Shown piece by piece: positions 1 through 64,000 of a DNA stretch of 64,000 nucleotides. The stretch comes from Streptomyces sannanensis. Its GTDB lineage: Bacteria; Actinomycetota; Actinomycetes; Streptomycetales; Streptomycetaceae. The position numbers and the translations under genes are program-made. Location: positions 1,364,001-1,428,000 of the forward strand of contig NZ_BAAAYL010000001.1 of assembly GCF_039536205.1 (NCBI RefSeq), given 5' to 3'. Every line of letters begins with the position of its first letter. The first letter of the stretch is position 1. The notes below the pieces were generated by a model. That model had not been told where the DNA came from, did no database searches, and saw nothing but the letters and a program-made list of their open reading frames with translations.

Positions 1-3000
1 CCGCGAACAGGTCGGCGGCCATGTTGAGATCGCACGCGAGTGTGTCGGGGTTGGCCGAGGTGTACTTGGCGCGATAGCGGTTGCGGGTGGCCAGGGTGAG
101 CCGCTTGGCGTCCTCCAGGTTGCCCGCCCTGCGCAGGGACACGGCGAGGCTCTTGGCCGCGGCGAGCGTGCCGGGGAAAGACCGGCCGAGCTGCTCCTTG
201 TAGATGTCGTACGTACGGCTGAGCAGCGTCACGGAGTCCTCGTAGCGCCCGACCTCCCGCAGGTCACGGGCGAGGCTCTGGGCGGAGGAGAGCGTGTACG
301 GATGCTCGGGTCCGAGCACCTCGGTGCGCCGGTCGTAGACGTCCTGGTCGATCTCGCGGGCCCGGGCGTACTGCCCGACCATGCGCAGGTTGAGGGCCAG
401 GTTGTTGGCGGCGGCGAGGGTGCGCGGGTGGGACTCGTCGAAGATCTGCCGGAATCCTTCATGGGCCTCCGTGGCCAGTTCCATCGCCCTGCTGTACCGG
501 CCGAGCGCGCCGAGGTCCATGGCGAGGGCGCTGGTGGTCATGTACGTGTGCGGGTGCGAGGCCCCGAGCACCGCCCGCTGGCGTTCCAGAGTCTCCTCGT
601 CCAGCTCTCTGGCCTCCACGTAACGGCCGCGCGAGCGCAGGATGTTGGAGAGATGGAACCGTAGGTAGAGGAACTGCAGGTCGTCCTCGCCCAGCTGCTC
701 CCGCCACACGTCGTACAGCTCGTTGCCGAGGGTGAAGGCCGCGTTGAAGTCACCGCGCTTCCACAGATAGCGCACCCTGTCGATCATCAGCCGACGGGTT
801 TCCGGCTCGGAGCAGAGCCTGGCCTCGGAGGAGTTGAGATGCGGCCAGATGGTGGCGAACCGCGGCCAGGTCTCGGGGTTGTCTATCGGCTCGTCGGCGT
901 CGGGCCTGGCGCCTGCGAGGATCCGGTGGACGGCGTGCCTGGCGTCCTTCTGCTCCTGCTCGGTCAGCTGCGCCCGGATGACCGCCTGGACCAGCCGGTG
1001 CACCTGGATGCTGTTGCCGACCTGGTCGACCTTGGCCAGGGCGAACCGGCCGATCTCCCGGATGACCCGGCCCAGCACCAGCTTCTCCTGGAGCGTGGCG
1101 TCGTAGGGCTTGAGCGCGTCGATCATCTCCTTGCTGTAGAGGAGATTGGCGGAGATCGGCTCGGGTGCGAAGAAGGCGCAGAGCTGCAGCAGCCGCACGG
1201 CGGCGGGCGAGCGCTGCTTGAGCCGTTCGATGGAGACGTTCCAGGTCGCGGCGACGGGTTCCGGGTAGCCGGCGGGCTGGTTGAGCGAGAGCACGCCGGT
1301 CGCCTGCCGGCTCAGCTGTTCCAGGTACGCCGTCACGGGTGTGGCGGTCTCCGCGATCCAGGCCGCGGCCTGTTCCACGGCGAGCGGCAGGTCACCGACG
1401 GCGGTGGCCACCTGGTCGGCGTCCTCCTTGGTGAGTCCGGCGGCGCGCCGCTGGAGGTGCTCGATGGACTCCTCGCGCAGGAAGACGTCGACGGGCAGGG
1501 CGTCGCCGAACTGCGACCAGGTCTGGTTCCTGGAGGTGACCAGGATGTGCCCGCCGGAACCGCCCTGCGGGAAGAACCTCTTCAGCTGTTCGGGGTCGTC
1601 GGCGTTGTCGAAGACCAGCAGCCAGCGGCTGGTCGGTACGCCGCGCCGCAGCATGTCAATGGCTTCCTGCGAGGCGGCGGCCATGTCCTCGCCGCCCTGC
1701 GCGCCGAGACGTGCGGCAAGTTCGGCGAGGCCGGCCACCACGTCGTCGGTCTGCTCGGAGGAGATCCACCACACCAGGTCGTAGTCGGCCATGAAGCGGT
1801 GCACGTACTCCAGCGCCACCTGGGTCTTGCCGACGCCGCCGAGTCCGTACAGGGTCTGCGGCTGCGGCAGGACGACCGCCATGCCGCCGCCGAGCTGGTC
1901 ACGCATCCGCTCCAGCACCACGGAGCGCCCGGTGAAGCCGGGGTTGCGGGGCGGCGCGTTCCAGATCCTCGGTACGGTCCCGGGGAAGCGCGGCCCCGGT
2001 GTGACCGCCTCGGTCACCTGCGCCGGCCGGTCGAGGGCGCGCAGCAGGGCAGCGGTGGCGTGGACCTCGTCGAGCCGGAACAGGTCGACCGGGTTGCGGT
2101 CGATGTACGGCGTGGTGAGCCGTACGTCGCCGACGCGCAGCGGCAGCAGCTGCCGGCGGGCGCCGGTGGGGTCCTCGGCAGCGGCCCGCGCCCAGACCTC
2201 CATGGCGCGGGCCGACTTGAGGTAGGCGCTGGACAGCAGCACCACGGTACGGGCGGCGTTCTCGGCGACCGCCACGTCGGTGTCGGAGAGGGACGACTGG
2301 GCGGAGACGTCGCGCGGCACCACCCGGAAGCCGGCCCGGGTGAGCACCGATTCGATCCAGTCGGCCCACATCCGGTTCTCGGCCACATAGCTGAGGAAGA
2401 GGTCGGCGGGCAGCGCGGGGCGGCGGCGGGTGAAGGCGTCCCTGATCCGCAGCCTGGCTTCCTCGTTGACCGGAGGCATGGAGGTGATCTGCCCCTCGGT
2501 CACGACGGAGGTGAGCCGTTCGAAGGCGGAGAGCAGGGAGTTGGTGAGGCCCGCCTCGTCGCCGAAGGTGGCCAGGGTCTCCTCGTAGGCGTAGTACGGC
2601 CGGTAAGGGATCTCCACCGCGCCCCAGTAGGCGGTGAGTTCGTCCCCGTTGAGGCCGCTGGGGAAGCGGTCGAACTTCAGCCTGGCCAGTGCCCGTCCGG
2701 CGTCCGCCTTCTCCTTCTCGCCCTCGTCGATGCGCATGGGGACGGGCAGGATCCGGATGCCCCGGCCGTTGTAGCGTTCGTCGATCTGCCGGGCGACGGC
2801 GGCGGCGCCGTCGATGGACTGGTCGCTGAGGGTGAAGCAGTCCACCAGGACGTCGGGCAGGTGGACGGTGCAGATGTCGGCGATGTCGCTCAGACCGGTG
2901 CGGCTGTCGATGAGGACGTAGTCGTAGTTCTCCTTCATGTCCTCGCGCAGGGCGTCGAAGAACATGCCGCCGCCGAGGCGGTCGTAGAAGTTGTCCCAGT

Positions 3001-3418
3001 CGAAGGTGGAGACAGTGGCGGAGTATTCGCGGTTCTGCCGGCCCGCGGAGACGAAGTCCAGGGTGCCGCCGTCGGGGAACTCCCAGCCAAGGATCTCGGG
3101 CGTGAGCGAGACGGCGTGCGGCTGGATCCTGGCGTAGTCGCGGTGCCAGTCGTCGGGGCGCTGTGCCGGGTTGGTGGCGGCCCAGGCGTACTCGGTGATC
3201 AGGTCGATCACTCCGGTGGTGGCGCCGAGCGTGGACGGGTCGAGAAAGGGGTGGAAGAACCGGTGCAGGCCGGGGGCCTCCAGGTCCCAGTCCACCGCCA
3301 GGACCCGCTTGCCGTTGGCGGCGAGTATCCAAGCGGTGTTGGCGAGGGCCATCGTGCGGCCCGTGCCGCCCTTGTAGGAGTAGAACGTGACGATGCGTCC
3401 GTCACGACTGGCTGTCAT
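1..3418 (-). CDS. fxsT: FxsT-type NLR-like protein: KGGTGRT ATPase, TIR, NB-ARC, TPR (3' end outside window)
   Basis: An ATG at 3418 opens an uninterrupted frame to the left edge, giving at least 1139 residues without the C-terminus. Residues 16-22 read KGGTGRT, a MinD/ParA-type deviant Walker A motif, followed by a SIMIBI-like ATPase region. Near residue 340, ADLFLSYVAENRMWADWIE opens a TIR-like domain. Near 525, LYGLGGVGKT is an NB-ARC P-loop, followed by LVFDNADDPE (Walker B), HILVTSRN and GDLPLA, the usual STAND order. From about 840 there are kinesin-light-chain-type TPRs (RGRYVEAREL, LGRYSRAMEL, VGQYARAREI, VGRYEDSVTL). This matches the tetratricopeptide protein of FxSxx-COOH systems. 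The start overlaps the upstream fxsC stop by 17 bp, implying translational coupling. Family membership is clear; the biochemical role (ligand-triggered STAND switch with TIR activity) is inferred. Confidence 0.88.
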   Translation of the reverse strand, partial: MTASRDGRIVTFYSYKGGTGRTMALANTAWILAANGKRVLAVDWDLEAPGLHRFFHPFLDPSTLGATTGVIDLITEYAWAATNPAQRPDDWHRDYARIQPHAVSLTPEILGWEFPDGGTLDFVSAGRQNREYSATVSTFDWDNFYDRLGGGMFFDALREDMKENYDYVLIDSRTGLSDIADICTVHLPDVLVDCFTLSDQSIDGAAAVARQIDERYNGRGIRILPVPMRIDEGEKEKADAGRALARLKFDRFPSGLNGDELTAYWGAVEIPYRPYYAYEETLATFGDEAGLTNSLLSAFERLTSVVTEGQITSMPPVNEEARLRIRDAFTRRRPALPADLFLSYVAENRMWADWIESVLTRAGFRVVPRDVSAQSSLSDTDVAVAENAARTVVLLSSAYLKSARAMEVWARAAAEDPTGARRQLLPLRVGDVRLTTPYIDRNPVDLFRLDEVHATAALLRALDRPAQVTEAVTPGPRFPGTVPRIWNAPPRNPGFTGRSVVLERMRDQLGGGMAVVLPQPQTLYGLGGVGKTQVALEYVHRFMADYDLVWWISSEQTDDVVAGLAELAARLGAQGGEDMAAASQEAIDMLRRGVPTSRWLLVFDNADDPEQLKRFFPQGGSGGHILVTSRNQTWSQFGDALPVDVFLREESIEHLQRRAAGLTKEDADQVATAVGDLPLAVEQAAAWIAETATPVTAYLEQLSRQATGVLSLNQPAGYPEPVAATWNVSIERLKQRSPAAVRLLQLCAFFAPEPISANLLYSKEMIDALKPYDATLQEKLVLGRVIREIGRFALAKVDQVGNSIQVHRLVQAVIRAQLTEQEQKDARHAVHRILAGARPDADEPIDNPETWPRFATIWPHLNSSEARLCSEPETRRLMIDRVRYLWKRGDFNAAFTLGNELYDVWREQLGEDDLQFLYLRFHLSNILRSRGRYVEARELDEETLERQRAVLGASHPHTYMTTSALAMDLGALGRYSRAMELATEAHEGFRQIFDESHPRTLAAANNLALNLRMVGQYARAREIDQDVYDRRTEVLGPEHPYTLSSAQSLARDLREVGRYEDSVTLLSRTYDIYKEQLGRSFPGTLAAAKSLAVSLRRAGNLEDAKRLTLATRNRYRAKYTSANPDTLACDLNMAADLFA

Positions 3419-4736
3419 CCGTGTCCTCCGCATCGGGCGCAAAGTCGAGCGTGTCGGGGATGAAATGCGTGGTGGCGTAGTCGGTGCCCATGGGTCCGAC
3501 GAGCCGCGGCCGCTCGGTGTGTCCGCCTCCTGAGGGCGGGTAGACCGCGGCGTGTCTCAGGTACTGCTGGGCCGCGGCCTCCACCACCTGCGGCAGGATC
3601 CGGCCGAAGGCCTCCATGCTCGGCACGCCCTTGGCGGCGGCCCGGCAGGCGGCGCGGCCCTGACGCATCTTGGACGGCATGGTGTCCTCGAGCCGGGCGG
3701 TCAGTTCCGGTTCCCTGGCACGGCTCTCGTGGTCGTCGCGGTTCCACGGGACGACGACGCTCACCCAGGGCCGGTTTTCGGCGTCGAAGGCCTGGAGCCG
3801 GGCGCGGCGGTCGTCGTCGGCCAGGGCCCAGCGGTCGATCAGCAGGACCTCCGGGCGCGAGGGGGGCTGCTTGCCGTCGAAATGCAGCACCTCCTCGTCG
3901 AAGGAGGACACAGTGGCCTGGTAGTTGAGGGAGCGCACCAGGTCCTCGGTCACATAGGCGAGCGGCCGCTGGGAGACCGGGTGGTAGGGGTTCCAGTCCA
4001 GCGGGCTGTCCCCGTAGTAGGCGGGGTCGCGCCCTTCGGGGAGGTCGTGCCGGGTGGGGGCGGCGACGGTCACCTGCATGGGACGGGGGTTGGCGCTGGG
4101 GGCGCCGAAGGCGCTGGGGGCGAGGCGGTAGTCGACCGGGCGGCCGGGCCGGATACCGGTTGAGTCGGCCACGCTCACGATGCGTTTGGCGAGTTCATAG
4201 ACGGCACGTTCGTACTCCTCGGCGAATATCCGGAGTTTGATCAGCCCGTAGAGCCCATCGGTCACATAGCGGTCCCCGAATGCCCGGTGGTTGAACTGCA
4301 ACCGTTCGGCGGGACCGGGTAGTTGTTCGGGCGGTACGGGTACCCAGAGGGCCGGCACGATCGCTTCCGCCGGGCGGTTGCTGCGTGCCTGGTGCTGGAT
4401 GGCCCGCTGGGCGAAGGCGTACCACTCCTTGCCGCACATTTCGCTGGCGAAGTAACGCGGGGAGAAGAGCGGGACGAAGACCCGGCAGGTGGCGAGCACC
4501 TCGCCGAGCCGTTCCGACCAGCCCTCTCCCGAACGTATCTCCCGGTCCATGAAGCCGGCGGGTGCTCCGGCCGGAAGATCGGTCATGGCCATCACATGAC
4601 CGCACAGATCACGGAACAGCCGCTCGACCCACATATCGGGATCCGGACCACCGGCGCCGTACCTCGGTGTATGCGCATAGCTCAGAAAGAAGTACGGCCG
4701 GTGGTCCGCCGCTCGCGGCCTTGCTGATGCGTGCAC
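3402..4736 (-). CDS. fxsC: TIR-like protein FxsC
   Basis: A protein of 444 residues with a GTG start and an AGGACGGGGG ribosome-binding stretch. PYFFLSYAHTP (residues 14-24) is the TIR box-1 strand. The region SPRYFASEMCGKEWYAF carries a Glu at about residue 104 at the place of the catalytic Glu of NAD-cleaving TIR domains. A second Rossmann-like half (LAYVTEDLVRSL, EVLLIDRWALADDDRRA, PWVSVVVPWNRDD) extends to about residue 350. This matches the TIR-like protein always found next to fxsA/fxsB. About 75 bp of relatively AT-rich DNA separates it from the AAC(3) gene upstream, and it overlaps fxsT downstream. NADase activity is possible from the retained Glu but is not shown by sequence alone. 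Confidence 0.85.
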   Translation of the reverse strand: MHASARPRAADHRPYFFLSYAHTPRYGAGGPDPDMWVERLFRDLCGHVMAMTDLPAGAPAGFMDREIRSGEGWSERLGEVLATCRVFVPLFSPRYFASEMCGKEWYAFAQRAIQHQARSNRPAEAIVPALWVPVPPEQLPGPAERLQFNHRAFGDRYVTDGLYGLIKLRIFAEEYERAVYELAKRIVSVADSTGIRPGRPVDYRLAPSAFGAPSANPRPMQVTVAAPTRHDLPEGRDPAYYGDSPLDWNPYHPVSQRPLAYVTEDLVRSLNYQATVSSFDEEVLHFDGKQPPSRPEVLLIDRWALADDDRRARLQAFDAENRPWVSVVVPWNRDDHESRAREPELTARLEDTMPSKMRQGRAACRAAAKGVPSMEAFGRILPQVVEAAAQQYLRHAAVYPPSGGGHTERPRLVGPMGTDYATTHFIPDTLDFAPDAEDTDDSQS

Positions 4737-4811
4737 ACGACCCCCGTCCTGCTGTATTGAAGAACATCATTCCGGAGCAGCTAGTGCCCCATCCCCTCAA
4801 TGTTCGGTCAA

Positions 4812-5723
4812 TCAACGCCTTTTTTCAGTCATCCAGACAACGGCATGGTCCACCGCATCCTTGATCGAAAACAACTTCGCCCTGGTCCCTCCCAGTTGTC
4901 CCTCCGTCAGCAGCACGGGAGAGAAGTCGGCGCCGATCGCCTCGAAATCGCCGTCGTCCAGCTCGGCATCCATGTAGGCATACCAGAACGGCTTTCCGTT
5001 CTCCCGGACCACGCAACGATACTGACGCCTCCCGGTGGAAGGAATCCGGTATTCCGCGAGATGGAACGCGGTGCACACCGCGAATCCGGTATTGATCATC
5101 AGCACCTGCGCCCCGGACCGGAACAGCGCGCCGAGCGGCGATTCCTCACCCAGATGACAGTCCCTCGGATGTCCCGCGGTCAGCTCCGCGGCCCGTCCGC
5201 CAAGGGCCGCGAAGGAGGTCTGCGGATGGGCGCTGCGCGCCGCGCCCGGGGTCCTCCGGACGCACTCGGCCAGTCGGCCCATCCCCGGACACGGGGTGAC
5301 ACCGGGATCGAAGGCCGGCATCGCCGCCCGGAAGGCGGCGGCCTGTTCCTCGGTCATCCCCCGGACGCGCTCCAGATAGGCCGGGGAGGTGTCGGAGTTC
5401 TCCGGGGTGAAGGCCGGCACGACCAGCGTGCCGGCCGGCCCCAGTGCTTCGAGCAGCGCGTCCCGCAGCGCCGTGTCCCGCAGCCCGGTCCCGCGCAACG
5501 AGGCGTGTACGAGCAGAGTGCCCCCCGCCCGTACCCCGAGGCGCCGCAACTGCGCCACGACACCGTCCGGCCGCGCACCACCGTCCCGGACCCCAGGACC
5601 GGCACTCCGGCCCCCCCGAGGTGGAACGTCAGTCCGCACAAAACCGTCCAGCCGCGCAACACCGTCCCAGACCCCAAAACCGGCACTCCGGCCCCCCGGA
5701 GGTGGAACGTCAGCCCCGCTCAC
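4812..5723 (-). CDS. AAC(3)-family N-acetyltransferase of the fxs cluster
   Basis: The fold is that of aminoglycoside N(3)-acetyltransferases: GTLLVHASLRGTG, GTLVVPAFTPENSD, HPQTSFAALG (family His retained), EESPLGALF, CTAFHLAEYRIP. An acetyltransferase of this family is a usual neighbour of fxsB, so it more likely acts on the peptide or a small molecule than in drug resistance (inference). The longest frame starts at GTG 5723, 14 bp inside fxsB. Its first 55 residues are mostly two copies of a tandemly duplicated 81-bp unit. A GTG at 5558 (VAQLRRLGVRAGG) gives 248 residues and a start closer to typical family members, so the N-terminus is uncertain. Confidence 0.8.
   Translation of the reverse strand: MSGADVPPPGGRSAGFGVWDGVARLDGFVRTDVPPRGGRSAGPGVRDGGARPDGVVAQLRRLGVRAGGTLLVHASLRGTGLRDTALRDALLEALGPAGTLVVPAFTPENSDTSPAYLERVRGMTEEQAAAFRAAMPAFDPGVTPCPGMGRLAECVRRTPGAARSAHPQTSFAALGGRAAELTAGHPRDCHLGEESPLGALFRSGAQVLMINTGFAVCTAFHLAEYRIPSTGRRQYRCVVRENGKPFWYAYMDAELDDGDFEAIGADFSPVLLTEGQLGGTRAKLFSIKDAVDHAVVWMTEKRR
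5563..5715. repeat. 81-bp tandem duplication at the 5' end of the AAC(3) gene
   Basis: Two near-identical 81-bp copies begin at 5563 and 5644. Shared words include GACCCCA, ACCGGCACTCCGGCCCCCC and GTGGAACGTCAG. Because 81 is 27 codons, the duplication is silent for frame and encodes two DVPPxGGRSAGxGV blocks. It lies between the fxsB stop and the conserved start of the acetyltransferase fold. Confidence 0.85.
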
Positions 5724-7965
5724 CCGCCGCCGCCCCCTCCCATTCGCCCCACAGCACAGCCAGCAGGCTCTTCCCGCTCACGGTCAGTTCGGCCGCCTGT
5801 TCCAGAGCTTCCAGCGCCCGGCGGCTCTCCGCCAGAGCTCGTACGGCCAGTTCCGCGGTGGCCTCGTCCGCCCGCCAGTACGCGGCCAGCGCGACGCGTT
5901 CGTACGCCCCGACCAGCAACCCCGACACCGGCACCGGCTCCCCCTGCCACGGCGCCGGATGGAGCCAGTCGCCGTCCAGAGCGTACAGATCGGCCACCTC
6001 GCACAGGGCCCGCAGCTCGGCACGCCGAAAACCGCGCAGCAACGCTGGGGCGAGCATCCGCCCGCCGGCGAGGACGGGGACGCCCAGTGCGCCGTAGCCG
6101 TGCCGACCCGCCGAAGGCTCCCCGGAGGCCAGCGGGGTGAATGTGGTCAGCGCGGCGACGGCCCGGTTCGCATGGCCGGGCACGGCCGCCCGCAGCAAGG
6201 CCCATGCCTCGGCGAGCAGACGGCTCCAGGCGGCGGCCTCGGCCGGCTCGAGCCGGGGGTGCGCGGGGGTGGGGAAGCAGTCCCGGTACGGGTCGACGTC
6301 GTCCAGCACCAGGCCGGTGACGCCGAGCCTGCGGACGGGCCACCAGCCGGGGGCCGGTTCTCCGGGGCATACGATCCGCCGCTCGACACCGTCCACGCGG
6401 ACCACGAAACCGTCCTCGGCGGGGCGGACCTCGGCACTGCCGTGCTCCCCCGGCCCGCCCAGCACCAGCGAGCCCAGCGTGGGCAGACTGAGCGTGCCGT
6501 CCCTCCAACCGGCCCGGACGGTCAGGTCCAGCCCGCCACGCACGGCCGCCGCCGCGGTGTACGCCGAGAGGAATCCCGCGGCCCCGGCCGCGCCGGGCCG
6601 CTCCTCGCGCAGGGCGTCGAGGGTGTCCAGCAGCCAGCTGCGGGCGTAGGGATGGGCCAGTACTTCGTCAAGGCTGCCGAGGCCGTCGGAGCGCTGCTCG
6701 ATGGTGCCCGCCAGCTCCCACGCCTCGTCCCAGGCCTCGCCGCCGCGCCCGTCGAGATCGGCGTGCAGCCGGGCGAGCAGAGTACGGGTCAGCTCGTCCT
6801 GCCCGGCGGCCTGCTCGGCGGGGTCCCGCACCGCGGGGGAGGCCGTACGCGCCGCTGTACGGGCCTCGATGCCGAGGATGAGGGCCTTCAGGTCGGCGCA
6901 GTAGACGGAGGGGTTGTCGAAGCCGGATTCCGGAGCGTACCGGTGCGTGTAGAGACCCCCTCCGCACGAACGGACGACCGGACACCGGCGGCACTGCTCG
7001 CTGACGCCGGCCAGCCCCAGTTGCCTGGCCCGTACCCCGGGATGGGCGGCGACCTCGTCGAAGGAGTGACGGAACACGTCGAAGCCGGTGGAGGCCGCGC
7101 CGTCGTAGGCGCTCTTGAGCGAGTCGACCTGCTCGAGGGTGCCGTCGGTCTCGACGACGACCAGATCGGTGGGGGCGAGGCCCAGGGACTCGGTCAGGCT
7201 GGGACCGCCGCCGAGGGTGGAGAGCACCGACGCGAAGAGACGAACCGGGACCGGGCGGCCCTGCCGCTCCCAGCGGTCGAAGACGGCCAGGATCCAGTCG
7301 GCGTAGGCGGTCGGCGAACCGTCCGGGCGGGCCGGAGGGGCCTCCCAGGTGGCGTGGGGCAGCAGGAAGTCGATGCGCGGCGGGTCCAGGGCGGTCAGCG
7401 CGTCCAGTACGGCGGCCGGGTCGTTCGCCACGTCGATGGTGCACAGAAGGCCGAGATACAGGTGGCGGAAGCGCTCCTGGCTGAGCAGTTCGACGGCTCC
7501 GAGGACCAGGGGGTGGCTGGTGCGGCCGTCGGCGAAGCGGCGATGGCGGTCATTGGCCGCTTTGTCGCCGTCGAGGGAGATTCCGACCTTGACGTCGTAC
7601 TCGTCGAAGAGGTCGAGATGGCGGCTGCTCAGCTGCACACCGTTGGTATGGATGCGCAGGTCGAGGCCGGCGACTCCGGCGAGGGCCGTGGTCAGCTCCT
7701 CGCAGACGCGTCTCAGCCGGGGGATGCCCGCCAGCAGGGGCTCCCCTCCGTGCAGGATCACTGACACGGAGGGCAGTGCATGTGTCTTCGCATGCTCAGC
7801 CAGTCGCAGAGCTGTCCAGGAAATGGCCTCGTCGGAGATTGCCCTGGGGCGGGTTCGCCAGCTCTGATCTGCGTGTTCATAGATATAGCAGTGGTCACAA
7901 GCAAGATCGCATCTGCTGTGGACCTTGAGAACGATCTCGCGGAATGGGACCAGGGGTCCTGTCAT
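5710..7965 (-). CDS. fxsB: FxsB-family radical SAM/SPASM peptide maturase with degenerate HExxH-type C-terminal domain
   Basis: A protein of 751 residues. C19-x3-C23-x2-C26 (SRCDLACDHCYIYEHAD) is the radical SAM cluster motif, and VILHGGEPLLAG follows it. A Cys-rich SPASM region around residues 310-350 (SEQCRRCPVVRSCGGGLYTHRY ... YCADLK) binds auxiliary Fe-S clusters. This matches FxsB, the maturase assigned to FxSxx-COOH peptides and classed as cyclophane-forming. It would join the Phe side chain to the Ser position of the substrate C-terminus. The last 300 residues resemble the HExxH-type domain often fused to such maturases, but the expected His and Glu positions read RGFRRAEL (about 644-651) and SGLLVGAY (681-688), so the metal ligands seem lost. 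ATG 7965 lies 9 bp after the fxsA stop. Confidence 0.9.
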   Translation of the reverse strand: MTGPLVPFREIVLKVHSRCDLACDHCYIYEHADQSWRTRPRAISDEAISWTALRLAEHAKTHALPSVSVILHGGEPLLAGIPRLRRVCEELTTALAGVAGLDLRIHTNGVQLSSRHLDLFDEYDVKVGISLDGDKAANDRHRRFADGRTSHPLVLGAVELLSQERFRHLYLGLLCTIDVANDPAAVLDALTALDPPRIDFLLPHATWEAPPARPDGSPTAYADWILAVFDRWERQGRPVPVRLFASVLSTLGGGPSLTESLGLAPTDLVVVETDGTLEQVDSLKSAYDGAASTGFDVFRHSFDEVAAHPGVRARQLGLAGVSEQCRRCPVVRSCGGGLYTHRYAPESGFDNPSVYCADLKALILGIEARTAARTASPAVRDPAEQAAGQDELTRTLLARLHADLDGRGGEAWDEAWELAGTIEQRSDGLGSLDEVLAHPYARSWLLDTLDALREERPGAAGAAGFLSAYTAAAAVRGGLDLTVRAGWRDGTLSLPTLGSLVLGGPGEHGSAEVRPAEDGFVVRVDGVERRIVCPGEPAPGWWPVRRLGVTGLVLDDVDPYRDCFPTPAHPRLEPAEAAAWSRLLAEAWALLRAAVPGHANRAVAALTTFTPLASGEPSAGRHGYGALGVPVLAGGRMLAPALLRGFRRAELRALCEVADLYALDGDWLHPAPWQGEPVPVSGLLVGAYERVALAAYWRADEATAELAVRALAESRRALEALEQAAELTVSGKSLLAVLWGEWEGAAAGERG

Positions 7966-7974
7966 TCCGCCAGT

Positions 7975-8142
7975 CTAGAGCGCCGAGTTGAAAGTGGACG
8001 CCTGTACAGAGCGGCCGATTGACGCGGGAAGGACCCGGCCGAGCTTCTTGGCGGCGTCGGCACCGCGCACATCGATCTCGGCGAGGGGTACGCGGTTCTT
8101 CTTCGCAGCGGCGAAGGAGACAGAGGATTCTGAGGTCTTCAC
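7975..8142 (-). CDS. fxsA: FxSxx-COOH peptide precursor FxsA
   Basis: A 55-residue peptide starting at GTG 8142, with AAGGA five bases upstream. It begins VKTSESSVSFAAAKKNRVPL and ends STFNSAL followed by TAG. The last five residues F-N-S-A-L fit the family signature F-x-S-x-x-COOH exactly. The body (LAEIDVRGADAAKKLGRVLP) is the conserved leader-like region. The maturase gene follows 9 bp downstream. By family knowledge, the Phe-x-Ser unit is the three-residue cyclophane substrate of FxsB. A longer in-frame extension to 8283 exists but lacks family resemblance and a good ribosome-binding site, so I reject it. Confidence 0.9.
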   Translation of the reverse strand: MKTSESSVSFAAAKKNRVPLAEIDVRGADAAKKLGRVLPASIGRSVQASTFNSAL

Positions 8143-8345
8143 GGCCGTCCTTGCTGACGTTGTTCCGGATAGGGACGCTGCACCGGCATCTGCACCATTG
8201 CAGTGTCGGCGGCACGACTTTACTCTCATGGCCACTGATGGCAACTGAGGTCGGCCACTTGAGGCCGGAGCGTTGCGGCACAATCGATCCGGTGAAAGAA
8301 ACCGGCTCTACTTCGAAAGAGTGAAGACGAAAACCGCAGACGGGG
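8143..8345. promoter_or_regulatory. Divergent promoter region between fxsA and the SLATT gene
   Basis: A 203-bp divergent intergenic region. On the minus strand TTGCCA (8244-8239) and TAAAGT (8222-8217), 16 bases apart, resemble a housekeeping sigma promoter 75 bp upstream of fxsA. The proposal rests on eye-matching only. No clear operator was seen. Confidence 0.3.
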
Positions 8346-9293
8346 GTGCATGTGACAGCGTTTCCCGGCCCACTGCAGAGTATGGTCTTCCGGAACGCTG
8401 ATCTGCCGAAGCTGTTCCACCACACGGATTCCGTTGCCATAGCCCGGCAGCGGGAGGCGGTGAACACCATCCGCTCGCAGCTGTTTCTGCTGGTCGTGGG
8501 CGCTGCCCTGGCCGCGCTGCCCTGGCGGCTGAAGCTCGGCGGCACGTTCCAACTGGTCAGTGCGCTCAGCGCGCTCGCGTACGCCGGCGTGCTACTGATG
8601 ACGTACCGCGCCACCAGACGCCGAGCAAAGTCGCACTGGCAACTCAACAGGTCCGCGGCGGACTTCATCAAGTCCATGTGCTGGCGCTACGCCGTGCACG
8701 GGACACCCTTCGACTCCGATTCCCCCGACCATGAACGGCTGTTCATCGCTCAGGTGGAGGAGGGGCTCCGGGAACTGAGAAAGGTCGGCTGGCAGGATCC
8801 GCGGGACGGCTCGGCCGGCCTGCCGGAAGCCGGCGATCCCGACCTGATCACCGCTGCCATGCGGGAGTTACGGGCCAAGTCGTTCGGCGTCCGCAGGGAG
8901 ACCTATGTACGGGACCGGCTGATCGAGCAGCGCAACTGGTACCGGCGGCGCCAGGACCGGACCCGGCGCGCCGCGGCACTGTGGTCGGCGGCCATCGTCG
9001 TACTCACCGCGCTCGCGCTGCTCTTCGGTACGCTGCGCGCCTTCTCGGTGGCGGAACCGGCCGACCTGGCGGGGCTGCTGTCGGCGTCGGCCGCCGCCTG
9101 TATCGCCTGGAGCGAGTCGCGGCGCCATCAGCCGCTGATCGCGGCGCTCTCCCTGGTGGAGCAGGATCTGATGGCCATGCATACGGCGATGGAGAACACC
9201 GTCGGCGAGCGGCAGTGGGCCTCGGCGGTGTACGAGACGGAGCGGATCGTCTCGCCGCAGCACACCGAGTGGGTTGCCAGACACCGGAGTTGA
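8346..9293 (+). CDS. SLATT/DUF4231-type membrane protein with a TTA codon
   Basis: A protein of 315 residues. Two hydrophobic hairpins are visible: LFLLVVGAALAALPW plus LVSALSALAYAGVLLMTY near the N-terminus, and ALWSAAIVVLTALALLFG plus LLSASAAACIAW near the C-terminus. Charged helical segments lie between them, as in SLATT/DUF4231 proteins. SLATT proteins are proposed membrane effectors switched on by nucleotide signals in conflict systems. Leu175 is encoded by TTA at 8868-8870, so in Streptomyces translation should depend on bldA tRNA. GTG 8346 is used; GTG 8352 is also possible. Its 3' neighbour, facing it, encodes a SLOG-family protein, which fits a sensor-effector pair. Function is inferred. 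Confidence 0.7.
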   Translation: MHVTAFPGPLQSMVFRNADLPKLFHHTDSVAIARQREAVNTIRSQLFLLVVGAALAALPWRLKLGGTFQLVSALSALAYAGVLLMTYRATRRRAKSHWQLNRSAADFIKSMCWRYAVHGTPFDSDSPDHERLFIAQVEEGLRELRKVGWQDPRDGSAGLPEAGDPDLITAAMRELRAKSFGVRRETYVRDRLIEQRNWYRRRQDRTRRAAALWSAAIVVLTALALLFGTLRAFSVAEPADLAGLLSASAAACIAWSESRRHQPLIAALSLVEQDLMAMHTAMENTVGERQWASAVYETERIVSPQHTEWVARHRS

Positions 9294-9386
9294 GCAACAG
9301 CCAGGTGCTTCGCTGCATGCCCGAAGAAGGAGTAAGCCCGGAGTGCTGAGCAACAGCGCCCCGGGGTGCTTCAGCCGCGCGGCGCC

Positions 9387-9878
9387 TCACGCCCGTTCCA
9401 CGCCCTCGCACCAGATGACCGTCACCGGTTTGCCGGCGTCGAGGGCGTAGTTCACGATGTCGCCGGTGCCCCCGCGCCCCCGTGCCGGGCGGCCGTCCCA
9501 CACCGCCAGCAGCCGGTCGCAGTTGTCGGCGATATAGGCGCCCGCGGCGTAGTAGGCCTCGTCGGTGGAGTGCTCGAATCCCATCCGGACCTCCTGGGTG
9601 GCCCGCTCCTTCAGCCTCCGGTACTGGGCCAGTTCCCCGGCGTCGGCGAAGCCCCGCTCGTAGTCGCCGCTGGGGATGACCACGGTCAGTTCGGCCCCGC
9701 ATTCCAGGGCGATGTCGGCGAACAGCTGGTCGGCGCCGGCTGCCAGGCTGGACAGCGCCTCCAACGCACCGCCGTGCCCGCAGAGCGCGGCGCGCAGCGC
9801 GGAGCGGATGTGGTCGAGGACTTCCGAGGGGATGTTCCGGTGGCCGGTCACTCCGATGCGTTTCACTAAGCCCCCCAT
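9387..9878 (-). CDS. SLOG-family (LOG/DprA-like Rossmann) putative nucleotide-ligand sensor
   Basis: A protein of 163 residues with IGVTGHRNI at the N-terminus, then SLAAGADQLFADIALECGA, a hydrophobic strand TVVIPSGDY, DNCDRLLAVWDG and GTGDIVNYALDAG, ending in PVTVIW. This is the Rossmann-like SLOG pattern shared with LOG, DprA and TIR-associated sensors. A GTG at 9866 preceded by GGGGGG gives a slightly shorter alternative (VKRIGVTGHRN). It faces the SLATT gene across 93 bp. SLOG proteins are thought to bind or generate nucleotide-derived signals. Pairing with the SLATT protein is supported by family knowledge and adjacency only. Confidence 0.72.
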   Translation of the reverse strand: MGGLVKRIGVTGHRNIPSEVLDHIRSALRAALCGHGGALEALSSLAAGADQLFADIALECGAELTVVIPSGDYERGFADAGELAQYRRLKERATQEVRMGFEHSTDEAYYAAGAYIADNCDRLLAVWDGRPARGRGGTGDIVNYALDAGKPVTVIWCEGVERA

Positions 9879-9946
9879 CCGGTCCGCGTCAGCTGCCCTG
9901 CCATCCTCTCAAAACGGCGCAGAACGTCCAGCTCTGCGACATACGG

Positions 9947-9980
9947 GAGCCCCCGCCCGGTCGGCGCCGGGCGGGGGCTC
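9947..9980 (-). terminator. Hairpin terminator after the first S1 protease gene
   Basis: A perfect 14-bp stem, GAGCCCCCGCCCGG with its complement, closes a 6-base loop (TCGGCG). It lies 38 bp past the protease stop codon, between it and the SLOG gene. There is no strong U-tract, as is common in Streptomyces. Confidence 0.7.
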
Positions 9981-10017
9981 GCGTGCTGCTGGCTGCAGTC
10001 AGGGGTGGGACGGAGGG

Positions 10018-10920
10018 TCAGTACACGCTGACGCCATAGGCGTTGAGGGCCTCGACCACGGGCTGGAAGTAGGTGGTACCACCGGTGGTGCAGTTGCCGC
10101 TGCCGCCGGAGGTGAGGCCCAGGGCCGTGGTGCCGGAGTAGAGCGCGCCGCCGGAGTCACCGGGCTCGGCACAGATGTTCGTACGGATCATGCCGTAGAC
10201 GATGTCGCCGCCACCGTAGTTGACGGTGTAGTTGAGGCCGGTGACGGTGCCGCAGTGAATGCCGGTGGTGGAGCCGCGCCGGCAGGCCGACTGGTTGACC
10301 GAGGGGTTCGCGGCACTGGTGATGTCCTGGCTTCCCACGGTGCCCGGGTGCGCGAGGGAAGTGTTGCTGTAGCGCACCAGACCGTAGTCGTTGACGGGGA
10401 AGCTGGAGCCCGCCGTGGGGCCGATGAGCGTGGTGTGCGCGGAGCTGGTGTACCAGTTGCCCGCGCCGTCGGTGCAGTGACCGGCGGTCAGGAAGTAGTA
10501 GGTGCTCCCGCTGCGCACATTGAACCCGAGCGAACAGCGCCAGCTGTCCGCGTAGATGGCGTCGCCGCCGGCGATGTACCTGGTGATCTTTCCGGGGGTG
10601 CGCTCCACCTTGATGGCCCCGGCGTTGCGCCCGGCGGCCTGCTTGATCGTGGCGATCTCCGCCGTGGAGACGGTGCTGTCCGCGGTGACCACCAGTGCAT
10701 TGGCCGCCTGGTCGACATGCCAGGCGGTTCCTGCCACGTCCGCGGCGAGAACGGCGTCACCCGCGGCGGCGAGGGCGGTGGCACTGTATGTGGTCGCTGC
10801 GGGGTCGGCGCTGGCCTGGGGCATCGCGAGCCCGATCGCGGCCAGGAGGCCGGAGGTGACTGCGAGCAGCCGGGTTCGTCTCGCAGGGCCGCTTCGGAAC
10901 GTGGTGCGCTTGATCCTCAC
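10018..10920 (-). CDS. Secreted S1-family serine protease (streptogrisin-like)
   Basis: A preproprotein of 300 residues. The start is GTG 10920 preceded by GGGAGGAGAA. The N-terminus has a basic stretch ([10 protein letters not shown]) and a hydrophobic core ([17 protein letters not shown]) followed by ASADP, a signal peptide. A pro-region spans to about residue 115. The mature domain shows the triad: His in FLTAGHC, Asp in VNDYGLVRY, Ser in [10 protein letters not shown], plus paired Cys as in alpha-lytic protease/streptogrisin enzymes (family S1E). The pro-region acts as an intramolecular chaperone in this family. It is a tandem paralogue of the protease gene just upstream, the two reading in the same direction. 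Confidence 0.88.
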
Positions 10921-11106
10921 TTCTTCTCCTCCCGAAGGGAATTGAGGGTCGCTGAAGGTGGGGGGACCCGTGAGGCGCAGCCGAGGGGCACAGCCGCATT
11001 CCATGTGCGCCGTGCCCCTGACAAGCGCTGTGGGGAGTATTCGGCGGCCCGGCCACCGGGCGCAAGGGCGCCTTTTCGGCCGGGTCGCGGGGGACGTCGG
11101 ACTGGG

Positions 11107-11955
11107 CTAGTAGACGTTCACCTTGTACTTGGCCAGCGCCTCGGGGACGGGCTGGTAGAAGGTGGTTCCGCCGACGGTGCAGTTGCCGCTGCCGCCGGAG
11201 GTGATACCGAGCGCCTTGTTGCCGTCGTAGAGCGCGCCGCCGGAGTCGCCGGGCTCGGCGCAGACATTGGTCTGGATCATGCCGCGGACGGTGCCGCCGC
11301 CCGAGTAGCGCACGGTCACGTTCAGCGCGGTGACCGTTCCGCCGTGGGTGCCGGTGGTCGAGCCGGTACGCTTGACCGGCTCGCCGACATAGGCGTCGGC
11401 GGCGCTGAAACCGCCGGGGTGGCTCAGCGAGGCGTTGTCGTAGCGCACCAGGGCGTAGTCGTTGCCCGGGAAGCTGGAGCCGGCGGTGGCGCCGATCAGT
11501 GTGGACTGGCCGGAGTTGGTGTACCAGGCGTTGGCGACATTGCCGCAGTGGCCGGCGGTGAGGAAGTAGTAGGTGCTGCCGCTGACGACGTTGAAGCCGA
11601 GCGAACAGCGGTAGCCGCCGCCGTAGATGGCGTCACCGGAGGCGAGCAGGGGCTTGAACACACCGGCCGCACGCTGGATCCGTACCGCGCCCGCGTCCGT
11701 TCCGGCGGCCCGCTTGATCCTGCCCAGTCCGGCGATGGAGACCGTGCTGTCGGCGGTCACCACGACCCTGTCGGCCGCCTGGTCGACATACCAGGCAGTG
11801 CCTCCGACGTTCGCCTTCTCCACGGCTGTGCTCACCGCGGCAAGCCGGTCCGCGCTGTACGTGCGGGGGGCCGCCGCGGTGGCGTTGGGCAGCGCGGCCG
11901 CGGTGGCGGCCGCCAGACCGGCGGCGACGGCGAGCAGTCGAGTACGTCTCCTCAC
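11107..11955 (-). CDS. Secreted S1-family serine protease (second tandem copy)
   Basis: A preproprotein of 282 residues. The start is GTG 11955 with AGGAGGAG five bases upstream. The signal peptide is [20 protein letters not shown], ending near NATAAA. The pro-region ([18 protein letters not shown]) parallels that of the neighbouring protease. The triad is visible as [16 protein letters not shown] and [10 protein letters not shown]. It lacks the extra Cys pair seen in the sister copy ([14 protein letters not shown] versus [13 protein letters not shown]), so the two mature enzymes differ in disulfide content. Substrate range cannot be read from sequence. Both copies are likely to act in extracellular protein turnover. 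Confidence 0.87.
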
Positions 11956-12646
11956 AGTGCTCCTCCTCAGGAGTGGGGGCCCGGGGTCGGAACCCGGAGG
12001 CAGCCACAGGCTTGGCGTGCGCCTGTCAGCGCCAGCGTGAAATATGGGGCATGGTTCAGGACGGGGCAAGGGTGCTTTGAGGACAACCCTGAGGCGGTGG
12101 CCGGCCGCCGCCTCAGGGTGTCCACGACGAAGGGGTGGCAACTGCTCTTCCAGCAAAGTTCCTTGGGGGGATTAGCTCGGTTGGGTGATTGTCGGGTTGA
12201 TGGCTTGTGGTTCGGGCGGGGGCCTCGGGTGGCGTCGCGAGTGCGATCTGGGATGCCGGGTGCGGTGCCGGCGTGCGGGGCCCCTGCTCCACCGGCGAGA
12301 TGGTTCAGGGCCTCCCCGTCGCCTCTGGCCGCCCCCACATGGCCGGGTCGTGAGACGGTGCCCATCAGCGGCCTCCGGCCGCAGGCCGCCCTTCCGGGAC
12401 CGGACCATGGACAGGATCCGTGTCGCCACCCGGAGGCGAAAGCGGACGACCTGGGGGCACCTCCGGGGGCACCTCCGGGGGCGCCTCTGGGGGCGCCTCC
12501 CAGCGGTAGCTGGGGGAGGTAGCTGGGGGAGGTAGCTGGGGGAGGTAGCTGGGGGAGGTAGCTGGGGGAGGTAGCTGGCGGAGTGCCCAAGACCGTTCGG
12601 GGCGCGCCGGCGAGCGGACTCACTCCCGCTCACTGGCAGGGAACGG
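11956..12646. other. Non-coding region upstream of the second protease gene
   Basis: 691 bp without a convincing gene. The part near 11956 should carry the protease promoter and leader. The middle is GC-rich without codon bias. The right third holds the tandem 12-mer repeat array described separately. Short open frames here are not supported by codon usage or homology. Confidence 0.6.
12455..12582. repeat. Tandem GC-rich repeats: GGGGGCACCTCC words and a GAGGTAGCTGGG 12-mer array
   Basis: About four copies of a GGGGGCACCTCC/GGGGGCGCCTC word lead into CCCAGCGGTAGCTGGG, a palindrome. About six tandem copies of the 12-mer GAGGTAGCTGGG follow. The palindrome plus 12-mer module recurs inside the elements near 15.8 kb (inverted) and 29.6 kb. 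Confidence 0.8.
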
Positions 12647-13453
12647 TCAGTGGAGGGCGGTGTCGCGGGTGCGCACACTGCGCTCCCCGGCCGGAATGTC
12701 GACGTCCAGCGTGTTGCCCGGTGGCGGGAACGGGCAGATGAAGTGGTCAGCGAAGGCACACGGCGGCAGCAGCACCCGGTTGAAGTCCACCGTCACGCTG
12801 CCGTCGGCGGCAGGGGCCGTGGGCCGCAGGAAGCGGAACCGGTAGCTGCTCTCTCCGCTGGTGCCGTCGGCGAAGACGGCCCACAGCGAGCCGTCGGCCT
12901 CGACCGCGACCTGGAGGCTCTGCTCCGCACCGTGCAGATCGAAGACCAGCTCCCCCGAGAGCCCGAGACCGCGCTCCTGCCCGTCCGCGTTCGGCACCCG
13001 CACCGTGTGCTCCTCGGTGTACGGACGGAAGACGCCGGGCACCGCCCAGGCTTCGTCATAGGGCGTGGCCTCGATGCCGGCGAAGGTGCGCCGGGTCTCG
13101 GCGCGCGGGTCCCAGACCCGTACTGCCCAGAGCCCCTCGCGGCGCATCACCACCAGCCGCTGCTCGCCGTGCGCGAGCCGCGACTCGCCGACCGGGGTGT
13201 GGTCCGCACCCAGCCGGACCTGCCCCGTGAAGGGCTCCCCGTCCAGTGTGAGACCGTCCTCGGCCGTCGCGGTCAGTACGACCTCGTCGCCGTCCTCGGT
13301 CCAGTGGCCGGGAATCGCCGCTATGCGTCCGCCGTCCGCGTCGGCGAGCCAGTACGTCCCGGTCAGGGCGAGCGGGCCGTACATGGCGGAGACCATCGCG
13401 GTGCGCTGTTCGTGCCAGTGCTTCCATTCCTGCTGCACATCCGTACTACTCAT
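12647..13453 (-). CDS. DUF1684 family protein
   Basis: A protein of 268 residues with an ATG start. The conserved family features are visible: YWLADADGGRIAAIPGHW, VVMRREGLWAVRVWDPRA, and the C-terminal block VDFNRVLLPPCAFADHFICPFPPPGN, whose Pro-Pro-Cys-Ala-Phe/Cys-Pro-x-Pro pattern is diagnostic of DUF1684. The biochemical role of the family is not established. The two conserved Cys in the last block could bind metal, but this is a guess. It has no signal peptide and appears monocistronic. Confidence 0.85.
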   Translation of the reverse strand: MSSTDVQQEWKHWHEQRTAMVSAMYGPLALTGTYWLADADGGRIAAIPGHWTEDGDEVVLTATAEDGLTLDGEPFTGQVRLGADHTPVGESRLAHGEQRLVVMRREGLWAVRVWDPRAETRRTFAGIEATPYDEAWAVPGVFRPYTEEHTVRVPNADGQERGLGLSGELVFDLHGAEQSLQVAVEADGSLWAVFADGTSGESSYRFRFLRPTAPAADGSVTVDFNRVLLPPCAFADHFICPFPPPGNTLDVDIPAGERSVRTRDTALH

Positions 13454-13737
13454 ACGATGAACCTATCCACTCGGGAGCGGTCAGTCCGAGGTGAGGGCAC
13501 GGGATGGGGCCGGTGCGATCGGTACGGAAGCCACCCGCTCCGGGAGCAACGGCGCTGTCTGGCCGACGACATTGGCGAGTCCGCCGGACGCCGGATGCGG
13601 CACAAGGATGAATCCGCCGGCCGCGTCCATACGGACGAACCCCGCCCCTCCGGTCCATGGCCGACGCGGGGTCCCTACTCCGTACGGGTGAACGGACGAG
13701 GTGCGCCGCCCGCCCGTTCGAAAAGCAGCCCGCGTGA

Positions 13738-14910
13738 TCAGCCGTCACAGGGGCAGCAGCATTCGCACCCGTCGCAACAGCACCCGTCGCAACCGTCGCA
13801 GCAACAGCCGTCGCAACTGTCGCGGTTGCAGTCGCACTTGTGGCAGCAGCCCTCGCGCTTCTTCCGCGACCAGGGACCTTCATACGACTCCGAACAGCAC
13901 ATCTTGCAGGTGCAGCACAGGCCGATGGCCACCGCGCAGCCGGCCCAGAAGCCGCGCGGGGGTGTGTGGGGCTCGCCGCCGAAGCCGGGCGGAAATCCGA
14001 CGGGGCCGCCGTTCCAGGACGGAGGCGGCGGCCCGTATCCCTGGTGCGCGCAGGTCGTCGGGCCGAACGCCCGGTCCACCGACCGGCTCAGCTCGTGCAC
14101 CAGCAGAACGTGTGCCAGCTTGCCGTCGACGAATTCGGTGCCCTTCAGCGCGAGCCGGATTCCGTGCAGGGCGTCGTCGGCGAGCCTCCGCGCCTCGGCG
14201 AGGCTGGTGCCCGTCGCGGTGAGGGGGTTCCAGGAACCCGACGTGGCGTCAGTTTCCCTGTCCTCAACGGCATCCAGCAGGTGTGCCAGCCGTCCGAAGA
14301 GCCGGCCCGCCTCGGCCAGCGGCTCGGCGTTCCACGGTGTGCCGGCGAGTACGGCGGTGTGGGCGAAGGCGGCCGCGGTCGCCGTCTCGGTCGGCTCGGT
14401 GACCGTGAGCAGCGGGGTGCCGGGGCCCGCCAGCGCCTCGATGCCGGTCTGCCGGTCGACCGCGTCGACCAGAACCGCCGTGTCGAACCCCAGCTCCGCG
14501 CCGGCCCGGGCACCGGCCCGGTTCCAGCTCGCGGCGACCCGGCGCGCGGCCGCTGCCACCGGGCGCCGCTTCAGCAGCCCGTCCCGGTCGGCGACATGGT
14601 CCCGTACCTTCGCCGAGGCCAGCACCAGGGACACCGCGGCAGCCAGCCTGGCTCCCTCGCCGCGGGCGACGGGGGCGGTGCGCATGGCGCGCAGCGGGCA
14701 CGGGCCCGCGGTGCGCCGCCATCCGTTGGTCCGATCCGCCTGAGCCTCCGCCAGAACCGAGACGATCAGCCCGTCGTAGTTGGTGACGATACGGGCGAGC
14801 TGCCCGTGGTCGGAGCGAAGTGCCAGGCAAAGCCCGCAGAGATGGGCCATCCACTCCGTCCGGAGGCCCTCCGAGAGCCGGTGCGAGCAGGGTCTGACTA
14901 TCCCGAACAA
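13738..14910 (-). CDS. DUF5685 family protein with extreme Cys-rich C-terminal tail
   Basis: A protein of 390 residues. The start codon is TTG at 14910 with GGGGGAGAA upstream. The N-terminus FGIVRPCSHRLSEGLRTEW and HLCGLCLALRSDHGQ is the signature of the DUF5685 family, with an early CxxC. The middle is an all-alpha Ala-rich domain. A Gly/Pro-rich linker follows. The last ~60 residues contain about 20 Cys in CC, CCC and CxxC clusters alternating with Asp/Gly (for example CDGCCCDGCDGCCCDG). The tail suggests metal or cluster binding, or lipid modification. The function is unknown. Confidence 0.75.
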   Translation of the reverse strand: MFGIVRPCSHRLSEGLRTEWMAHLCGLCLALRSDHGQLARIVTNYDGLIVSVLAEAQADRTNGWRRTAGPCPLRAMRTAPVARGEGARLAAAVSLVLASAKVRDHVADRDGLLKRRPVAAAARRVAASWNRAGARAGAELGFDTAVLVDAVDRQTGIEALAGPGTPLLTVTEPTETATAAAFAHTAVLAGTPWNAEPLAEAGRLFGRLAHLLDAVEDRETDATSGSWNPLTATGTSLAEARRLADDALHGIRLALKGTEFVDGKLAHVLLVHELSRSVDRAFGPTTCAHQGYGPPPPSWNGGPVGFPPGFGGEPHTPPRGFWAGCAVAIGLCCTCKMCCSESYEGPWSRKKREGCCHKCDCNRDSCDGCCCDGCDGCCCDGCECCCPCDG

Positions 14911-15127
14911 TGCACTTCTCCCCCATCACCCATACAGCCTGACTTTCATATTTTGCGTTCAGTCAGGGGCCGTGCGCAGGAACAACCTTGATGAACCGCC
15001 ACACGTTCTGCACCAGTACCGTCACGAATCCCCTGTACGGAGACCGTCCACTTGGCGCGCGATCAGCATCATGGACGACCATAGGGGTGCGGAACGCTGA
15101 GGGAACCGCTGTGAAAGGAGGCGTCCG

Positions 15128-15562
15128 ATGGGATCAGTGCGCAAAGCGAGTGCCTGGCTGGGGCTTGTCGAGGACAACAACGACGACGACCGCTACTACG
15201 ACGACGAGTACGCCGAGGAAGCCGGCGACCCCTGGGTGACCGACCCGCGGGTGCGGGTGGCCTCCGAGTCGGCCCAGGACCAGGGCCGCAGGATCGCCAC
15301 CATCACGCCTGACGGCTTCCGGGACGCGCGCGGCATCGGCGAGCTCTTCCGCGACGGCATCCCGGTCATCGTGAACCTCACGTCCATGGAGCCCGGCGAC
15401 GCCAAGCGCGTGGTCGACTTCGCGGCCGGACTGACCTTCGGTCTGCGGGGCTCCATCGAGCGGGTGGCCACCAGGGTCTTCCTGCTGACCCCCGCCGACA
15501 CCCAGATCGTCAACGGGGAATCATCAGGCCGTTTCCAGGGCGGCTTCTTCAACCAGAGCTAG
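15128..15562 (+). CDS. sflA: SepF-like cell-division protein SflA
   Basis: A protein of 144 residues, ATG start with AAAGGAGG seven bases upstream. The N-terminus [17 protein letters not shown] is the amphipathic membrane-tether helix of SepF proteins. An acidic linker ([13 protein letters not shown]) follows, then the SepF core ([40 protein letters not shown]). Streptomyces carries several SepF homologues; the short one beside an acyl-CoA dehydrogenase gene corresponds to SflA, which with SflB modulates septation and polar growth. Assignment to SflA rather than SepF rests on its size and its location away from the ftsZ cluster. Confidence 0.78.
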
Positions 15563-15569
15563 GAGACAA

Positions 15570-15668
15570 CTGAAGATCTTGCTCGGGCCGCCCGAGTCGC
15601 CCTGATTCACCCGTAAATGTCGATCGGGGCAATCCGGTGCAAGGCGGGTGCGTTTTCAAGATCTTCAG
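15570..15668. repeat. 99-bp segment bounded by perfect 12-bp inverted repeats
   Basis: CTGAAGATCTTG at 15570-15581 is perfectly complementary to CAAGATCTTCAG at 15657-15668. It lies 7 bp downstream of the sflA stop. It could be a large hairpin terminator or a very short mobile remnant. The enclosed sequence shows no gene. Confidence 0.6.
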
Positions 15669-15676
15669 GGCGCTCC

Positions 15677-15914
15677 TAGGTCCTGGCCGGCCGGTCATGC
15701 CGGGCTCGCGGCGTCCGGCACCGCACCTCTCCCCCGTAGCCCTTCGGGCACGGGAGGTACCCCCACCGTTGTCGTCGGTCGCCGATGTCCCCCAGCTGCC
15801 TCCCCCAGCTACCGCTGGGGGTGCCCCCAGAGGTGCCCCTCACCGCATGCGTGGACACCAGCCGCTCCGCGGCGGGCGCTCCCTGATCCGGCCTGACCAA
15901 CCGGACAGGACCTA
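15677..15914. mobile_element. 238-bp MITE-like element (TAGGTCCTG ends)
   Basis: The left end, starting TAGGTCCTGGCCGGCCGG, and the reverse complement of the right end, starting TAGGTCCTGTCCGGTTGG, agree at about 23 of 27 positions. The interior has a GCGGCGTCCGGCAC block and the hairpin CCGTAGCCCTTCGGGCACGG next to GGAGGTACCCCC. It also has an inverted copy of the CCCAGCGGTAGCTGGG module. No transposase is encoded. It occupies the space between sflA and the acyl-CoA dehydrogenase stop. Confidence 0.6.
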
Positions 15915-15954
15915 CGGCAGGGCCGCCCACCTGCCACTGGTCGCGCTCCGCCGC

Positions 15955-17151
15955 TCAGCGGAACGCGTCGAGACCGGTGAGCGCCTTGCCCAGCACCAGC
16001 TGGTGCATCTCGACGGTGCCCTCGTAGGTGAGCACGGACTCCAGGTTGGTCGCGTGCCGCATGACCGGGTACTCGAGCGAGATCCCGTTGGCACCGAGGA
16101 TGGTGCGTGAGGTGCGGCAGATCTCGATCGCCTCCCGCACATTGTTGAGCTTCCCGAAGCTGACCTGCTCCGGGCGGAGCTTCCCCGCATCCATCCGCAG
16201 GCCGAGGTGATGGGCGAGCAGGATGCCCTTGTGCAGTTCCAGCGCCATGTCCGCGAGCTTGGCTTGGGTGAGCTGGAAGCCGCCGATCGGCCTGCCGAAC
16301 TGCTCGCGCGTCTTCGCGTACTCCAGCGCCGCCTCGAAGCTGGAGCGCGCCGCCCCCATGGCACCCCAGACGATTCCGTAGCGCGCATGGCTCAGACAGC
16401 TGAGCGGGCCACGCAGCCCGGTGACGCCCGGCAGCACCGCGTCATCGGGCAGCCGCACCTCGTCGAGGACGAGCTCACTGGTGACCGAGGCGCGCAGGGA
16501 CCACTTGTGCTTGATCTCGGGGGCCGAGAAGCCGGGCGCGTCGGTGGGGACCGCGAAACCGCGGATGCCCTCGTCGGTCTGCGCCCAGACCACGGCGACC
16601 CCGGCCACCGAGCCGTTGGTGATCCACATCTTACGGCCGGTGAGCACCCAGTCGCCGCCGTCGCGCTTGGCGTACGTACGCATCGAGGCGGGGTCGGAGC
16701 CGTGGTCGGGCTCGGTCAGCCCGAAGCAGCCGATGATCTCGCCGGCCGCCATGCCCGGCAGCCACCGCTGCTTCTGCTCCTCGGAGCCGAAGCGGTGGAT
16801 GGCGTACATCGCGAGAGATCCCTGTACGGAGACCAGGGAGCGGATACCGGAGTCGGCGGCCTCCAGCTCCAGGCAGGCGAGCCCGTACTGGACGGCGCTC
16901 GCGCCCGCGCAGCCGTAGCCCTCCAAGGACATGCCGAGGGCGCCGATCGAGCCGAGTTCGCGGGCCAGCTCGCGGATGCCGGGCAGCTCTCCGCGCTCGT
17001 ACCAGTCGGCGATGTGCGGCATCACCCGGTCGGCGGCCCATGAGCGGACCGTGTCACGGATCGCGAGATCCTCCGGGCTCAGCAGATCATCGAGGCCGAG
17101 GGGGTCGACGGGGTCGAACGGCGGCAGCTTCGAGGACGGAGTTGCGGACAT
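15955..17151 (-). CDS. Acyl-CoA dehydrogenase (glutaryl-CoA dehydrogenase-like)
   Basis: A protein of 398 residues. ATG 17151 is chosen because GGAGG lies seven bases upstream (a longer frame to 17175 has none). It shows the FAD acyl-CoA dehydrogenase pattern: IIGCFGLTEPDHGSDPASM, VLTGRKMWITNGSVAGVAVVWA, REQFGRPIGGFQLTQAKLADM, and LTYEGTVEMHQLVLGKALTG, where Glu in YEGT is the catalytic base as in glutaryl-CoA dehydrogenase. It probably oxidises glutaryl-CoA or a short branched acyl-CoA in amino-acid catabolism. The product seems cytosolic. Substrate is inferred from family resemblance. Confidence 0.88.
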   Translation of the reverse strand: MSATPSSKLPPFDPVDPLGLDDLLSPEDLAIRDTVRSWAADRVMPHIADWYERGELPGIRELARELGSIGALGMSLEGYGCAGASAVQYGLACLELEAADSGIRSLVSVQGSLAMYAIHRFGSEEQKQRWLPGMAAGEIIGCFGLTEPDHGSDPASMRTYAKRDGGDWVLTGRKMWITNGSVAGVAVVWAQTDEGIRGFAVPTDAPGFSAPEIKHKWSLRASVTSELVLDEVRLPDDAVLPGVTGLRGPLSCLSHARYGIVWGAMGAARSSFEAALEYAKTREQFGRPIGGFQLTQAKLADMALELHKGILLAHHLGLRMDAGKLRPEQVSFGKLNNVREAIEICRTSRTILGANGISLEYPVMRHATNLESVLTYEGTVEMHQLVLGKALTGLDAFR

Positions 17152-17259
17152 GACGGGGCCTCCGGGCACTCTCACGCGGCCGTGCTCGCCCGGGGACAGC
17201 CCCCGGCGAACACAACCAAAACTAGCAGCGGTAGTTATTGCTGCCGCTGACGTTACGGC

Positions 17260-18906
17260 TCAGTGTGCCGCTCGTCCAGACCCGGCCGTCTCCGCCGGCT
17301 CGCGCCGCACCGGCGCGGGAACCTCCGCGGCCACCTCCCGGTCCGCCGGCGGCTCCGCCGCCCCCTCGGGCACGGGGCAATCCATCACCTTCGGCAGCCG
17401 CAGCGCCGCCAGGGCGCCGAGCAGCAGCAGACCGGCGCTGACCACCAGCGTGACGTGCAGGCCGTGGACGAAGGAGTCCCGCGCCGCAGCCCGCAGCGCC
17501 TGCCCGGCCGGTCCGCCCAGCTGCAGGGCCACCTGATAGGCCTCGCCTAGCGAGTTGGCCGCGTCCGCGCCGGCCTCGGCCGGGACGCCGGCCACCCGCG
17601 ACAGCCCCGGGGCGTAGGCGGCGTTCATGACACTGCCGAGGAGGGCGATGCCCATGCCCGCGCCGAGCTGGTACGAGGTCTCTCCGATGGCCGCGGCGCC
17701 GCCGGCGCGATCGGCCGGGGCCTCGCTGAGCATCGACTCGTACGCCCCGAAGAGCGTGGTCTGCAGCCCGAAGCCGAGCAGTACGAAGCCCGTCGTGAGC
17801 AGCGCCGGCCGGTCGTGGTACCCCATCAGGGTCAGCAGCAGCACCGCGAGAGCGGTGAGCACGAAGCCCAGCGAGACCATCAGCCGCGGGCCGGTCCGGC
17901 GCAGTGTGTACGAGCCGGTGGCGCCGGCCGCCATGGCGGCGAAGGTCAGCGGCAGCAGCCTCAGCCCGGTCTCCAGCGGGCTGAGGTCCAGCACCAGCTG
18001 GAGGTACTGGACGGCGATCAGCTCCAGGCCGACCAGCGCCAGCATGGCCAGCACGATGCAGCCGACCGAGGTGGCGAAGGCGGTCCTGGCGAACATCCTG
18101 ATGTCGATCAGCGGATGTTCGCGGCGCTTCTGCCGCCGCACAAAGAGGACCAGCAGGGTGGCGCCGACCAGCAGCGGGCCGAGCGTGCCGAGGCCGAGCA
18201 CGGTTCCGCCGCCGCCCAGCCGCTTGACGCCGAGGACCGAGCCGAGCACTCCGGCCGCGGCCATGAGTGCGCCGAGCACGTCCCAGGGGCCGTCGCCGCT
18301 GCCTCTCGACTCGGGCAGCAGCCAGCGGCCGAGCGGCAGGATGAGCGCCATCAGCGGAATGTTGATCAGGAAGACCGAGCCCCACCAGAAGTTCTCGACG
18401 AGGAAGCCGCCGAGTACGGGTCCGGTGGCGGCGCCGACCGCGGCCACCGCGGTCCAGACGCCGATGGCCGTCGCCCGCTCACGGCGGTCCGGGAAGACCT
18501 GGCGCAGGATCGACAGGGTCGCCGGCATGATCATCGCGCCGCCGACGCCGAGCAGGGCGCGGGCCGCGATCAGTACCTGAGGGGTGCCGGCGAGGGCGGC
18601 GACGGCGGAGGCCGTACCGAAGATCGCGTAACCGAGCAGCAGAATGCGGCGGCGCCCGACCCGGTCACCCAGCGTGCCGAAGAGGATCAGCAGCGAGGCA
18701 CAGATCAGCGGATAGGCGTCGACGATCCAGAGCAGCTCCATGGCGCTGGGGCGCAGGTCCTCGGTGACCGCGGGGATGGCGACATGCAGCACGGTCGCGT
18801 CGAGCGCGACCAGCAGGAGGCTGACGCAGAGGACGACGAGGACGACCCAGCGGTTGGTGCCGACTCCCGCAGACGGCCGGAGGCCGGCGGTGGTCGTCCG
18901 GGTCAT
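17260..18906 (-). CDS. MFS drug:H+ antiporter, DHA2 (14-TM) family
   Basis: A protein of 548 residues. ATG 18906 follows GGGAGG by eight bases; an upstream extension is rejected. About 14 hydrophobic segments are visible, beginning WVVLVVLCVSLLLVALDATV. Loop 2-3 has the MFS motif A (GTLGDRVGRRRILLLG). Helix 5 has the antiporter motif C (AAVGAATGPVLGGFLVE), and the DxTxxxVALP-like start reads LDATVLHVAIP. These mark a DHA2 exporter such as QacA/SmvA-type multidrug pumps. No regulator gene is adjacent. The substrate is unknown. The C-terminal 50 residues are charged and cytoplasmic. Confidence 0.9.
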   Translation of the reverse strand: MTRTTTAGLRPSAGVGTNRWVVLVVLCVSLLLVALDATVLHVAIPAVTEDLRPSAMELLWIVDAYPLICASLLILFGTLGDRVGRRRILLLGYAIFGTASAVAALAGTPQVLIAARALLGVGGAMIMPATLSILRQVFPDRRERATAIGVWTAVAAVGAATGPVLGGFLVENFWWGSVFLINIPLMALILPLGRWLLPESRGSGDGPWDVLGALMAAAGVLGSVLGVKRLGGGGTVLGLGTLGPLLVGATLLVLFVRRQKRREHPLIDIRMFARTAFATSVGCIVLAMLALVGLELIAVQYLQLVLDLSPLETGLRLLPLTFAAMAAGATGSYTLRRTGPRLMVSLGFVLTALAVLLLTLMGYHDRPALLTTGFVLLGFGLQTTLFGAYESMLSEAPADRAGGAAAIGETSYQLGAGMGIALLGSVMNAAYAPGLSRVAGVPAEAGADAANSLGEAYQVALQLGGPAGQALRAAARDSFVHGLHVTLVVSAGLLLLGALAALRLPKVMDCPVPEGAAEPPADREVAAEVPAPVRREPAETAGSGRAAH

Positions 18907-19379
18907 GCATGTACCTCCCACTGCTGGGCCTGATCCGGGACGGTTCCCGGACCTCGGCCCGGTCGATTCCCTCGCGCTCGGCGGACCGGCGGAGGGTGTC
19001 CCCGGGGGCCCGGCATCGACGGACGAGTGAGCCGCCAGCGTACGCGAGTTCACACCAGTGGCGCGTGGTCCACCTCTCACGGCGGCACGCGACGGTGTGT
19101 GGCGTGCGCCACTCCGGGGGCCGAAGTAAGTGATCTTGATACGGCCCGCCACCCTCCCGGCACCGCCCGGGAAATTCCCGCACTATGCCGCCGAGAGACA
19201 ATTAAACGGCCCGGAAACACCCTCCCGACACGCCCAGGAAAGAATAGCGGAGAACGTCACTCGCTTTTCCGGACGGCCCCCCGAAAAGCGCTCGCGTGAG
19301 ACCTACTCCACATCACATCGTCGTCACGAACAGCCCGGATCGGCTTGGCCCGACACTCACTCGCTGTAACGTCGATTGA
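18907..19379. other. Divergent intergenic region between MFS and PAP2 genes
   Basis: 473 bp with divergent promoters expected. The right part (about 19130-19300) is less GC-rich than its surroundings. I see no convincing gene, repeat or operator in it. Confidence 0.5.
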
Positions 19380-20387
19380 GTGCGTACCGACCGAATCTTC
19401 GCCCGCCTGGACCGGGAGCTGGAGCCGCCGAAGACAGAGATCCCCCGGATGAGCCGTACCCGTCGGGCTCTCTTCGGAACGACGCTGGCCTTCTATGTGG
19501 CCATCGTCGTGGCCGTGCTGACGACGTCCTGGCTGGTGGCCCTGGACTGGAAGGTCATGCTCTTCCGGCCGTACGAGCAGTGGCCCGAAGTGCACGCCAC
19601 GCTGGACTACTTCGTGGTGCTCGGCCAGCGCGGACCCACCGCCGTGATGGTGGCGGCCTGGCTCGGCTGGCGCTCATGGCGCCAGCACACCCTGCGCCCG
19701 CTGCTGGTGCTGGCCACCTCGTTGCTGCTGCTGAACACCACGGTGGGCGCGGTCAAGATCGGACTCGGCCGGCTCGGCCCTCACTACGCGACGCAGATCG
19801 GCTCGGCCGAACTCTTCGCCGGCGGCGACATATTTCCTTCCGGACACACCGCCAACGCCGTCGTGACCTGGGGAATCCTGTCGTACTTGGCCACCACCCC
19901 CCGGGCCAGGCGGTGGCTCTCGGTCCTCTCCGCCGTGGTCGCTCTCGGAGTCGGTGCGACCACGGTCTACCTCGGTACGCACTGGCTGAGCGATGTGCTG
20001 CTCGGCTGGGCGGCGGGCCTGCTGATCCTGCTGGCACTGCCCTGGTTCGAGCCGCTGATCGCCCGTACCGAGGCCTGGATCTTCGCCATGCGCGAACTGT
20101 GGCGCGCCCGCCGCGGCACCGTTCCCGCACTGCCCGTCCCTGCCGGGAACGGTGCCGCGATAGTGCCGCAGCGCCGCCCCGCCCAGAAAGAGCCGGTACG
20201 CGAGCCGGTGAGCGCCGGCGGTTCCGGACGGTCCACGACCGGCCGGAGCGGCGGGCACCTCGGCGCACGCCCGCACGCAATACGTTCGGAGCGCACACCG
20301 GTCACCCCGGCCGGCAGCAGACATCCGTCGCACTCCGACCGTGCGCCCCGCGGAGCGTCACCGGCCCGCCCGGTGACGGGCGGCTGA
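19380..20387 (+). CDS. PAP2-family membrane phosphatase
   Basis: A protein of 335 residues with a GTG start and no obvious ribosome-binding site. Five or six membrane segments are visible (LAFYVAIVVAVLTTSWLVAL, PLLVLATSLLLLNTTVG, VLSAVVALGVGATTVYLG, GWAAGLLILLALPWF). The PAP2 phosphatase motifs are KIGLGRLGP, FPSGHTAN and YLGTHWLSDVLLGW, giving the catalytic His pair and Asp. It should dephosphorylate a lipid phosphate such as phosphatidic acid or undecaprenyl pyrophosphate. The last ~100 residues are a disordered basic Pro/Arg/Ser tail, longer than usual. A bidirectional terminator follows. Confidence 0.88.
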   Translation: MRTDRIFARLDRELEPPKTEIPRMSRTRRALFGTTLAFYVAIVVAVLTTSWLVALDWKVMLFRPYEQWPEVHATLDYFVVLGQRGPTAVMVAAWLGWRSWRQHTLRPLLVLATSLLLLNTTVGAVKIGLGRLGPHYATQIGSAELFAGGDIFPSGHTANAVVTWGILSYLATTPRARRWLSVLSAVVALGVGATTVYLGTHWLSDVLLGWAAGLLILLALPWFEPLIARTEAWIFAMRELWRARRGTVPALPVPAGNGAAIVPQRRPAQKEPVREPVSAGGSGRSTTGRSGGHLGARPHAIRSERTPVTPAGSRHPSHSDRAPRGASPARPVTGG

Positions 20388-20431
20388 CAGCCCCCGGGCG
20401 CGGGGAGGTACGCACCACTCCCCCGCCCGTG

Positions 20432-20469
20432 AAGGCCCCGGCGGCTCCTGGAGGAGCCGCCGGGGCCTT
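20432..20469. terminator. Bidirectional hairpin terminator
   Basis: A perfect 17-bp stem AAGGCCCCGGCGGCTCC with its complement encloses a 4-base loop. It sits between the converging PAP2 and I78-inhibitor genes and can serve both strands. Confidence 0.85.
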
Positions 20470-20471
20470 CG

Positions 20472-20687
20472 TCAGCCCTTCCAGCAGCGGACCACCCTGC
20501 CGCCGTCGACTTCGAAGTTCAGCCGCCCCGCCAGGTACTCCATCGTGATGATGGCGCCCGGCGGCAGCGCCCTGACGGTCGTCCAGCCGCGCACTCGGGC
20601 CAGCCGCTTCGCGGCTTCCGCGTCGAGGCCGACATAGGACTCGGGGGCGTCGTCGGACTGTGCGGGAGGGATCGGTATGGATGCCAT
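20472..20687 (-). CDS. I78-family peptidase inhibitor-like protein
   Basis: A small protein of 71 residues (ATG 20687; GTG/ATG codons up to 20708 would lengthen it slightly). After a Pro-rich start it reads ESYVGLDAEAAKRLARVRG, WTTVRALPPGAIITMEYLAG, RLNFEVDGGRVVRCWKG. The pattern (leading acidic/Ala helix, RxLPPGxxxTxDxxxxRLN, then xVxxxxCG) is that of proteinase inhibitor I78 proteins, with Cys near the C-terminus. No signal peptide is seen, so an intracellular role is possible. Whether it inhibits a protease is unknown. Confidence 0.72.
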   Translation of the reverse strand: MASIPIPPAQSDDAPESYVGLDAEAAKRLARVRGWTTVRALPPGAIITMEYLAGRLNFEVDGGRVVRCWKG

Positions 20688-21057
20688 GACACTCACGGTA
20701 GGCGGCACCGCACGGTGACGGAAGCCGGGGCCGCGGGCACCCCCGGGCGGTCCACGTACCCCACCCGGTCACACTTCTGTCACAGGACCACGACACGCGT
20801 TCACCCCGAACGACTTCACCCGAACGGGCAGTTCCTGACTCCGGAGGAAGCTATTCCACAGCCCCTTCCGAGACGCCGAATTACCTCCCCGGAATTCCCG
20901 CACGGCACGCCGCCCGAGGGCCGTCGAATTCACAGCTCCCGGCGTACGGTCCCGGCCCGACTGCCCACCGGGAATTTACGGTTTCCTTACACGATCCGCA
21001 GCCGAAGTCCGAGCCGCGGAGACTGGCTCGCGGCCATCGGACGGCACGGGGAGCGGC
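20688..21057. other. Intergenic region between I78 gene and TnpB/WYL remnants
   Basis: 370 bp of lower GC than its neighbours in the middle (GGAATTCC, GAATTTACGG words). No gene or convincing signal is seen. It is probably decayed sequence downstream of the lost WYL gene. Confidence 0.4.
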
Positions 21058-21147
21058 TCAGTCGAGAGCCCGGGACAGCCGGTCCCGGACCGTCCTGATG
21101 TGCTCGGTGAGCTCCCTGGGCTCGACGACCTCGACGTCGAAGCCCAT
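21058..21147 (-). pseudogene. C-terminal remnant of a WYL-domain regulator
   Basis: Only the last ~29 codons remain: GFDVEVVEPRELTEHIRTV then RDRLSRALD and TGA. This resembles the C-terminal end of WYL-domain transcriptional regulators (hydrophobic strand, E-P-x-E-L, amphipathic helix with Arg). It is joined in another frame directly to the truncated TnpB gene. The rest of the regulator gene is absent. Confidence 0.5.
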
Positions 21148-22005
21148 GAACACCCTTGGCCCACTTGCGGCCGGTGTCCTGCCGCTGCCGGGCGACCTTC
21201 TTGTACAGCTTGGCCCGCAGCCGCTTCGCTGCGCGGTATCCCTTCGAGGCGGCCTGCCCCTTCTTCGGACGGCGGCGGGCCATCATCCGGTCGTACCGGG
21301 TCAGCTTCGCGGCGGCCGTCCTGCCGTACTCGGCGTGCGGCAGGTCGTGGGCGTCGCTGGTAGTGGTGGCGGTCTCCTTCACACCTCAGTCCACGCCGAT
21401 CACTCGCCCTGTCTCAGGGAGCTGCCGGGCCTCGGTGGGGGCGACAAAGCCGGCGTACCAGTGGCCGAGGTCCTGGTACACGCGCACCGAGGACGGAGCG
21501 GCGGGCAGGTCCCGCGACCACACCCCCGTCAGGGAGATGCCGCCCGCGGGGTACCGCTTGCCGTCCTTGAGGCGGAAGCCGCGGGCCGGGTGTAGTTGAG
21601 CGTCGGCAGCGCCTCACGCTTCGTCTTCCACGTCGGCATCCCAGCCCGACGCGCCACGGGCAGCCGGTCCTTGATGTCCTTCTGGGCCCTGGCGCGGGAT
21701 GTGCCGAAGTCCCGGATCAACTGCTGCTGAGGAACCGAGCTGCCCTCGGCCGGCCACGGCGTTGTCCGCCGGGCCTCGGTCAGCATCCTGTCGAACTGGG
21801 CCGGACCGCAGGTCCGCTCAGGTGTGCCTTCGGGGCGGTTCTGGTTCCAGGCGTGTATCTGCCGGGACTTGGCCACGCACTCGTTCCAGATCCAGCGGCA
21901 TCGGTCCCACTCCGCCATGAGGGAAGTGCGGACGGTGGACGGCACGCGAAGCCGGAAAGCGAACCGGGCATACCCGGCGTCCTCAGCTACCTGCGGCGGC
22001 GCCAT
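21148..22005 (-). pseudogene. Decayed IS605-type TnpB (RNA-guided nuclease family) gene
   Basis: The N-terminal half reads ARFAFRLRVPSTVRTSLMAE and CRWIWNECVAKSRQIHAWN, then LIRDFGTSRARAQKDIKDRL. After a frameshift come GGISLTGVWSRDLP and VRVYQDLGHWYAGFVAP. The first RuvC motif appears as VIGVD followed by an in-frame TGA where Trp/Trp-Gly is expected (GVD*GVKETATT), then RYDRMMARRRPKKGQ and AAKRLRAKLYKKVARQRQDT. The gene stops at WAKGV, lacking the remaining RuvC motifs (Glu and second Asp) and the zinc ribbon. No TnpA is nearby. The product cannot be active; any guide (omega) RNA end is lost with the 3' part. Confidence 0.8.
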
Positions 22006-22152
22006 GCCCCCATACGCTCGCGACGTCCGGTGCGGTGCATCGCGGCGTTGTGTTGGGCGCGCTCGACGCGGCGGTCGTGGTCGCCGAGCCACGGCTGCCG
22101 GCGACCGTCCGCACGGCGGTGGTGCACGAACTGCGCCGCGGCTCGGTGGTCT

Positions 22153-23190
<1,038 letters not shown>

Positions 23191-23657
23191 CGCCTGGGGG
23201 CCGCTCCGCCCCGCCCGCCGCGGGGTGGTGCGGGCTTTGCCGGTTCCGTGCCGTACTGGCCGACGCGGATCGGCGGGCGCATCCGGGGTGGTGCTCGGTG
23301 CACACGGCGGAGGGATCCAGGGAGCCCCTGCCCGGACTTCAACCGATTCCGCGCCATTCCAGGTCAGTTGCGAATTGCCGCCGGTATCGTCGAATTCCGG
23401 CCACCCGTTAGATTCGTCGATTTCAGCATTTTTCGACCCGCCAGCCATACGATCCGTGACTCACCTCACCGGTCCAACTCCCGGCAGTCCAGTGGCCGTT
23501 GACATGGAGTGAGGCCCTCCGCGACCCTGCGCACCCTCCGCGCCGGACCGGTTCGACTCCGTTCGCCTTCACGCGTGACTCAGGCCATGGATCGGCCGTT
23601 GTCATCGGTACGAGCCGGGAACGGCCCGGCCGACGCACTCAGTTCGAGGAGTCACCC
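23191..23657. other. Region upstream of the LysM remnant and the 257-aa gene
   Basis: 467 bp. On the minus strand a short frame starting at ATG 23448 (MAGGSKNAEIDESNGWPEF) has an unusual acidic composition and low GC3, but it shows no family resemblance and overlaps degenerate sequence, so I do not call it a gene. The right end should hold the promoter of the plus-strand gene at 23658. Confidence 0.4.
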
Positions 23658-24431
23658 GTGTCGCGCATGCTCTACGTCAGCGAAGACGTACGCGCCGAGA
23701 TCGGCGACGAAGAAGCCGCCCGGCTGCTCGCCGGGGAGGGCGCCCCGGGCACCTACGACTGCACCTCCTGCCGCACCCAGGGCAACTCGGACCAGGAACC
23801 GACCAGCACGGTGCTGTTCGTCGGCGAGGAGACCGCGGTCCTCGCCTTCGCCCATGCCGGCTGCATTCCCTCACAGGTCGTCAGGGTCTCCGAGGAGCAG
23901 TTGCAGGGCGCTGTGCGCAGTATCACGGGCGCGGGCCAGGAACCGCCGGCCGACATCGCGCCCGAGCAGGCCGTGCTCGGTGTCACCAGCGGTCTCGTAC
24001 TGGTCGAGGGAGATCTGCGCCCCGCTCTGGTCGTCGAGCCGACCGCCCCCATCGCCCGGCCCGGATGGGCCCCGGGCGGCGACGAATTCCTGCCGCTCCT
24101 GATCGAGCAGGGATTCCTTCCGGTGACCGAGGTCGGCCGGATGCCCTACCTGCTCTCCGGCTGGTCCGTACTGCTCGCGATGGGCCGACTGCACGCGATT
24201 CTTCAGCCCGGCGCCGGAAGCCCGGTCTCCTGGTGGCAGGCGCACCAGCCGCTCCAGGTCACCGAGGGCTGGCGGGCCGCGGCCACCAGGACGCGGACCG
24301 TCCTGGTCTTCTGCGCGCCCGTCGGCACGATCGGGCACCAGTCGCGCGAGGATCTGCTGCGCGATGCCCTGGAGAAGGCCGCGGCCGGTGGTGTCCTGGT
24401 CGCCGCGGCGATGCCGCTGGCCGGCACCTGA
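23658..24431 (+). CDS. Conserved hypothetical protein (257 aa)
   Basis: GTG 23658 is chosen because GAGGAG lies six bases upstream and it leads into SRMLYVSEDVRAEIGDEEAA. The protein has an early Cys-containing segment (GTYDCTSCRTQGNSDQEPTS) and FAHAGCIPSQVV. Later come LVLVEGDLRPALVVEPTAPI, WAPGGDEFLPLLIEQGFLPV and a closing AAGGVLVAAAMPLAGT. It is cytosolic with no membrane segment. I recognise it only as a type of protein conserved among Streptomyces. It is followed 4 bp later by another unknown gene, so the two probably form an operon. Confidence 0.7.
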   Translation: MSRMLYVSEDVRAEIGDEEAARLLAGEGAPGTYDCTSCRTQGNSDQEPTSTVLFVGEETAVLAFAHAGCIPSQVVRVSEEQLQGAVRSITGAGQEPPADIAPEQAVLGVTSGLVLVEGDLRPALVVEPTAPIARPGWAPGGDEFLPLLIEQGFLPVTEVGRMPYLLSGWSVLLAMGRLHAILQPGAGSPVSWWQAHQPLQVTEGWRAAATRTRTVLVFCAPVGTIGHQSREDLLRDALEKAAAGGVLVAAAMPLAGT

Positions 24432-24435
24432 GCAC

Positions 24436-24855
24436 ATGTCCGCGCCCAGGCCGCATCCTGCGGGCGACGGGGTCGTTGGCACATACGTGCACGCATACGA
24501 CCCCCTCCGCCCGCCGTACCAGATCGCGATCCCCGCCATGCGCCCGTCGCTGGAGGTGACCGGCGGCCACTCCCCCACCCCGATCTACGACGCGTTGTAC
24601 TCCGAGTACCGCCGCGCCCTCAGAGCACTGCCGGGCGACCGGTCGGGCGAGGAGAACCTGAAGTTCACGGGATTCGCCTCCGCGCACCACAGCGGCCGCG
24701 GCTGGCACCTGGTCGGGTATGTCAGCGGCTCCGGGAATCCCGGACACCCGGGCGACACCGGGCACGCCTCCGGATCCTCACGCAACGGCGGGCGGCAGCA
24801 CCCGGGGCATCACCTCCCGGCCGCGCTGCCGCCCGGCCCCCGCAGGGGCCTGTAG
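24436..24855 (+). CDS. Conserved hypothetical protein (139 aa)
   Basis: ATG 24436 begins 4 bp after the stop of the preceding gene. The protein reads MSAPRPHPAGDGVVGTYVHA, then YDPLRPPYQIAIPAMRP, PIYDALYSEYRRALRALPGD and HHSGRGWHLVGYVSG, with a disordered His/Gly-rich end. No known domain is recognised. Codon usage is normal for the window. It converges on der, whose stop lies 5 bp away, leaving no room for a separate terminator. Confidence 0.65.
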   Translation: MSAPRPHPAGDGVVGTYVHAYDPLRPPYQIAIPAMRPSLEVTGGHSPTPIYDALYSEYRRALRALPGDRSGEENLKFTGFASAHHSGRGWHLVGYVSGSGNPGHPGDTGHASGSSRNGGRQHPGHHLPAALPPGPRRGL

Positions 24856-24860
24856 CCCGG

Positions 24861-26309
24861 TTACTTCTTCCGGCCGCGCTTCTCGCGCACCCGCACCGAG
24901 ATGTGGATCGGGGTGCCCTCGAAGCCGAACTCCTCACGCAGCCGCCGCTCGACGAATCGCCGGTAGCCGTGCTCCAGGAAGCCGGAGGCGAAGAGCACGA
25001 AGCGCGGCGGCTTGGTGCCGGCCTGCGTCCCGAAGAGGATGCGGGGCTGCTTGCCGCCGCGGATCGGGTGCGGGTGGGCGGCGACCAGCTCGCCCAGGAA
25101 GGCGTTCAGCCGCCCGGTCGGCACCCGGGTCTCCCAGCCCGCCAGTGCCGTCTCGATCGCCGGGACCAGCTTCTCCATATGACGGCCGGTACGCGCCGAG
25201 ACGTTCACCCGCGGCGCCCAGGAGACCTGCTGCATTTCGGTATCGATCTCGCGCTCGAGGTAGTAGCGGCGCTCCTCGTCGAGGGTGTCCCACTTGTTGT
25301 ACGCGATGACCAGCGCACGGCCCGCCTCGACGGCCATCGTGATGATCCGCTGGTCCTGGACGCTGATGGACTCGCTGGTGTCGATCAGCACGACCGCCAC
25401 CTCCGCCTTCTCGACGGCCGCCGCGGTGCGCAGCGAGGCGTAGTAGTCCGCGCCCTCCTGCAGGTGGACCCGCTTGCGAATACCGGCGGTGTCCACGAAC
25501 TTCCAGGTGGTGCCGCCGAGTTCGATGAGCTCGTCGACCGGGTCGCGGGTGGTGCCCGCGAGCTCGTTGACGACGACCCGCTCCTCGCCCGCAACCTTGT
25601 TCAGCAGGGACGACTTGCCGACGTTCGGGCGGCCGATGAGCGCGATGCGACGCGGACCGCCGACGGCGTTGCCGAAGGTCTGGGCGGGCGCCTCGGGCAG
25701 CGCCTTGAGCACCTCGTCGAGCAGGTCGCCGGTGCCACGGCCGTGCAGCGCGGACACCGGGAAGGGCTCGCCGAGCCCCAGCGACCACAGCATCGCCGCG
25801 TCGGCCTCGCCGGACGGGCCGTCGACCTTGTTGGCGGCCAGCACGACGGGCTTGCCGGCCCGGCGCAGCAGCTTGACGACGGCCTCGTCGGTGTCGGTGG
25901 CGCCGACCGTGGCGTCCACGACGAAGACGACCGCATCGGCGGCCTCGATCGCGAACTCGGCCTGGGCGGCGACGGAGGCGTCGATGCCGAGCACGTCCTG
26001 CTCCCAGCCGCCGGTGTCGACGACCTTGAAGCGGCGGCCGGCCCATTCGGCCTCGTACGTGACACGGTCACGGGTGACGCCGGGCTTGTCCTCGACGACC
26101 GCCTCACGGCGGCCGATGATGCGGTTCACCAGGGTCGACTTGCCGACGTTCGGGCGGCCGACGACGGCGAGGACGGGCAGCGGGCCGTGGCCGGCCTCCT
26201 CGATCGCGCCCTCGACGTCCTCGATGTCGAAGCCTTCTTCCGCGGCGAGCTCCATGAACTCCGCGTACTCGGCGTCGCCGAGCGCTCCGTGGTCGTGCTG
26301 GTCGTTCAT
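24861..26309 (-). CDS. der: Ribosome biogenesis GTPase Der (EngA)
   Basis: A protein of 482 residues with two tandem GTPase domains, each with its own G1 motif ([18 protein letters not shown] near residue 50 and [18 protein letters not shown] near 226). G3 motifs are DTGGW and DTAGI; G4 motifs are NKVD and NKWD. The C-terminal KH-like domain ([19 protein letters not shown]) completes the Der layout. An acidic N-terminal extension of ~45 residues is typical of actinobacteria. Der assists assembly of the 50S ribosomal subunit. It is the last gene of the tyrA-cmk-acyltransferase-der run. Confidence 0.96.
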
Positions 26310-26372
26310 GAAGTCCGTTCCTCGTCGTTCGTGGTGATCGGTGAGCCCGTGGGCTCACTACTCAAGTCTTGC

Positions 26373-27017
26373 CTAGCGCCCCGTGAGACGCCTTGCGTTT
26401 TTCAGGTGTCCGGCCAGCCGCTCCTGAATGCGCACCGTGGCGTCGTCCAGGACCGCGCGGGTGCGTCTGCCGCTACCGTCCCCGGCCTCGAAGGCGTCAC
26501 CGAAGACGACATCGACCCTGCTGCGCAGCGGAGGGAGCCCCTGTATCAACCGTCCTCGGCTCTCCGCACTTCCCAGTACGGCGACCGGGACGATCGGCGC
26601 ACCGGACCGTACGGCGAAGTAGGCCAGCCCGGCACGCAGCGAGGCGAAGTCGCCCTCGCCCCGGGTGCCCTCGGGGAAGATGCCGAGCAGGCCGCCGTTC
26701 TCCAGCACGGAGAGGGCATGTGTGATCGCCGTGCGGTCGGCGCTCGTACGGTCCACCTTCAGCTGTCCGATTCCCTCCAGGAACCGGCCGAGCGGGCCGA
26801 CGAACGCCTCCTGCTTGATCAGGAAGTGCACGGGACGGGGCGCGGTGCCCATCAGCATCGGGCCGTCGAGGTTGTGTGCGTGGTTGACGGCGAGGATCGC
26901 CGGGCCGATCGCCGGGACCCGCCAGGCTCCGAGTACCCGCGGCTTCCACAGCCCGTACATCAGCCCGATGCCGATCCTCCGGCCGACCGCGGCACCCCGC
27001 TCCGAGGGAGCGGTCAC
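26373..27017 (-). CDS. 1-acyl-glycerol-3-phosphate acyltransferase-like protein
   Basis: A protein of 214 residues. GTG 27017 overlaps the cmk stop by four bases (GTGA), which decides the start. The family blocks are visible: block I AVNHAHNLDG (H-x4-5-D variant; usual NHxSxxD), block III LLGIFPEGTRGEGDFASLR, and block IV GAPIVPVAVLGSAES. It should acylate a lysophospholipid at the membrane. The wider spacing of His and Asp in block I (HNLD) is worth noting. The cmk-plsC-der order is a well-conserved actinobacterial cluster. Confidence 0.85.
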   Translation of the reverse strand: MTAPSERGAAVGRRIGIGLMYGLWKPRVLGAWRVPAIGPAILAVNHAHNLDGPMLMGTAPRPVHFLIKQEAFVGPLGRFLEGIGQLKVDRTSADRTAITHALSVLENGGLLGIFPEGTRGEGDFASLRAGLAYFAVRSGAPIVPVAVLGSAESRGRLIQGLPPLRSRVDVVFGDAFEAGDGSGRRTRAVLDDATVRIQERLAGHLKNARRLTGR

Positions 27018-27697
27018 CTGGCGGCCGCCCGCTTCTCCTCGACGAGGGTGACCACACACTCCACGACCTGGTCCAGGGTCAGGTCGGTGGTGTCCACCTC
27101 GACGGCGTCGTCCGCCTTGGCGAGCGGGGAGGTCCTACGGCTGGAGTCGGCCTCGTCCCGCTTGATCAGGGCCGCCTTGGTGGAGGCCAGGTCGGCGGAC
27201 TCCTTGCCCTTGAGCTCACCGCTGCGGCGCGCGGCGCGCGCCTCCGGGGAAGCGGTCAGGAAGATCTTGAGGTCGGCGTCCGGCAGCACGGTCGTACCGA
27301 TGTCACGGCCCTCGACGACGATGCCCTGCCGGGCCGTCAGGGCGATGGAGCGCTGCAGCTCGGTGATCACCGCGCGGACCTCGGCCACCGCGCTGACCGC
27401 GCTGACCTTGGAGGTGACCTCCTGGGTCCGGATCGGGCCGGCCACGTCGACGCCGTCGACCGTGATGGTCGGACCGGCCGGGTCGGTGCCGGAGACGATC
27501 ACGGGCTTGGCGGAGGCGGTCGCGATCGCGGCGGGGTCGTCGGTGTCGATCCCGTTGTTGATCATCCACCAGGTGATCGCCCGGTACTGGGCGCCGGTGT
27601 CCAGGTAGCTGAGGCCGAGCTTGGCGGCGACGGCCTTCGAGGTGCTGGACTTGCCCGTGCCGGAGGGGCCGTCGATGGCGACGATCACGGATTCCAC
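27014..27697 (-). CDS. cmk: Cytidylate kinase
   Basis: A protein of 227 residues. GTG 27697 (VESVIVAIDGPSGTGKSSTS) is chosen over GTG 27709 because the ribosome-binding AGGAAGG lies at a workable distance. P-loop GPSGTGKSS starts near residue 9. YLDTGAQYRAITW binds substrate. VVEGRDIGTTVLPDADLKIF and TASPEARAARRSGE form the CMP-binding and LID regions. It phosphorylates CMP/dCMP. Translationally coupled to the acyltransferase gene. Confidence 0.95.
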   Translation of the reverse strand: MESVIVAIDGPSGTGKSSTSKAVAAKLGLSYLDTGAQYRAITWWMINNGIDTDDPAAIATASAKPVIVSGTDPAGPTITVDGVDVAGPIRTQEVTSKVSAVSAVAEVRAVITELQRSIALTARQGIVVEGRDIGTTVLPDADLKIFLTASPEARAARRSGELKGKESADLASTKAALIKRDEADSSRRTSPLAKADDAVEVDTTDLTLDQVVECVVTLVEEKRAAAR

Positions 27698-27957
27698 GGT
27701 GTGGGACACCTTCCTGGTACACGGGAGCGGGTATGCGGCGGGGCGGGAACGGCCCCCGCACAAGGTTACTGGCTGGCCGCGCCCACCCCGAACGCCCCGG
27801 GTTCCGCCCCGGCGGAACGACTGCCCCGCCCATGCCGGATCGACCAGCCCCGCACCCTCCTCTCCACCGCCGCCCACGCACCGCCCGGCGCCGGGCCGCC
27901 TCACGGGCTTCGGACGCCTGGCCGGCCTCCGGCCGCCGAGTGGTCGCCACGGATGGG
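27698..27957. other. Intergenic region with a 17-bp direct repeat of the tyrA tail
   Basis: 260 bp separate cmk from tyrA. TGCCGGATCGACCAGCC occurs at 27833-27849 and again at 27962-27978, the latter being the last codons of tyrA (antisense). The copy suggests a small tandem duplication downstream of tyrA. No gene is seen here. Confidence 0.6.
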
Positions 27958-29043
27958 CTACTGCCGGATCGACCAGCCGCGCTCCCGCAGCGCCGCCGAC
28001 AGGACCGGCGCCGCCTTCGGTTCGACCATCAGCTGGACCAGGCCCGCCTGCTGGCCCGTCGCGTGCTCGATGCGGACGTCCTCGACGTTGACCCCGGCAC
28101 GGCCCGCGTCCGCGAAGATACGGGCCAGTTCGCCCGGCTGGTCGCTGATGAGGACGGCCACGACCTCGTACACCGTGGGGGCGGCCCCGTGCTTTCCGGG
28201 GACCCGGTGGCGGCCCGCGTTGCCCCGGCGCAGTACGTCCTCAATACCCTCGGCTCCCTCATGGCGCTTGGCCTCGTCCGAGGACTCGAGGGCGCGCAGG
28301 GACCGTACGGTCTCGTCCAGGTCCGCGGCGATCCCGGCCAGCACATCGGCGACTGGCCCCGGGTTGGCGGAGAGGATCTCGACCCACATCCGGGGGTCGG
28401 AGGCGGCGATCCGGGTGACGTCCCGGATGCCCTGCCCGCACAGGCGTACCGCCGCTTCGCCGGCCTCCTCCAGCCGCGCCGCGACCATCGATGAGACCAG
28501 CTGGGGGGTGTGGGAGACCAGCGCCACGGCCCGGTCATGGGCGTCGGCGTCCATGACGACCGGCACGGCCCGGCACAGGGCGACCAGTTCCAGGGCGAGG
28601 TTGAGCACCTCGGTGTCCGTGTCCCGGGTCGGGGTGAGCACCCAGGGGCGCCCCTCGAAGAGGTCGGCGGTGGCGGCCAGCGGGCCGGAGCGCTCCTTGC
28701 CGGACATCGGATGCGTACCGATGTACGAGGTGAGGTCCAGGCCCAGCGCCTCCAGCTCGCGGCGCGGGCCGCCCTTGACGCTGGCGACGTCGAGGTAGCC
28801 GCGGGCGACGCCGCGGCGCATGGCGTCGGCGAGGGTCGCCGCCACATGCGCGGGCGGCACGGCGACGACCGCGAGGTCGACCCTGCCCTCGGCCGGCTCG
28901 TCCGTGCCCGCGCCGAGCGCCGCGGCGGTGCGGGCCTGCGCCTGGTCGTGGTCGACGAGGTGGACCTCGACGCCGCGGCCGGACAGGGCGAGAGCGGCGG
29001 AGGTTCCGATCAGACCGGTGCCGATGACGAGCGCGGTTCTCAC
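27958..29043 (-). CDS. tyrA: Prephenate dehydrogenase with ACT domain
   Basis: A protein of 361 residues with a GTG start overlapping the aroH stop by four bases. ALVIGTGLIGTSAALAL is the NAD(P)-binding loop. IGTHPMSGKERSGP carries the conserved active-site His. VSHTPQLVSSMVA and the all-alpha dimerisation domain follow. From about 285, YEVVAVLISDQPGELARIF starts an ACT domain expected to bind tyrosine. It converts prephenate to 4-hydroxyphenylpyruvate. The aroH-tyrA coupling places chorismate mutase and dehydrogenase in one operon, as expected for tyrosine synthesis. Confidence 0.95.
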   Translation of the reverse strand: MRTALVIGTGLIGTSAALALSGRGVEVHLVDHDQAQARTAAALGAGTDEPAEGRVDLAVVAVPPAHVAATLADAMRRGVARGYLDVASVKGGPRRELEALGLDLTSYIGTHPMSGKERSGPLAATADLFEGRPWVLTPTRDTDTEVLNLALELVALCRAVPVVMDADAHDRAVALVSHTPQLVSSMVAARLEEAGEAAVRLCGQGIRDVTRIAASDPRMWVEILSANPGPVADVLAGIAADLDETVRSLRALESSDEAKRHEGAEGIEDVLRRGNAGRHRVPGKHGAAPTVYEVVAVLISDQPGELARIFADAGRAGVNVEDVRIEHATGQQAGLVQLMVEPKAAPVLSAALRERGWSIRQ

Positions 29044-29402
29044 TGGGCGATGTCCTTGCGCAGGGAGGCCGCGGCGCCGAGGTAGACGTGCGCGATCTCC
29101 GACTTGGCCAGTTCGGTCTCGACGTGGGCGAGCAGCCGTACGACGCGCGGCATGGCGCCCGTGACGTCCAGCTCCTGGGCGCAGATCAGCGGTACGTCGA
29201 CGATGCCCAGCTTCCGCGCCGCGGCGGCCGGGAAGTCGCTGTGCAGATCGGGCGTGGCCGTGAACCAGACGCTGATCAGGTCGTCGGCGGTGAGGCCGTT
29301 GCGCTCGAGTACGGCCGTGAGCAGCGCGCCGACCTGCTCGTCCATGTGCCCGGACTCGTCCCGTTCCAGCTGGACGGCTCCACGGACCGCTCGTACCGCC
29401 AC
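29040..29402 (-). CDS. aroH: Chorismate mutase, AroH type
   Basis: A protein of 120 residues: AVRAVRGAVQLERDESGHM, TADDLISVWFTATPDLHSDF, PAAAARKLGIVDVPLICAQE and MPRVVRLLAHVET, ending YLGAAASLRKDIAQ. This is the trimeric AroH-class (Bacillus-type) chorismate mutase, with the Arg and Cys/Glu active-site pattern (RGAVQLERD, CAQEL). It converts chorismate to prephenate for the tyrA product encoded next. A MITE-like element begins 43 bp upstream of the start, so the promoter lies in or just before it. Confidence 0.95.
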   Translation of the reverse strand: MAVRAVRGAVQLERDESGHMDEQVGALLTAVLERNGLTADDLISVWFTATPDLHSDFPAAAARKLGIVDVPLICAQELDVTGAMPRVVRLLAHVETELAKSEIAHVYLGAAASLRKDIAQ

Positions 29403-29444
29403 GTCGTACTCCTCACTGCGTGCTTGCTGCGACTCCGTTTCAGC

Positions 29445-29721
29445 CTAGTGCCGCGACCGGCAACGTTTGCCCCTCAAGGAGCGGCGTCCGGTGCGTGCGA
29501 TCGCAAGGCGGACGAAGACCCTCGTAGCAGCGCTCCTCGGGTTTTCGTCCAACGCAGCGAGCGTGCGTGCCCGGGGCCACCCTGGGGCCACCCTGCCACC
29601 CTGCCACCCTGGGGGCACCCTGGGGGCACCCTGGGGGCACCCTGGGGGCACCCAGCGGTAGCTGGGGGAGGTAGCTGGGGGAACGTCGCGACGGGGCAAA
29701 CGTTGCCGGGAGGGGCATTAG
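29445..29721. mobile_element. 277-bp MITE-like element (CTAGTGCC ends)
   Basis: The left end begins CTAGTGCC and the reverse complement of the right end begins CTAATGCC. Both continue with an identical CCGGCAACGTTTGCCCC. The left interior has AAGGAGCGGCGTCCGGTGCG and GATCGCAAGGCGG. The middle has about five CCCTGGGGGCA/CCCTGCCA tandem words. Near the right end lies the CCCAGCGGTAGCTGGG palindrome with GAGGTAGCTGGG copies. No protein is encoded. A near-identical left half recurs at 54448-54538. Confidence 0.75.
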
Positions 29722-29765
29722 TCCATATGCGCGCAGGGATGCGGCGACCACCCTCCGGGACGGTG

Positions 29766-30158
29766 TCAGAGCTCCTGCTGCCGGAACTCGTCCGCGAGGG
29801 CTGCCTGGGGGAGCTCTCCGGCCGGAGTGAGATCGTCCACCGCCTGCGGAAGGACGTAGGCGAGCTCTTCGGCGGCCTCCTCCAGGGTGGCGCCCACCTG
29901 CTGGGCGACCTGCTGAAGGGTCGAGGGCGGCAGTGCCTTTGCCAGCTGCGCGCCGCTGACCGGCTGGTTCGCCCCATGGCCGATCCAGGAGCGGGTCTGT
30001 TCCCGCAGGCCGGCCTTGTCCAACATGTCGATCAGGCCCGGGAGCGGGTTGCCGCCTCCGCCCGAGTTTCCGCCGCCGAGCGCGCCGAGGAGCGCTCCCA
30101 GGACGTTCCGGCCGCTGCTCTCGCCGCTCAGAAGGCCGCCGAGGTCTTCTCTCGCCAT
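29766..30158 (-). CDS. YidB-family (DUF937) protein
   Basis: A protein of 130 residues with an ATG start. It opens with a Gly-rich segment (NVLGALLGALGGGNSGGGGN), then LPGLIDMLDKAGLREQTRSW, IGHGANQPVSGAQLAKALPP and LQQVAQQVGATLEEAAEELA, ending VLPQAVDDLTPAGELP. The pattern GLGxxVxSWVGxGxNxPIS and the Ala-rich helix mark YidB/DUF937 proteins. Their function is unknown. It lies alone between the MITE and a divergent DUF952 gene. Confidence 0.88.
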   Translation of the reverse strand: MAREDLGGLLSGESSGRNVLGALLGALGGGNSGGGGNPLPGLIDMLDKAGLREQTRSWIGHGANQPVSGAQLAKALPPSTLQQVAQQVGATLEEAAEELAYVLPQAVDDLTPAGELPQAALADEFRQQEL

Positions 30159-30270
30159 GGTCCTGCCTTCCTGCCTTTCAGAGGAAAGACAGGGTCAATG
30201 TCACCCATGCCGGCTCTCTCCGCCACTCGGGCCGATCCGGGTGGCCGGAACGTGCGGTAGAACCGTCCGC

Positions 30271-30606
30271 ATGATCTTTCATGTCGTACCGCTGGACGAA
30301 TGGGCCGCCGAGCCGGACCTTCCGTACGCACCCGCGTCGCTGACCGCCGAGGGCTTTGTCCACTGTTCGGGCGACGAGACGGCCGCGCTCGCCATCGCGG
30401 ACGGCCACTTCCGAGACACGCCCGGCCCGCTGCTGGTGCTGGTGATCGAGGAGGCGGCGATCGGGGCCGAGGTCCGCTGGGAGGGCACCGAGGACGCCCT
30501 CTTCCCGCATGTGTACGGGCCGGTCGAGCGGGCCGCGGTCACCGCGTTGCTGGAGGTGCGCCGGGACTCGCACGGCCGGGCGGTCGAGCTCATTCCATGG
30601 GTCTGA
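30271..30606 (+). CDS. DUF952 family protein
   Basis: A protein of 111 residues with an ATG start: MIFHVVPLDEWAAEPDLPYA, SLTAEGFVHCSGDETAALAI, LLVLVIEEAAIGAEVRWEG, LFPHVYGPVERAAVTALLEV. The EGFIHCS block and FPHxYGPL block are characteristic of DUF952, a family structurally linked to glutathione-transferase-like or ADP-ribosyl-type folds without a settled activity. It is divergent from yidB across 112 bp. Codon usage is normal. Confidence 0.88.
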   Translation: MIFHVVPLDEWAAEPDLPYAPASLTAEGFVHCSGDETAALAIADGHFRDTPGPLLVLVIEEAAIGAEVRWEGTEDALFPHVYGPVERAAVTALLEVRRDSHGRAVELIPWV

Positions 30607-30678
30607 CGCCGGGCGCGGCTGCTTCGTGAGTGGTGCTTGCCGCGTCAAGATGCTCCTCCGGAACGAGAGGAGCAGAGC

Positions 30679-31158
30679 ATGAGTGACATGACGGGCGCCG
30701 GCCGGCGGGCGGTTCTCGCGGCGGGCGCAGCGGCCGCCGGCACGGCCGCGCTGACCGGATGCGGCAACGACAGCAGCGAGGAGAGCGGCACCACGGCGGC
30801 CACGACAACCGAGGCGGCGGCGGACCCCACCCTCGCGGCGGACGCCCCGGCGGCCGCGACCCACCGTCACAGGGTGGTGCTGGCGAAGACCTCGGAGATC
30901 CCGGTCCGCGGCGGCAAGATCTTCGCCAAGCACAAGGTCGTGGTCACCCAGCCGAAGGCCGGCACCTTCAAGGCCTTCTCCGCGATCTGCACCCATCGCG
31001 GCTGCACGGTCAACAAGGTGGTCAACGGCACCATCGACTGTCCCTGCCACGGCAGCAAGTTCCACATCGCCGACGGCTCGGTCGCGCACGGCCCTGCCCA
31101 GCGCCCGCTGCCGGCGAAGCACATCACCGTCAAAAAGGGTTCGATCATCCTCGACTGA
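30679..31158 (+). CDS. Exported Rieske (2Fe-2S) lipoprotein
   Basis: A protein of 159 residues; ATG with GAGAGGAGC upstream. The N-terminus has GAGRRAVLAAGAAAAGTAAL (twin-arginine-like) and a lipobox LTGC. A Thr/Ala/Glu-rich linker follows. The Rieske ligands are CTHRGC (about residue 104) and CPCHGSKF (about 121), with the usual Gly-rich end KGSIILD. A membrane-anchored electron-transfer protein outside the cell is likely. Streptomyces genomes carry several such solo Rieske lipoproteins; no oxidase partner is next to it. Confidence 0.9.
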   Translation: MSDMTGAGRRAVLAAGAAAAGTAALTGCGNDSSEESGTTAATTTEAAADPTLAADAPAAATHRHRVVLAKTSEIPVRGGKIFAKHKVVVTQPKAGTFKAFSAICTHRGCTVNKVVNGTIDCPCHGSKFHIADGSVAHGPAQRPLPAKHITVKKGSIILD

Positions 31159-31176
31159 CCCAGCACAATCTCGTGC

Positions 31177-31890
31177 ATGCCCCCGACTGCCGAAGACATG
31201 GTGCGCGACCACACGATCTACGCGTGCGTGATGGGTTCGCGCGCCTTCGGCCTGGCGACGGAGGACAGCGACACCGACCGCCGTGGTGTCTTTCTCGCCC
31301 CGACCCCGCTGTTCTGGCGCTTCGAGAAACCGCCGACACATGTCGAGGGCCCGGCTCCCGAGCAGTTCAGCTGGGAGCTGGAACGTTTCTGCGAACTGGC
31401 CCTGCGAGCCAATCCCAACATCCTGGAGTGCCTGCACTCCCCCCTCGTCGAGTACACCGACAGCACCGGCCTCGAACTCCTGGCCCTGCGCGACGCGTTC
31501 CTCTCCCGCCAGGCCCACCAGACCTTCGTCCGCTACGCCGTCGGCCAACGCAAGAAGCTCGACGCGGACATCCGGCAGCACGGCGCCCCGCGCTGGAAGC
31601 ACGCGATGCATCTGCTGCGCCTCTTGATGAGCTGCCGCGACCTCCTGCGCACGGGCGAACTGACCCTGGACGTTGCCGAGGAACGCGCCTCTCTCCTCGT
31701 GGTCAAACGGGGCGAGGTCCCCTGGCCGGAGGTGGAGGCCCGCATGACCCGCCTGGCGGAAGAGGCGGACGCCGCGGCAACCCGCAGCCCACTCCCGGCG
31801 GAACCGGACCGGGCTCGGGTCGAGGACTTCCTCATACGCGTCCGCAAGGCATCGGCTCACACACTCAGCCCGACTTCCGTACGCGTATGA
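31177..31890 (+). CDS. Nucleotidyltransferase-fold protein (MNT-like)
   Basis: A protein of 237 residues starting at ATG 31177. The polymerase-beta-type motif is CVMGSRAFGLATEDSDTDRR, with GS followed by the Asp pair. NPNILECLHSPLVEYTD and GQRKKLDADIRQHGAPRWKH, then AMHLLRLLMSCRDLLRTGEL, are typical of the large predicted nucleotidyltransferase family. The substrate is unknown. Its 3' end overlaps by 26 bp a broken homologue on the other strand, which shares the LxxFVIRVRKS-type ending. Confidence 0.85.
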   Translation: MPPTAEDMVRDHTIYACVMGSRAFGLATEDSDTDRRGVFLAPTPLFWRFEKPPTHVEGPAPEQFSWELERFCELALRANPNILECLHSPLVEYTDSTGLELLALRDAFLSRQAHQTFVRYAVGQRKKLDADIRQHGAPRWKHAMHLLRLLMSCRDLLRTGELTLDVAEERASLLVVKRGEVPWPEVEARMTRLAEEADAAATRSPLPAEPDRARVEDFLIRVRKASAHTLSPTSVRV

Positions 31891-32571
31891 CGAAATCGTG
31901 CAGCGCGTCGTACGCGGACGGCTCCCCCGGCAGAGCCGAGGACTCCTGGGCCTCGTCCAGGGCCCTGTGGAGCGCCTCCACGTCGGAGCGGACCAGCTCC
32001 TGGGTCACGACCGTGAGCGGGCCGTGCTCGGCGTCGGCCTTGGCCGCGATCAGGTCCGGCAGATAGGCCGGGGAGTCGACCTCGTCCAGCAGCGTGGGCA
32101 GCTGCGCCTGCACCGTGCGCGTGCGCATCAGGTGGATGCCGGTGAGGAGCACCCGGAAGGTGTAGAGCAGCGGCTTCAGTTCGCCGCTCTTCTCGAACAG
32201 CCGCCACTGCGTGTGCGCGAAACCCCGGTAGTGGTGGGCGTGATGGCGGGTGAGCACGCCGGGGGCGAGTGCCACCAGCTCCGCATGCGGGTCCGTCGTG
32301 TGCACCACGAGCGGCGACAGAACTTGCGCAGGTCGTGCGTGACCAGGTCCATCTCGACCCCGTCGCGGTCCCACATGCGGCTGCGTGTCTCCTCCACCTC
32401 ACGGAGTCCCAGCAGTTCGTCGGCGGACAGCAGGTGGACGCCCCTCAGATCCACATCGGAGTCGCGTGACGGGAACCCGTACAGATGGGCTCCCGACACG
32501 GTGGCGAACAGCAGCGGGTCCGGCTGATCGGCGACGACGGGGGTGAGGTCCATACTCAAGGCATCCAGCAT
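31865..32571 (-). pseudogene. Frameshifted nucleotidyltransferase paralogue
   Basis: The 5' part (ATG 32571 or 32553) reads TVSGAHLYGFPSRDSDVDLR, the GSxxxG-DxD nucleotidyltransferase motif, then DGVEMDLVTHDLRKFC. At about 32312-32322 the frame breaks: the family continues in another frame as LSPLVVHTTDPHAELVALAP, LTRHHAHHYRGFAHTQWRLF and so on to FVIRVRKSG. Between KFC and LSPLVV the segment expected in relatives (roughly 15 residues) is missing, so a deletion that is not a multiple of three explains the break better than one base error. The product is probably non-functional. Confidence 0.75.
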
Positions 32572-32574
32572 GGA

Positions 32575-33585
32575 TCAAGCGTCCCAGAGCGCTCCCAGCG
32601 TCAGCAGCTCGCTGCGGTACTCGATGCGCTCCGCCCATGCCTTGGGCCAGGCCGCGGCGCCCAGATGGGCGCCGGCGAAGGCGCCGGTGAGGCAGGCGAT
32701 CGAGTCGGAGTCGCCGCGCGTGCAGGCTGCGCGGCGCAGGGCGGTGACCGGCTCGTCGGGGAAGAGCAGGAAGCAGTGCAGCGCGGTGGCGAGCGCCTCC
32801 TCGGCGATCCAGCCGTCGCCCGTCCCCAGGCAGGGGTCGGTCTCCGGGGAGGGGGTGCGCAGCGCCTTCACCAGGCGGTCCAGGACGTCGAGGCACTCGT
32901 CCCAGCCGCGGGCGATGAAGTGTTCCGGCGAGGGGTCGTGGGCGCGGGTCCACAGGTCGCCGAGCCAGCGGTGGTGGTAGCGGGTGCGGTTGCGGAGGGC
33001 GTACGAGCGCAGTTGACCGGCCAGGCCGGTCGGCTCGGTGCCCTGCGCGAGGAGGAACACCGCGCGGGCGGTGAGGTCGGAGGCGGCCAGCGCCGTCGGG
33101 TGGCCATGGGTGAGCGCCGACTGAAGCTGCGCGGCGCCGGCGCGCTGTTCCTCGCTGAGGCCCTGGGCGAGGCCGACCGGGGCGACGCGCATGTTGGCGC
33201 CGCAGCCCTTCGACTCGACCTGGCTCGCCGCCTGCCAGGGCCGGTCGCTGTCGAGGAGTCGGCAGGCGACCAGGCAGGTGCGGCCGGGGGCGCGGTTGTT
33301 CTCCGGGGAGTGGTACCAGTCCACGAACTCCTCGCGGACCGGCCGGGCCAGCCGCGCGGGCGTGAGCAGTCCGCGGGCCATCGCGGTGCGTATGCCGCGC
33401 CCCAGGGCGAGGGTCATCTGGGTGTCGTCAGTGACGATCGCGGGCTGTGGGAGTTCCATCTCCCGCCAGGGACCGCACTTCTCGAGGATCCGCGGGACGT
33501 CGTTGAACTCGGTGGGGAAACCGAGTGCGTCGCCGAGGGCGAGTCCGATGAGGGAGCCGGTCGCCGCACGCTTGGTTCCGTTCAT
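32575..33585 (-). CDS. ADP-ribosylglycohydrolase family protein
   Basis: A protein of 336 residues; ATG 33585 with AAGGA eight bases upstream, overlapping the regulator's stop by four bases. It opens RAATGSLIGLALGDALGFPT and VTDDTQMTLALGRGI, whose TDDTQM motif binds the Mg pair of DraG-type hydrolases. The C-terminal metal motif is AACTRGDSDSIACLTGAFAG (GDSDS). It should remove ADP-ribose from a protein or small molecule. The coupling with an NrtR-type Nudix regulator points to NAD/ADP-ribose metabolism. Confidence 0.92.
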   Translation of the reverse strand: MNGTKRAATGSLIGLALGDALGFPTEFNDVPRILEKCGPWREMELPQPAIVTDDTQMTLALGRGIRTAMARGLLTPARLARPVREEFVDWYHSPENNRAPGRTCLVACRLLDSDRPWQAASQVESKGCGANMRVAPVGLAQGLSEEQRAGAAQLQSALTHGHPTALAASDLTARAVFLLAQGTEPTGLAGQLRSYALRNRTRYHHRWLGDLWTRAHDPSPEHFIARGWDECLDVLDRLVKALRTPSPETDPCLGTGDGWIAEEALATALHCFLLFPDEPVTALRRAACTRGDSDSIACLTGAFAGAHLGAAAWPKAWAERIEYRSELLTLGALWDA

Positions 33586-34316
33586 GAGGGTTTTCCTTCC
33601 GGGCGCAGCAGGGGCGGGTGCAGCGCGGTGGCGCCGCCCGCGCGGTAGAGGGCTGCGGGTTTTCCGCGACCTCCGGTCAGGCGCGCGGCCCCGGCCACCG
33701 GCTCGACGAAGCCGGGGGTGGCGAGGACCTTGCGCCGGAAGTTGGGCCGGTCCAGGGTCGTGCCCCAGACTGTCTCGTACACCTGCCGGAGCTCGCCGAG
33801 CGTGAACTCGGGCGGGCAGAAGGACGTGGCGAGGCAGGTGTACTCGAGCTTGGCGCCGATGCGTTCGCGGGCGTCGGCGAGGATCCGCTCGTGGTCGAAG
33901 GCGAGCCGGTCGTACGAACCGACGGGCAGCCACCGCGCCTGTGCCGCGTCGCCGCCGCCGCGCGGCTCGGGCAGGTCGGGTACGAGCGCGGTGTACGCGA
34001 CGGACACGACCCGCATCCTGGGGTCGCGGTCCGGGTCGCTGTACGTACGCAGCTGCTCCAGGTGGAGCGAGGCCACGACCTCGTCCGACAGCCCGGTCTC
34101 CTCGGCCAGTTCGCGCCGGGCGGCCTGCCCGGCGGACTCGCGTGGCAGGACGAACCCTCCGGGCAGCGCCCAGGCACCGGCGTAGGGGTCCTGGCCGCGC
34201 TCGACGAGCAGGACGTGCAGCCGGCCGTCCCGCACGGTGAACACGGCGAGGTCGACGGTGACCGCGAACGGTTCGAAGGCGTATTTGTCGTAGCCCTCGG
34301 GGGCTTGGGCGCTCAT
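33582..34316 (-). CDS. nrtR: NrtR-type Nudix regulator of NAD metabolism
   Basis: A protein of 244 residues (ATG 34316 five bases after GGGGAG; GTG 34319 is an alternative). The N-terminal Nudix domain reads VTVDLAVFTVRDGRLHVLLV, GAWALPGGFVLPRESAGQAA and RRELAEETGLSD. The C-terminal part (YTCLATSFCPPEFTLGELRQ, VYETVWGTTLDRPNFRRKVL) is the winged-helix DNA-binding half of NrtR proteins, which sense ADP-ribose and repress NAD genes. A palindromic operator lies directly upstream, supporting autoregulation. The downstream partner is an ADP-ribosylglycohydrolase rather than a NAD-biosynthesis gene. Confidence 0.85.
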   Translation of the reverse strand: MSAQAPEGYDKYAFEPFAVTVDLAVFTVRDGRLHVLLVERGQDPYAGAWALPGGFVLPRESAGQAARRELAEETGLSDEVVASLHLEQLRTYSDPDRDPRMRVVSVAYTALVPDLPEPRGGGDAAQARWLPVGSYDRLAFDHERILADARERIGAKLEYTCLATSFCPPEFTLGELRQVYETVWGTTLDRPNFRRKVLATPGFVEPVAGAARLTGGRGKPAALYRAGGATALHPPLLRPEGKPS

Positions 34317-34329
34317 CACTGCTCCCCTT

Positions 34330-34354
34330 CTTTATAGTCAGTGTGACCATAAAG
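34330..34354. promoter_or_regulatory. Candidate NrtR operator
   Basis: Read on the minus strand, CTTTATGGTCA-CAC-TGACTATAAAG has 11-bp arms with one mismatch around a 3-base centre. It ends 13 bases before the nrtR start. The TAGTCA/TGACTA half-sites resemble known NrtR boxes. It probably overlaps the promoter and mediates autorepression. Confidence 0.72.
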
Positions 34355-34397
34355 GTGATCGGTAACCCCCGGCAAGAGGCTGTGTCCGAAAAAGAAA

Positions 34398-34422
34398 GAG
34401 CCCGCTGCCTTCACGGCAGCGG
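34398..34422 (-). terminator. Intrinsic terminator after the pseudouridine synthase gene
   Basis: The stem GCCCGCTGCC/GGCAGCGGGC with loop TTCA is followed on the minus strand by CTCTTTCTTTTTC, a U-rich tract. It ends the scpA-scpB-rluB transcript. Confidence 0.88.
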
Positions 34423-34441
34423 GCCCTTCATGTCTCCGGTA

Positions 34442-35524
34442 CTACAGGCCGACCTCGCGCATCAGCATGCCCACCTCGGTGTTGGTGAGGCGGCGCAGCC
34501 AGCCGGACTTCTGGTCGCCGAGCGCGATCGGACCGAAGGCGGTCCGTACGAGCTTGTCGACCGGGAAGCCGGCCTCCGCCAGCATGCGGCGGACGATGTG
34601 CTTGCGGCCCTCGTGGAGGGTCACCTCGACCAGGTAGTTCTTGCCGGTGTTCTCGACGACCCGGAAGTGGTCGGCACGGGCGTAACCGTCCTCCAGCGCG
34701 ATGCCGTCCTTGAGCCGCTTGCCCAGCTCGCGCGGGAGCGGGCCCTGGATCGCGGCGAGGTAGGTCTTCTTCACGCCGTACTTGGGGTGAGTGAGACGGT
34801 GCGCCAGCTCACCGTGGTTGGTGAGCAGGATGACGCCCTCGGTCTCGGTGTCGAGCCGGCCGACGTGGAAGAGACGGGTCTCACGGTTGGTGACGTAGTC
34901 GCCCAGGCACTGGCGGCCGTCCGGGTCCTCCATGGTGGAGACGACTCCGGCGGGCTTGTTCAGCGCGAAGAAGAGGTACGACTGGGTCGCCACGGTCAGG
35001 CCGTCGACCTTGATCTCGTCCTTCTCCGGGTCCACGCGCATGCCCTGCTCGACGACGATCTTGCCGTTCACCTCGACGCGGGCCTGCTCGATCAGCTCCT
35101 CGCAGGCACGGCGAGAGCCCATGCCGGCCCGGGCGAGCACCTTCTGCAGACGCTCGCCCTCCTGCTCGGCGCCGGGGAAGGTCTTGGGCGTCTTGATCTG
35201 CGGCTTGTTCGCGTACCGCTCCCGGTTGCGCTCCTCGACCCTGGCGTCGTACTCGCGCGGACGCGCCGGAGCACCGCCCTGGCCGCGGCCCCGCTGGGGC
35301 TTCTGTGGGGCCTTCGGACCGCCCTTCGCGCCGCCGCGGGCCGCCGCGCCCCGGCTGCCGGTCTTCCCGCCGGTCCCGCCGTCGCCGGAACCCTGGCCGC
35401 CGCCGACGTCGTAGCGGCGTTCCTCGGGACGGGGGCGGCCCGCGCGCTTCTGCTTGTCGTCACGCTGGTTGCCGGCACCCCGGTAGTTACCGCGCCCGCT
35501 ACTGTTACTGCCGCTGCTTCGCAT
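34442..35524 (-). CDS. 23S rRNA pseudouridine synthase, RluB/RsuA family
   Basis: A protein of 360 residues. ATG 35524 shares its A with the scpB stop (TGATG). The first ~110 residues are a disordered basic Gly/Arg/Ala-rich tail (GRGQGGAPARPREYD). Then come an S4 RNA-binding domain (RLQKVLARAGMGSRRACEEL) and the catalytic domain with FHVGRLDTETEGVILLTNHG, in which Asp of GRLD is the nucleophile. It closes with HIVRRMLAEAGFPVDKLVR. It probably modifies helix 89-region uridine in 23S rRNA like RluB. Its location after scpB is widely conserved. Confidence 0.9.
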   Translation of the reverse strand: MRSSGSNSSGRGNYRGAGNQRDDKQKRAGRPRPEERRYDVGGGQGSGDGGTGGKTGSRGAAARGGAKGGPKAPQKPQRGRGQGGAPARPREYDARVEERNRERYANKPQIKTPKTFPGAEQEGERLQKVLARAGMGSRRACEELIEQARVEVNGKIVVEQGMRVDPEKDEIKVDGLTVATQSYLFFALNKPAGVVSTMEDPDGRQCLGDYVTNRETRLFHVGRLDTETEGVILLTNHGELAHRLTHPKYGVKKTYLAAIQGPLPRELGKRLKDGIALEDGYARADHFRVVENTGKNYLVEVTLHEGRKHIVRRMLAEAGFPVDKLVRTAFGPIALGDQKSGWLRRLTNTEVGMLMREVGL

Positions 35525-36131
35525 CAAAGTTCCGTCGTCGTCGTGTCGTCTGCGTCTGGATCCGGAGCGTCCGGATCGAACGACGGCACGCCCTCCTGCG
35601 ATTCTGCCTCGATCGCGTCCGCCTCGGGGAGGAAGGGCGCGAGCTCGGGGAGCTCGTCCAGGCCGCGCAGGCCCATCCGCTCCAGGAAGTAGTTCGTCGT
35701 CCTGTACAGGATCGCACCTGTTTCGGGTTCCGTGCCCGCCTCCTCGACCAGCCCCCGCTGGAGCAGGGTCCGCATCACGCCGTCGCAGTTCACTCCACGG
35801 ACCGCCGATACCCGGGAACGGCTCACCGGCTGGCGGTAGGCGACCACGGCGAGGGTCTCCAGTGCGGCCTGGGTGAGGCGGGCCTGCTGACCGTCCAGGA
35901 CGAAGCTCTCGACCGCCTCGGCGTACTCGGGGCGGGTGTAGAACCGCCAGCCGCCCGCGATCAGCCGGAGGTCGAATCCCCGGCCCTGGACGGTGTACTC
36001 GTCCGACAGCTCGCGCAGCGCGTCGGCGACCTCGCGGCGGGGGCGCTCCAGCACCTTCGCGAGGTGCTCCTCGGTGACCGGCTCGTCGACGACCATGAGG
36101 ACCGCCTCCAGGGCCGGTTTGAGGTTGTCAC

Positions 36132-36135
<4 letters not shown>
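35524..36135 (-). CDS. scpB: Segregation and condensation protein B
   Basis: A protein of 203 residues, with ATG overlapping the scpA stop by four bases. LKPALEAVLMVVDEPVTEEH and LAKVLERPRREVADALREL form the first winged helix. LTQAALETLAVVAYRQPVSR and SAVRGVNCDGVMRTLLQRGL are the diagnostic second half. ScpB joins ScpA and SMC in the condensin-like complex for chromosome compaction. The acidic C-terminal tail (about 20 residues) is longer than in Bacillus. Confidence 0.94.
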
Positions 36136-37385
<1,250 letters not shown>

Positions 37386-37504
37386 TGCGGTCCAGGGTGC
37401 ATGGGGCGGGGCGGGCGGCCGGAGAGGCCGCAGCGGCAGGCTAGCGCGGCCGCGCGAACACCTGAGGAACCGCCCCGCCCAGGTCCTGATCGGCCGGACA
37501 GGGC

Positions 37505-38029
37505 CTAGCGGCCGCGGAGCCGTCGTACGAGGATGCTCGCCTCGCCGCGGGACTCGAGATCCGCAAGGACCACGGCCACCGCCTCACGGACGATCCGGCC
37601 GCGGTCGACGGCGAGGCCGTGCTCGCCGCGCAGCACCAGGCGCGCGTGCTCCAGGTCCATGAGCTCCTCGGCGGAGACGTAGACCGTGATCTTCTCGTCG
37701 TGCCGCTCCCGGCCGCTGGGCCGGCGCCCGGCCGCACGGGTGCGCCGCCGCGGCTCGCCCTCGGAGGCGGGCGCGGGCGCGCGTCGTGCCTTGGCGGGGG
37801 CGGCCGGGACCGCCGCCTCGGGCTCCGGCTCCACCACGCGGCTGTGCGGCTGTGCGGAGTCCGCCCCGGCAGTGGTGTGCTCTCCCTCGGTCACCGGCTC
37901 GCTCTCGCTCGCCGGGGCGGGCACGCGCGGCTCGCCGTTGGCCTGGCCGGCCTGCCGTCGGGGCGTGGACGCCTGCAGCGCCATGCCCCCGGTCGTACGG
38001 AACAGTTCGTCGGCTCCGGGCAGACTCAC
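37505..38029 (-). CDS. ParA-associated protein with ribbon-helix-helix-like C-terminus
   Basis: A protein of 174 residues. GTG 38029 overlaps the parA stop (GTGA) and leads into SLPGADELFRTTGGMALQAS. The middle is a disordered Ala/Pro/Glu linker. The end reads ERHDEKITVYVSAEELMDLE, HARLVLRGEHGLAVDRGRIV, REAVAVVLADLESRGEASIL: a strand (KITVYVS) followed by two helices, as in CopG/Arc DNA-binding proteins and small ParB-like centromere binders. With the coupled ParA it may form a partition-type module. The stop codon lies within a TIR-like palindrome (CAGGGCCTAG). Confidence 0.7.
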   Translation of the reverse strand: MSLPGADELFRTTGGMALQASTPRRQAGQANGEPRVPAPASESEPVTEGEHTTAGADSAQPHSRVVEPEPEAAVPAAPAKARRAPAPASEGEPRRRTRAAGRRPSGRERHDEKITVYVSAEELMDLEHARLVLRGEHGLAVDRGRIVREAVAVVLADLESRGEASILVRRLRGR

Positions 38030-39222
38030 TCGGCGTGACACCGGGCGAGCACCTCCCTGGCGAGCTGGCGGTAGGCGGCGGCACCGACGGAGTTGGAGGC
38101 GTACGTGGTGATGGGCTCACCGGCGACCGTCGTCTCCGGGAAGCGCACGGTCCGGCCGATCACCGTGTGGTAGACGTGATCGTCGAATGCCTCGACCACC
38201 CGCGCGAGCACCTCACGGGAGTGCACCGTGCGCGAGTCGTACATGGTGGCGAGGATGCCGTCGAGCTCCAGATCGGGGTTGAGCCGCTCCTGGACCTTCT
38301 CGATGGTCTCGGTGAGCAGCGCCACACCACGCAGCGCGAAGAACTCGCATTCGAGCGGCACGATCACCTTGTGCGCCGCGGTCAGCGCGTTGACGGTCAG
38401 CAGACCGAGCGAGGGCTGACAGTCGATCACGATGTAGTCGTAGTCGTTCAGCAGCGGCTTGAGGGCACGCTGGAGCGTGGACTCCCGGGCGACCTCGCTG
38501 ACCAACTGCACTTCCGCGGCGGAGAGGTCGATGTTGCTCGGCAGCAAGTCCATGTTGGGCACAGCCGTCTTGAGCAGTACCTCGTCCGCGGACATGCCCC
38601 GCTCCATGAGCAGGTTGTAGACCGTGAGGTCCAGCTCCATCGGGTTGACACCGAGGCCGACCGACAGAGCGCCCTGCGGGTCGAAGTCGACGAGCAGCAC
38701 CCGGCGTCCGTACTCCGCGAGGGCGGCACCCAGATTGATGGTGGACGTCGTCTTGCCGACGCCGCCCTTCTGGTTGCACATCGCAATGATCTTCGCGGGA
38801 CCGTGGTCGGTCAGCGGGCCCGGGATCGGGAAGTACGGCAGGGGCCGTCCGGTGGGGCCGATCCGCTCGCGGCGCTGCCGGGCGGCGTCGGGGGCGAGGG
38901 TGGCCGCGTACTCCGGATCGGGCTCGTACTCGGCGTCGGGGTCGTAGAAGTGCCCCTCGGGGACTTCGGCGTAGTCGGCGAAGCCGGTGGGCTCTCGGCC
39001 GCTCCGGTCGCCGGCCATGGCGTTCACGTGTTGGCCGTCCATCATCTTCTGGGCTGTCGTCATGTGCTGTTGGTTTGCGAAGGTGTGGACCGCGACGGAG
39101 CCGACAGCCTGGGACCCCGACGGGCTCTGGCCCCGCGCTGGGGGTACCTCCCCCACGCCCGCAGGGCGTAGGGGGGGGATGCCTGGTTGACCACCCCCGG
39201 GAGTAAATGTCGACTCATTCAC
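38026..39222 (-). CDS. ParA-family ATPase
   Basis: A protein of 398 residues starting at GTG 39222 (VNESTFTPGGG). The deviant Walker A is near residue 152 (IIAMCNQKGGVGKTTSTINL). RRVLLVDFDPQGALSVGLG, YDYIVIDCQPSLGLLTVNAL and VIVPLECEFFALRGVALL are the other ParA motifs. It is separate from the oriC-linked parAB. A ~145-residue N-terminal extension precedes the ATPase; part of it (IPPLRPAGVGEVPPARG) is encoded by a dispersed hairpin element inserted in frame. It is coupled to the RHH-like protein and upstream of scpAB, suggesting a role in chromosome organisation. Confidence 0.88.
   Translation of the reverse strand: MNESTFTPGGGQPGIPPLRPAGVGEVPPARGQSPSGSQAVGSVAVHTFANQQHMTTAQKMMDGQHVNAMAGDRSGREPTGFADYAEVPEGHFYDPDAEYEPDPEYAATLAPDAARQRRERIGPTGRPLPYFPIPGPLTDHGPAKIIAMCNQKGGVGKTTSTINLGAALAEYGRRVLLVDFDPQGALSVGLGVNPMELDLTVYNLLMERGMSADEVLLKTAVPNMDLLPSNIDLSAAEVQLVSEVARESTLQRALKPLLNDYDYIVIDCQPSLGLLTVNALTAAHKVIVPLECEFFALRGVALLTETIEKVQERLNPDLELDGILATMYDSRTVHSREVLARVVEAFDDHVYHTVIGRTVRFPETTVAGEPITTYASNSVGAAAYRQLAREVLARCHAE
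39139..39178. repeat. Dispersed hairpin element inside the ParA coding region
   Basis: GGGGGTACCTCCCCCACGCCC, loop GCA, then GGGCGTAGGGGGGG. It shares layout with copies at 15731-15764 and 47831-47865, which have GGGGGTACCTCCCGTGCCC-GAA-GGGCTACGGGGG. The stem bases differ between copies but still pair. Confidence 0.75.
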
Positions 39223-39550
39223 AAGTCGTCTTACCTCCTTGGAAGTGACCAGGAAACTTATCGATAGGTCAGCGTGGCACCATGCCGACGGTTTGCGACT
39301 CTATGGCGTGTCACCGGTCCGCAGCAACACAATCCGCCGGACCCGGCCCGATGTGTCGGCAACCGGACACCCCGCTGTCAAGGGTGCACAGCGGTACAGC
39401 AGAGAACGGCCCGCACGTTTCACCGCTGTGCGAAACGGCACAAGGGGTGCGTTCGTTGCGAGTCGGAAACACCGACGGCCGGACCTTGCTCGACAAGGTC
39501 CGGCCGTCGGCGTGATATTGACGACGTTCATTGACGCGTCAGCCGGTGAA
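39223..39550. other. Intergenic region between parA and ald
   Basis: 328 bp. The left part should carry the parA promoter. The right part holds the ald terminator. Between them CGTTTC and GAAACG form a weak inverted pair near 39416-39437. No gene is seen. Confidence 0.5.
39475..39507 (-). terminator. Terminator downstream of ald
   Basis: A perfect 14-bp stem ACGGCCGGACCTTG with its complement and loop CTCGA lies 44 bp past the ald stop. Confidence 0.85.
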
Positions 39551-40675
39551 TCAGCCGAGGAGGCTGTCCAGCTCGACGTGGTCCAGGCCGAGCGCCTCGG
39601 CGACCTCGCGGTAGACGACCTGGCCGTCGTGGACGTTGAGACCCTTGGCCAGCGCGGCGTCACGGCGCAGCGCCTCGACCCAGCCGTTGTTGGCCAGCGA
39701 CACGATGTAGGGCAGCGTGGCGTTGGTCAGCGCATAGGTGGAGGTGTTGGGCACCGCACCCGGCATGTTGGCGACGCAGTAGAAGACCGAGTTGTGGACC
39801 TTGAAGGTCGGCTCGGCGTGGGTGGTCGGACGGGAGTCCTCGAAGCAGCCGCCCTGGTCGATCGCAATGTCGACAAGGACACTTCCGGGCTTCATCTTGG
39901 CGACGAGCTCATTGGTGACCAGCTTCGGGGCCTTGGCACCCGGGATGAGGACGGCACCGATGACGAGGTCGGCCTCGACGACGGCCTTCTCCAGCTCGAA
40001 GGCGTTGGAGACGATCGTCTGCACCTTGGTGCCGAAGACCTTGTCGGCCTCACGCAGCTTGTTGATGTCCTTGTCGAGCAGGGTCACGTGGAAGCCCATG
40101 CCGACGGCGATCTGGGTGGCGTTCCAGCCGGAGACACCGCCACCGATGACGACGGCCTTGCCGGCGTGGGTGCCCGTGACACCGCCCGGCAGCACGCCAC
40201 GGCCACCGGCCGAACGCATCAGGTGGTAGGCACCGACCTGCGGGGCCAGACGGCCGGCGACCTCGGACATCGGAGCCAGCAGCGGCAGCGCGCGGCTGGC
40301 GGTCTCGACGGTCTCGTACGCAATGGCGGTGGTGCCGGACTCCAGCAGGGCGTCCGTGCACTCGCGCGACGCGGCGAGGTGCAGGTAGGTGAAGAGGGTC
40401 TGGTCCTTGCGGAGGCGGTGGTACTCCTCCGCGATGGGCTCCTTGACCTTGAGCACCAGGTCGGCGGTGGCCCAGACCTCATCGGCGGTGGGCAGCATCT
40501 GCGCACCGGCGGCGACGTACTCGTCGTCCGTGATCGAGGAGCCGACACCGGCGTTCTGCTCTACGAAGACCTGGTGGCCGTTGCGGACGAGCTCATGCAC
40601 GCCGGCAGGGGTGATTGCCACCCGGAACTCGTTGTTCTTGACCTCGCTGGGGATACCGACCTTCACGTCGATCAC
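39551..40675 (-). CDS. ald: Alanine dehydrogenase
   Basis: A protein of 374 residues starting at GTG 40675 (VIDVKVGIPSEVKNNEFRVA); GTG 40666 (VKVGIPSEV) matches shorter family members and may be the real start. KNNEFRVAITPAGVHELV, LFTYLHLAAS, AVVIGGGVSGWNATQIAVGM (NAD-binding) and VADIAIDQGGCFEDSRPTTH-type text are the family signatures. It interconverts L-alanine and pyruvate with NAD(H). It appears monocistronic. Catalytic Lys/His/Asp positions look intact. Confidence 0.95.
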   Translation of the reverse strand: MIDVKVGIPSEVKNNEFRVAITPAGVHELVRNGHQVFVEQNAGVGSSITDDEYVAAGAQMLPTADEVWATADLVLKVKEPIAEEYHRLRKDQTLFTYLHLAASRECTDALLESGTTAIAYETVETASRALPLLAPMSEVAGRLAPQVGAYHLMRSAGGRGVLPGGVTGTHAGKAVVIGGGVSGWNATQIAVGMGFHVTLLDKDINKLREADKVFGTKVQTIVSNAFELEKAVVEADLVIGAVLIPGAKAPKLVTNELVAKMKPGSVLVDIAIDQGGCFEDSRPTTHAEPTFKVHNSVFYCVANMPGAVPNTSTYALTNATLPYIVSLANNGWVEALRRDAALAKGLNVHDGQVVYREVAEALGLDHVELDSLLG

Positions 40676-40809
40676 GGTCCTTGACTCAGGGATAACTCGG
40701 GGCAATCCATACATACCCGGACGCAGGCCGCATACCGGGAAAACACCGCAACAACATGCGACACAGCCAGTCTAATGAAGGATTTCTCCCTGTCTAGCCT
40801 TACAAAGCA

Positions 40810-43041
40810 TTATTTCTCAGGGGAACCGCTGCGGATTTCGTAGGCGGTGATCTCATCTCTGAGTAGCCTTTCGGCTGCGCTCCGGTGCAATCGGGCCGCC
40901 ACCGGGTCGCCCAGGCGCTCCAGCGTGTCGGCCAGTCTGAGCTCCAGCGCGGCCTGCAGACGCTCGTCGCCTGCCTGCCGCGCCCACTCCACCGACTCCC
41001 GGCAGGTGCGCAGCGACTCATGGGGCCGTCCCGCGTATTCCTGGACCCGGGCGGCCTCGCTCAACGCCCGCGCATGTCCCGCGAGATCGCCGAGTCTGCG
41101 GTACCCGGCCACCGCCGCCCGCCAGTTCCGCAGCGCGTCGCCGTAGCGGCCGGCATACGTGAGCACGGCGCCCAGCCGCCCGTACAGACGTGCCTCGTCC
41201 GCCCGTTCCTCGCGCGCCAGCCGCTGGGCCAGGGCCCGCCCGTACCAGTCGGTGGCCCGCTGCCAGTCCCCCAGTTCCTGGTAGGTGGCGCCTACGGATT
41301 CCATTGCGCGGCCGGTCGCGTACGGGTCGTTCGCCGCCCGGCCGGCGTCCAGCGCGGCGCGGTACCTCATCAGCGCGTCCCGGGTACGGCCGGTCCGCGC
41401 GTCCAGATCGGCCAGATTCAGCAGCGCCGCGGCCCGCTCCCGGTGCAGCCCGCGCCGCTCCGCGACATCCAGGACCAGCTGGTGCAGCCCGTACAGCTCG
41501 GGCGCCGCTGCCTCGGTGCCCCGGTGCGCTGCCAGGGCCCGCACCAGCGCGGCCACCAGCCGCCGCGCGAGGGTGTCGAGGTCGCCGCCCTCCACCGCGG
41601 CACGCGCCGATGCCAGCAGCGCCGGCTGCCGGACCCGCAGCCATTCGTCGGCGGCGGCCGCGGTGGGGAAGCGCAGCGCCCGGGGCAGCGCGGACAGCTT
41701 TTTGCGGGCCGGGGAGCCGTCGGGGTCGGTGATCGCCCGGCAGGACTGGAGAAGCCGCACACTCCGCTCCAGCATCCGTGCCCGCGCCAGCTGCACCTCG
41801 GCCGGCTTGTCGTACTTTTCAGTCAGTTCGCCGAGCAGCGTCATCAGGCAGCCGGGCACCTCGTACTGTCCGTGCGGCACGGCATGGGGCCGCAGCAGAC
41901 CGAGGGCCACGAGGTCGTCGAGCGCGGACCGGGCCGACGACACCGAGCAGCCGGCCAGGGCAGACGCCGTATGGGCGTCGACGAGCCCGGCCGGGGCGAG
42001 GGAGAGCAGTCGCAGTGTCCGGGCGATGGGCTGCGGAAGCCCTTCGTACGCCAACTGGAAGGCACGGGCCAGCGGGCGGGCGGAAGGCAGGCCTCCGTCG
42101 TGCGGCACATTGCGCAGCCTCTTGACCGCGTCGGCGACCGCCGCCTTGGGGTGGGCCGCGAGCCAGCCGCCCACCAGCACCAGCGCGGCGGGCTGGCCCC
42201 CGCACTCCTCGACGAGCGCCTCCGCGGAGCGCGGATCGCAGGTGATCCGTACTTCGCCGGTGTAGCGGTGGAGCAAATCCACGGCGGACGGGGTGTCGAG
42301 GCCCCCCAGCACACAGGGCCGCACGTCCGGGATGCCGGTGAGCGGGCCCAGCGCGGTCGCCACGACCAGGCAGTCCGGGTGGGCCGTCAGCAGCGGGTCG
42401 ACCTGCCCGGCGTCGGCCGCGTCGTCGAGGAGCAGCACCACGCGGCGTCCCGCGAGGGCCTCGCGGACCAGCGCGGACAGCTCTTCCTCGGCGGCTCCCG
42501 GCGGCGCCGGGACACCGAGGACGTCCAGCAGCTCGCGGGCCGTGCGCTCGGTGGGCACGGGGGTGCCGCCGGGTTCGGTCAGCCGGGCCCGCAACACCCC
42601 GTCCGGGTAGTCGGCGGCAAGCCCCCGGATCAGCTCCGCGGCGAGCGTGGTGCGTCCGGAGCCGGGCCGCCCCGCGACCAGCAGCACCCGTGCGCGGGGC
42701 ACCTTCCGCCCGGCGATGGTGTCGAGCCCGGCCCGGTCGATGTCGGCGCGCAGCGCCTTCAACTCCCGCTGCCGTCCGAAGAATTCCGTCACCCCGTGAA
42801 GTCCCGCACCACCCTGGGCCGTGCCGCCGGAAGGGACCGCTCCCTCACGACCGGAGCCATGCCCCAAACCGGCGTTCCGGCCCGGCAGGGTGATCTTCTC
42901 CACTGCCGGAAGAACCGGCGCCGCGCCGCAGCGGGTCATGGGGGCCGAACCGGATTCCACGGTGACGGGAGGGGCCGGAGGAACTGCCTTCCTCGTGGGC
43001 AGACCGGTCGGGCCGCTGGTGTCCACCGCCTGACCCGTCAC
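40810..43041 (-). CDS. NB-ARC/TPR STAND protein (AfsR-like ATPase without DNA-binding domain)
   Basis: A protein of 743 residues with a GTG start. After a ~85-residue disordered start comes TEFFGRQRELKALRADID and the P-loop LVAGRPGSGRTTLAAELI. Walker B is RRVVLLLDDAADAGQV, then LVVATALGPL and GGQPAALVLVGGWLA, the NB-ARC order used in AfsR-type proteins. A winged-helix-like middle and several TPRs (LLNLADLDARTGRTRDALMR, VGATYQELGDWQRATDWYGR, LGAVLTYAGRYGDALRNW) follow. It lacks the SARP DNA-binding domain. Its role is a guess: a signal-responsive scaffold in the core genome beside ald and pyrG. Confidence 0.82.
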   Translation of the reverse strand: MTGQAVDTSGPTGLPTRKAVPPAPPVTVESGSAPMTRCGAAPVLPAVEKITLPGRNAGLGHGSGREGAVPSGGTAQGGAGLHGVTEFFGRQRELKALRADIDRAGLDTIAGRKVPRARVLLVAGRPGSGRTTLAAELIRGLAADYPDGVLRARLTEPGGTPVPTERTARELLDVLGVPAPPGAAEEELSALVREALAGRRVVLLLDDAADAGQVDPLLTAHPDCLVVATALGPLTGIPDVRPCVLGGLDTPSAVDLLHRYTGEVRITCDPRSAEALVEECGGQPAALVLVGGWLAAHPKAAVADAVKRLRNVPHDGGLPSARPLARAFQLAYEGLPQPIARTLRLLSLAPAGLVDAHTASALAGCSVSSARSALDDLVALGLLRPHAVPHGQYEVPGCLMTLLGELTEKYDKPAEVQLARARMLERSVRLLQSCRAITDPDGSPARKKLSALPRALRFPTAAAADEWLRVRQPALLASARAAVEGGDLDTLARRLVAALVRALAAHRGTEAAAPELYGLHQLVLDVAERRGLHRERAAALLNLADLDARTGRTRDALMRYRAALDAGRAANDPYATGRAMESVGATYQELGDWQRATDWYGRALAQRLAREERADEARLYGRLGAVLTYAGRYGDALRNWRAAVAGYRRLGDLAGHARALSEAARVQEYAGRPHESLRTCRESVEWARQAGDERLQAALELRLADTLERLGDPVAARLHRSAAERLLRDEITAYEIRSGSPEK

Positions 43042-43203
43042 GGGCCACGCTCCCTTCCGCTGCCGCCGTCGGGGCGTACGAGCCGAGCCCGCCGGGGCTC
43101 CGTACGGGCGCGATCCGAGCGTAGTTCACACAGAGCGACGACTCCGGCAACGCGCGGCGGACAAATCCCCCAATCGGATCAGGCGATGGTCCGACCGGTA
43201 GGG

Positions 43204-43830
43204 CTAGGCGTCGAAGGGGCGGGCCGGCCACGGCGCCTCGGCCGGGCGCAGTGCGTCGACGCCCTCGCCGGCGAGCGCGGCGGTCAGTGAAAGGACGCCC
43301 ACGACCAGGCAGTTGTTGTGCAGCTCGCCGGCGAGCACGCCGCGCACCAGCTCCTCCAGCGGCACCCGGGCCAGCTCCATGTCGGCCTCCTCCTCGGAAA
43401 CCTCGAAGCGCTCGCCCTCGGCCTCCGACAGATCGCGGGCGAGGAAGATCCGTACGGCCTCGTCGCAGCCGCCGGGCGTGGTGTAGACGTCGGTCAGCAC
43501 GCGCCAGTCCGAGGCCTTGATGTGCGCCTCCTCGTACAGCTCGCGCTGCGCGGCGGTCAGCGGGTTCTCGCCGGGTACGTCGAGCAGGCCGGCCGGGATC
43601 TCCCAGAGCTTGTGGCGCACGGGGTGGCGGTACTGGCGCAGGACCACGACGCGGTTCGCGTCGTCGAGGGCGAGGACTGCCACCGAGCCGGGGTGGACCT
43701 GGTAGTCACGGCGGACCACGCTGCCGTCGGGCATCACCACGTCGTCGGTGCGGACGCTGGTCTTCTTGCCCTGGAAGGGTGTCGCGGTCGAGGTGACCTG
43801 CCACTCCTCGGGCGTGTCCTTGATGGCCAT
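43204..43830 (-). CDS. Nudix hydrolase, ADP-ribose pyrophosphatase type
   Basis: A protein of 208 residues; ATG 43830 preceded by AGGAAGGA at seven bases. VAVLALDDANRVVVLRQYRH and PVRHKLWEIPAGLLDVPGEN lead into the Nudix box GLLDVPGENPLTAAQRELYEEAHIKA, with REL-EE catalytic residues; in the usual box the last Glu-Glu is followed by Thr/Ser-Gly, here Ala-His. VYTTPGGCDEAVRIFLA fits ADP-ribose pyrophosphatases. It lies 80 bp after pyrG on the same strand and may be co-transcribed, although a hairpin separates them. Confidence 0.88.
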   Translation of the reverse strand: MAIKDTPEEWQVTSTATPFQGKKTSVRTDDVVMPDGSVVRRDYQVHPGSVAVLALDDANRVVVLRQYRHPVRHKLWEIPAGLLDVPGENPLTAAQRELYEEAHIKASDWRVLTDVYTTPGGCDEAVRIFLARDLSEAEGERFEVSEEEADMELARVPLEELVRGVLAGELHNNCLVVGVLSLTAALAGEGVDALRPAEAPWPARPFDA

Positions 43831-43858
43831 CAAAGCGTCCTTCCTGAAATACGGAAAC

Positions 43859-43891
43859 CGGGGCGCGGCCCCCGAAGGCGCCGCACCCCGG
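43859..43891 (-). terminator. Hairpin between pyrG and the Nudix gene
   Basis: CCGGGGCGCGGC pairs with GCCGCACCCCGG with one bulge. It lies 20 bp past the pyrG stop and could act as a partial terminator. Confidence 0.6.
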
Positions 43892-43910
43892 CCAACCGTA
43901 TCGTCCGTCG

Positions 43911-45560
<1,650 letters not shown>

Positions 45561-45917
45561 GGCCAAGAGGGGGCTCCCGTGGTCGCGAGGTGGTCGTGCG
45601 TACCGGCGTCCGGTCCGGAGATCCTGGATCTCCGGGGGTGCCGTCGCTGCGTTCCGGGGTTCAGTGCCCACCGGTCCACGGGCTACCAGGGTATCAGCGA
45701 CGACGGGGGACCGCTTCCGGCCACGCTTCGGACAGCGTTCACCTGCCGCTCACCCGTTCGGCGTCACCATGTTGCCCAGGAGCATCACCCGGATCGCCGG
45801 GGTGCGTCGTATCCTGCATCGGACACACGCTGCGAGCCGGCAAGAGCTCGTCAAAGAATCCCCTGACCGCACAGCGCCCCCGACGGGCGTACGTGGCCGT
45901 TCGACTGGAGATTGCAC
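45561..45917. other. Divergent region between pyrG and the GH15 gene
   Basis: 357 bp holding the leaders and promoters of two divergent genes. No CTP-responsive C-rich attenuator, riboswitch or gene could be recognised by eye. Confidence 0.5.
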
Positions 45918-47720
45918 GTGGCCGGGCGCATCGAGGACTACGCACTCATCGGAGACATGCAGACCGCCGCCCTGGTCTGCCGGGACGGCTCGGTCGACTG
46001 GCTGTGCCTGCCCCGTTTCGACTCCCACGCCATTTTCGCCGGGCTGCTCGGCACCGAGGAGCACGGCTTCTGGCGGCTCGGCCCGGCACATGCCGTACGC
46101 GCCGAGCCCCCGCGCGCCGACCGGCGCCGTTACCGCGGCGACTCCCTGATCCTGGAATCGGAGTGGGACACCCCGCGCGGCACGGTCCGGGTGATCGACT
46201 TCATGCCGCCGCGTGACGGCGCCCCGCAGCTGATCCGGATCGTCGAGGGCGTCAGCGGCCGGGTGCCGATGCACTCCGCGCTGCGGATGCGGTTCAGCTA
46301 CGGGCGCGTGGTGCCCTGGGTGCACAAACGGGACAACCGCACGGTCGGCGTGGCAGGGCCCGACTCGGTCTGGCTGGACACCGAGACCGAGACCCACGGC
46401 GAGGACCTCACCACCTACTCCGACTTCGTCGTCGCTCCGGGCGACCGGGTCACCTTCGCCGTCAGCTGGCAGCCCTCGCACCAGGAGCCGCCGGCGGTCC
46501 CCGAGCCCGAGGCGTCGCTGGAGGCCACCGAGGAGTTCTGGCGCGACTGGGTCGAGCACTGCACGTACCACGGCCCCTACCGGGAGGCCGTGGTCCGCTC
46601 GCTGATCACGCTCAAGGCCCTCACCTACGCCCCGACCGGTGGCATCGTCGCCGCGCCGACCACCTCCCTGCCCGAGGAGATCGGCGGCGTGCGCAACTGG
46701 GACTACCGCTACACCTGGCTGCGCGACGCCGCCATCACACTGACGTCGCTGCTGCGCACCGGTTACCGCGAAGAGGCCCGCGCCTGGCGCGAATGGCTGC
46801 TGCGCGCGGTCGCCGGCGATCCGGAGAACCTCCAGATCATGTACGGCATCGCGGGCGAGCGTGAGCTCGGCGAGGCCGAACTCGACTGGCTGCCCGGCTA
46901 TGAGAACTCCGCCCCGGTCCGGGTCGGCAACGGCGCGGCCCACCAGTTGCAGCTCGACGTCTACGGCGAGGTCACCGAGGCCCTGTACCTGGCCCATATG
47001 ACGGGCCTGGCGCGCAGCGACTACGCCTCGCTGCTCCAGCTGAGGCTGATCGCCTACCTCGAGGACCACTGGCACCAGCCGGACGAGGGCATCTGGGAGG
47101 TCCGCGGCCCCCGCCGCCACTTCGTGCACTCCAAGGTGATGGCCTGGGTCGCCGTGGACCGCACCATCCGCCTGATCGAGTCCGGCGAGGCGGACGGACC
47201 GCTGGAGCGCTGGCGCCGGCTGCGCGACGACATCCACCGCGATGTCTGCGAGAAGGGCTACGACAAGGACCGCAACACCTTCACGCAGTCCTACGGCTCG
47301 CAGGAGCTGGACGCCTCGCTGCTGCTGATCCCGCAGGTCGGCTTCCTGCCGCCGGACGACAAGCGGGTCATCGGCACCATCGAGGCGATCCAGCGCGAGC
47401 TGTCCACCCCCGACGGCTTCGTGCTCCGTTATCCGACCGCGGGCGAGGAGGCGGGCGTCGACGGCCTGGAGGGCGACGAGGGAGCCTTCCTCGCCTGCTC
47501 CTTCTGGCTCGCGGACGACCTGGCGATGATCGGCCGCGTGGACGAAGCCCGCCACCTCTTCGAGAGGCTGCTGTCGCTCCGCAACGACCTGGGCCTGCTC
47601 GCCGAGGAATGGGATCCCCGGCTGCAGCGCCAGGTCGGCAACTTCCCGCAGGCGTTCAGCCACGTGCCCCTGATCGACACGGCACTGCGGCTGACCGCCT
47701 CCGGCGCGTACGGCGGCTAA
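45918..47720 (+). CDS. Glycoside hydrolase family 15 protein (glucoamylase/trehalase-like)
   Basis: A protein of 600 residues from GTG 45918 (TTG 45912 possible). VAGRIEDYALIGDMQTAALV and DGSVDWLCLPRFDSHAIFAG are typical of actinobacterial GH15 proteins. The (alpha/alpha)6 catalytic barrel includes LPEEIGGVRNWDYRYTWLRD and IYGI-type MYGIAGERELGEAELDWLPG. No signal peptide is present, so it acts on intracellular substrate; related mycobacterial enzymes are trehalases. The stop codon TAA is supplied by the end of an adjacent MITE-like element. Confidence 0.86.
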   Translation: MAGRIEDYALIGDMQTAALVCRDGSVDWLCLPRFDSHAIFAGLLGTEEHGFWRLGPAHAVRAEPPRADRRRYRGDSLILESEWDTPRGTVRVIDFMPPRDGAPQLIRIVEGVSGRVPMHSALRMRFSYGRVVPWVHKRDNRTVGVAGPDSVWLDTETETHGEDLTTYSDFVVAPGDRVTFAVSWQPSHQEPPAVPEPEASLEATEEFWRDWVEHCTYHGPYREAVVRSLITLKALTYAPTGGIVAAPTTSLPEEIGGVRNWDYRYTWLRDAAITLTSLLRTGYREEARAWREWLLRAVAGDPENLQIMYGIAGERELGEAELDWLPGYENSAPVRVGNGAAHQLQLDVYGEVTEALYLAHMTGLARSDYASLLQLRLIAYLEDHWHQPDEGIWEVRGPRRHFVHSKVMAWVAVDRTIRLIESGEADGPLERWRRLRDDIHRDVCEKGYDKDRNTFTQSYGSQELDASLLLIPQVGFLPPDDKRVIGTIEAIQRELSTPDGFVLRYPTAGEEAGVDGLEGDEGAFLACSFWLADDLAMIGRVDEARHLFERLLSLRNDLGLLAEEWDPRLQRQVGNFPQAFSHVPLIDTALRLTASGAYGG

Positions 47721-47919
47721 TGCTGTGACTGGAAAGGTTTGCCGGGAAGCTCGCGGCGTCCGGTGCGGTGCATCGCAAGGCGGAGGATCGCAGCTCGTAC
47801 TTGGCCGTACTCGCGCGATGCGACAACGGTGGGGGTACCTCCCGTGCCCGAAGGGCTACGGGGGAGACGTGCCGTGCCGGACGCCGCAAGCCGGTGAACC
47901 TTTCCGGTCACAGCACTAG
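47717..47919. mobile_element. 203-bp MITE-like element at the left edge of the accessory insertion
   Basis: The left end reads CTAATGCTGTGACTGGAAAG and the reverse complement of the right end CTAGTGCTGTGACCGGAAAG. Similarity continues inward about 50 bp to a GCGGCGTCCGG block on both sides. The centre contains GCATCGCAAGGCGGAGGATC, CGACAACGGTGG and the GGGGGTACCTCCC hairpin. No protein is encoded. It starts inside the GH15 stop codon and ends just before IS1380-type DNA. Confidence 0.8.
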
Positions 47920-48045
47920 CTAGCCTCGCGCTTTCACGAGGTGGACTGTCCGAGGCTTGATCAAAAACGCGAGAAGTGCTCCTGACCTGCAACGATAGGG
48001 CTTGTCGAGAGTCCTGTTGGCTGCGGGGAAAGAAGCACTTCTCAG

Positions 48046-48885
48046 GTGAAAAAGCATATCGGGTCCTACCCGCGTGTCCGTGTCGAGGGTGGCGGTCGTG
48101 GGGTGGTCTCCCAGGCCGGCGCCGTCCTGTTGGTGGAGACGGTCCGCAAGACCGGCCTGGACACGGCGATATCGGCGGCGCTCGCGCCGTGGCGCAAGGT
48201 GCGGGCCGTGCACGATCCGGGCAAGATTCTGCTGGACGTGGCGCTCGCGGTGGCGCTGGGCGGGGACTGCCTGGCTGATGTGGGCATGCTGCGGGCCGAG
48301 CCGAGTGTGTTCGGGCCCGTGGCCTCCGATCCCACCGTCTCCCGCCTGATCGGCACCCTTGCCGCGGGCGGGAAACGGGCCCTGGCCGCGATCCGAACCG
48401 CGCGAGCCGAAGTGCGCCAGCGCGTATGGCGGTTGGCCGGTGACGCCGCGCCGGACGCGGGCGGCCAGGTGATCGTGGACCTGGACGGGGTGCTGGTCAT
48501 CGCGCACTCCGACAAGCAGGACGCCGCTGCGACCTGGAAGAAGACCTTCGGGCATCACCCGCTGATGGGGTTCGTCGACCATGGTCCGGGCGGGTCCGGC
48601 GAGCCGGTGGTGGGGCTGCTGCGGCCCGGAAACGCGGGCAGCAACACCGCCGCCGACCACATCGAGGCCGCGAAGCTTGCCCTGGCTCAGCTGCCGAAAC
48701 AGTACCGGCGCGGGCGGCGCACGCTGATCCGCGCGGATTCCGGCGGCGGCACGCACGAGTTCGTCGCCTGGCTCGCCCAGCGCGGGCGGTGGCTGTCGTA
48801 TTCGGTCGGCATGACCATCACCGATGCCATCCACCACGCGGTTCTACAGGTCCCGGCCACCGCGTGGACGCCGGCTGTCGAGCCG
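48046..48885 (+). pseudogene. 3'-truncated IS1380-type transposase
   Basis: GTG 48046 opens KKHIGSYPRVRVEGGGRGVV, then DPGKILLDVALAVALGGDCL, PSVFGPVASDPTVSRLIGTL, VDLDGVLVIAHSDKQDAAAT, KKTFGHHPLMGFVDHG, LLRPGNAGSNTAADHIEAAK and LIRADSGGGTHEFVAWL. These are IS1380-family DDE transposase segments with the first two acidic residues (VDLDG, RADSG). Family text ends at ATAWTPAV near 48880; after that the frame reads antisense of a group II intron reverse transcriptase. The C-terminal third and the last catalytic Glu are missing. Upstream, GAGAAGTGCT and AGCACTTCTC form an inverted pair in the leader. Confidence 0.85.
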
Positions 48886-49644
48886 ATGGTACTCGGGATG
48901 ATGCCGCCGTTTTCTGCCGCGGTTGTATTCCGGCAGCAGCTTCTGCTCAATGAACTGATCGAGCCTGTCGAGATAGATGTTGGAGAGGACGGGCGATGCC
49001 ACACCGCCTTGGGGAGCCCCACTCAGCGTGGCGTTCCACCGCCAGTCTTCCAAGTATCCGGCCCTGAGCATGGCCCGGATCAGCCGCAGGAACCGGCCAT
49101 CGTGGATCTTCTCCCCGAGGATCGTGAGCATGACCTCGTGGTCCAGGCTGCCGAAGCAGTCGGAGATATCTCCCTCGATGAACCAGCGCGTTCCGGTCCA
49201 GTACTTCACCACGTCCTGCAACGCGGTGTGACAGCCCCTCTTGGGGCGGAACCCGTGAGAGCGGTCAGAGAATTGGACGTCGTAGTACGCCTCCAATAAC
49301 AGACGTACGACCTCGGCGACCAGTTTGTCCGACCACGTCGGCAGGCCAAGCGGGCGCCTCGTCTTCGCACCGCCTTTCTTGTCGATATAGACCCGCTTGA
49401 CGGGCACCCATCGATACGACTCCGACCGCAGTGTGCCGATAATCGTGTCAACCTTCGCCCGTGACATGCCGTCCACGGTCTCCCCGGTGACCCCAGGCGT
49501 CATCGCACCGGAATTCCGGTAGATCCGCCCGTAGGCCATCAGAAAGAGCTGCGGATTGAACAGTTGCCGGTAGATCCTTTCCAACGGCAGGCTTCGCCTG
49601 CCGCGTTCCCGGATGACATCCAGCACCGTTTCGGCGCTCTGCAT
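48886..49644 (-). pseudogene. Group II intron reverse transcriptase/maturase, N-terminal part
   Basis: ATG 49644 follows GGGGAGG by eight bases. The RT fingers and palm are present: IYRQLFNPQLFLMAYGRIYR, PLGLPTWSDKLVAEVVRLLL, SHGFRPKRGCHTALQDVVKY, FIEGDISDCFGSLDHEVM (motif 3) and NATLSGAPQGGVASPVLSNI (motif 4). Family text ends at YNRGRKRRHHPEYHRL, before the YADD active-site motif, thumb, maturase X and endonuclease domains. The remaining codons read antisense of the IS1380-type gene. The product cannot reverse-transcribe. Confidence 0.88.
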
Positions 49645-49930
49645 TGCGCATACCTCCCCTTACCGGACGTCGAGTTCACCTGTGCCCCTTCGCCCTCATT
49701 CCGGCTTTCCCGGACTTCACGGCCGGTCGTAACTCCGGCGACTACTATGGGCACTCCGTCGCCGTAGGGCTCGCGCCCCGTAGGCGATCCCGTGGTACGT
49801 CTTCGTTGTACGTATCGAGCACGACGTAGGCCGCCCACTCATCTCCTTGACCGCCCTCACTGGGCGACGCCCCTCTCCTTGGAGGTTGCCGTCCGAACCC
49901 GTTCTTCAGAGCCCGGCAAGGAAAGGGCAC
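48886..49930 (-). mobile_element. 3'-truncated group II intron (5' RNA domains plus part of the RT gene)
   Basis: On the minus strand, about 285 bp upstream of the reverse transcriptase ORF has the structured, non-coding look of intron domains: GCGCGAGCCCTACGGCGAC, GTGCCCATAGTAGTCGCCGG and GGGCGAAGGGGCACAGG. A GTGCCC at 49930-49925 may be the intron 5' end (consensus GUGYG, imperfect). The 3' half of the ORF and domains V-VI are missing at the junction with the IS1380-type gene. The intron is therefore dead in cis. Confidence 0.65.
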
Positions 49931-50159
49931 CGGTTTCAGGTATCGTTCCGGTGAGTTTCTATTTTTGCCGCTGGAGATTGGGCTTCAAGCAATCCAGCCT
50001 TGGCCATATCGCGCGGGTCTTGCGGAGCTCCGCCCTGGATACCTCCAGACGGCCACCGCTTTCCTGACATGCTATTGTCCCCTTCGGCTTTCGCCTCCAG
50101 GTAAATCAGGCGACCCAGAAACATTCCTCCAAGTTCCTCCCGAGTGAGTCGGGAATACA
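49931..50159. other. Orphan low-GC segment between intron and IS5-type fragment
   Basis: About 230 bp of lower GC. On the minus strand GGAGGAATG opens a short frame (MFLGRLIYLEAKAEGDNSMS...) running into the intron, without family resemblance. It may be exon sequence of the intron's former insertion site. Origin not recognised. Confidence 0.35.
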
Positions 50160-50499
50160 ACGAAGCGCCGCACGGCGCACAGAACGCATAGACGCGGTCC
50201 CAGGGCGGGAAGTCCGCAGGCATGGACCGCCACTTGATGCCGTTGTCGACGAGGTAGCGGACCGCGTCGAGCATCTGGCGGTGGCAGTACCCCTCGGGCC
50301 GTCCGCCCCGGCTCTCCATCCACGCCGGCGTCGGGAACGCCTGCCGGACCACCGCCCACTCCGCATCGCTCATGTCCGAGCGGTAGCGGGGCTCCCGGCC
50401 CGGATGATCAGCCGCATTCCCGAACCTGTGGGCGAGACAGTCACACCCCGGGGTGGCCGAACTGGACTCCGCGGCCGTGACCACGTACAACTGCGACAC
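50160..50499 (-). pseudogene. 3'-truncated IS5-type transposase
   Basis: GTG 50499 with AGGAGG five bases upstream. The N-terminal region reads VTAAESSSATPGCDCLAHRF, RYRSDMSDAEWAVVRQAF, RPEGYCHRQMLDAVRYLVDN and GIKWRSMPADFPPWDRVYAF. This is the DUF4096 N-terminal domain of Streptomyces IS5-group transposases. Family text stops at VYAF near 50160, before any DDE catalytic residue. The frame then enters unrelated DNA. Confidence 0.85.
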
Positions 50500-50620
50500 A
50501 GGGCCTCCTGCTCGCTCTGGCTTCGACAACCGCGAGCTACCAGGAGGCCCTCTCTTCATGCCCGTACGGCCGCCAACTCACCCAATCCAGGACGCCGTTC
50601 GATCAATAGCGACCGCCTGA

Positions 50621-50845
50621 TCGAAAGGACAACGGCTTCTGACCGATCTGGCTCGGATGGGCTGGGAGTTGCACGCGATCGCGGCCTTCGCCGGCCACCG
50701 CAACACCGATTCCACGCTCCAGTACATCCACCTGTCCGGCCGGGACCTGGCCGACAAGCTGGCCCGCGGCATGGAGCACATCCACGCCTGGCGAATACAG
50801 ATGCTCACCTCCGCGGACGGCAGGACGGCGGAGGTGTCATGGTGA
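50621..50845 (+). pseudogene. C-terminal remnant of a tyrosine recombinase
   Basis: The frame carries LLTDLARMGWELHAIAAFAG and HRNTDSTLQYIHLSGRDLAD, i.e. the G-H-x-x-x-x-T-x-x-Y-x-H box with catalytic His/Arg and Tyr. It ends EHIHAWRIQMLTSADGR, AEVSW and TGA. The N-terminal ~80% of the recombinase is absent and no start codon with a ribosome-binding site exists. It overlaps the next gene's ATG by seven bases, as in multi-recombinase operons. Confidence 0.75.
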
Positions 50846-51678
50846 CCGCACCACTGCCGGCCGTCGCCGCCGAGGACGGGGCCGGACGCTGGGCTTGGCC
50901 GATCTCCCCGCCCCTCGACAACGCCGCGGTGGCGGTGCGACCTGCCGAGGCCAGGGCCGTGGCCGACCTGGGCGTGCGCAATCTGCGGCGACTGCAGTAC
51001 CACGACCCGTCCGCGCCGGGCTGGCGCGTGATCGCGCGGCTGCTGGTTCCGCTGGAGGCGGTCAACGCCGCGCTGGACTCCCCGCCCACCCCGCATCGCC
51101 GAAGGGCCATGCTCAACGTGGTCGCGGTGCTGCTGACACGGTGCGCGGAGACCGGCAGGACCTTCTGGGGCTGGAGCGAGGAGGAATGGTTTCACCTGCT
51201 CGGCCGCACTCAGGCCGAGTTCCGCCGGCACGCGCCCGCCTGGGCAGGCGACGAGGTCCGCCCCTATCTCGCGGCGCACGCCTACCTGCTCGGTGGCTTC
51301 AACGAGTTCCACCGGCTCGGCAGCTTCCAGCGGCTCACCCTGGCCTGGCGGATCTTTGGACGCGACCGCGTCAACGGCGAGGTCGCACGACTTCGCTCGG
51401 TCCTGAGCACCTGGGCCTACCAGCTCGGCCGGGACGAGGACACCCTGCTGCCGATGCTGGCCTGCCAACTGTTCCTACTCAACCGCAGCCCGCATCTTGA
51501 GGATCTGGACACCGCACTGTTCGACCAGGTCCGCCGCGACGGACTGCTGGAAGGCAGCCGGCTGAACACCCTGCACGCGATGCAGCGGGCGGTCGCCGAG
51601 CTCGGATTCTGTGATCCTCCGCGTCCCGGCACCGGCCGTCACTCGACCCGGGCCAGGGGCAGTGCGCCGATCTGGTGA
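50839..51678 (+). CDS. Probable N-terminal portion of a second, large recombinase-operon protein
   Basis: A protein of 279 residues; ATG 50839 overlaps the preceding recombinase remnant. It reads AWPISPPLDNAAVAVRPAEA, RAVADLGVRNLRRLQYHDPS, VLLTRCAETGRTFWGWSEEE, WFHLLGRTQAEFRRHAPAW, YLLGGFNEFHRLGSFQRLTL and LSTWAYQLGRDEDTLLPMLA. I recall such sequences as the start of long integrases that follow a first tyrosine recombinase in Streptomyces mobile elements, but no catalytic box is visible here. It ends soon after VAELGFCDPPRPGTG with unrelated residues, so it is probably truncated. Function not assigned with confidence. Confidence 0.5.
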   Translation: MVTAPLPAVAAEDGAGRWAWPISPPLDNAAVAVRPAEARAVADLGVRNLRRLQYHDPSAPGWRVIARLLVPLEAVNAALDSPPTPHRRRAMLNVVAVLLTRCAETGRTFWGWSEEEWFHLLGRTQAEFRRHAPAWAGDEVRPYLAAHAYLLGGFNEFHRLGSFQRLTLAWRIFGRDRVNGEVARLRSVLSTWAYQLGRDEDTLLPMLACQLFLLNRSPHLEDLDTALFDQVRRDGLLEGSRLNTLHAMQRAVAELGFCDPPRPGTGRHSTRARGSAPIW

Positions 51679-51747
51679 GGCGAGGCGACATGAGGGGAAG
51701 GCGGCGCCGGTCAGTCACCGACAGCGCCTTCGCGTGCAGGGGACGCC

Positions 51748-52188
51748 TCAGCTGGCGACTCGCCCGTCCACCAGCCAACGCCAGGTTCCGCCGTGGCAGG
51801 AGAGGGTCGTTCCACCGTCCCGCACGTGGAGGACGTCGCCTCTCTCGTCCCAGGTCATCCGCAGCATGTCATCCCGGGAGTCTCCCCGAATCGCCCGCTT
51901 CCACAGCGGGTCATCGGGGGCTCCGGGGGTGTTGAGGTCAATGGACACCACTCCCTCCATCGACAGCACCACGGGTCCCAGCGGGCGGTAGGGCTCTGTT
52001 TCAGACTCTGAGTACGCGCCGGAGAACGCCAACGTCACCCGCAGGGTTCCCTCCGTGGCCAGCACGGACATCCGATAGCCCTCGGACTCGATGTCCAACT
52101 CTCCGATGCCTTCGATCAGCCAGCCCGAGACCTCTCTCCCCGACGGGCCTGGCTCGTCGTCCAGAAGGGGGGTACAGCCATGCCACAT
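51748..52188 (-). CDS. Candidate immunity protein for the RHS toxin
   Basis: A protein of 146 residues; ATG 52188 follows GAAAGG by seven bases. It is acidic: MWHGCTPLLDDEPGPSGREV, IEGIGELDIESEGYRMSVLA, SGAYSESETEPYRPLGPVVL, DDPLWKRAIRGDSRDDMLRM. No known domain is recognised. It lies directly downstream of the RHS protein gene whose last ~120 residues are strongly basic. Position and opposite charge fit a toxin-immunity pair. A strong hairpin terminator separates the two genes, so it may be expressed separately. Confidence 0.5.
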   Translation of the reverse strand: MWHGCTPLLDDEPGPSGREVSGWLIEGIGELDIESEGYRMSVLATEGTLRVTLAFSGAYSESETEPYRPLGPVVLSMEGVVSIDLNTPGAPDDPLWKRAIRGDSRDDMLRMTWDERGDVLHVRDGGTTLSCHGGTWRWLVDGRVAS

Positions 52189-52210
52189 GGCGCAACCTTT
52201 CGTATAAAAG

Positions 52211-52256
52211 CCCTTGGGGGTGTGGGACGGACAGGTCTGCCCCACACCCCCAAGGG
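52211..52256 (-). terminator. Long intrinsic terminator between RHS and immunity-candidate genes
   Basis: A perfect 16-bp stem CCCTTGGGGGTGTGGG with its complement and a 14-base loop is followed on the minus strand by CTTTTATACG. It lies 28 bp past the RHS stop and 23 bp before the next gene's start. Confidence 0.88.
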
Positions 52257-52283
52257 TCATATCAGATCACTGCTGGACGGCGC

Positions 52284-54446
52284 TCAGAGGGAGCGCCAGG
52301 CGCGGTAGATGTGTCGGAGACCAGGCCGGTATGCCCACTTTCCGTATCTCTTGCCGCCCCGGTAGTACTGCACGTGGGGGAAGCCCATGTTCTTGTTGCG
52401 GTAACGCAGACGCCGCCACGCCGCTCCTAGTCCCTTGCCCTTGGGACGGGCGCCCCACTTGTTGTAGTGGGGCTTCTTGCCGCGGATGTCGACCCGGTAG
52501 CCGCGCTTGGTCTGGATGCTGTTCTTGACCGAACGCTTCGCGAGGAGCTTCGCTCCGCCGCGGATCGCCATGCTGCGCAGGAACCCGCCGCCGGAGACCA
52601 TCGACACGACGCCGGCAACACGACGTGTGGTCTTGCCCGGACACCACTTGGAGCAGGCCCATGCCACCGCGCTGACCGCGAGCCATGCCCATCGGCCGTC
52701 GAGGTCGTAGCAGTTCAGGGGCTGCCCGTAGCAGTAGTCGTACGCGTTGGCATTGCCACCGTATGCGGGGTCGGTCGAGAGGAAACGACCCGAGGTGGGG
52801 TTGTAAAGGCGTACGCCCATCAGGGTGAGGCCCGTCAGGGTCTCCGCGGACCGCTGCTTGCCACCGAGCCAGCCGTAGCGTGCCTCGGGCTGTCCCGTCC
52901 GGGGCTTGCCGTACTCGTCCGACTCCAGGGCGACGGGTGCCTTGGAGAGGTCCAGCGGCAGCTGGAGAGCCACATCGCTGTGGAGGGTGGTGAACTGGAG
53001 AACGACGTCGCCGGTCTTGCTGGTGGTGGCGCCGAGGTCGCCCGATGCCGAATCCACGTTGCGGGTCAGGGCTCCGCTGGCGGTGTCCTCCACGATCCAG
53101 CGCGGGTTGTCGCCGTCACCGTCGTAGTGGTTGACCTTGGACGCGGTCTGGGTCCAGGTGGATCCGCTGCCGGTCTCGGTCTTGAAGGAGCGGAAGCGTA
53201 GGGCGGCATCCAGCTGCCAGGTCTGCCGCTCGGTGCCCGCGGTCTGCTGGTGGACCAGGTCGTTGGTGTAGTAGCCGATCGTGCCGTTGCCCGGCGCCGT
53301 CGTGGTCCGGCCGAACGCGTCGTAGACGTATCCGGCGTCGACCAGGCGGTCGGCACTGTCGTAGGTGTGAGTGGTAGTGGTGCCTCCCGTTGTGGGGCAG
53401 TCCGCGCCCGAGGTTCCGGTCGCCGTGGTCAGTGACGTGCGGTTGGTACGGGCATCGAAGCCGTAGGTGCGGCTGGAGCAGATGGTGTCGGCGGTGTCTT
53501 CGACCGTGCGCAGACGGCCCGTCGCGTCGTACCGGTACTGCTGGTTGGACCAGCCGCTGTGGCTGGTGTTCTGCGAGTGAATGGACTGCGTGATGGAGTC
53601 CGAGTACACCAGCGCGCCGTCGCTGTCGCGGGTGTAGGTGCGCTCGACGGCAGCGCCTGACGTGTCCTCGCGCTGCCTGAGGGTGTAGCCGCCGGGCAGC
53701 TGCTCGGAGCTGACCGAGCCGTCGGCGTCGTACGTGGCCTGGAAGGTACCGGCGACGGAGTCGGTGGTCTTCGTGGCCAGACCGCGCGGCTCGGCAGCGT
53801 GGTCATACGTGTACGTGACGGTCGACGGGGCGTTGTCGGTGACCTTGACCGGCCGGTCGAGCAGGTCGTACTCGGTGGTCGTGACACCGCCGTCGGCGTC
53901 GGTGTACGAGATCTGGCGGCCGAGCTTGTCGTACGCCTTGGTGATCGTGCCACCGGTCGCCGAGGTGGTCTTGGCCACCTCGCCGCTGGCCGGGTCGTAC
54001 TCAGTGGTCGTCTCCGGGACTGCCTGTCCGAGGCCACCGGTGACCGAGGACTTCGTCTGGCGCCCAGCGCCGTCGAAGGTCAGCGTCGTGGTGCGAGTGG
54101 TGGTGCCGGAAGTCTCGATGACCTTGGCCTGGTGGCCCCACCAGTCGTACTCGTTGGTGGTGGTGGGCAGGGTGGCCGGGTTGGAGCCGCCACCGGTGAT
54201 CGCCCCGGCGGGGCCGGTGGTGCACACCGCGTCCGCCCACTCGGGGCGGCCCTGGCAGGTGCCGGTGCCGGTCGCGGACCAGTACGTGGTGACCCGGGCC
54301 GCCGCGTCGGTGCCGGTGGAACCCGGCGGGATCTCCTTGGTGACCCGTCCCTGCGCGTCGTACTCGGTCCTGGTGGTCAGTGCCAGACCGGCGGGGTCCT
54401 GAATGGACTTGACCGGCAGGCCCTTGGCCCAGTCGTACTCGGTCAT
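52284..54446 (-). pseudogene. 5'-truncated RHS/YD-repeat protein with basic C-terminal toxin-like tip
   Basis: The frame of 720 residues begins mid-repeat (TEYDWAKGLPVKSIQDPAGL). It continues with many YD repeats (TEYDAQGRVTKEI, TEYDLLDRPVKVT, YRYDATGRLRTVEDTADT). The RHS core end is LYNPTSGRFLSTDPAYGGNA and NAYDYCYGQPLNCYDLDGRW. The variable tip after DLDG has a hydrophobic stretch and then KRGYRVDIRGKKPHYNKWGA and YRGGKRYGKWAYRPGLRHIY, strongly basic, as in nuclease tips, but I cannot name the toxin type. The secretion signal and N-terminal part are missing: the frame is cut exactly where a repeat-element fragment begins, with a TAG four codons upstream of the ATG. It is probably an orphan toxin cassette. 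Confidence 0.78.
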
Positions 54447-54447
54447 G

Positions 54448-54538
54448 GAGCGCTGCTACGAGGCCCTTCGGCCGCCTTGCGATCGCACGCACCGGACGCC
54501 GCTCCTTGACGGGCAAACGTCGCCGGTCGCGCCACCAG
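54448..54538. mobile_element. Half of a CTAGTGCC-type MITE at the RHS breakpoint
   Basis: On the minus strand, from the outer end: GGCGCGACCGGCGACGTTTG, CCCGTCAAGGAGCGGCGTCC, GGTGCGTGCGATCGCAAGGC, then GGCC/GAAGGGCCTCGTAGCAGCGCTCC. This matches the left half of the 29445 element nearly base for base. The right half is absent and the RHS frame begins at its inner edge. Confidence 0.78.
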
Positions 54539-54694
54539 GCAGCCTTCGGGGCCCGGGTGATGCACGCCACAGCCGGCACGCGGTCGCACAATCGCCTTGC
54601 TGGAGCGATCAGTTGTCATGCCGAACGGGCCGTTGATCTTGCTTGTGGCCGCCCGGTGATTTCCCGAAAACCTGCGCACAGGTAGCGTCAACGG

Positions 54695-56323
54695 ATGGAA
54701 ACTCAAGGCGGGATCACCGTGCAGCGGGCGCTGGAGCTGCCGGGCCTCCGCAGCGGACTCCCGGAAGTCGTCGCCGGCGCGGACCGGCTGCACCGTACGG
54801 TCCGCTGGGTGCACGCCGGCGAGGTGCCCAACATCGCTTCCCTGCTCAAGGGCGGCGAACTGCTGCTGACCACGGGACTCGGGCTCGGCACCAGGCCCGC
54901 CGAACAGCGCGCCTTCGTCCGCAGGCTCGCCGACCGCGGCATCGCCGCCCTGGTGGTCGAGCTGGGCCCGCGCTTCGGCAGGCTGCCCGCGACGATCGTG
55001 GAGGCGGCACGGACCGCCGGGCTGCCGCTGGTGCAGCTGCACCGCGAGGTGCCGTTCGTGGCCGTCACCGAGGAGATCCACACCGAGATCGTCAACGGCC
55101 ACTACGCGCTGCTGCGCCGCGCCGAGGACGTGCACCGACGCTGCACCGAGGCGCTGCTGGGCGGCGGCGGGGTGTCGCAGGTGCTGCGCATCCTCGCCGA
55201 CTTCGCCGGCAATCCCGTCTTCCTCGAGACCCCGGACGGACAGCTGCTGTACGCGGCGGGCCCCGGCAGCGGCGACGAGTACGCCGATCCGCTCCAGGTG
55301 TGGGAGGGCCTGCGCGGCCAGCGGGAGGCACGGCAGGCGGGCCCGCCCGCCGGCACCGTCCTGGTGGACGTCCCGGGCGGCGGCCCCGGCACGGGCTCGG
55401 TGCGGGCCCGTCTCGTCCTCCTCCCCGTCTCCGCCCCGCTGCTGCAGGTGCACCGCATGGCGGCGGAGCGCGCGGCCGGCATCCTCGCGGTCGTCCTGAT
55501 GCAGGCCCGGCAGGAGGAGGAGCTGGCCGCCCGGGGCCGCGGCGACTTCCTCACCGACCTCGCGGAGGGCCGTATCTCCGCCGAGGACGCGCCCGCCCAG
55601 GCCAAGGTGCTGGGCTTCAAGCCGGGCGACGGGCCACTGCTGCCGGTCGTGATGCGGCTGGCCTCCGAGCTGGCCCCGTCGGGCAGCTGGGCGGTCCTGG
55701 CCAGGGCCGTACTGGAGGAGTTGTCCTCGGTGGGCGTGCCGGTGCTGCTGGGCGTGCGCCCGGTCGAGGGCCGGGTGCCGCTGCTGCTGGGGCTGCGCTC
55801 CGAATCCGAACGCACGGCGGTGGCCGACCGGGTCGCGGCAGCGCTGCGCGCGGGCGTGGAACGCGCCGGGCTGGAACGGGCGGGTACGCATCCGCCCGTC
55901 ATAGTGGTCGGCGTCGCGGGCGGCTGGGCAGCCGCTTCCGCGGGCCTCCGGCACGCCTCGGAGACGGCGACGGCGGCACAGGGGCTGCCCGACCGGCCCT
56001 GGTACGACGCGCGGCGGCTCGACATCGACCTGCTGCTGTGGCGACTGCGGGACCATCCGGACCTGGCGGCGTTCGTGGAGCGCGCGATCGGTCCGCTGCG
56101 GAACCACGACCGCACGTCCCGGCCGCCGCTGCTCCCCACACTGGAGACGTATCTGGCCCACGCGGGCCGCAAGGCGGAGACGGCACGCGAGCTGCACCTC
56201 AACCGCCAGACGCTCTACAACCGCCTGGCCCGCATCTCCGAACTGCTGGGCACGGACCTGGACGACCCCCAGACGGTCCTGGCCCTCAGCCTGGCCCTGC
56301 GAGCCCGCCGCCACACGCCCTGA
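54695..56323 (+). CDS. PucR-family transcriptional regulator
   Basis: A protein of 542 residues with an ATG start. The N-terminal PucR domain reads ITVQRALELPGLRSGLPEVV, VRWVHAGEVPNIASLLKGGE and LLLTTGLGLGTRPAEQRAF. A long GAF/CdaR-like middle (ILADFAGNPVFLETPDGQLL, MAAERAAGILAVVLMQARQE) follows. The end is the PucR helix-turn-helix (LLPTLETYLAHAGRKAETAR, ELHLNRQTLYNRLARISELL). Regulators of this kind control purine, amine or amino-acid catabolism. The regulated genes are not adjacent: the left side is accessory DNA and the right neighbour is a converging glycosyltransferase gene. Confidence 0.92.
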   Translation: METQGGITVQRALELPGLRSGLPEVVAGADRLHRTVRWVHAGEVPNIASLLKGGELLLTTGLGLGTRPAEQRAFVRRLADRGIAALVVELGPRFGRLPATIVEAARTAGLPLVQLHREVPFVAVTEEIHTEIVNGHYALLRRAEDVHRRCTEALLGGGGVSQVLRILADFAGNPVFLETPDGQLLYAAGPGSGDEYADPLQVWEGLRGQREARQAGPPAGTVLVDVPGGGPGTGSVRARLVLLPVSAPLLQVHRMAAERAAGILAVVLMQARQEEELAARGRGDFLTDLAEGRISAEDAPAQAKVLGFKPGDGPLLPVVMRLASELAPSGSWAVLARAVLEELSSVGVPVLLGVRPVEGRVPLLLGLRSESERTAVADRVAAALRAGVERAGLERAGTHPPVIVVGVAGGWAAASAGLRHASETATAAQGLPDRPWYDARRLDIDLLLWRLRDHPDLAAFVERAIGPLRNHDRTSRPPLLPTLETYLAHAGRKAETARELHLNRQTLYNRLARISELLGTDLDDPQTVLALSLALRARRHTP

Positions 56324-56357
56324 CGCACGGACGCTCCGGCCCGTCGTGCGGAGTGCG

Positions 56358-57602
56358 TCAGCGCCGACCCGGACGCGCAGTCAACTCGTCATAGATGCTA
56401 AGCACTTGCGCGACCATGTCGTCCTCCGTCGGCCAGGTCGCAGCCTGGGCGCGCCCCGCCTCCGCGAGTTCACGACAGCGCTCCGGGGAGGCGAGCAGGC
56501 GGGTGACGGCCTCCGCCAGCGCCTCCGCGTCGCCGTACGGGACGAGCTCGGCCGCGTCACCCACCAGCTCCGGCACACCGCCGACCGCCGTCGCCACCAG
56601 CGGTACGCCCAGCCGCAGCGCCTCCTGCGCGAGCAGCGAGCGGGCCTCCCAGCGGCTCGACAGCACCGCGATGTCGGCGACGGCGAGCAGTTCCGTGACG
56701 TCGTCGCAGCGACCGAGCAGCCGGACCGGCAGCGCCTCCGCCTCGATCCGGCGCCGCAGCGCCCCCCGCTCGGGCCCCTCCCCCGCGATGACGACCAGCG
56801 GCTCCGGTTCGAGTTCGCGCCACAGCCGGGCCGCGTCCAGCAGCGTCCCGTACCCGCGGTGCGGCACCAGGCTGCCCACTGTCATCAGCAACGGCCGTTC
56901 GACCGCGCCCAGTTCGGCGCGTGCCTTGCCCTCCTGGCCTCCCGCCGGCGCAAGCGGCGCGGGAACGGCGGCCGACGCCAGCCGCGCGTCGCGCGCGCCA
57001 CGGCGACGGGCCCGGTCCACCAGGTCGGAGGATGTGCCGAGTACGACGGCGGCCGCCCGGGCGACGCGCCGCTCCAGCAGCCGCGTCAGCTGCCCGCGGG
57101 CGCCCTCCGCGAAGCCGGGAGTGTCCCCTGCTCGTGGAGGTCCCCCCTGCTCGTGGAGGTCCCCCCTGCTCGCGGAGGTCCCCCCTGCTCGAGCAAAGCC
57201 GAGAGCCTGGGGGAGAAGCCGAGAGCCTGGTGGAGAAGCCGAGAGCCTGAGGGAAGAGCCGAGAGCCTGGTGGAGGGTGTGCCAGGTGACGACCAGCGGC
57301 ACACCGGTCCCGCTCAGCGCCAATGCGGTCCGTACGCCTGCGTGCAGCCCGTGCGCGTGCACCACGTCCGCGCCGACGCAGACGGCCCGCAACGCACCGA
57401 CCGCCGCCGGATCGCTGCGCCGCGGTACGACGGCGAAGCGCGCCCCGGCACCGGTGTAGTCATAGGCGCGATCCAGCTCGGCGGGGGCACACACGGTCAC
57501 GTTCACGCCTCTCGCCACGAGCCCCGAGACCAGCGACCTGACATGCGCGCTACTCCCCGCGCTGCCGCCGCCCAGCACTTGGACCGTACGCAGCTGTGAC
57601 AC
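56358..57602 (-). CDS. GT4-family glycosyltransferase with repeat-expanded insertion
   Basis: A protein of 414 residues from GTG 57602 (VSQLRTVQVLGGGSAGSSAH), with GGGAG upstream; longer frames are ignored. The GT-B fold shows RTVQVLGGGSAGSSAHVRSL, VVHAHGLHAGVRTALALSG, LLMTVGSLVPHRGYGTLLDA, LVVIAGEGPERGALRRRIEA and the donor motif SSRWEARSLLAQEALRLGVP with LVATAVGGVPELVGDAA. Between VVTWHTLHQ and RARGQLTRLLERRVARAAAV lie about 50 residues of low complexity encoded by tandem DNA repeats that are not multiples of three, so strains may differ in frame. The acceptor is unknown. Confidence 0.82.
   Translation of the reverse strand: MSQLRTVQVLGGGSAGSSAHVRSLVSGLVARGVNVTVCAPAELDRAYDYTGAGARFAVVPRRSDPAAVGALRAVCVGADVVHAHGLHAGVRTALALSGTGVPLVVTWHTLHQALGSSLRLSASPPGSRLLPQALGFARAGGTSASRGDLHEQGGPPRAGDTPGFAEGARGQLTRLLERRVARAAAVVLGTSSDLVDRARRRGARDARLASAAVPAPLAPAGGQEGKARAELGAVERPLLMTVGSLVPHRGYGTLLDAARLWRELEPEPLVVIAGEGPERGALRRRIEAEALPVRLLGRCDDVTELLAVADIAVLSSRWEARSLLAQEALRLGVPLVATAVGGVPELVGDAAELVPYGDAEALAEAVTRLLASPERCRELAEAGRAQAATWPTEDDMVAQVLSIYDELTARPGRR
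57125..57276. repeat. Two abutting tandem repeat arrays within the glycosyltransferase gene
   Basis: A 19-bp unit (CCCCTGCTCGTGGAGGTCC) occurs about 3.5 times, then a 20-bp unit (GCCGAGAGCCTGGTGGAGAA) four times. Where they meet, CCCCCTGCTCGAGCAAAGCC/GAGAGCCTGGGGG forms an imperfect palindrome, a common Streptomyces dispersed repeat that seems to have been duplicated outward from each arm. Confidence 0.85.
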
Positions 57603-57766
57603 TGAACAGGCTCCCGGAGCTACCGAGTCGGCGGTGTGATGCTGCCAAGGATGCCAGTACGCAAGGACGCTCCGACGGCCTCGGCCGATTCCCCCCAAGT
57701 CCCGTACGCGGACGCCACACAGGGGACCACCCACACGGGTGAACACCCACGCGTGGTGAACCTCGG

Positions 57767-59509
57767 CTAACCGTCGGTGCGGGCCGCGGCGAGCAGCTCC
57801 TCCGCATGGGCACGGGCCGTTTCGGAATCCTCCTGGCCCGCGAGCATACGTGAGAGCTCCCGCACCCGGTCCTCGCCCTCGAGCACCTTCACACCGGACC
57901 GCGTAACCGAGCCGTCGTTCGTCTTCTCGACGAGCAGCTGGCGGTCGGCGAAGGCTGCGACCTGCGGAAGGTGGGTCACGACGACCACCTGCGCGGACTT
58001 GGCGAGCCGTGCCAGACGACGGCCGACCTCGACGGCCGCCTTGCCGCCGACACCCGCGTCGACCTCGTCGAAGAGGTACGTCGGCACAGGGTCGGAACCC
58101 GCGAAGACGACCTCGACGGCGAGCATCACCCGGGACAGCTCACCGCCGGACGCGCCCTTGGCGATGGGCCGCGGCGGGGCACCGGGATGCGGGGCGAGCA
58201 GCAGCTCGACCTCGTCGGCGCCCATGGGGCCGTATGCGACGGGGCGGCCGCCGACCTCGATGCCGTCCGGGTCCTCGGTCTGGCGGATGTCGATGGACAC
58301 GCGCGCGTGCGGCATGGCCAGCGAGGCCAGTTCGGCGGTGACCGCGTCGGCGAAGCGGGTCGCCGCCTCGGTACGGGCATCGGTCAGCGCCTGGGCAAGG
58401 CCGGAGATTTCGGCCCGCAGGGCGTCGCGCTCCTGCGTCAGCTCACCGATCCGGTCGTCGTCGCCGTCGAGTTCGGTCAGCCGCGCCGCGCTCTGCTCGG
58501 CCCAGGCCAGCACGGCCGTGATGTCGTCGCCGTACTTGCGGGTCAGCTGGGTGAGCGCGGACCGGCGTTCCTCCACGGCGGCCAGCCGCCGCGGGTCGGC
58601 GTCGAGGCCGTCGGCGTAGGAGGCGAGTTCCCCGGACACGTCGGAGAGCAGGATGGTGAGCTCGCCGAGCCGGTCGGCCAGTGCGGCCAGCGCCGGGTCG
58701 TGGGAGCGTACGGCCTCCAGCGCCCGGTGCGCGCCCGCGACGAGCATCCCGGCGTCGACGCCCTCCGGGTCCTCGGGGTTGCCGGCCAGCGCGCCGCGCG
58801 CGAGGGAGGCCGCGGAGGCCAGCGCCTCCGCGTGGCCCAGCCGCTCGGCCTCGGCGGTGAGCTCGGTGTCCTCGCCGGCCCGCGGTTCGACGCCGGCGAT
58901 CTCGTCGAGCCCGAAGCGCAGCAGGTCGGCCTCCTGGGCCCGCTCACGCGCCCGGGTGGTCAGCTCGTCCAGCTCGGCGGACGCGTCCCGGAGCCTCCGG
59001 TACGCGGCTGCGTACTTCGTGTACGGCACGGCGACGGCGTCGCCCGCGTAGCGGTCCAGCGCCTGCCGCTGCCGGGCGGGCTTCAGCAGCCCCTGCTGGT
59101 CGGTCTGGCCGTGTACGGCGACCAGGTCGTCGGCCAGCTCGGCGAGCAGCCCGACGGGCACCGAGCGCCCGCCCAGATGCGCCCGGGAGCGCCCCTCGGC
59201 CGAGATGGTGCGGCTGACGAGCAGCGCGCCGTCGTCGAGCTCGGCGCCGGCCTCCTCGGCCCGTACCGCGGCGGCAGCGTCCGCGGACACGCTGATCCGT
59301 CCCTCGACGACCGCGGACGCGGCGCCGAAACGCACCAGCGCGGGGTCGGCTCGCCCGCCGAGCAGCAGCCCCAGGCTGGTGACGACCATGGTCTTGCCCG
59401 CGCCGGTCTCGCCGGTCACCGCGGTGAAGCCGGGCGACAGCTCGACGACGGCGTCGTCGATGACCCCGAGTGACCGTATCCGCATCTCCTCCAACACGGA
59501 AAAGACCAT
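57767..59509 (-). CDS. recN: DNA repair protein RecN
   Basis: Up to 580 residues; GTG 59497 (VLEEMRIRSLGVIDDAVVEL) is a likelier start than ATG 59509. Walker A is FTAVTGETGAGKTMVVTSLG. The central coiled coil carries many Ala/Glu/Arg heptads. The ABC signature is AKGASGGELSRVMLAVEVVF, then VPTYLFDEVDAGVGGKAAVE (Walker B) and VVVVTHLPQVAAFADRQLLV. RecN is an SMC-like ATPase acting on double-strand breaks. It ends the tlyA-nadK-recN run, with 215 bp after nadK. Confidence 0.95.
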   Translation of the reverse strand: MVFSVLEEMRIRSLGVIDDAVVELSPGFTAVTGETGAGKTMVVTSLGLLLGGRADPALVRFGAASAVVEGRISVSADAAAAVRAEEAGAELDDGALLVSRTISAEGRSRAHLGGRSVPVGLLAELADDLVAVHGQTDQQGLLKPARQRQALDRYAGDAVAVPYTKYAAAYRRLRDASAELDELTTRARERAQEADLLRFGLDEIAGVEPRAGEDTELTAEAERLGHAEALASAASLARGALAGNPEDPEGVDAGMLVAGAHRALEAVRSHDPALAALADRLGELTILLSDVSGELASYADGLDADPRRLAAVEERRSALTQLTRKYGDDITAVLAWAEQSAARLTELDGDDDRIGELTQERDALRAEISGLAQALTDARTEAATRFADAVTAELASLAMPHARVSIDIRQTEDPDGIEVGGRPVAYGPMGADEVELLLAPHPGAPPRPIAKGASGGELSRVMLAVEVVFAGSDPVPTYLFDEVDAGVGGKAAVEVGRRLARLAKSAQVVVVTHLPQVAAFADRQLLVEKTNDGSVTRSGVKVLEGEDRVRELSRMLAGQEDSETARAHAEELLAAARTDG

Positions 59510-59724
59510 ACGAGGTCCGGGGCCCGGTGTGCGACGGACCCCGCCCCCGGGTCACCCTCCCGGGGCCGACGGTGTCCCGGCGCGCTCCCCCCTGGAGCCG
59601 CGGCCTGCCCGGGGATGCGCCGGTCCGCGGCCGAACGGCGGATACGGTCACCGGCGCAGGTCCGCTGTGGCGAGCAGCACACCTTCCGGATCGCGGCCCG
59701 GCCGCCCCGCGGACGCCCCGACCG

Positions 59725-60636
59725 TCAGTTCGGCGCCCCGCGCCAGCCCGACACCGGCAGCGCGAACTTGGCGACCAGCCGGTCCGTGAACGACGCGTGG
59801 TGCAGCCGCGCCAGCCGCACCGGAACAGCCCCCCGTCGCACCTCCACCCGGGCTGCGGGCGGCAGCTCGACGGCCCGGCGGCCGTCGCACCACAGCACCC
59901 CGTGCGGGGTGTGTGCCTGCACCTCCACCGCGAGCACCGACGTCGGCGAGGTCACCAGCGGCTTGGCGAACAGCGCGTGCGCGCTGATCGGGACCATCAG
60001 CAGGGCCTCCACCTCGGGCCAGACCACCGGGCCGCCGGAGGAGAAGGCATAGGCGGTCGAACCGGTGGGGGTGGCGCAGACGATGCCGTCACAGCCGAAG
60101 CCGGTGACCGGGCGGCCGTCGATCTCCAGGATGACTTCCAGCATCCGCTCGGGCGAGACCTTCTGCACGGCGGCCTCGTTGAGCGCCCAGTCGGTGTGCA
60201 CGACATCGCCGTTGCTGCGCACCGAGACGTCGATGGTCATGCGTTCCTCGACCTCGTACGCCCGGGTGACGACCCGGTCGACCACCTTGTCGAGGTCGTC
60301 CCGCTCGGCCTCCGCCAGGAAGCCCACCCGCCCCAGGTTGACGCCCAGCATCGGCACCCCGGAGGCGCGCGCGAACTCGGCACCGCGCAGCAGGGTGCCG
60401 TCCCCGCCCAGGACGATCAGCAGTTCGCAGCCGTCGAGCGCGGCCGGGGTCGCCTCGGCGACCAGTTCGACGGACGGCGGCAGCGGCAGATCGGACGCCT
60501 CCGCGGCCAGTACGCGTACGCCGAGGCCGCACCGCTGCAACCCCTGGACGACGAGTTCGGCGCTGCGCACGGCCGCCCGGCGGCCGGTGTGCGCGAGCAG
60601 GAAAACGGTGCGTGTCGCTGCTGTCGTGTTTGTCAA
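59725..60636 (-). CDS. nadK: NAD kinase
   Basis: A protein of 303 residues. The start is TTG 60636 in the TTGA overlap with the tlyA stop. The family motifs are ELLIVLGGDGTLLRGAEFAR (GGDG), LGVNLGRVGFLAEAERDDL (NxGxxGFL), WALNEAAVQKVSPERMLEVI (NE/D) and GDGIV-type FGCDGIVCATPTGSTAYAFS (TPTGSTAY). It phosphorylates NAD to NADP. The coupling to tlyA is widely conserved in actinobacteria. Confidence 0.96.
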   Translation of the reverse strand: MTNTTAATRTVFLLAHTGRRAAVRSAELVVQGLQRCGLGVRVLAAEASDLPLPPSVELVAEATPAALDGCELLIVLGGDGTLLRGAEFARASGVPMLGVNLGRVGFLAEAERDDLDKVVDRVVTRAYEVEERMTIDVSVRSNGDVVHTDWALNEAAVQKVSPERMLEVILEIDGRPVTGFGCDGIVCATPTGSTAYAFSSGGPVVWPEVEALLMVPISAHALFAKPLVTSPTSVLAVEVQAHTPHGVLWCDGRRAVELPPAARVEVRRGAVPVRLARLHHASFTDRLVAKFALPVSGWRGAPN

Positions 60637-61448
60637 CGCGGCCCCTCCGCCACTGCACGGTCAACATCCGCAGGATCGAGCTCGGGCGCCCCGGCCCGGA
60701 GCCACAGAAAGTACTCGACATTCCCGGACGGGCCCGGCAGCGGACTGGCGGTGACGCCCAGTACCCCGAGGCCGAGTTCCCCCGCCTGCCGCGCCACGGT
60801 CCGTACCGCCTCGGCGCGCAGCTCCGGGCTGCGGACGACGCCGCCGCTGCCGAGGCGTTCCTTGCCCACCTCGAACTGCGGCTTGACCATCAGCACCAGG
60901 TCGGCATCGGACGCCGCACAGCGCGCCAGGGCGGGCAGCACCAGGCCGAGGGGGATGAAGGACAGATCGCCGACGATCAGGTCGACCGGCTTGCCGTCGA
61001 TCAGCTCCAGCGTCAACTCGCGTACGTTCGTACGGTCCTTGACGGTGACCCGGTCGTCGCTCTGCAGGGACCAGGCGAGCTGCCCGTAGCCGACGTCCAC
61101 GGCGACGACATGCCCGGCCCCGGAGCGCAGCAGTACGTCCGTGAAACCGCCGGTGGACGCACCGGCGTCCAATGCCCGGCGCCCCTCGACCTTCAGACCC
61201 AGCGGCACGAACGCCGCAAGGGCTCCGGCCAGCTTGTGGCCGCCGCGCGAGACGTACTCGGGGTCGCTGTCGTCCTTGACGACGACGATCGCGGCAGCGG
61301 TCTCGACCTGGGTGGCGGGCTTGGTCGCAACGGTCCTGCCGACGGTCACCCGCCCCGCGGCGATCAGCTGGCTCGCGTGCTCGCGCGAGCGCGCCAGCTT
61401 GCGACGCACCAGCTCGGCGTCGAGACGGCGGCGTGCCACTCCTGCCAC
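60633..61448 (-). CDS. tlyA: TlyA-family rRNA methyltransferase
   Basis: A protein of 271 residues. GTG 61448 (VAGVARRRLDAELVRRKLAR) is used because AGGAG lies twelve bases upstream; the longer frame enters the neighbouring gene. The S4 domain (RRLDAELVRRKLARSREHAS) is followed by the Rossmann methyltransferase: YVSRGGHKLAGALAAF, RALDAGASTGGFTDVLLRSG (SAM loop), VVAVDVGYGQLAWSL and DLIVGDLSFIPLGLVLPAL. TlyA 2'-O-methylates cytidines in 16S and/or 23S rRNA and affects capreomycin sensitivity. Confidence 0.94.
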   Translation of the reverse strand: MAGVARRRLDAELVRRKLARSREHASQLIAAGRVTVGRTVATKPATQVETAAAIVVVKDDSDPEYVSRGGHKLAGALAAFVPLGLKVEGRRALDAGASTGGFTDVLLRSGAGHVVAVDVGYGQLAWSLQSDDRVTVKDRTNVRELTLELIDGKPVDLIVGDLSFIPLGLVLPALARCAASDADLVLMVKPQFEVGKERLGSGGVVRSPELRAEAVRTVARQAGELGLGVLGVTASPLPGPSGNVEYFLWLRAGAPELDPADVDRAVAEGPR

Positions 61449-61455
61449 GTTCGGT

Positions 61456-61704
61456 TCATCTCCTGTTGTTGTGCGAAAGCGTTGGTACGGGGCGTGCGTC
61501 GAGCGCGGTGAGCGTGTCCCGCAGTCCCCGGTGTACATCCTCGTACACCTCGATGTGTCCGTCCGTCGTGAGACGGTCGGCGTCACCCAGCCGCTCGATC
61601 CACGTGTCCACCTCGGCATGGCCGGTCGGCGTGCGCTCCACCCCGATGGGCAGCGGAGAATCGGCGGTGTGCTCCGCCCCGGAGGCCGGCATCGAGTCGC
61701 TCAT
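61456..61704 (-). CDS. Small conserved hypothetical protein upstream of tlyA
   Basis: A protein of 82 residues starting at ATG 61704: MSDSMPASGAEHTADSPLPI, GVERTPTGHAEVDTWIERLG, DADRLTTDGHIEVYEDVHRG, LRDTLTALDARPVPTLSH. The VDxxLxRLxDAD and H-x-x-VYEDVHxxLRxxL pattern is one I associate with small proteins that precede tlyA in actinobacteria. No function is known. It ends 7 bp before the tlyA start, so the two are co-transcribed. Confidence 0.75.
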   Translation of the reverse strand: MSDSMPASGAEHTADSPLPIGVERTPTGHAEVDTWIERLGDADRLTTDGHIEVYEDVHRGLRDTLTALDARPVPTLSHNNRR

Positions 61705-61743
61705 ACCATGACGCTACCCCGAAGCACTGGGGTACGGTCGATC

Positions 61744-62094
61744 ATGATGGCGACAACGGAGGAGTGCCGCACCGCACTCGACACACTTTCGGACAATCTC
61801 GCGCGCACCGATGGCGACGTGCGCCGTGCCGCTGCCCTGGACCGCTCGCTGAGCTGCCACATCACGGACCTCGGCATCACCTTCACCGGACGTCTCGCCG
61901 ACGGCCGGATCGAGGTGCTGGACACCCGTCAGGGGCCTCCGGGCGAGAAGGCACAGATCCGGCTGGCGATGGCCGGCGACGATCTGGTGGCGATGGTCGG
62001 CGGGCGGCTGAACTTCGCCAGGGCCTGGGCCTCGGGCCGGGTCCGGCTGGAGGCCGGCGTACGCGACCTGCTGCGGCTCAGAGCACTGCTGTGA
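61744..62094 (+). CDS. SCP2 sterol-binding-domain protein
   Basis: A protein of 116 residues. ATG 61744/61747 is used; no ribosome-binding site is visible, so the mRNA may be leaderless. It reads TEECRTALDTLSDNLARTDG, SLSCHITDLGITFTGRLADG, AQIRLAMAGDDLVAMVGGRL and NFARAWASGRVRLEAGVRDL, the SCP2-like lipid-pocket pattern ending LRLRALL. It probably binds a hydrophobic ligand. It is divergent from the tlyA unit across 39 bp and converges on the HAD gene. Confidence 0.85.
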   Translation: MMATTEECRTALDTLSDNLARTDGDVRRAAALDRSLSCHITDLGITFTGRLADGRIEVLDTRQGPPGEKAQIRLAMAGDDLVAMVGGRLNFARAWASGRVRLEAGVRDLLRLRALL

Positions 62095-62104
62095 CGCCCT
62101 CCCC

Positions 62105-63133
62105 CTACAGCCCCAGCCGCGCCAGCGCCTTGCCCGGGTCCAGGGCACACATACCGTCCCCCGCGTACGTCCAGGCCGCCGCACAGAGCGCCCGAAGCCC
62201 GTCCAGGGCCTCGCCCTCGCCGTCCAGCACCAGCGCCTCGCCCCGTACCGCCGCCGTCCAGCCGCCGCACCCGAAGCCCTCGCCGGCCACGGTCACTTCG
62301 GGCTGACCGGTGAGCAGCCCCCGCAGATCGGCGTCCACATAGGTCGGCCGGTGCCGGGGCTCGGCCGCCAGCAGGAGCGCCGCACCGGTCACCCCGGTCA
62401 GCACGAGCAGTGAGTCCACACCGCCGTTGAAGGCGCCCTCGATGTCCGTGTCCAGCCGGTCCCCGACCACGAGGGGCCGCTTCGCGCCCGTACGCAGGAT
62501 CGTCTCCCGGTGCATCGGCGGCAGCGGCTTGCCCGCGACCCGGGGCTCGGCACCCGTCGCGATCCGGACGACCTCGACCGCCGCACCGTTCCCCGGTCCG
62601 ATCCCCCGGGCGCCCGGTATGGTCAGGTCGGTGTTGGACGCGTACCACGGCACACCCCGCCCGATCGCGTAACTGGCCTCCGCGAACCGTCCCCAGGGCA
62701 GCTCGGGGCCGCCATACCCCTGCACCACCGCCGCCGGATCGTCGTCCGCGGACTCCACCGGCTCCAGGCCCCGCTCGCGCAGCGCGACCCGCAGCCCGTC
62801 CCCGCCGATCACCAGCACCCGCGACCCGGCCGGAACCTGCTCGGCGATCAGCCGGGCCACCGCCTGCGCCGAGGTGATCACGTCACCGGCCTCGGCCGGC
62901 ACCCCGAGCTCGGTGAGATGCTCGGCCACCGCCTCCGGCGTACGCAGCGCGTTGTTCGTCACGTACGCGAGATGCATACCGCACTCGCGGGCCGCCCCGA
63001 GCGCCTCCACGGCACGCGGGATCGCGGACCCGCCCGCGTACACCACCCCGTCCAGATCCAGCAGAGCCGTGTCGTAGGCCTCGCACAGCGTCTGCGCGCT
63101 GCCGCTCGGTGCGGTCCTGCTCCGCTGAACCAT
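62105..63133 (-). CDS. HAD-IIA family phosphatase (NagD-like)
   Basis: A protein of 342 residues with an ATG start. YDTALLDLDGVVYAGGSAIP carries the nucleophile pair (Asp26, Asp28). LAYVTNNALRTPEAVAEHLT is motif II. GKPLPPMHRETILRTGA and KRPLVVGDRLDTDIEGAFNG give motifs III and IV. The HAD-IIA cap lies between motifs II and III. The family dephosphorylates sugar phosphates, nucleotides or 2-phosphoglycolate-type products. The C-terminal 80 residues (EVTVAGEGFGCGGWTAAVRG) are an actinobacterial extension. Substrate unknown. Confidence 0.9.
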   Translation of the reverse strand: MVQRSRTAPSGSAQTLCEAYDTALLDLDGVVYAGGSAIPRAVEALGAARECGMHLAYVTNNALRTPEAVAEHLTELGVPAEAGDVITSAQAVARLIAEQVPAGSRVLVIGGDGLRVALRERGLEPVESADDDPAAVVQGYGGPELPWGRFAEASYAIGRGVPWYASNTDLTIPGARGIGPGNGAAVEVVRIATGAEPRVAGKPLPPMHRETILRTGAKRPLVVGDRLDTDIEGAFNGGVDSLLVLTGVTGAALLLAAEPRHRPTYVDADLRGLLTGQPEVTVAGEGFGCGGWTAAVRGEALVLDGEGEALDGLRALCAAAWTYAGDGMCALDPGKALARLGL

Positions 63134-63215
63134 CAGTCTTCCGCTCCCTCAGATACTTCGATCAATGTCCTCGTCCGATCATCGCTCATCGCCTCGGGGC
63201 ACATACCATGCAGCA

Positions 63216-64000
63216 ATGAGCACAACTGGGCGTGCGGATCTCGGGCTGCGACTCATCCCCTTCCGCGGACTGCGCTACGACCCCGAGCGGGTCGGCAGCA
63301 TCGCAGCCGTAACCTCTCCCCCGTACGACGTCGTGGTACGGCCCGACGGACTGCATCACCTGGAGTCCGCGGACCCCCACAACATCGTCCGGCTCATTCT
63401 CCCGCAGGCCGCAGCACCGGCCTCGGGCCACCACCAAGCCGCCGAAACACTCCGGCGCTGGCTGGCCGAGGGCATCCTGACGCCCGACCCCGAGCCCGCG
63501 CTGTACGTGTACGAGCAGCGCCGCGGCGACATGCTGCAACGCGGACTCATCGGGGCACTGGCCCTCTCCGCCCCCTCCGAGGGCATCGTGCTCCCTCACG
63601 AGGACGTCATGCCGCACGTCATAGAGGATCGCGCCGCCCTGATGCGGGAGACCGCCGCACATCTGGAACCGCTGCTCCTCAGCTATCGCGGAAACGGCAA
63701 CGCCACGGGCGCCACGGCGGTCATCGAACGCACCATCCTGCGTCCCCCGCTGCTGTCCACCACGACCGAGGACGGCTACTGCCACCGCCTGTGGTCCATC
63801 ACCGACCGTGCGGAGCTCGCCGAGATCGACGCCGACCTCTCCCGCCACCAGGCCCTCATCGCCGACGGCCACCACCGTTGGGCGACCTACCTCCGGCTCC
63901 GCTCCGAGCAGGCCGAACCCGGACCGTGGGACTTCGGCCTGGTCCTGCTGATCGACACCGGCCGCTATCCCCTCCAGGTCCGCGCGATTCACCGCCTGCT
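63216..64000 (+). CDS. DUF1015 family protein (3' end outside window)
   Basis: The first 261 residues are present, from ATG 63216. It reads LGLRLIPFRGLRYDPERVGS, IAAVTSPPYDVVVRPDGLHH, DPHNIVRLILPQ, LYVYEQRRGDMLQRGLIGAL, VLPHEDVMPHVIEDRAALMR and ALIADGHHRWATYLRLRSE. The PPYDV, NIVRL, HE and ADGHHR blocks define DUF1015, a family of about 400 residues tied to unusual amino-acid or serine metabolism in some bacteria. Function here is not assigned. The frame is open to the right edge. Confidence 0.9.
   Translation, partial: MSTTGRADLGLRLIPFRGLRYDPERVGSIAAVTSPPYDVVVRPDGLHHLESADPHNIVRLILPQAAAPASGHHQAAETLRRWLAEGILTPDPEPALYVYEQRRGDMLQRGLIGALALSAPSEGIVLPHEDVMPHVIEDRAALMRETAAHLEPLLLSYRGNGNATGATAVIERTILRPPLLSTTTEDGYCHRLWSITDRAELAEIDADLSRHQALIADGHHRWATYLRLRSEQAEPGPWDFGLVLLIDTGRYPLQVRAIHRL

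Follow-up and report, generated by a model that had tools for sequence, protein, structure and literature searches.

We interpret the fxs locus of Streptomyces sannanensis as a chromosomal conflict system, immune-like or acting by controlled cell death, in which FxsT would be the switch, FxsC a TIR enzyme, a SLOG/SLATT pair the output and the peptide FxsA the input; we hold this reading with about even confidence. The window, i.e. the whole 64,000-nucleotide stretch of DNA that was analysed, contains, at the positions given in an earlier note on this DNA, five minus-strand genes arranged head to tail: fxsA, fxsB, an aac(3)-like gene, fxsC and fxsT. Nine bases separate fxsA from fxsB and 75 bases separate the aac(3)-like gene from fxsC; fxsB overlaps the aac(3)-like gene, provided that the latter starts at GTG 5723, and fxsC overlaps fxsT as well. 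The arrangement is more than chance because the identical gene order was found again in other genomes. FxsA, FxsB, FxsC and FxsT all exceeded the cut-offs of named NCBIfam families, which identifies an FxSxx-COOH system. The earlier note called the locus complete. The five genes are indeed present in order, but fxsT is truncated at the edge of the window, with its stop codon 521 bases before base 1 (G000:C1:1363480), and conservation reaches beyond the five genes in both directions, as far as position 9878 on the fxsA side and, on the fxsT side, a hydrolase gene that lies outside the window.

fxsA (7975..8142, minus strand) comprises 55 codons with a GTG start and encodes a precursor peptide ending in FNSAL-COOH. 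The peptide scored 34.5 bits against TIGR04268 (cut-off 28), as expected of an FxSxx-COOH precursor, and its relatives are found upstream of FxsB. In the FxsA alignment, the segment preceding the C-terminal F-x-S-x-x was variable; the rows were chosen by the pattern F.S..$, and the F and S are therefore conserved by construction. fxsB (5710..7965, minus strand) encodes a radical SAM/SPASM maturase with the CxxxCxxC motif at residues 19-26 and a fused, inactivated HExxH hydroxylase extension. FxsB scored 586 bits against TIGR04269 (cut-off 370) and 424 bits against NF040587, the "inactivated beta-hydroxylase extension form"; a PDB relative is ChlB (9gm3, 258 bits). Sequence comparison aligned RGFRR with the HExxH position of the extension, i.e. 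the HExxH ligands are lost, and a zincin peptidase reading of the extension is thus unsupported at this locus. The ligands are retained in 11 of the 51 other long-form FxsB sequences compared (the window's own copy, L061, was excluded from 52). A search of phage records for FxsB yielded only distant radical SAM enzymes (15 records), the ten listed being 21-26% identical. We take IPR026335 to be the FxsB family, and FxsA probably carries a Phe-to-Ser crosslink in this strain.

As the earlier note proposed, both FxsC and FxsT contain a TIR domain; only FxsC, however, retains the Glu. FxsC (3402..4736, minus strand) scored 242 bits against TIGR04276, which describes its C-terminal domain (cut-off 55), and 238 bits against NF040588 (cut-off 130). 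It has a TIR fold and matched TIR_2 (E 5.9e-9); the entries listed in the fold comparison of FxsC were TIR entries, and a search of the FxsC sequence against the PDB gave no match at E 0.01. The Glu, E104, lies in an SxxCxxE stretch and was E in 71 of 74 sequences, Q in two and a gap in one. This position is the catalytic Glu site of TIR NADases, and FxsC may accordingly be an NADase. FxsT is encoded at 1..3418 and on to G000:C1:1363480 (minus strand, start ATG 3418, ~1312 amino acids), and its in-window part scored 895 bits against NF040586 (cut-off 300). It combines a KGGVGR ATPase-like domain (NF047398, KGGxGR motif), TIR_2 (PF13676), NB-ARC (PF00931, 44 bits) with the P-loop Lys in 83 of 83 sequences, and a TPR array of the kinesin-light-chain type, an architecture that is STAND/NLR-like. 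At the Glu-equivalent position 416 of its TIR domain, we found mostly V (35) or L (20) among 83 sequences, nine being gapped, and the neighbouring positions were variable. The FxsT TIR has thus lost the catalytic Glu.

On plasmids, FxsC also occurs as a fusion to vWA-type proteins belonging to MoxR-VMAP systems, which strengthens the immune-like reading of the earlier note and bears on a rather doubtful alternative, namely that the locus serves development or stress signalling and not anti-phage defence. The same parts would then serve the life cycle as a switch for controlled lysis or dormancy. The window locus is not within an obvious defence island: its G+C content is normal (0.699 vs 0.707 for the whole window), its surroundings are ordinary chromosomal genes, and in many species the position among such genes is fixed. 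A promoter-like TTGCCA-N16-TAAAGT lies upstream of fxsA (8217..8244, minus strand), the only match in 3300-9500 (shuffles, mean 0.3), and it recurs in relatives: of 94 distinct regions upstream of fxsA, 32 contained TTGNCA-N15-18-TANNNT (shuffles, mean 0.44; reverse strand, 0), although these loci are related and not independent. These features would suit a developmental role. Nevertheless, the operon was present at the shared chromosomal site in 26 of 87 genomes and, judged by fxs matches, partial in three, a patchiness unlike that of a core developmental gene, and FxsC as a plasmid vWA effector points to conflict.

The claim that fxsA-fxsB is linked to the TIR/STAND pair held among 150 genomes of the genus. 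Among the matches listed, FxsC accompanied 49 of the 59 long-form FxsB genes and FxsT 51, in each case no more than 15 kb away and on the same strand. The FxsB set comprised 140 of 140 matches, the FxsC set 70 of 72 listed rows (two were dropped as second pieces of genes already included) and the FxsT set 142 rows among the matches listed, with the eight weakest dropped and six candidates per genome scored. The FxsA set consisted of 81 rows picked by eye, and we draw no FxsA count from it. fxsA-fxsB loci lacking a TIR/STAND partner were looked for and mostly not found, yet they do exist: six of the 59 long forms had neither FxsC nor FxsT in range among the matches listed, at least one of them (G139:C278) at a contig end, and genome G054 (L228/L246) has fxsA-fxsB-hydrolase with fxsC and fxsT absent. 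Neither partner accompanied 39 of the 81 short-form FxsB genes, again among the matches listed; in 19 such loci, picked by eye, an FxsT-type match was strong in nine, weak (56-79 bits) in eight and lacking in two. Five loci (L220-L224) had FxsC-FxsT and neither fxsB nor an FxSxx peptide in the stretch, and three of these genomes (G011, G106 and G148) had no FxsB anywhere at E 1e-80. In consequence, not every FxsC-FxsT pair depends on the peptide.

The occurrence of FxsC-FxsT without the peptide is compatible with FxsA being a sentinel (guardee), a reading we consider unlikely. The modified share of FxsA would report cell health because FxsB depends on SAM, on reductant and on an intact Fe-S cluster, and its loss after takeover would free FxsT and FxsC. 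Profile scans found no exporter, transporter, peptidase or leader peptidase among the operon proteins from fxsA to fxsT, and the FxsA stretch before the motif by which its rows were chosen varies; both fit a sentinel, but a direct trigger role fits equally well. The lack of a transporter and leader peptidase among the operon proteins also argues against FxsA being an exported antibiotic or signal, with the remaining genes in regulation or self-protection. FxsA and FxsB do form a RiPP pair of precursor and maturase, and Kaur et al. 2020 (PMC7159879), in the part on FxSxx, allow for a toxin; however, immunity genes would not usually include a conserved NTPase-TIR output, and FxsC-FxsT occur alone, so that we regard export as very unlikely.

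Beyond fxsA, a SLATT_3-SLATT_1 membrane protein is encoded divergently (8382..9293, plus strand; PF18184, E 4.9e-37; PF18181, E 4.1e-35; alternative GTG start at 8346), followed by its partner, a protein with the SLOG fold (9387..9878, minus strand). SLATT was reportedly defined by Burroughs et al. in 2015. An alpha/beta-hydrolase gene (G000:C1:1362361-1363245) adjoins fxsT outside the window. Of the 67 named loci of at least 20 kb, all had SLOG and the hydrolase and 66 had SLATT, gene calls in fetched loci being made by a simple G+C-by-codon-position script that missed some starts and genes. A copy with fxsA, fxsB, fxsC, fxsT, SLOG, SLATT and hydrolase is present in S. griseus NCTC 13033 (L191). 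In the 150 genomes, close SLATT and close SLOG relatives each lay at fxs loci in 41 of 42 cases; hydrolase relatives of at least 66% identity did so in 46 of 46, and 11 of 55-65% identity lay elsewhere. Of 50 long-form fxs loci, 12 lacked SLATT in the fetched stretch, one of these (L088) being a 4 kb contig.

These genes might be mere syntenic neighbours of fxs. Ten of the 11 more distant hydrolases (L235-L244) occupy the shared chromosomal site without fxs, either as a remnant or as a resident anchor; SLOG and SLATT persist away from fxs once (G057, L132); and the SLATT-fxs linkage partly reflects shared ancestry, because a single site is common to 26 of the 42 SLATT genomes. On the other hand, all three also accompany fxs in different neighbourhoods, and of the 49 genomes that have an FxsB-FxsC locus, 42 had close SLATT relatives, vs 0 of 101 others (distant ones, 28-33%, in three). 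The Fisher tests on these associations take no account of common descent. Among 20 FxsC loci from other genera, the hydrolase was found with fxs in seven and SLATT/SLOG in one (L098). We therefore regard mere synteny as highly improbable, and SLATT and SLOG, as judged from gene content, appear to belong to an fxs unit larger than five genes, of which the hydrolase may be a further member. At E 1e-25, SLATT relatives were present in 16 of 394 genomes of the class, 13 of them within the genus. SLATT being sparse at FxsC loci beyond the genus, SLOG/SLATT would be one output, used mainly within the genus.

Several candidates were rejected. The position of SLATT behind fxsT in 8 of 56 loci is not independent evidence of linkage, since inverting the fxs block once, between SLATT and hydrolase, accounts for the order and keeps the neighbours automatically. 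The aac(3)-like gene (4812..5723, minus strand; Antibiotic_NAT PF02522, E 1.5e-69) is an optional member and not a core part: it occurred in only 32 of 50 loci and in 23 of 67, and L076/L081 carry it past the hydrolase, in the other direction. Among further neighbours, MreB, AMP-ligase and MaoC, and likewise S1 proteases, are bound to particular flanks.

Under the conflict-system reading, FxsT would act as an NLR-like switch built from the ATPase-like domain, a Glu-less TIR scaffold, the NB-ARC NTPase and the TPR array, whose groove may read crosslinked FxsA, the intracellular input with its free C-terminus, as a restraint or co-trigger. Upon a trigger, possibly phage, FxsT would recruit or release FxsC, which would cleave NAD+ to an ADP-ribose-type product; the SLOG protein would sense this product and SLATT would permeabilise the membrane. 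The TRPM2 channel is gated by ADPR, and the two-gene SLOG-SLATT channel would follow a similar logic. We put forward this full sequence, a "peptide-gated bacterial resistosome", only tentatively. If true, a modified self-peptide feeds an immune-type switch, and RiPP cyclophane peptides, NLR-like receptors and TIR nucleotide signalling, fields usually separate, are joined. FxSxx loci have so far been named families and a computational prediction, and no tested role for them was found in the literature searched. The SLOG-SLATT pair points to a membrane-channel output, which makes the role testable, and the FxsC Glu is a concrete target for a point mutant.

The earlier note called the biological role of these loci undescribed; however, Kaur, Burroughs, Iyer and Aravind 2020 (PMC7159879) already list standalone FxSxx systems as predicted conflict systems, and the conflict-system and peptide idea is not new. 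The systems in their FxSxx section have, as here, the peptide, a SPASM radical SAM enzyme, and a TIR-STAND-TPR (TIR/AP-ATPase) protein with an inactive MinD/ParA-like domain, and a toxin or signal role is predicted for the peptide. SLOG/SLATT and the hydrolase are not mentioned alongside FxSxx in that section, and the SLATT passages of the paper deal with GTPase-centric systems. The FxSxx section treats a zincin-like peptidase as core, whereas NCBIfam describes an alpha-KG HExxH hydroxylase, here inactivated and fused to FxsB. The only PADLOC matches were PDC-M28B, to the ATPase domain, and pVip, to the radical SAM domain, and no listed system was recovered. MoxR-vWA-VMAP ternary systems share FxsC as a C-terminal module, and FxsT-type TPRs occur in one plasmid protein; MoxR, vWA and VMAP had no match among the fxs, AAC, SLATT and SLOG proteins and one S1-protease protein scanned. 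Thoeris (ThsB TIR, ThsA SIR2-SLOG) likewise pairs a TIR enzyme with a SLOG protein, but here SLOG is standalone and paired with SLATT, and STAND and peptide inputs are added. Neither SIR2 nor Macro matched any scanned locus protein, which sets the locus apart from Thoeris.

NCBIfam names FxsB cyclophane-forming, as are the enzymes of triceptides with their three-residue cyclophanes. According to the review PMC11002830, MscB (IPR026335) links Phe C4 to Ser C-beta, and triceptides are treated there as natural products, whereas the peptide here sits in a TIR/STAND operon. The plant TIR-NLRs RUN1 and RPP1 resemble FxsT in joining TIR, NB-ARC and a repeat domain, but TIR catalysis here has apparently been split off into FxsC, the FxsT TIR being without Glu. 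FxsT has TPRs where the plant TIR-NLRs have leucine-rich repeats.

The earlier note had placed fxsA, fxsB, the aac(3)-like gene (AAC), fxsC and fxsT on the minus strand, and all five were confirmed there. It had also called the locus complete; the edge of the window in fact cuts fxsT, whose product, with the missing part taken from the genome, has ~1312 residues from an ATG at 3418. A scan of 3300-9500 gave one promoter-like site, upstream of fxsA (shuffle mean 0.3), and no terminator-like one (shuffle mean 1.9). Of 94 distinct fxsA upstream regions, which come from related loci, 32 contain a similar promoter-like pattern (shuffle mean 0.44; reverse strand, 0). We also observed two tandem alpha-lytic-type S1 protease genes adjoining the SLOG gene (10018-11004 and 11107-12156, minus strand); a relative keeps this chromosomal site even where fxs is missing. 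The same genome carries one more FxsB-like frame, a distant one of 637 codons (73 bits), at G000:C1:5540989-5541957.

The conserved unit is bigger than the five-gene set. Fifty-six loci with FxsB and FxsC were fetched from 150 Streptomyces genomes, the genus being set by the named nearest relatives. The 50 long-form loci contained FxsT in 49 cases, an alpha/beta-hydrolase in 48, the SLATT_3-SLATT_1 membrane protein (SLATT) in 38, SLOG in 37 and AAC in 32. In the genome-wide control over the 150 genomes, SLATT relatives of at least 44% identity gave 42 matches, 41 of them at fxs loci, and three weaker matches (28-33%) lay away from such loci. SLOG relatives of at least 52% gave 42 matches in the same 42 genomes, again 41 at fxs loci; the other SLOG matches, among those listed, were all at most 46% identical and formed a separate group. 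Hydrolase relatives of at least 66% were found at fxs loci in 46 of 46 cases, and 11 of 55-65% elsewhere. Counted by genome, a close SLATT was present in 42 of the 49 genomes with an FxsB-FxsC locus versus 0 of the 101 others, and the hydrolase (at least 66%) in 46 of 49 versus 0 of 101, with P values that are only nominal because of shared ancestry. The named sample (best 80 of 119 relatives; 67 loci of at least 20 kb) consists of nearest relatives and overlaps in kind with the 150-genome set; fxsA, fxsB, fxsC, fxsT, hydrolase and SLOG were present in 67/67, SLATT in 66/67 and AAC in 23/67. Eight loci (L039, 12645-13301, and similarly L040-L043, L053, L056 and L059) encode a 211-239 residue protein between SLATT and fxsA. 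One sequence, inspected by eye, shows two apparent membrane helices, and the one scanned gave no Pfam match.

Many fxs loci occupy one common chromosomal site, whose flanking gene is present in 87 of the 150 genomes. The four genes fxsA, fxsB, fxsC and fxsT adjoin it in 26, all of which are also SLATT genomes, and three are partial; in 58, none of the four lies beside the flank among the matches listed. In fxs-free genomes the flanks may be separated by the hydrolase alone (e.g. loci L235, L238, L239), and partial blocks at or near the site retain SLOG and hydrolase (L240, its SLOG falling below detection at E 1e-20 in the genome-wide search), SLOG and SLATT (L132), or hydrolase, fxsA and fxsB (L246). 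The block therefore seems to have been lost often, the partial blocks forming a series of apparent losses. Against mere synteny, however, SLATT, SLOG and hydrolase join fxs in other neighbourhoods of the genus too (e.g. L045, L050, L068, L072 and L089, although the stretches fetched for L072 and L089 lacked SLOG and the hydrolase, respectively).

Across the class, SLATT relatives (E ≤ 1e-25) occurred in 16 of 394 genomes, 13 of this genus and three of other genera, the latter all 28-32% identical. FxsC loci were also fetched from other genera; of these 20, one had SLATT and SLOG (L098) and seven the hydrolase (L093-L098, L103). SLOG-SLATT is therefore mainly confined to this genus, and the hydrolase extends further. 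In L093-L098, from another family, the hydrolase is convergent throughout; in L098, SLOG and SLATT immediately precede fxsB when read along the operon, the SLATT having the same SLATT_3-SLATT_1 make-up at 30% identity to that of the window.

FxsB (TIGR04269, E ≤ 1e-80) was found in 94 of the 150 genus genomes, its 140 matches splitting into 59 long forms (open frame of at least 700 codons) and 81 short forms. Long-form FxsB had FxsC on the same strand within 15 kb in 49/59 and FxsT in 51/59. NF040586 by itself matched in 137/150 genomes; proteins of the FxsT type are thus not restricted to peptide loci. FxsC was present in 53/150 genus genomes and in 36 of the 394 of the class (10 of 137 genera). 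In L118, L123, L126, L128 and L129, a short-form FxsB is followed downstream by a 953-993 residue FxsT-type protein, and four of these five loci have, under a loosened pattern, a small frame ending YYEDAP or HYEDAP, not FxSxx. In another family, a standalone HExxH hydroxylase-type protein adjoins a short FxsB (L099, 4392-5957; similarly L100-L108), with FxsC and FxsT on the opposite strand in most of these loci.

Within the 150 genomes, 13 of 70 FxsC matches had no FxsB within 15 kb: seven within open frames 949-1575 codons long, one of which contains a stop, five in FxsC-FxsT pairs (L220-L224) whose stretches contain neither fxsB nor an FxSxx peptide, and one at a contig edge (L219). The core thus appears to be FxsC-FxsT, to which the peptide pair would add an input that can be lacking. 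On Streptomyces and Kitasatospora plasmids, FxsC is fused to the C-terminus of proteins of MoxR-VMAP systems, 1524 residues on NZ_CP108204 (L213, 6605-11179) and 1337 on NZ_CP108290 (L214, 7181-11194), with a vWA-type SAV_2336 N-terminal domain. The fusion genes adjoin an AAA or MoxR-type gene and one whose product matches VMAP-M2 or VMAP-C. The NZ_CP108204 protein additionally has FxsT-type TPRs and thus unites FxsC and FxsT modules in a natural fusion. A Tn3-family transposase gene lies ~6 kb from the fusion on this plasmid.

The earlier note held the role of such loci to be undescribed; the FxSxx system and a 'toxin or signal' hypothesis are already known from Kaur et al. 2020 (PMC7159879), and the crosslink chemistry of a Phe-x-Ser enzyme is described in a review (PMC11002830). 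Searches of openly licensed papers showed none that links FxSxx with SLOG/SLATT or the hydrolase.

We favour a reading in which FxsT would act as the gate and FxsC as the TIR enzyme; SLOG-SLATT would provide the output, and the modified C-terminus of FxsA would be an intracellular input. No exporter or peptidase gene lies between fxsA and fxsT, which points to action within the cell. Phage as the trigger is a guess, suggested by the systems in which such domains usually occur. The proposed mechanism has precedents in ThsA, a SIR2-SLOG protein activated by cADPR isomers (PMC11204291), and in TIR-SLATT phage neighbourhoods, where SLATT is predicted to be ADPr-regulated (PMC9503650).
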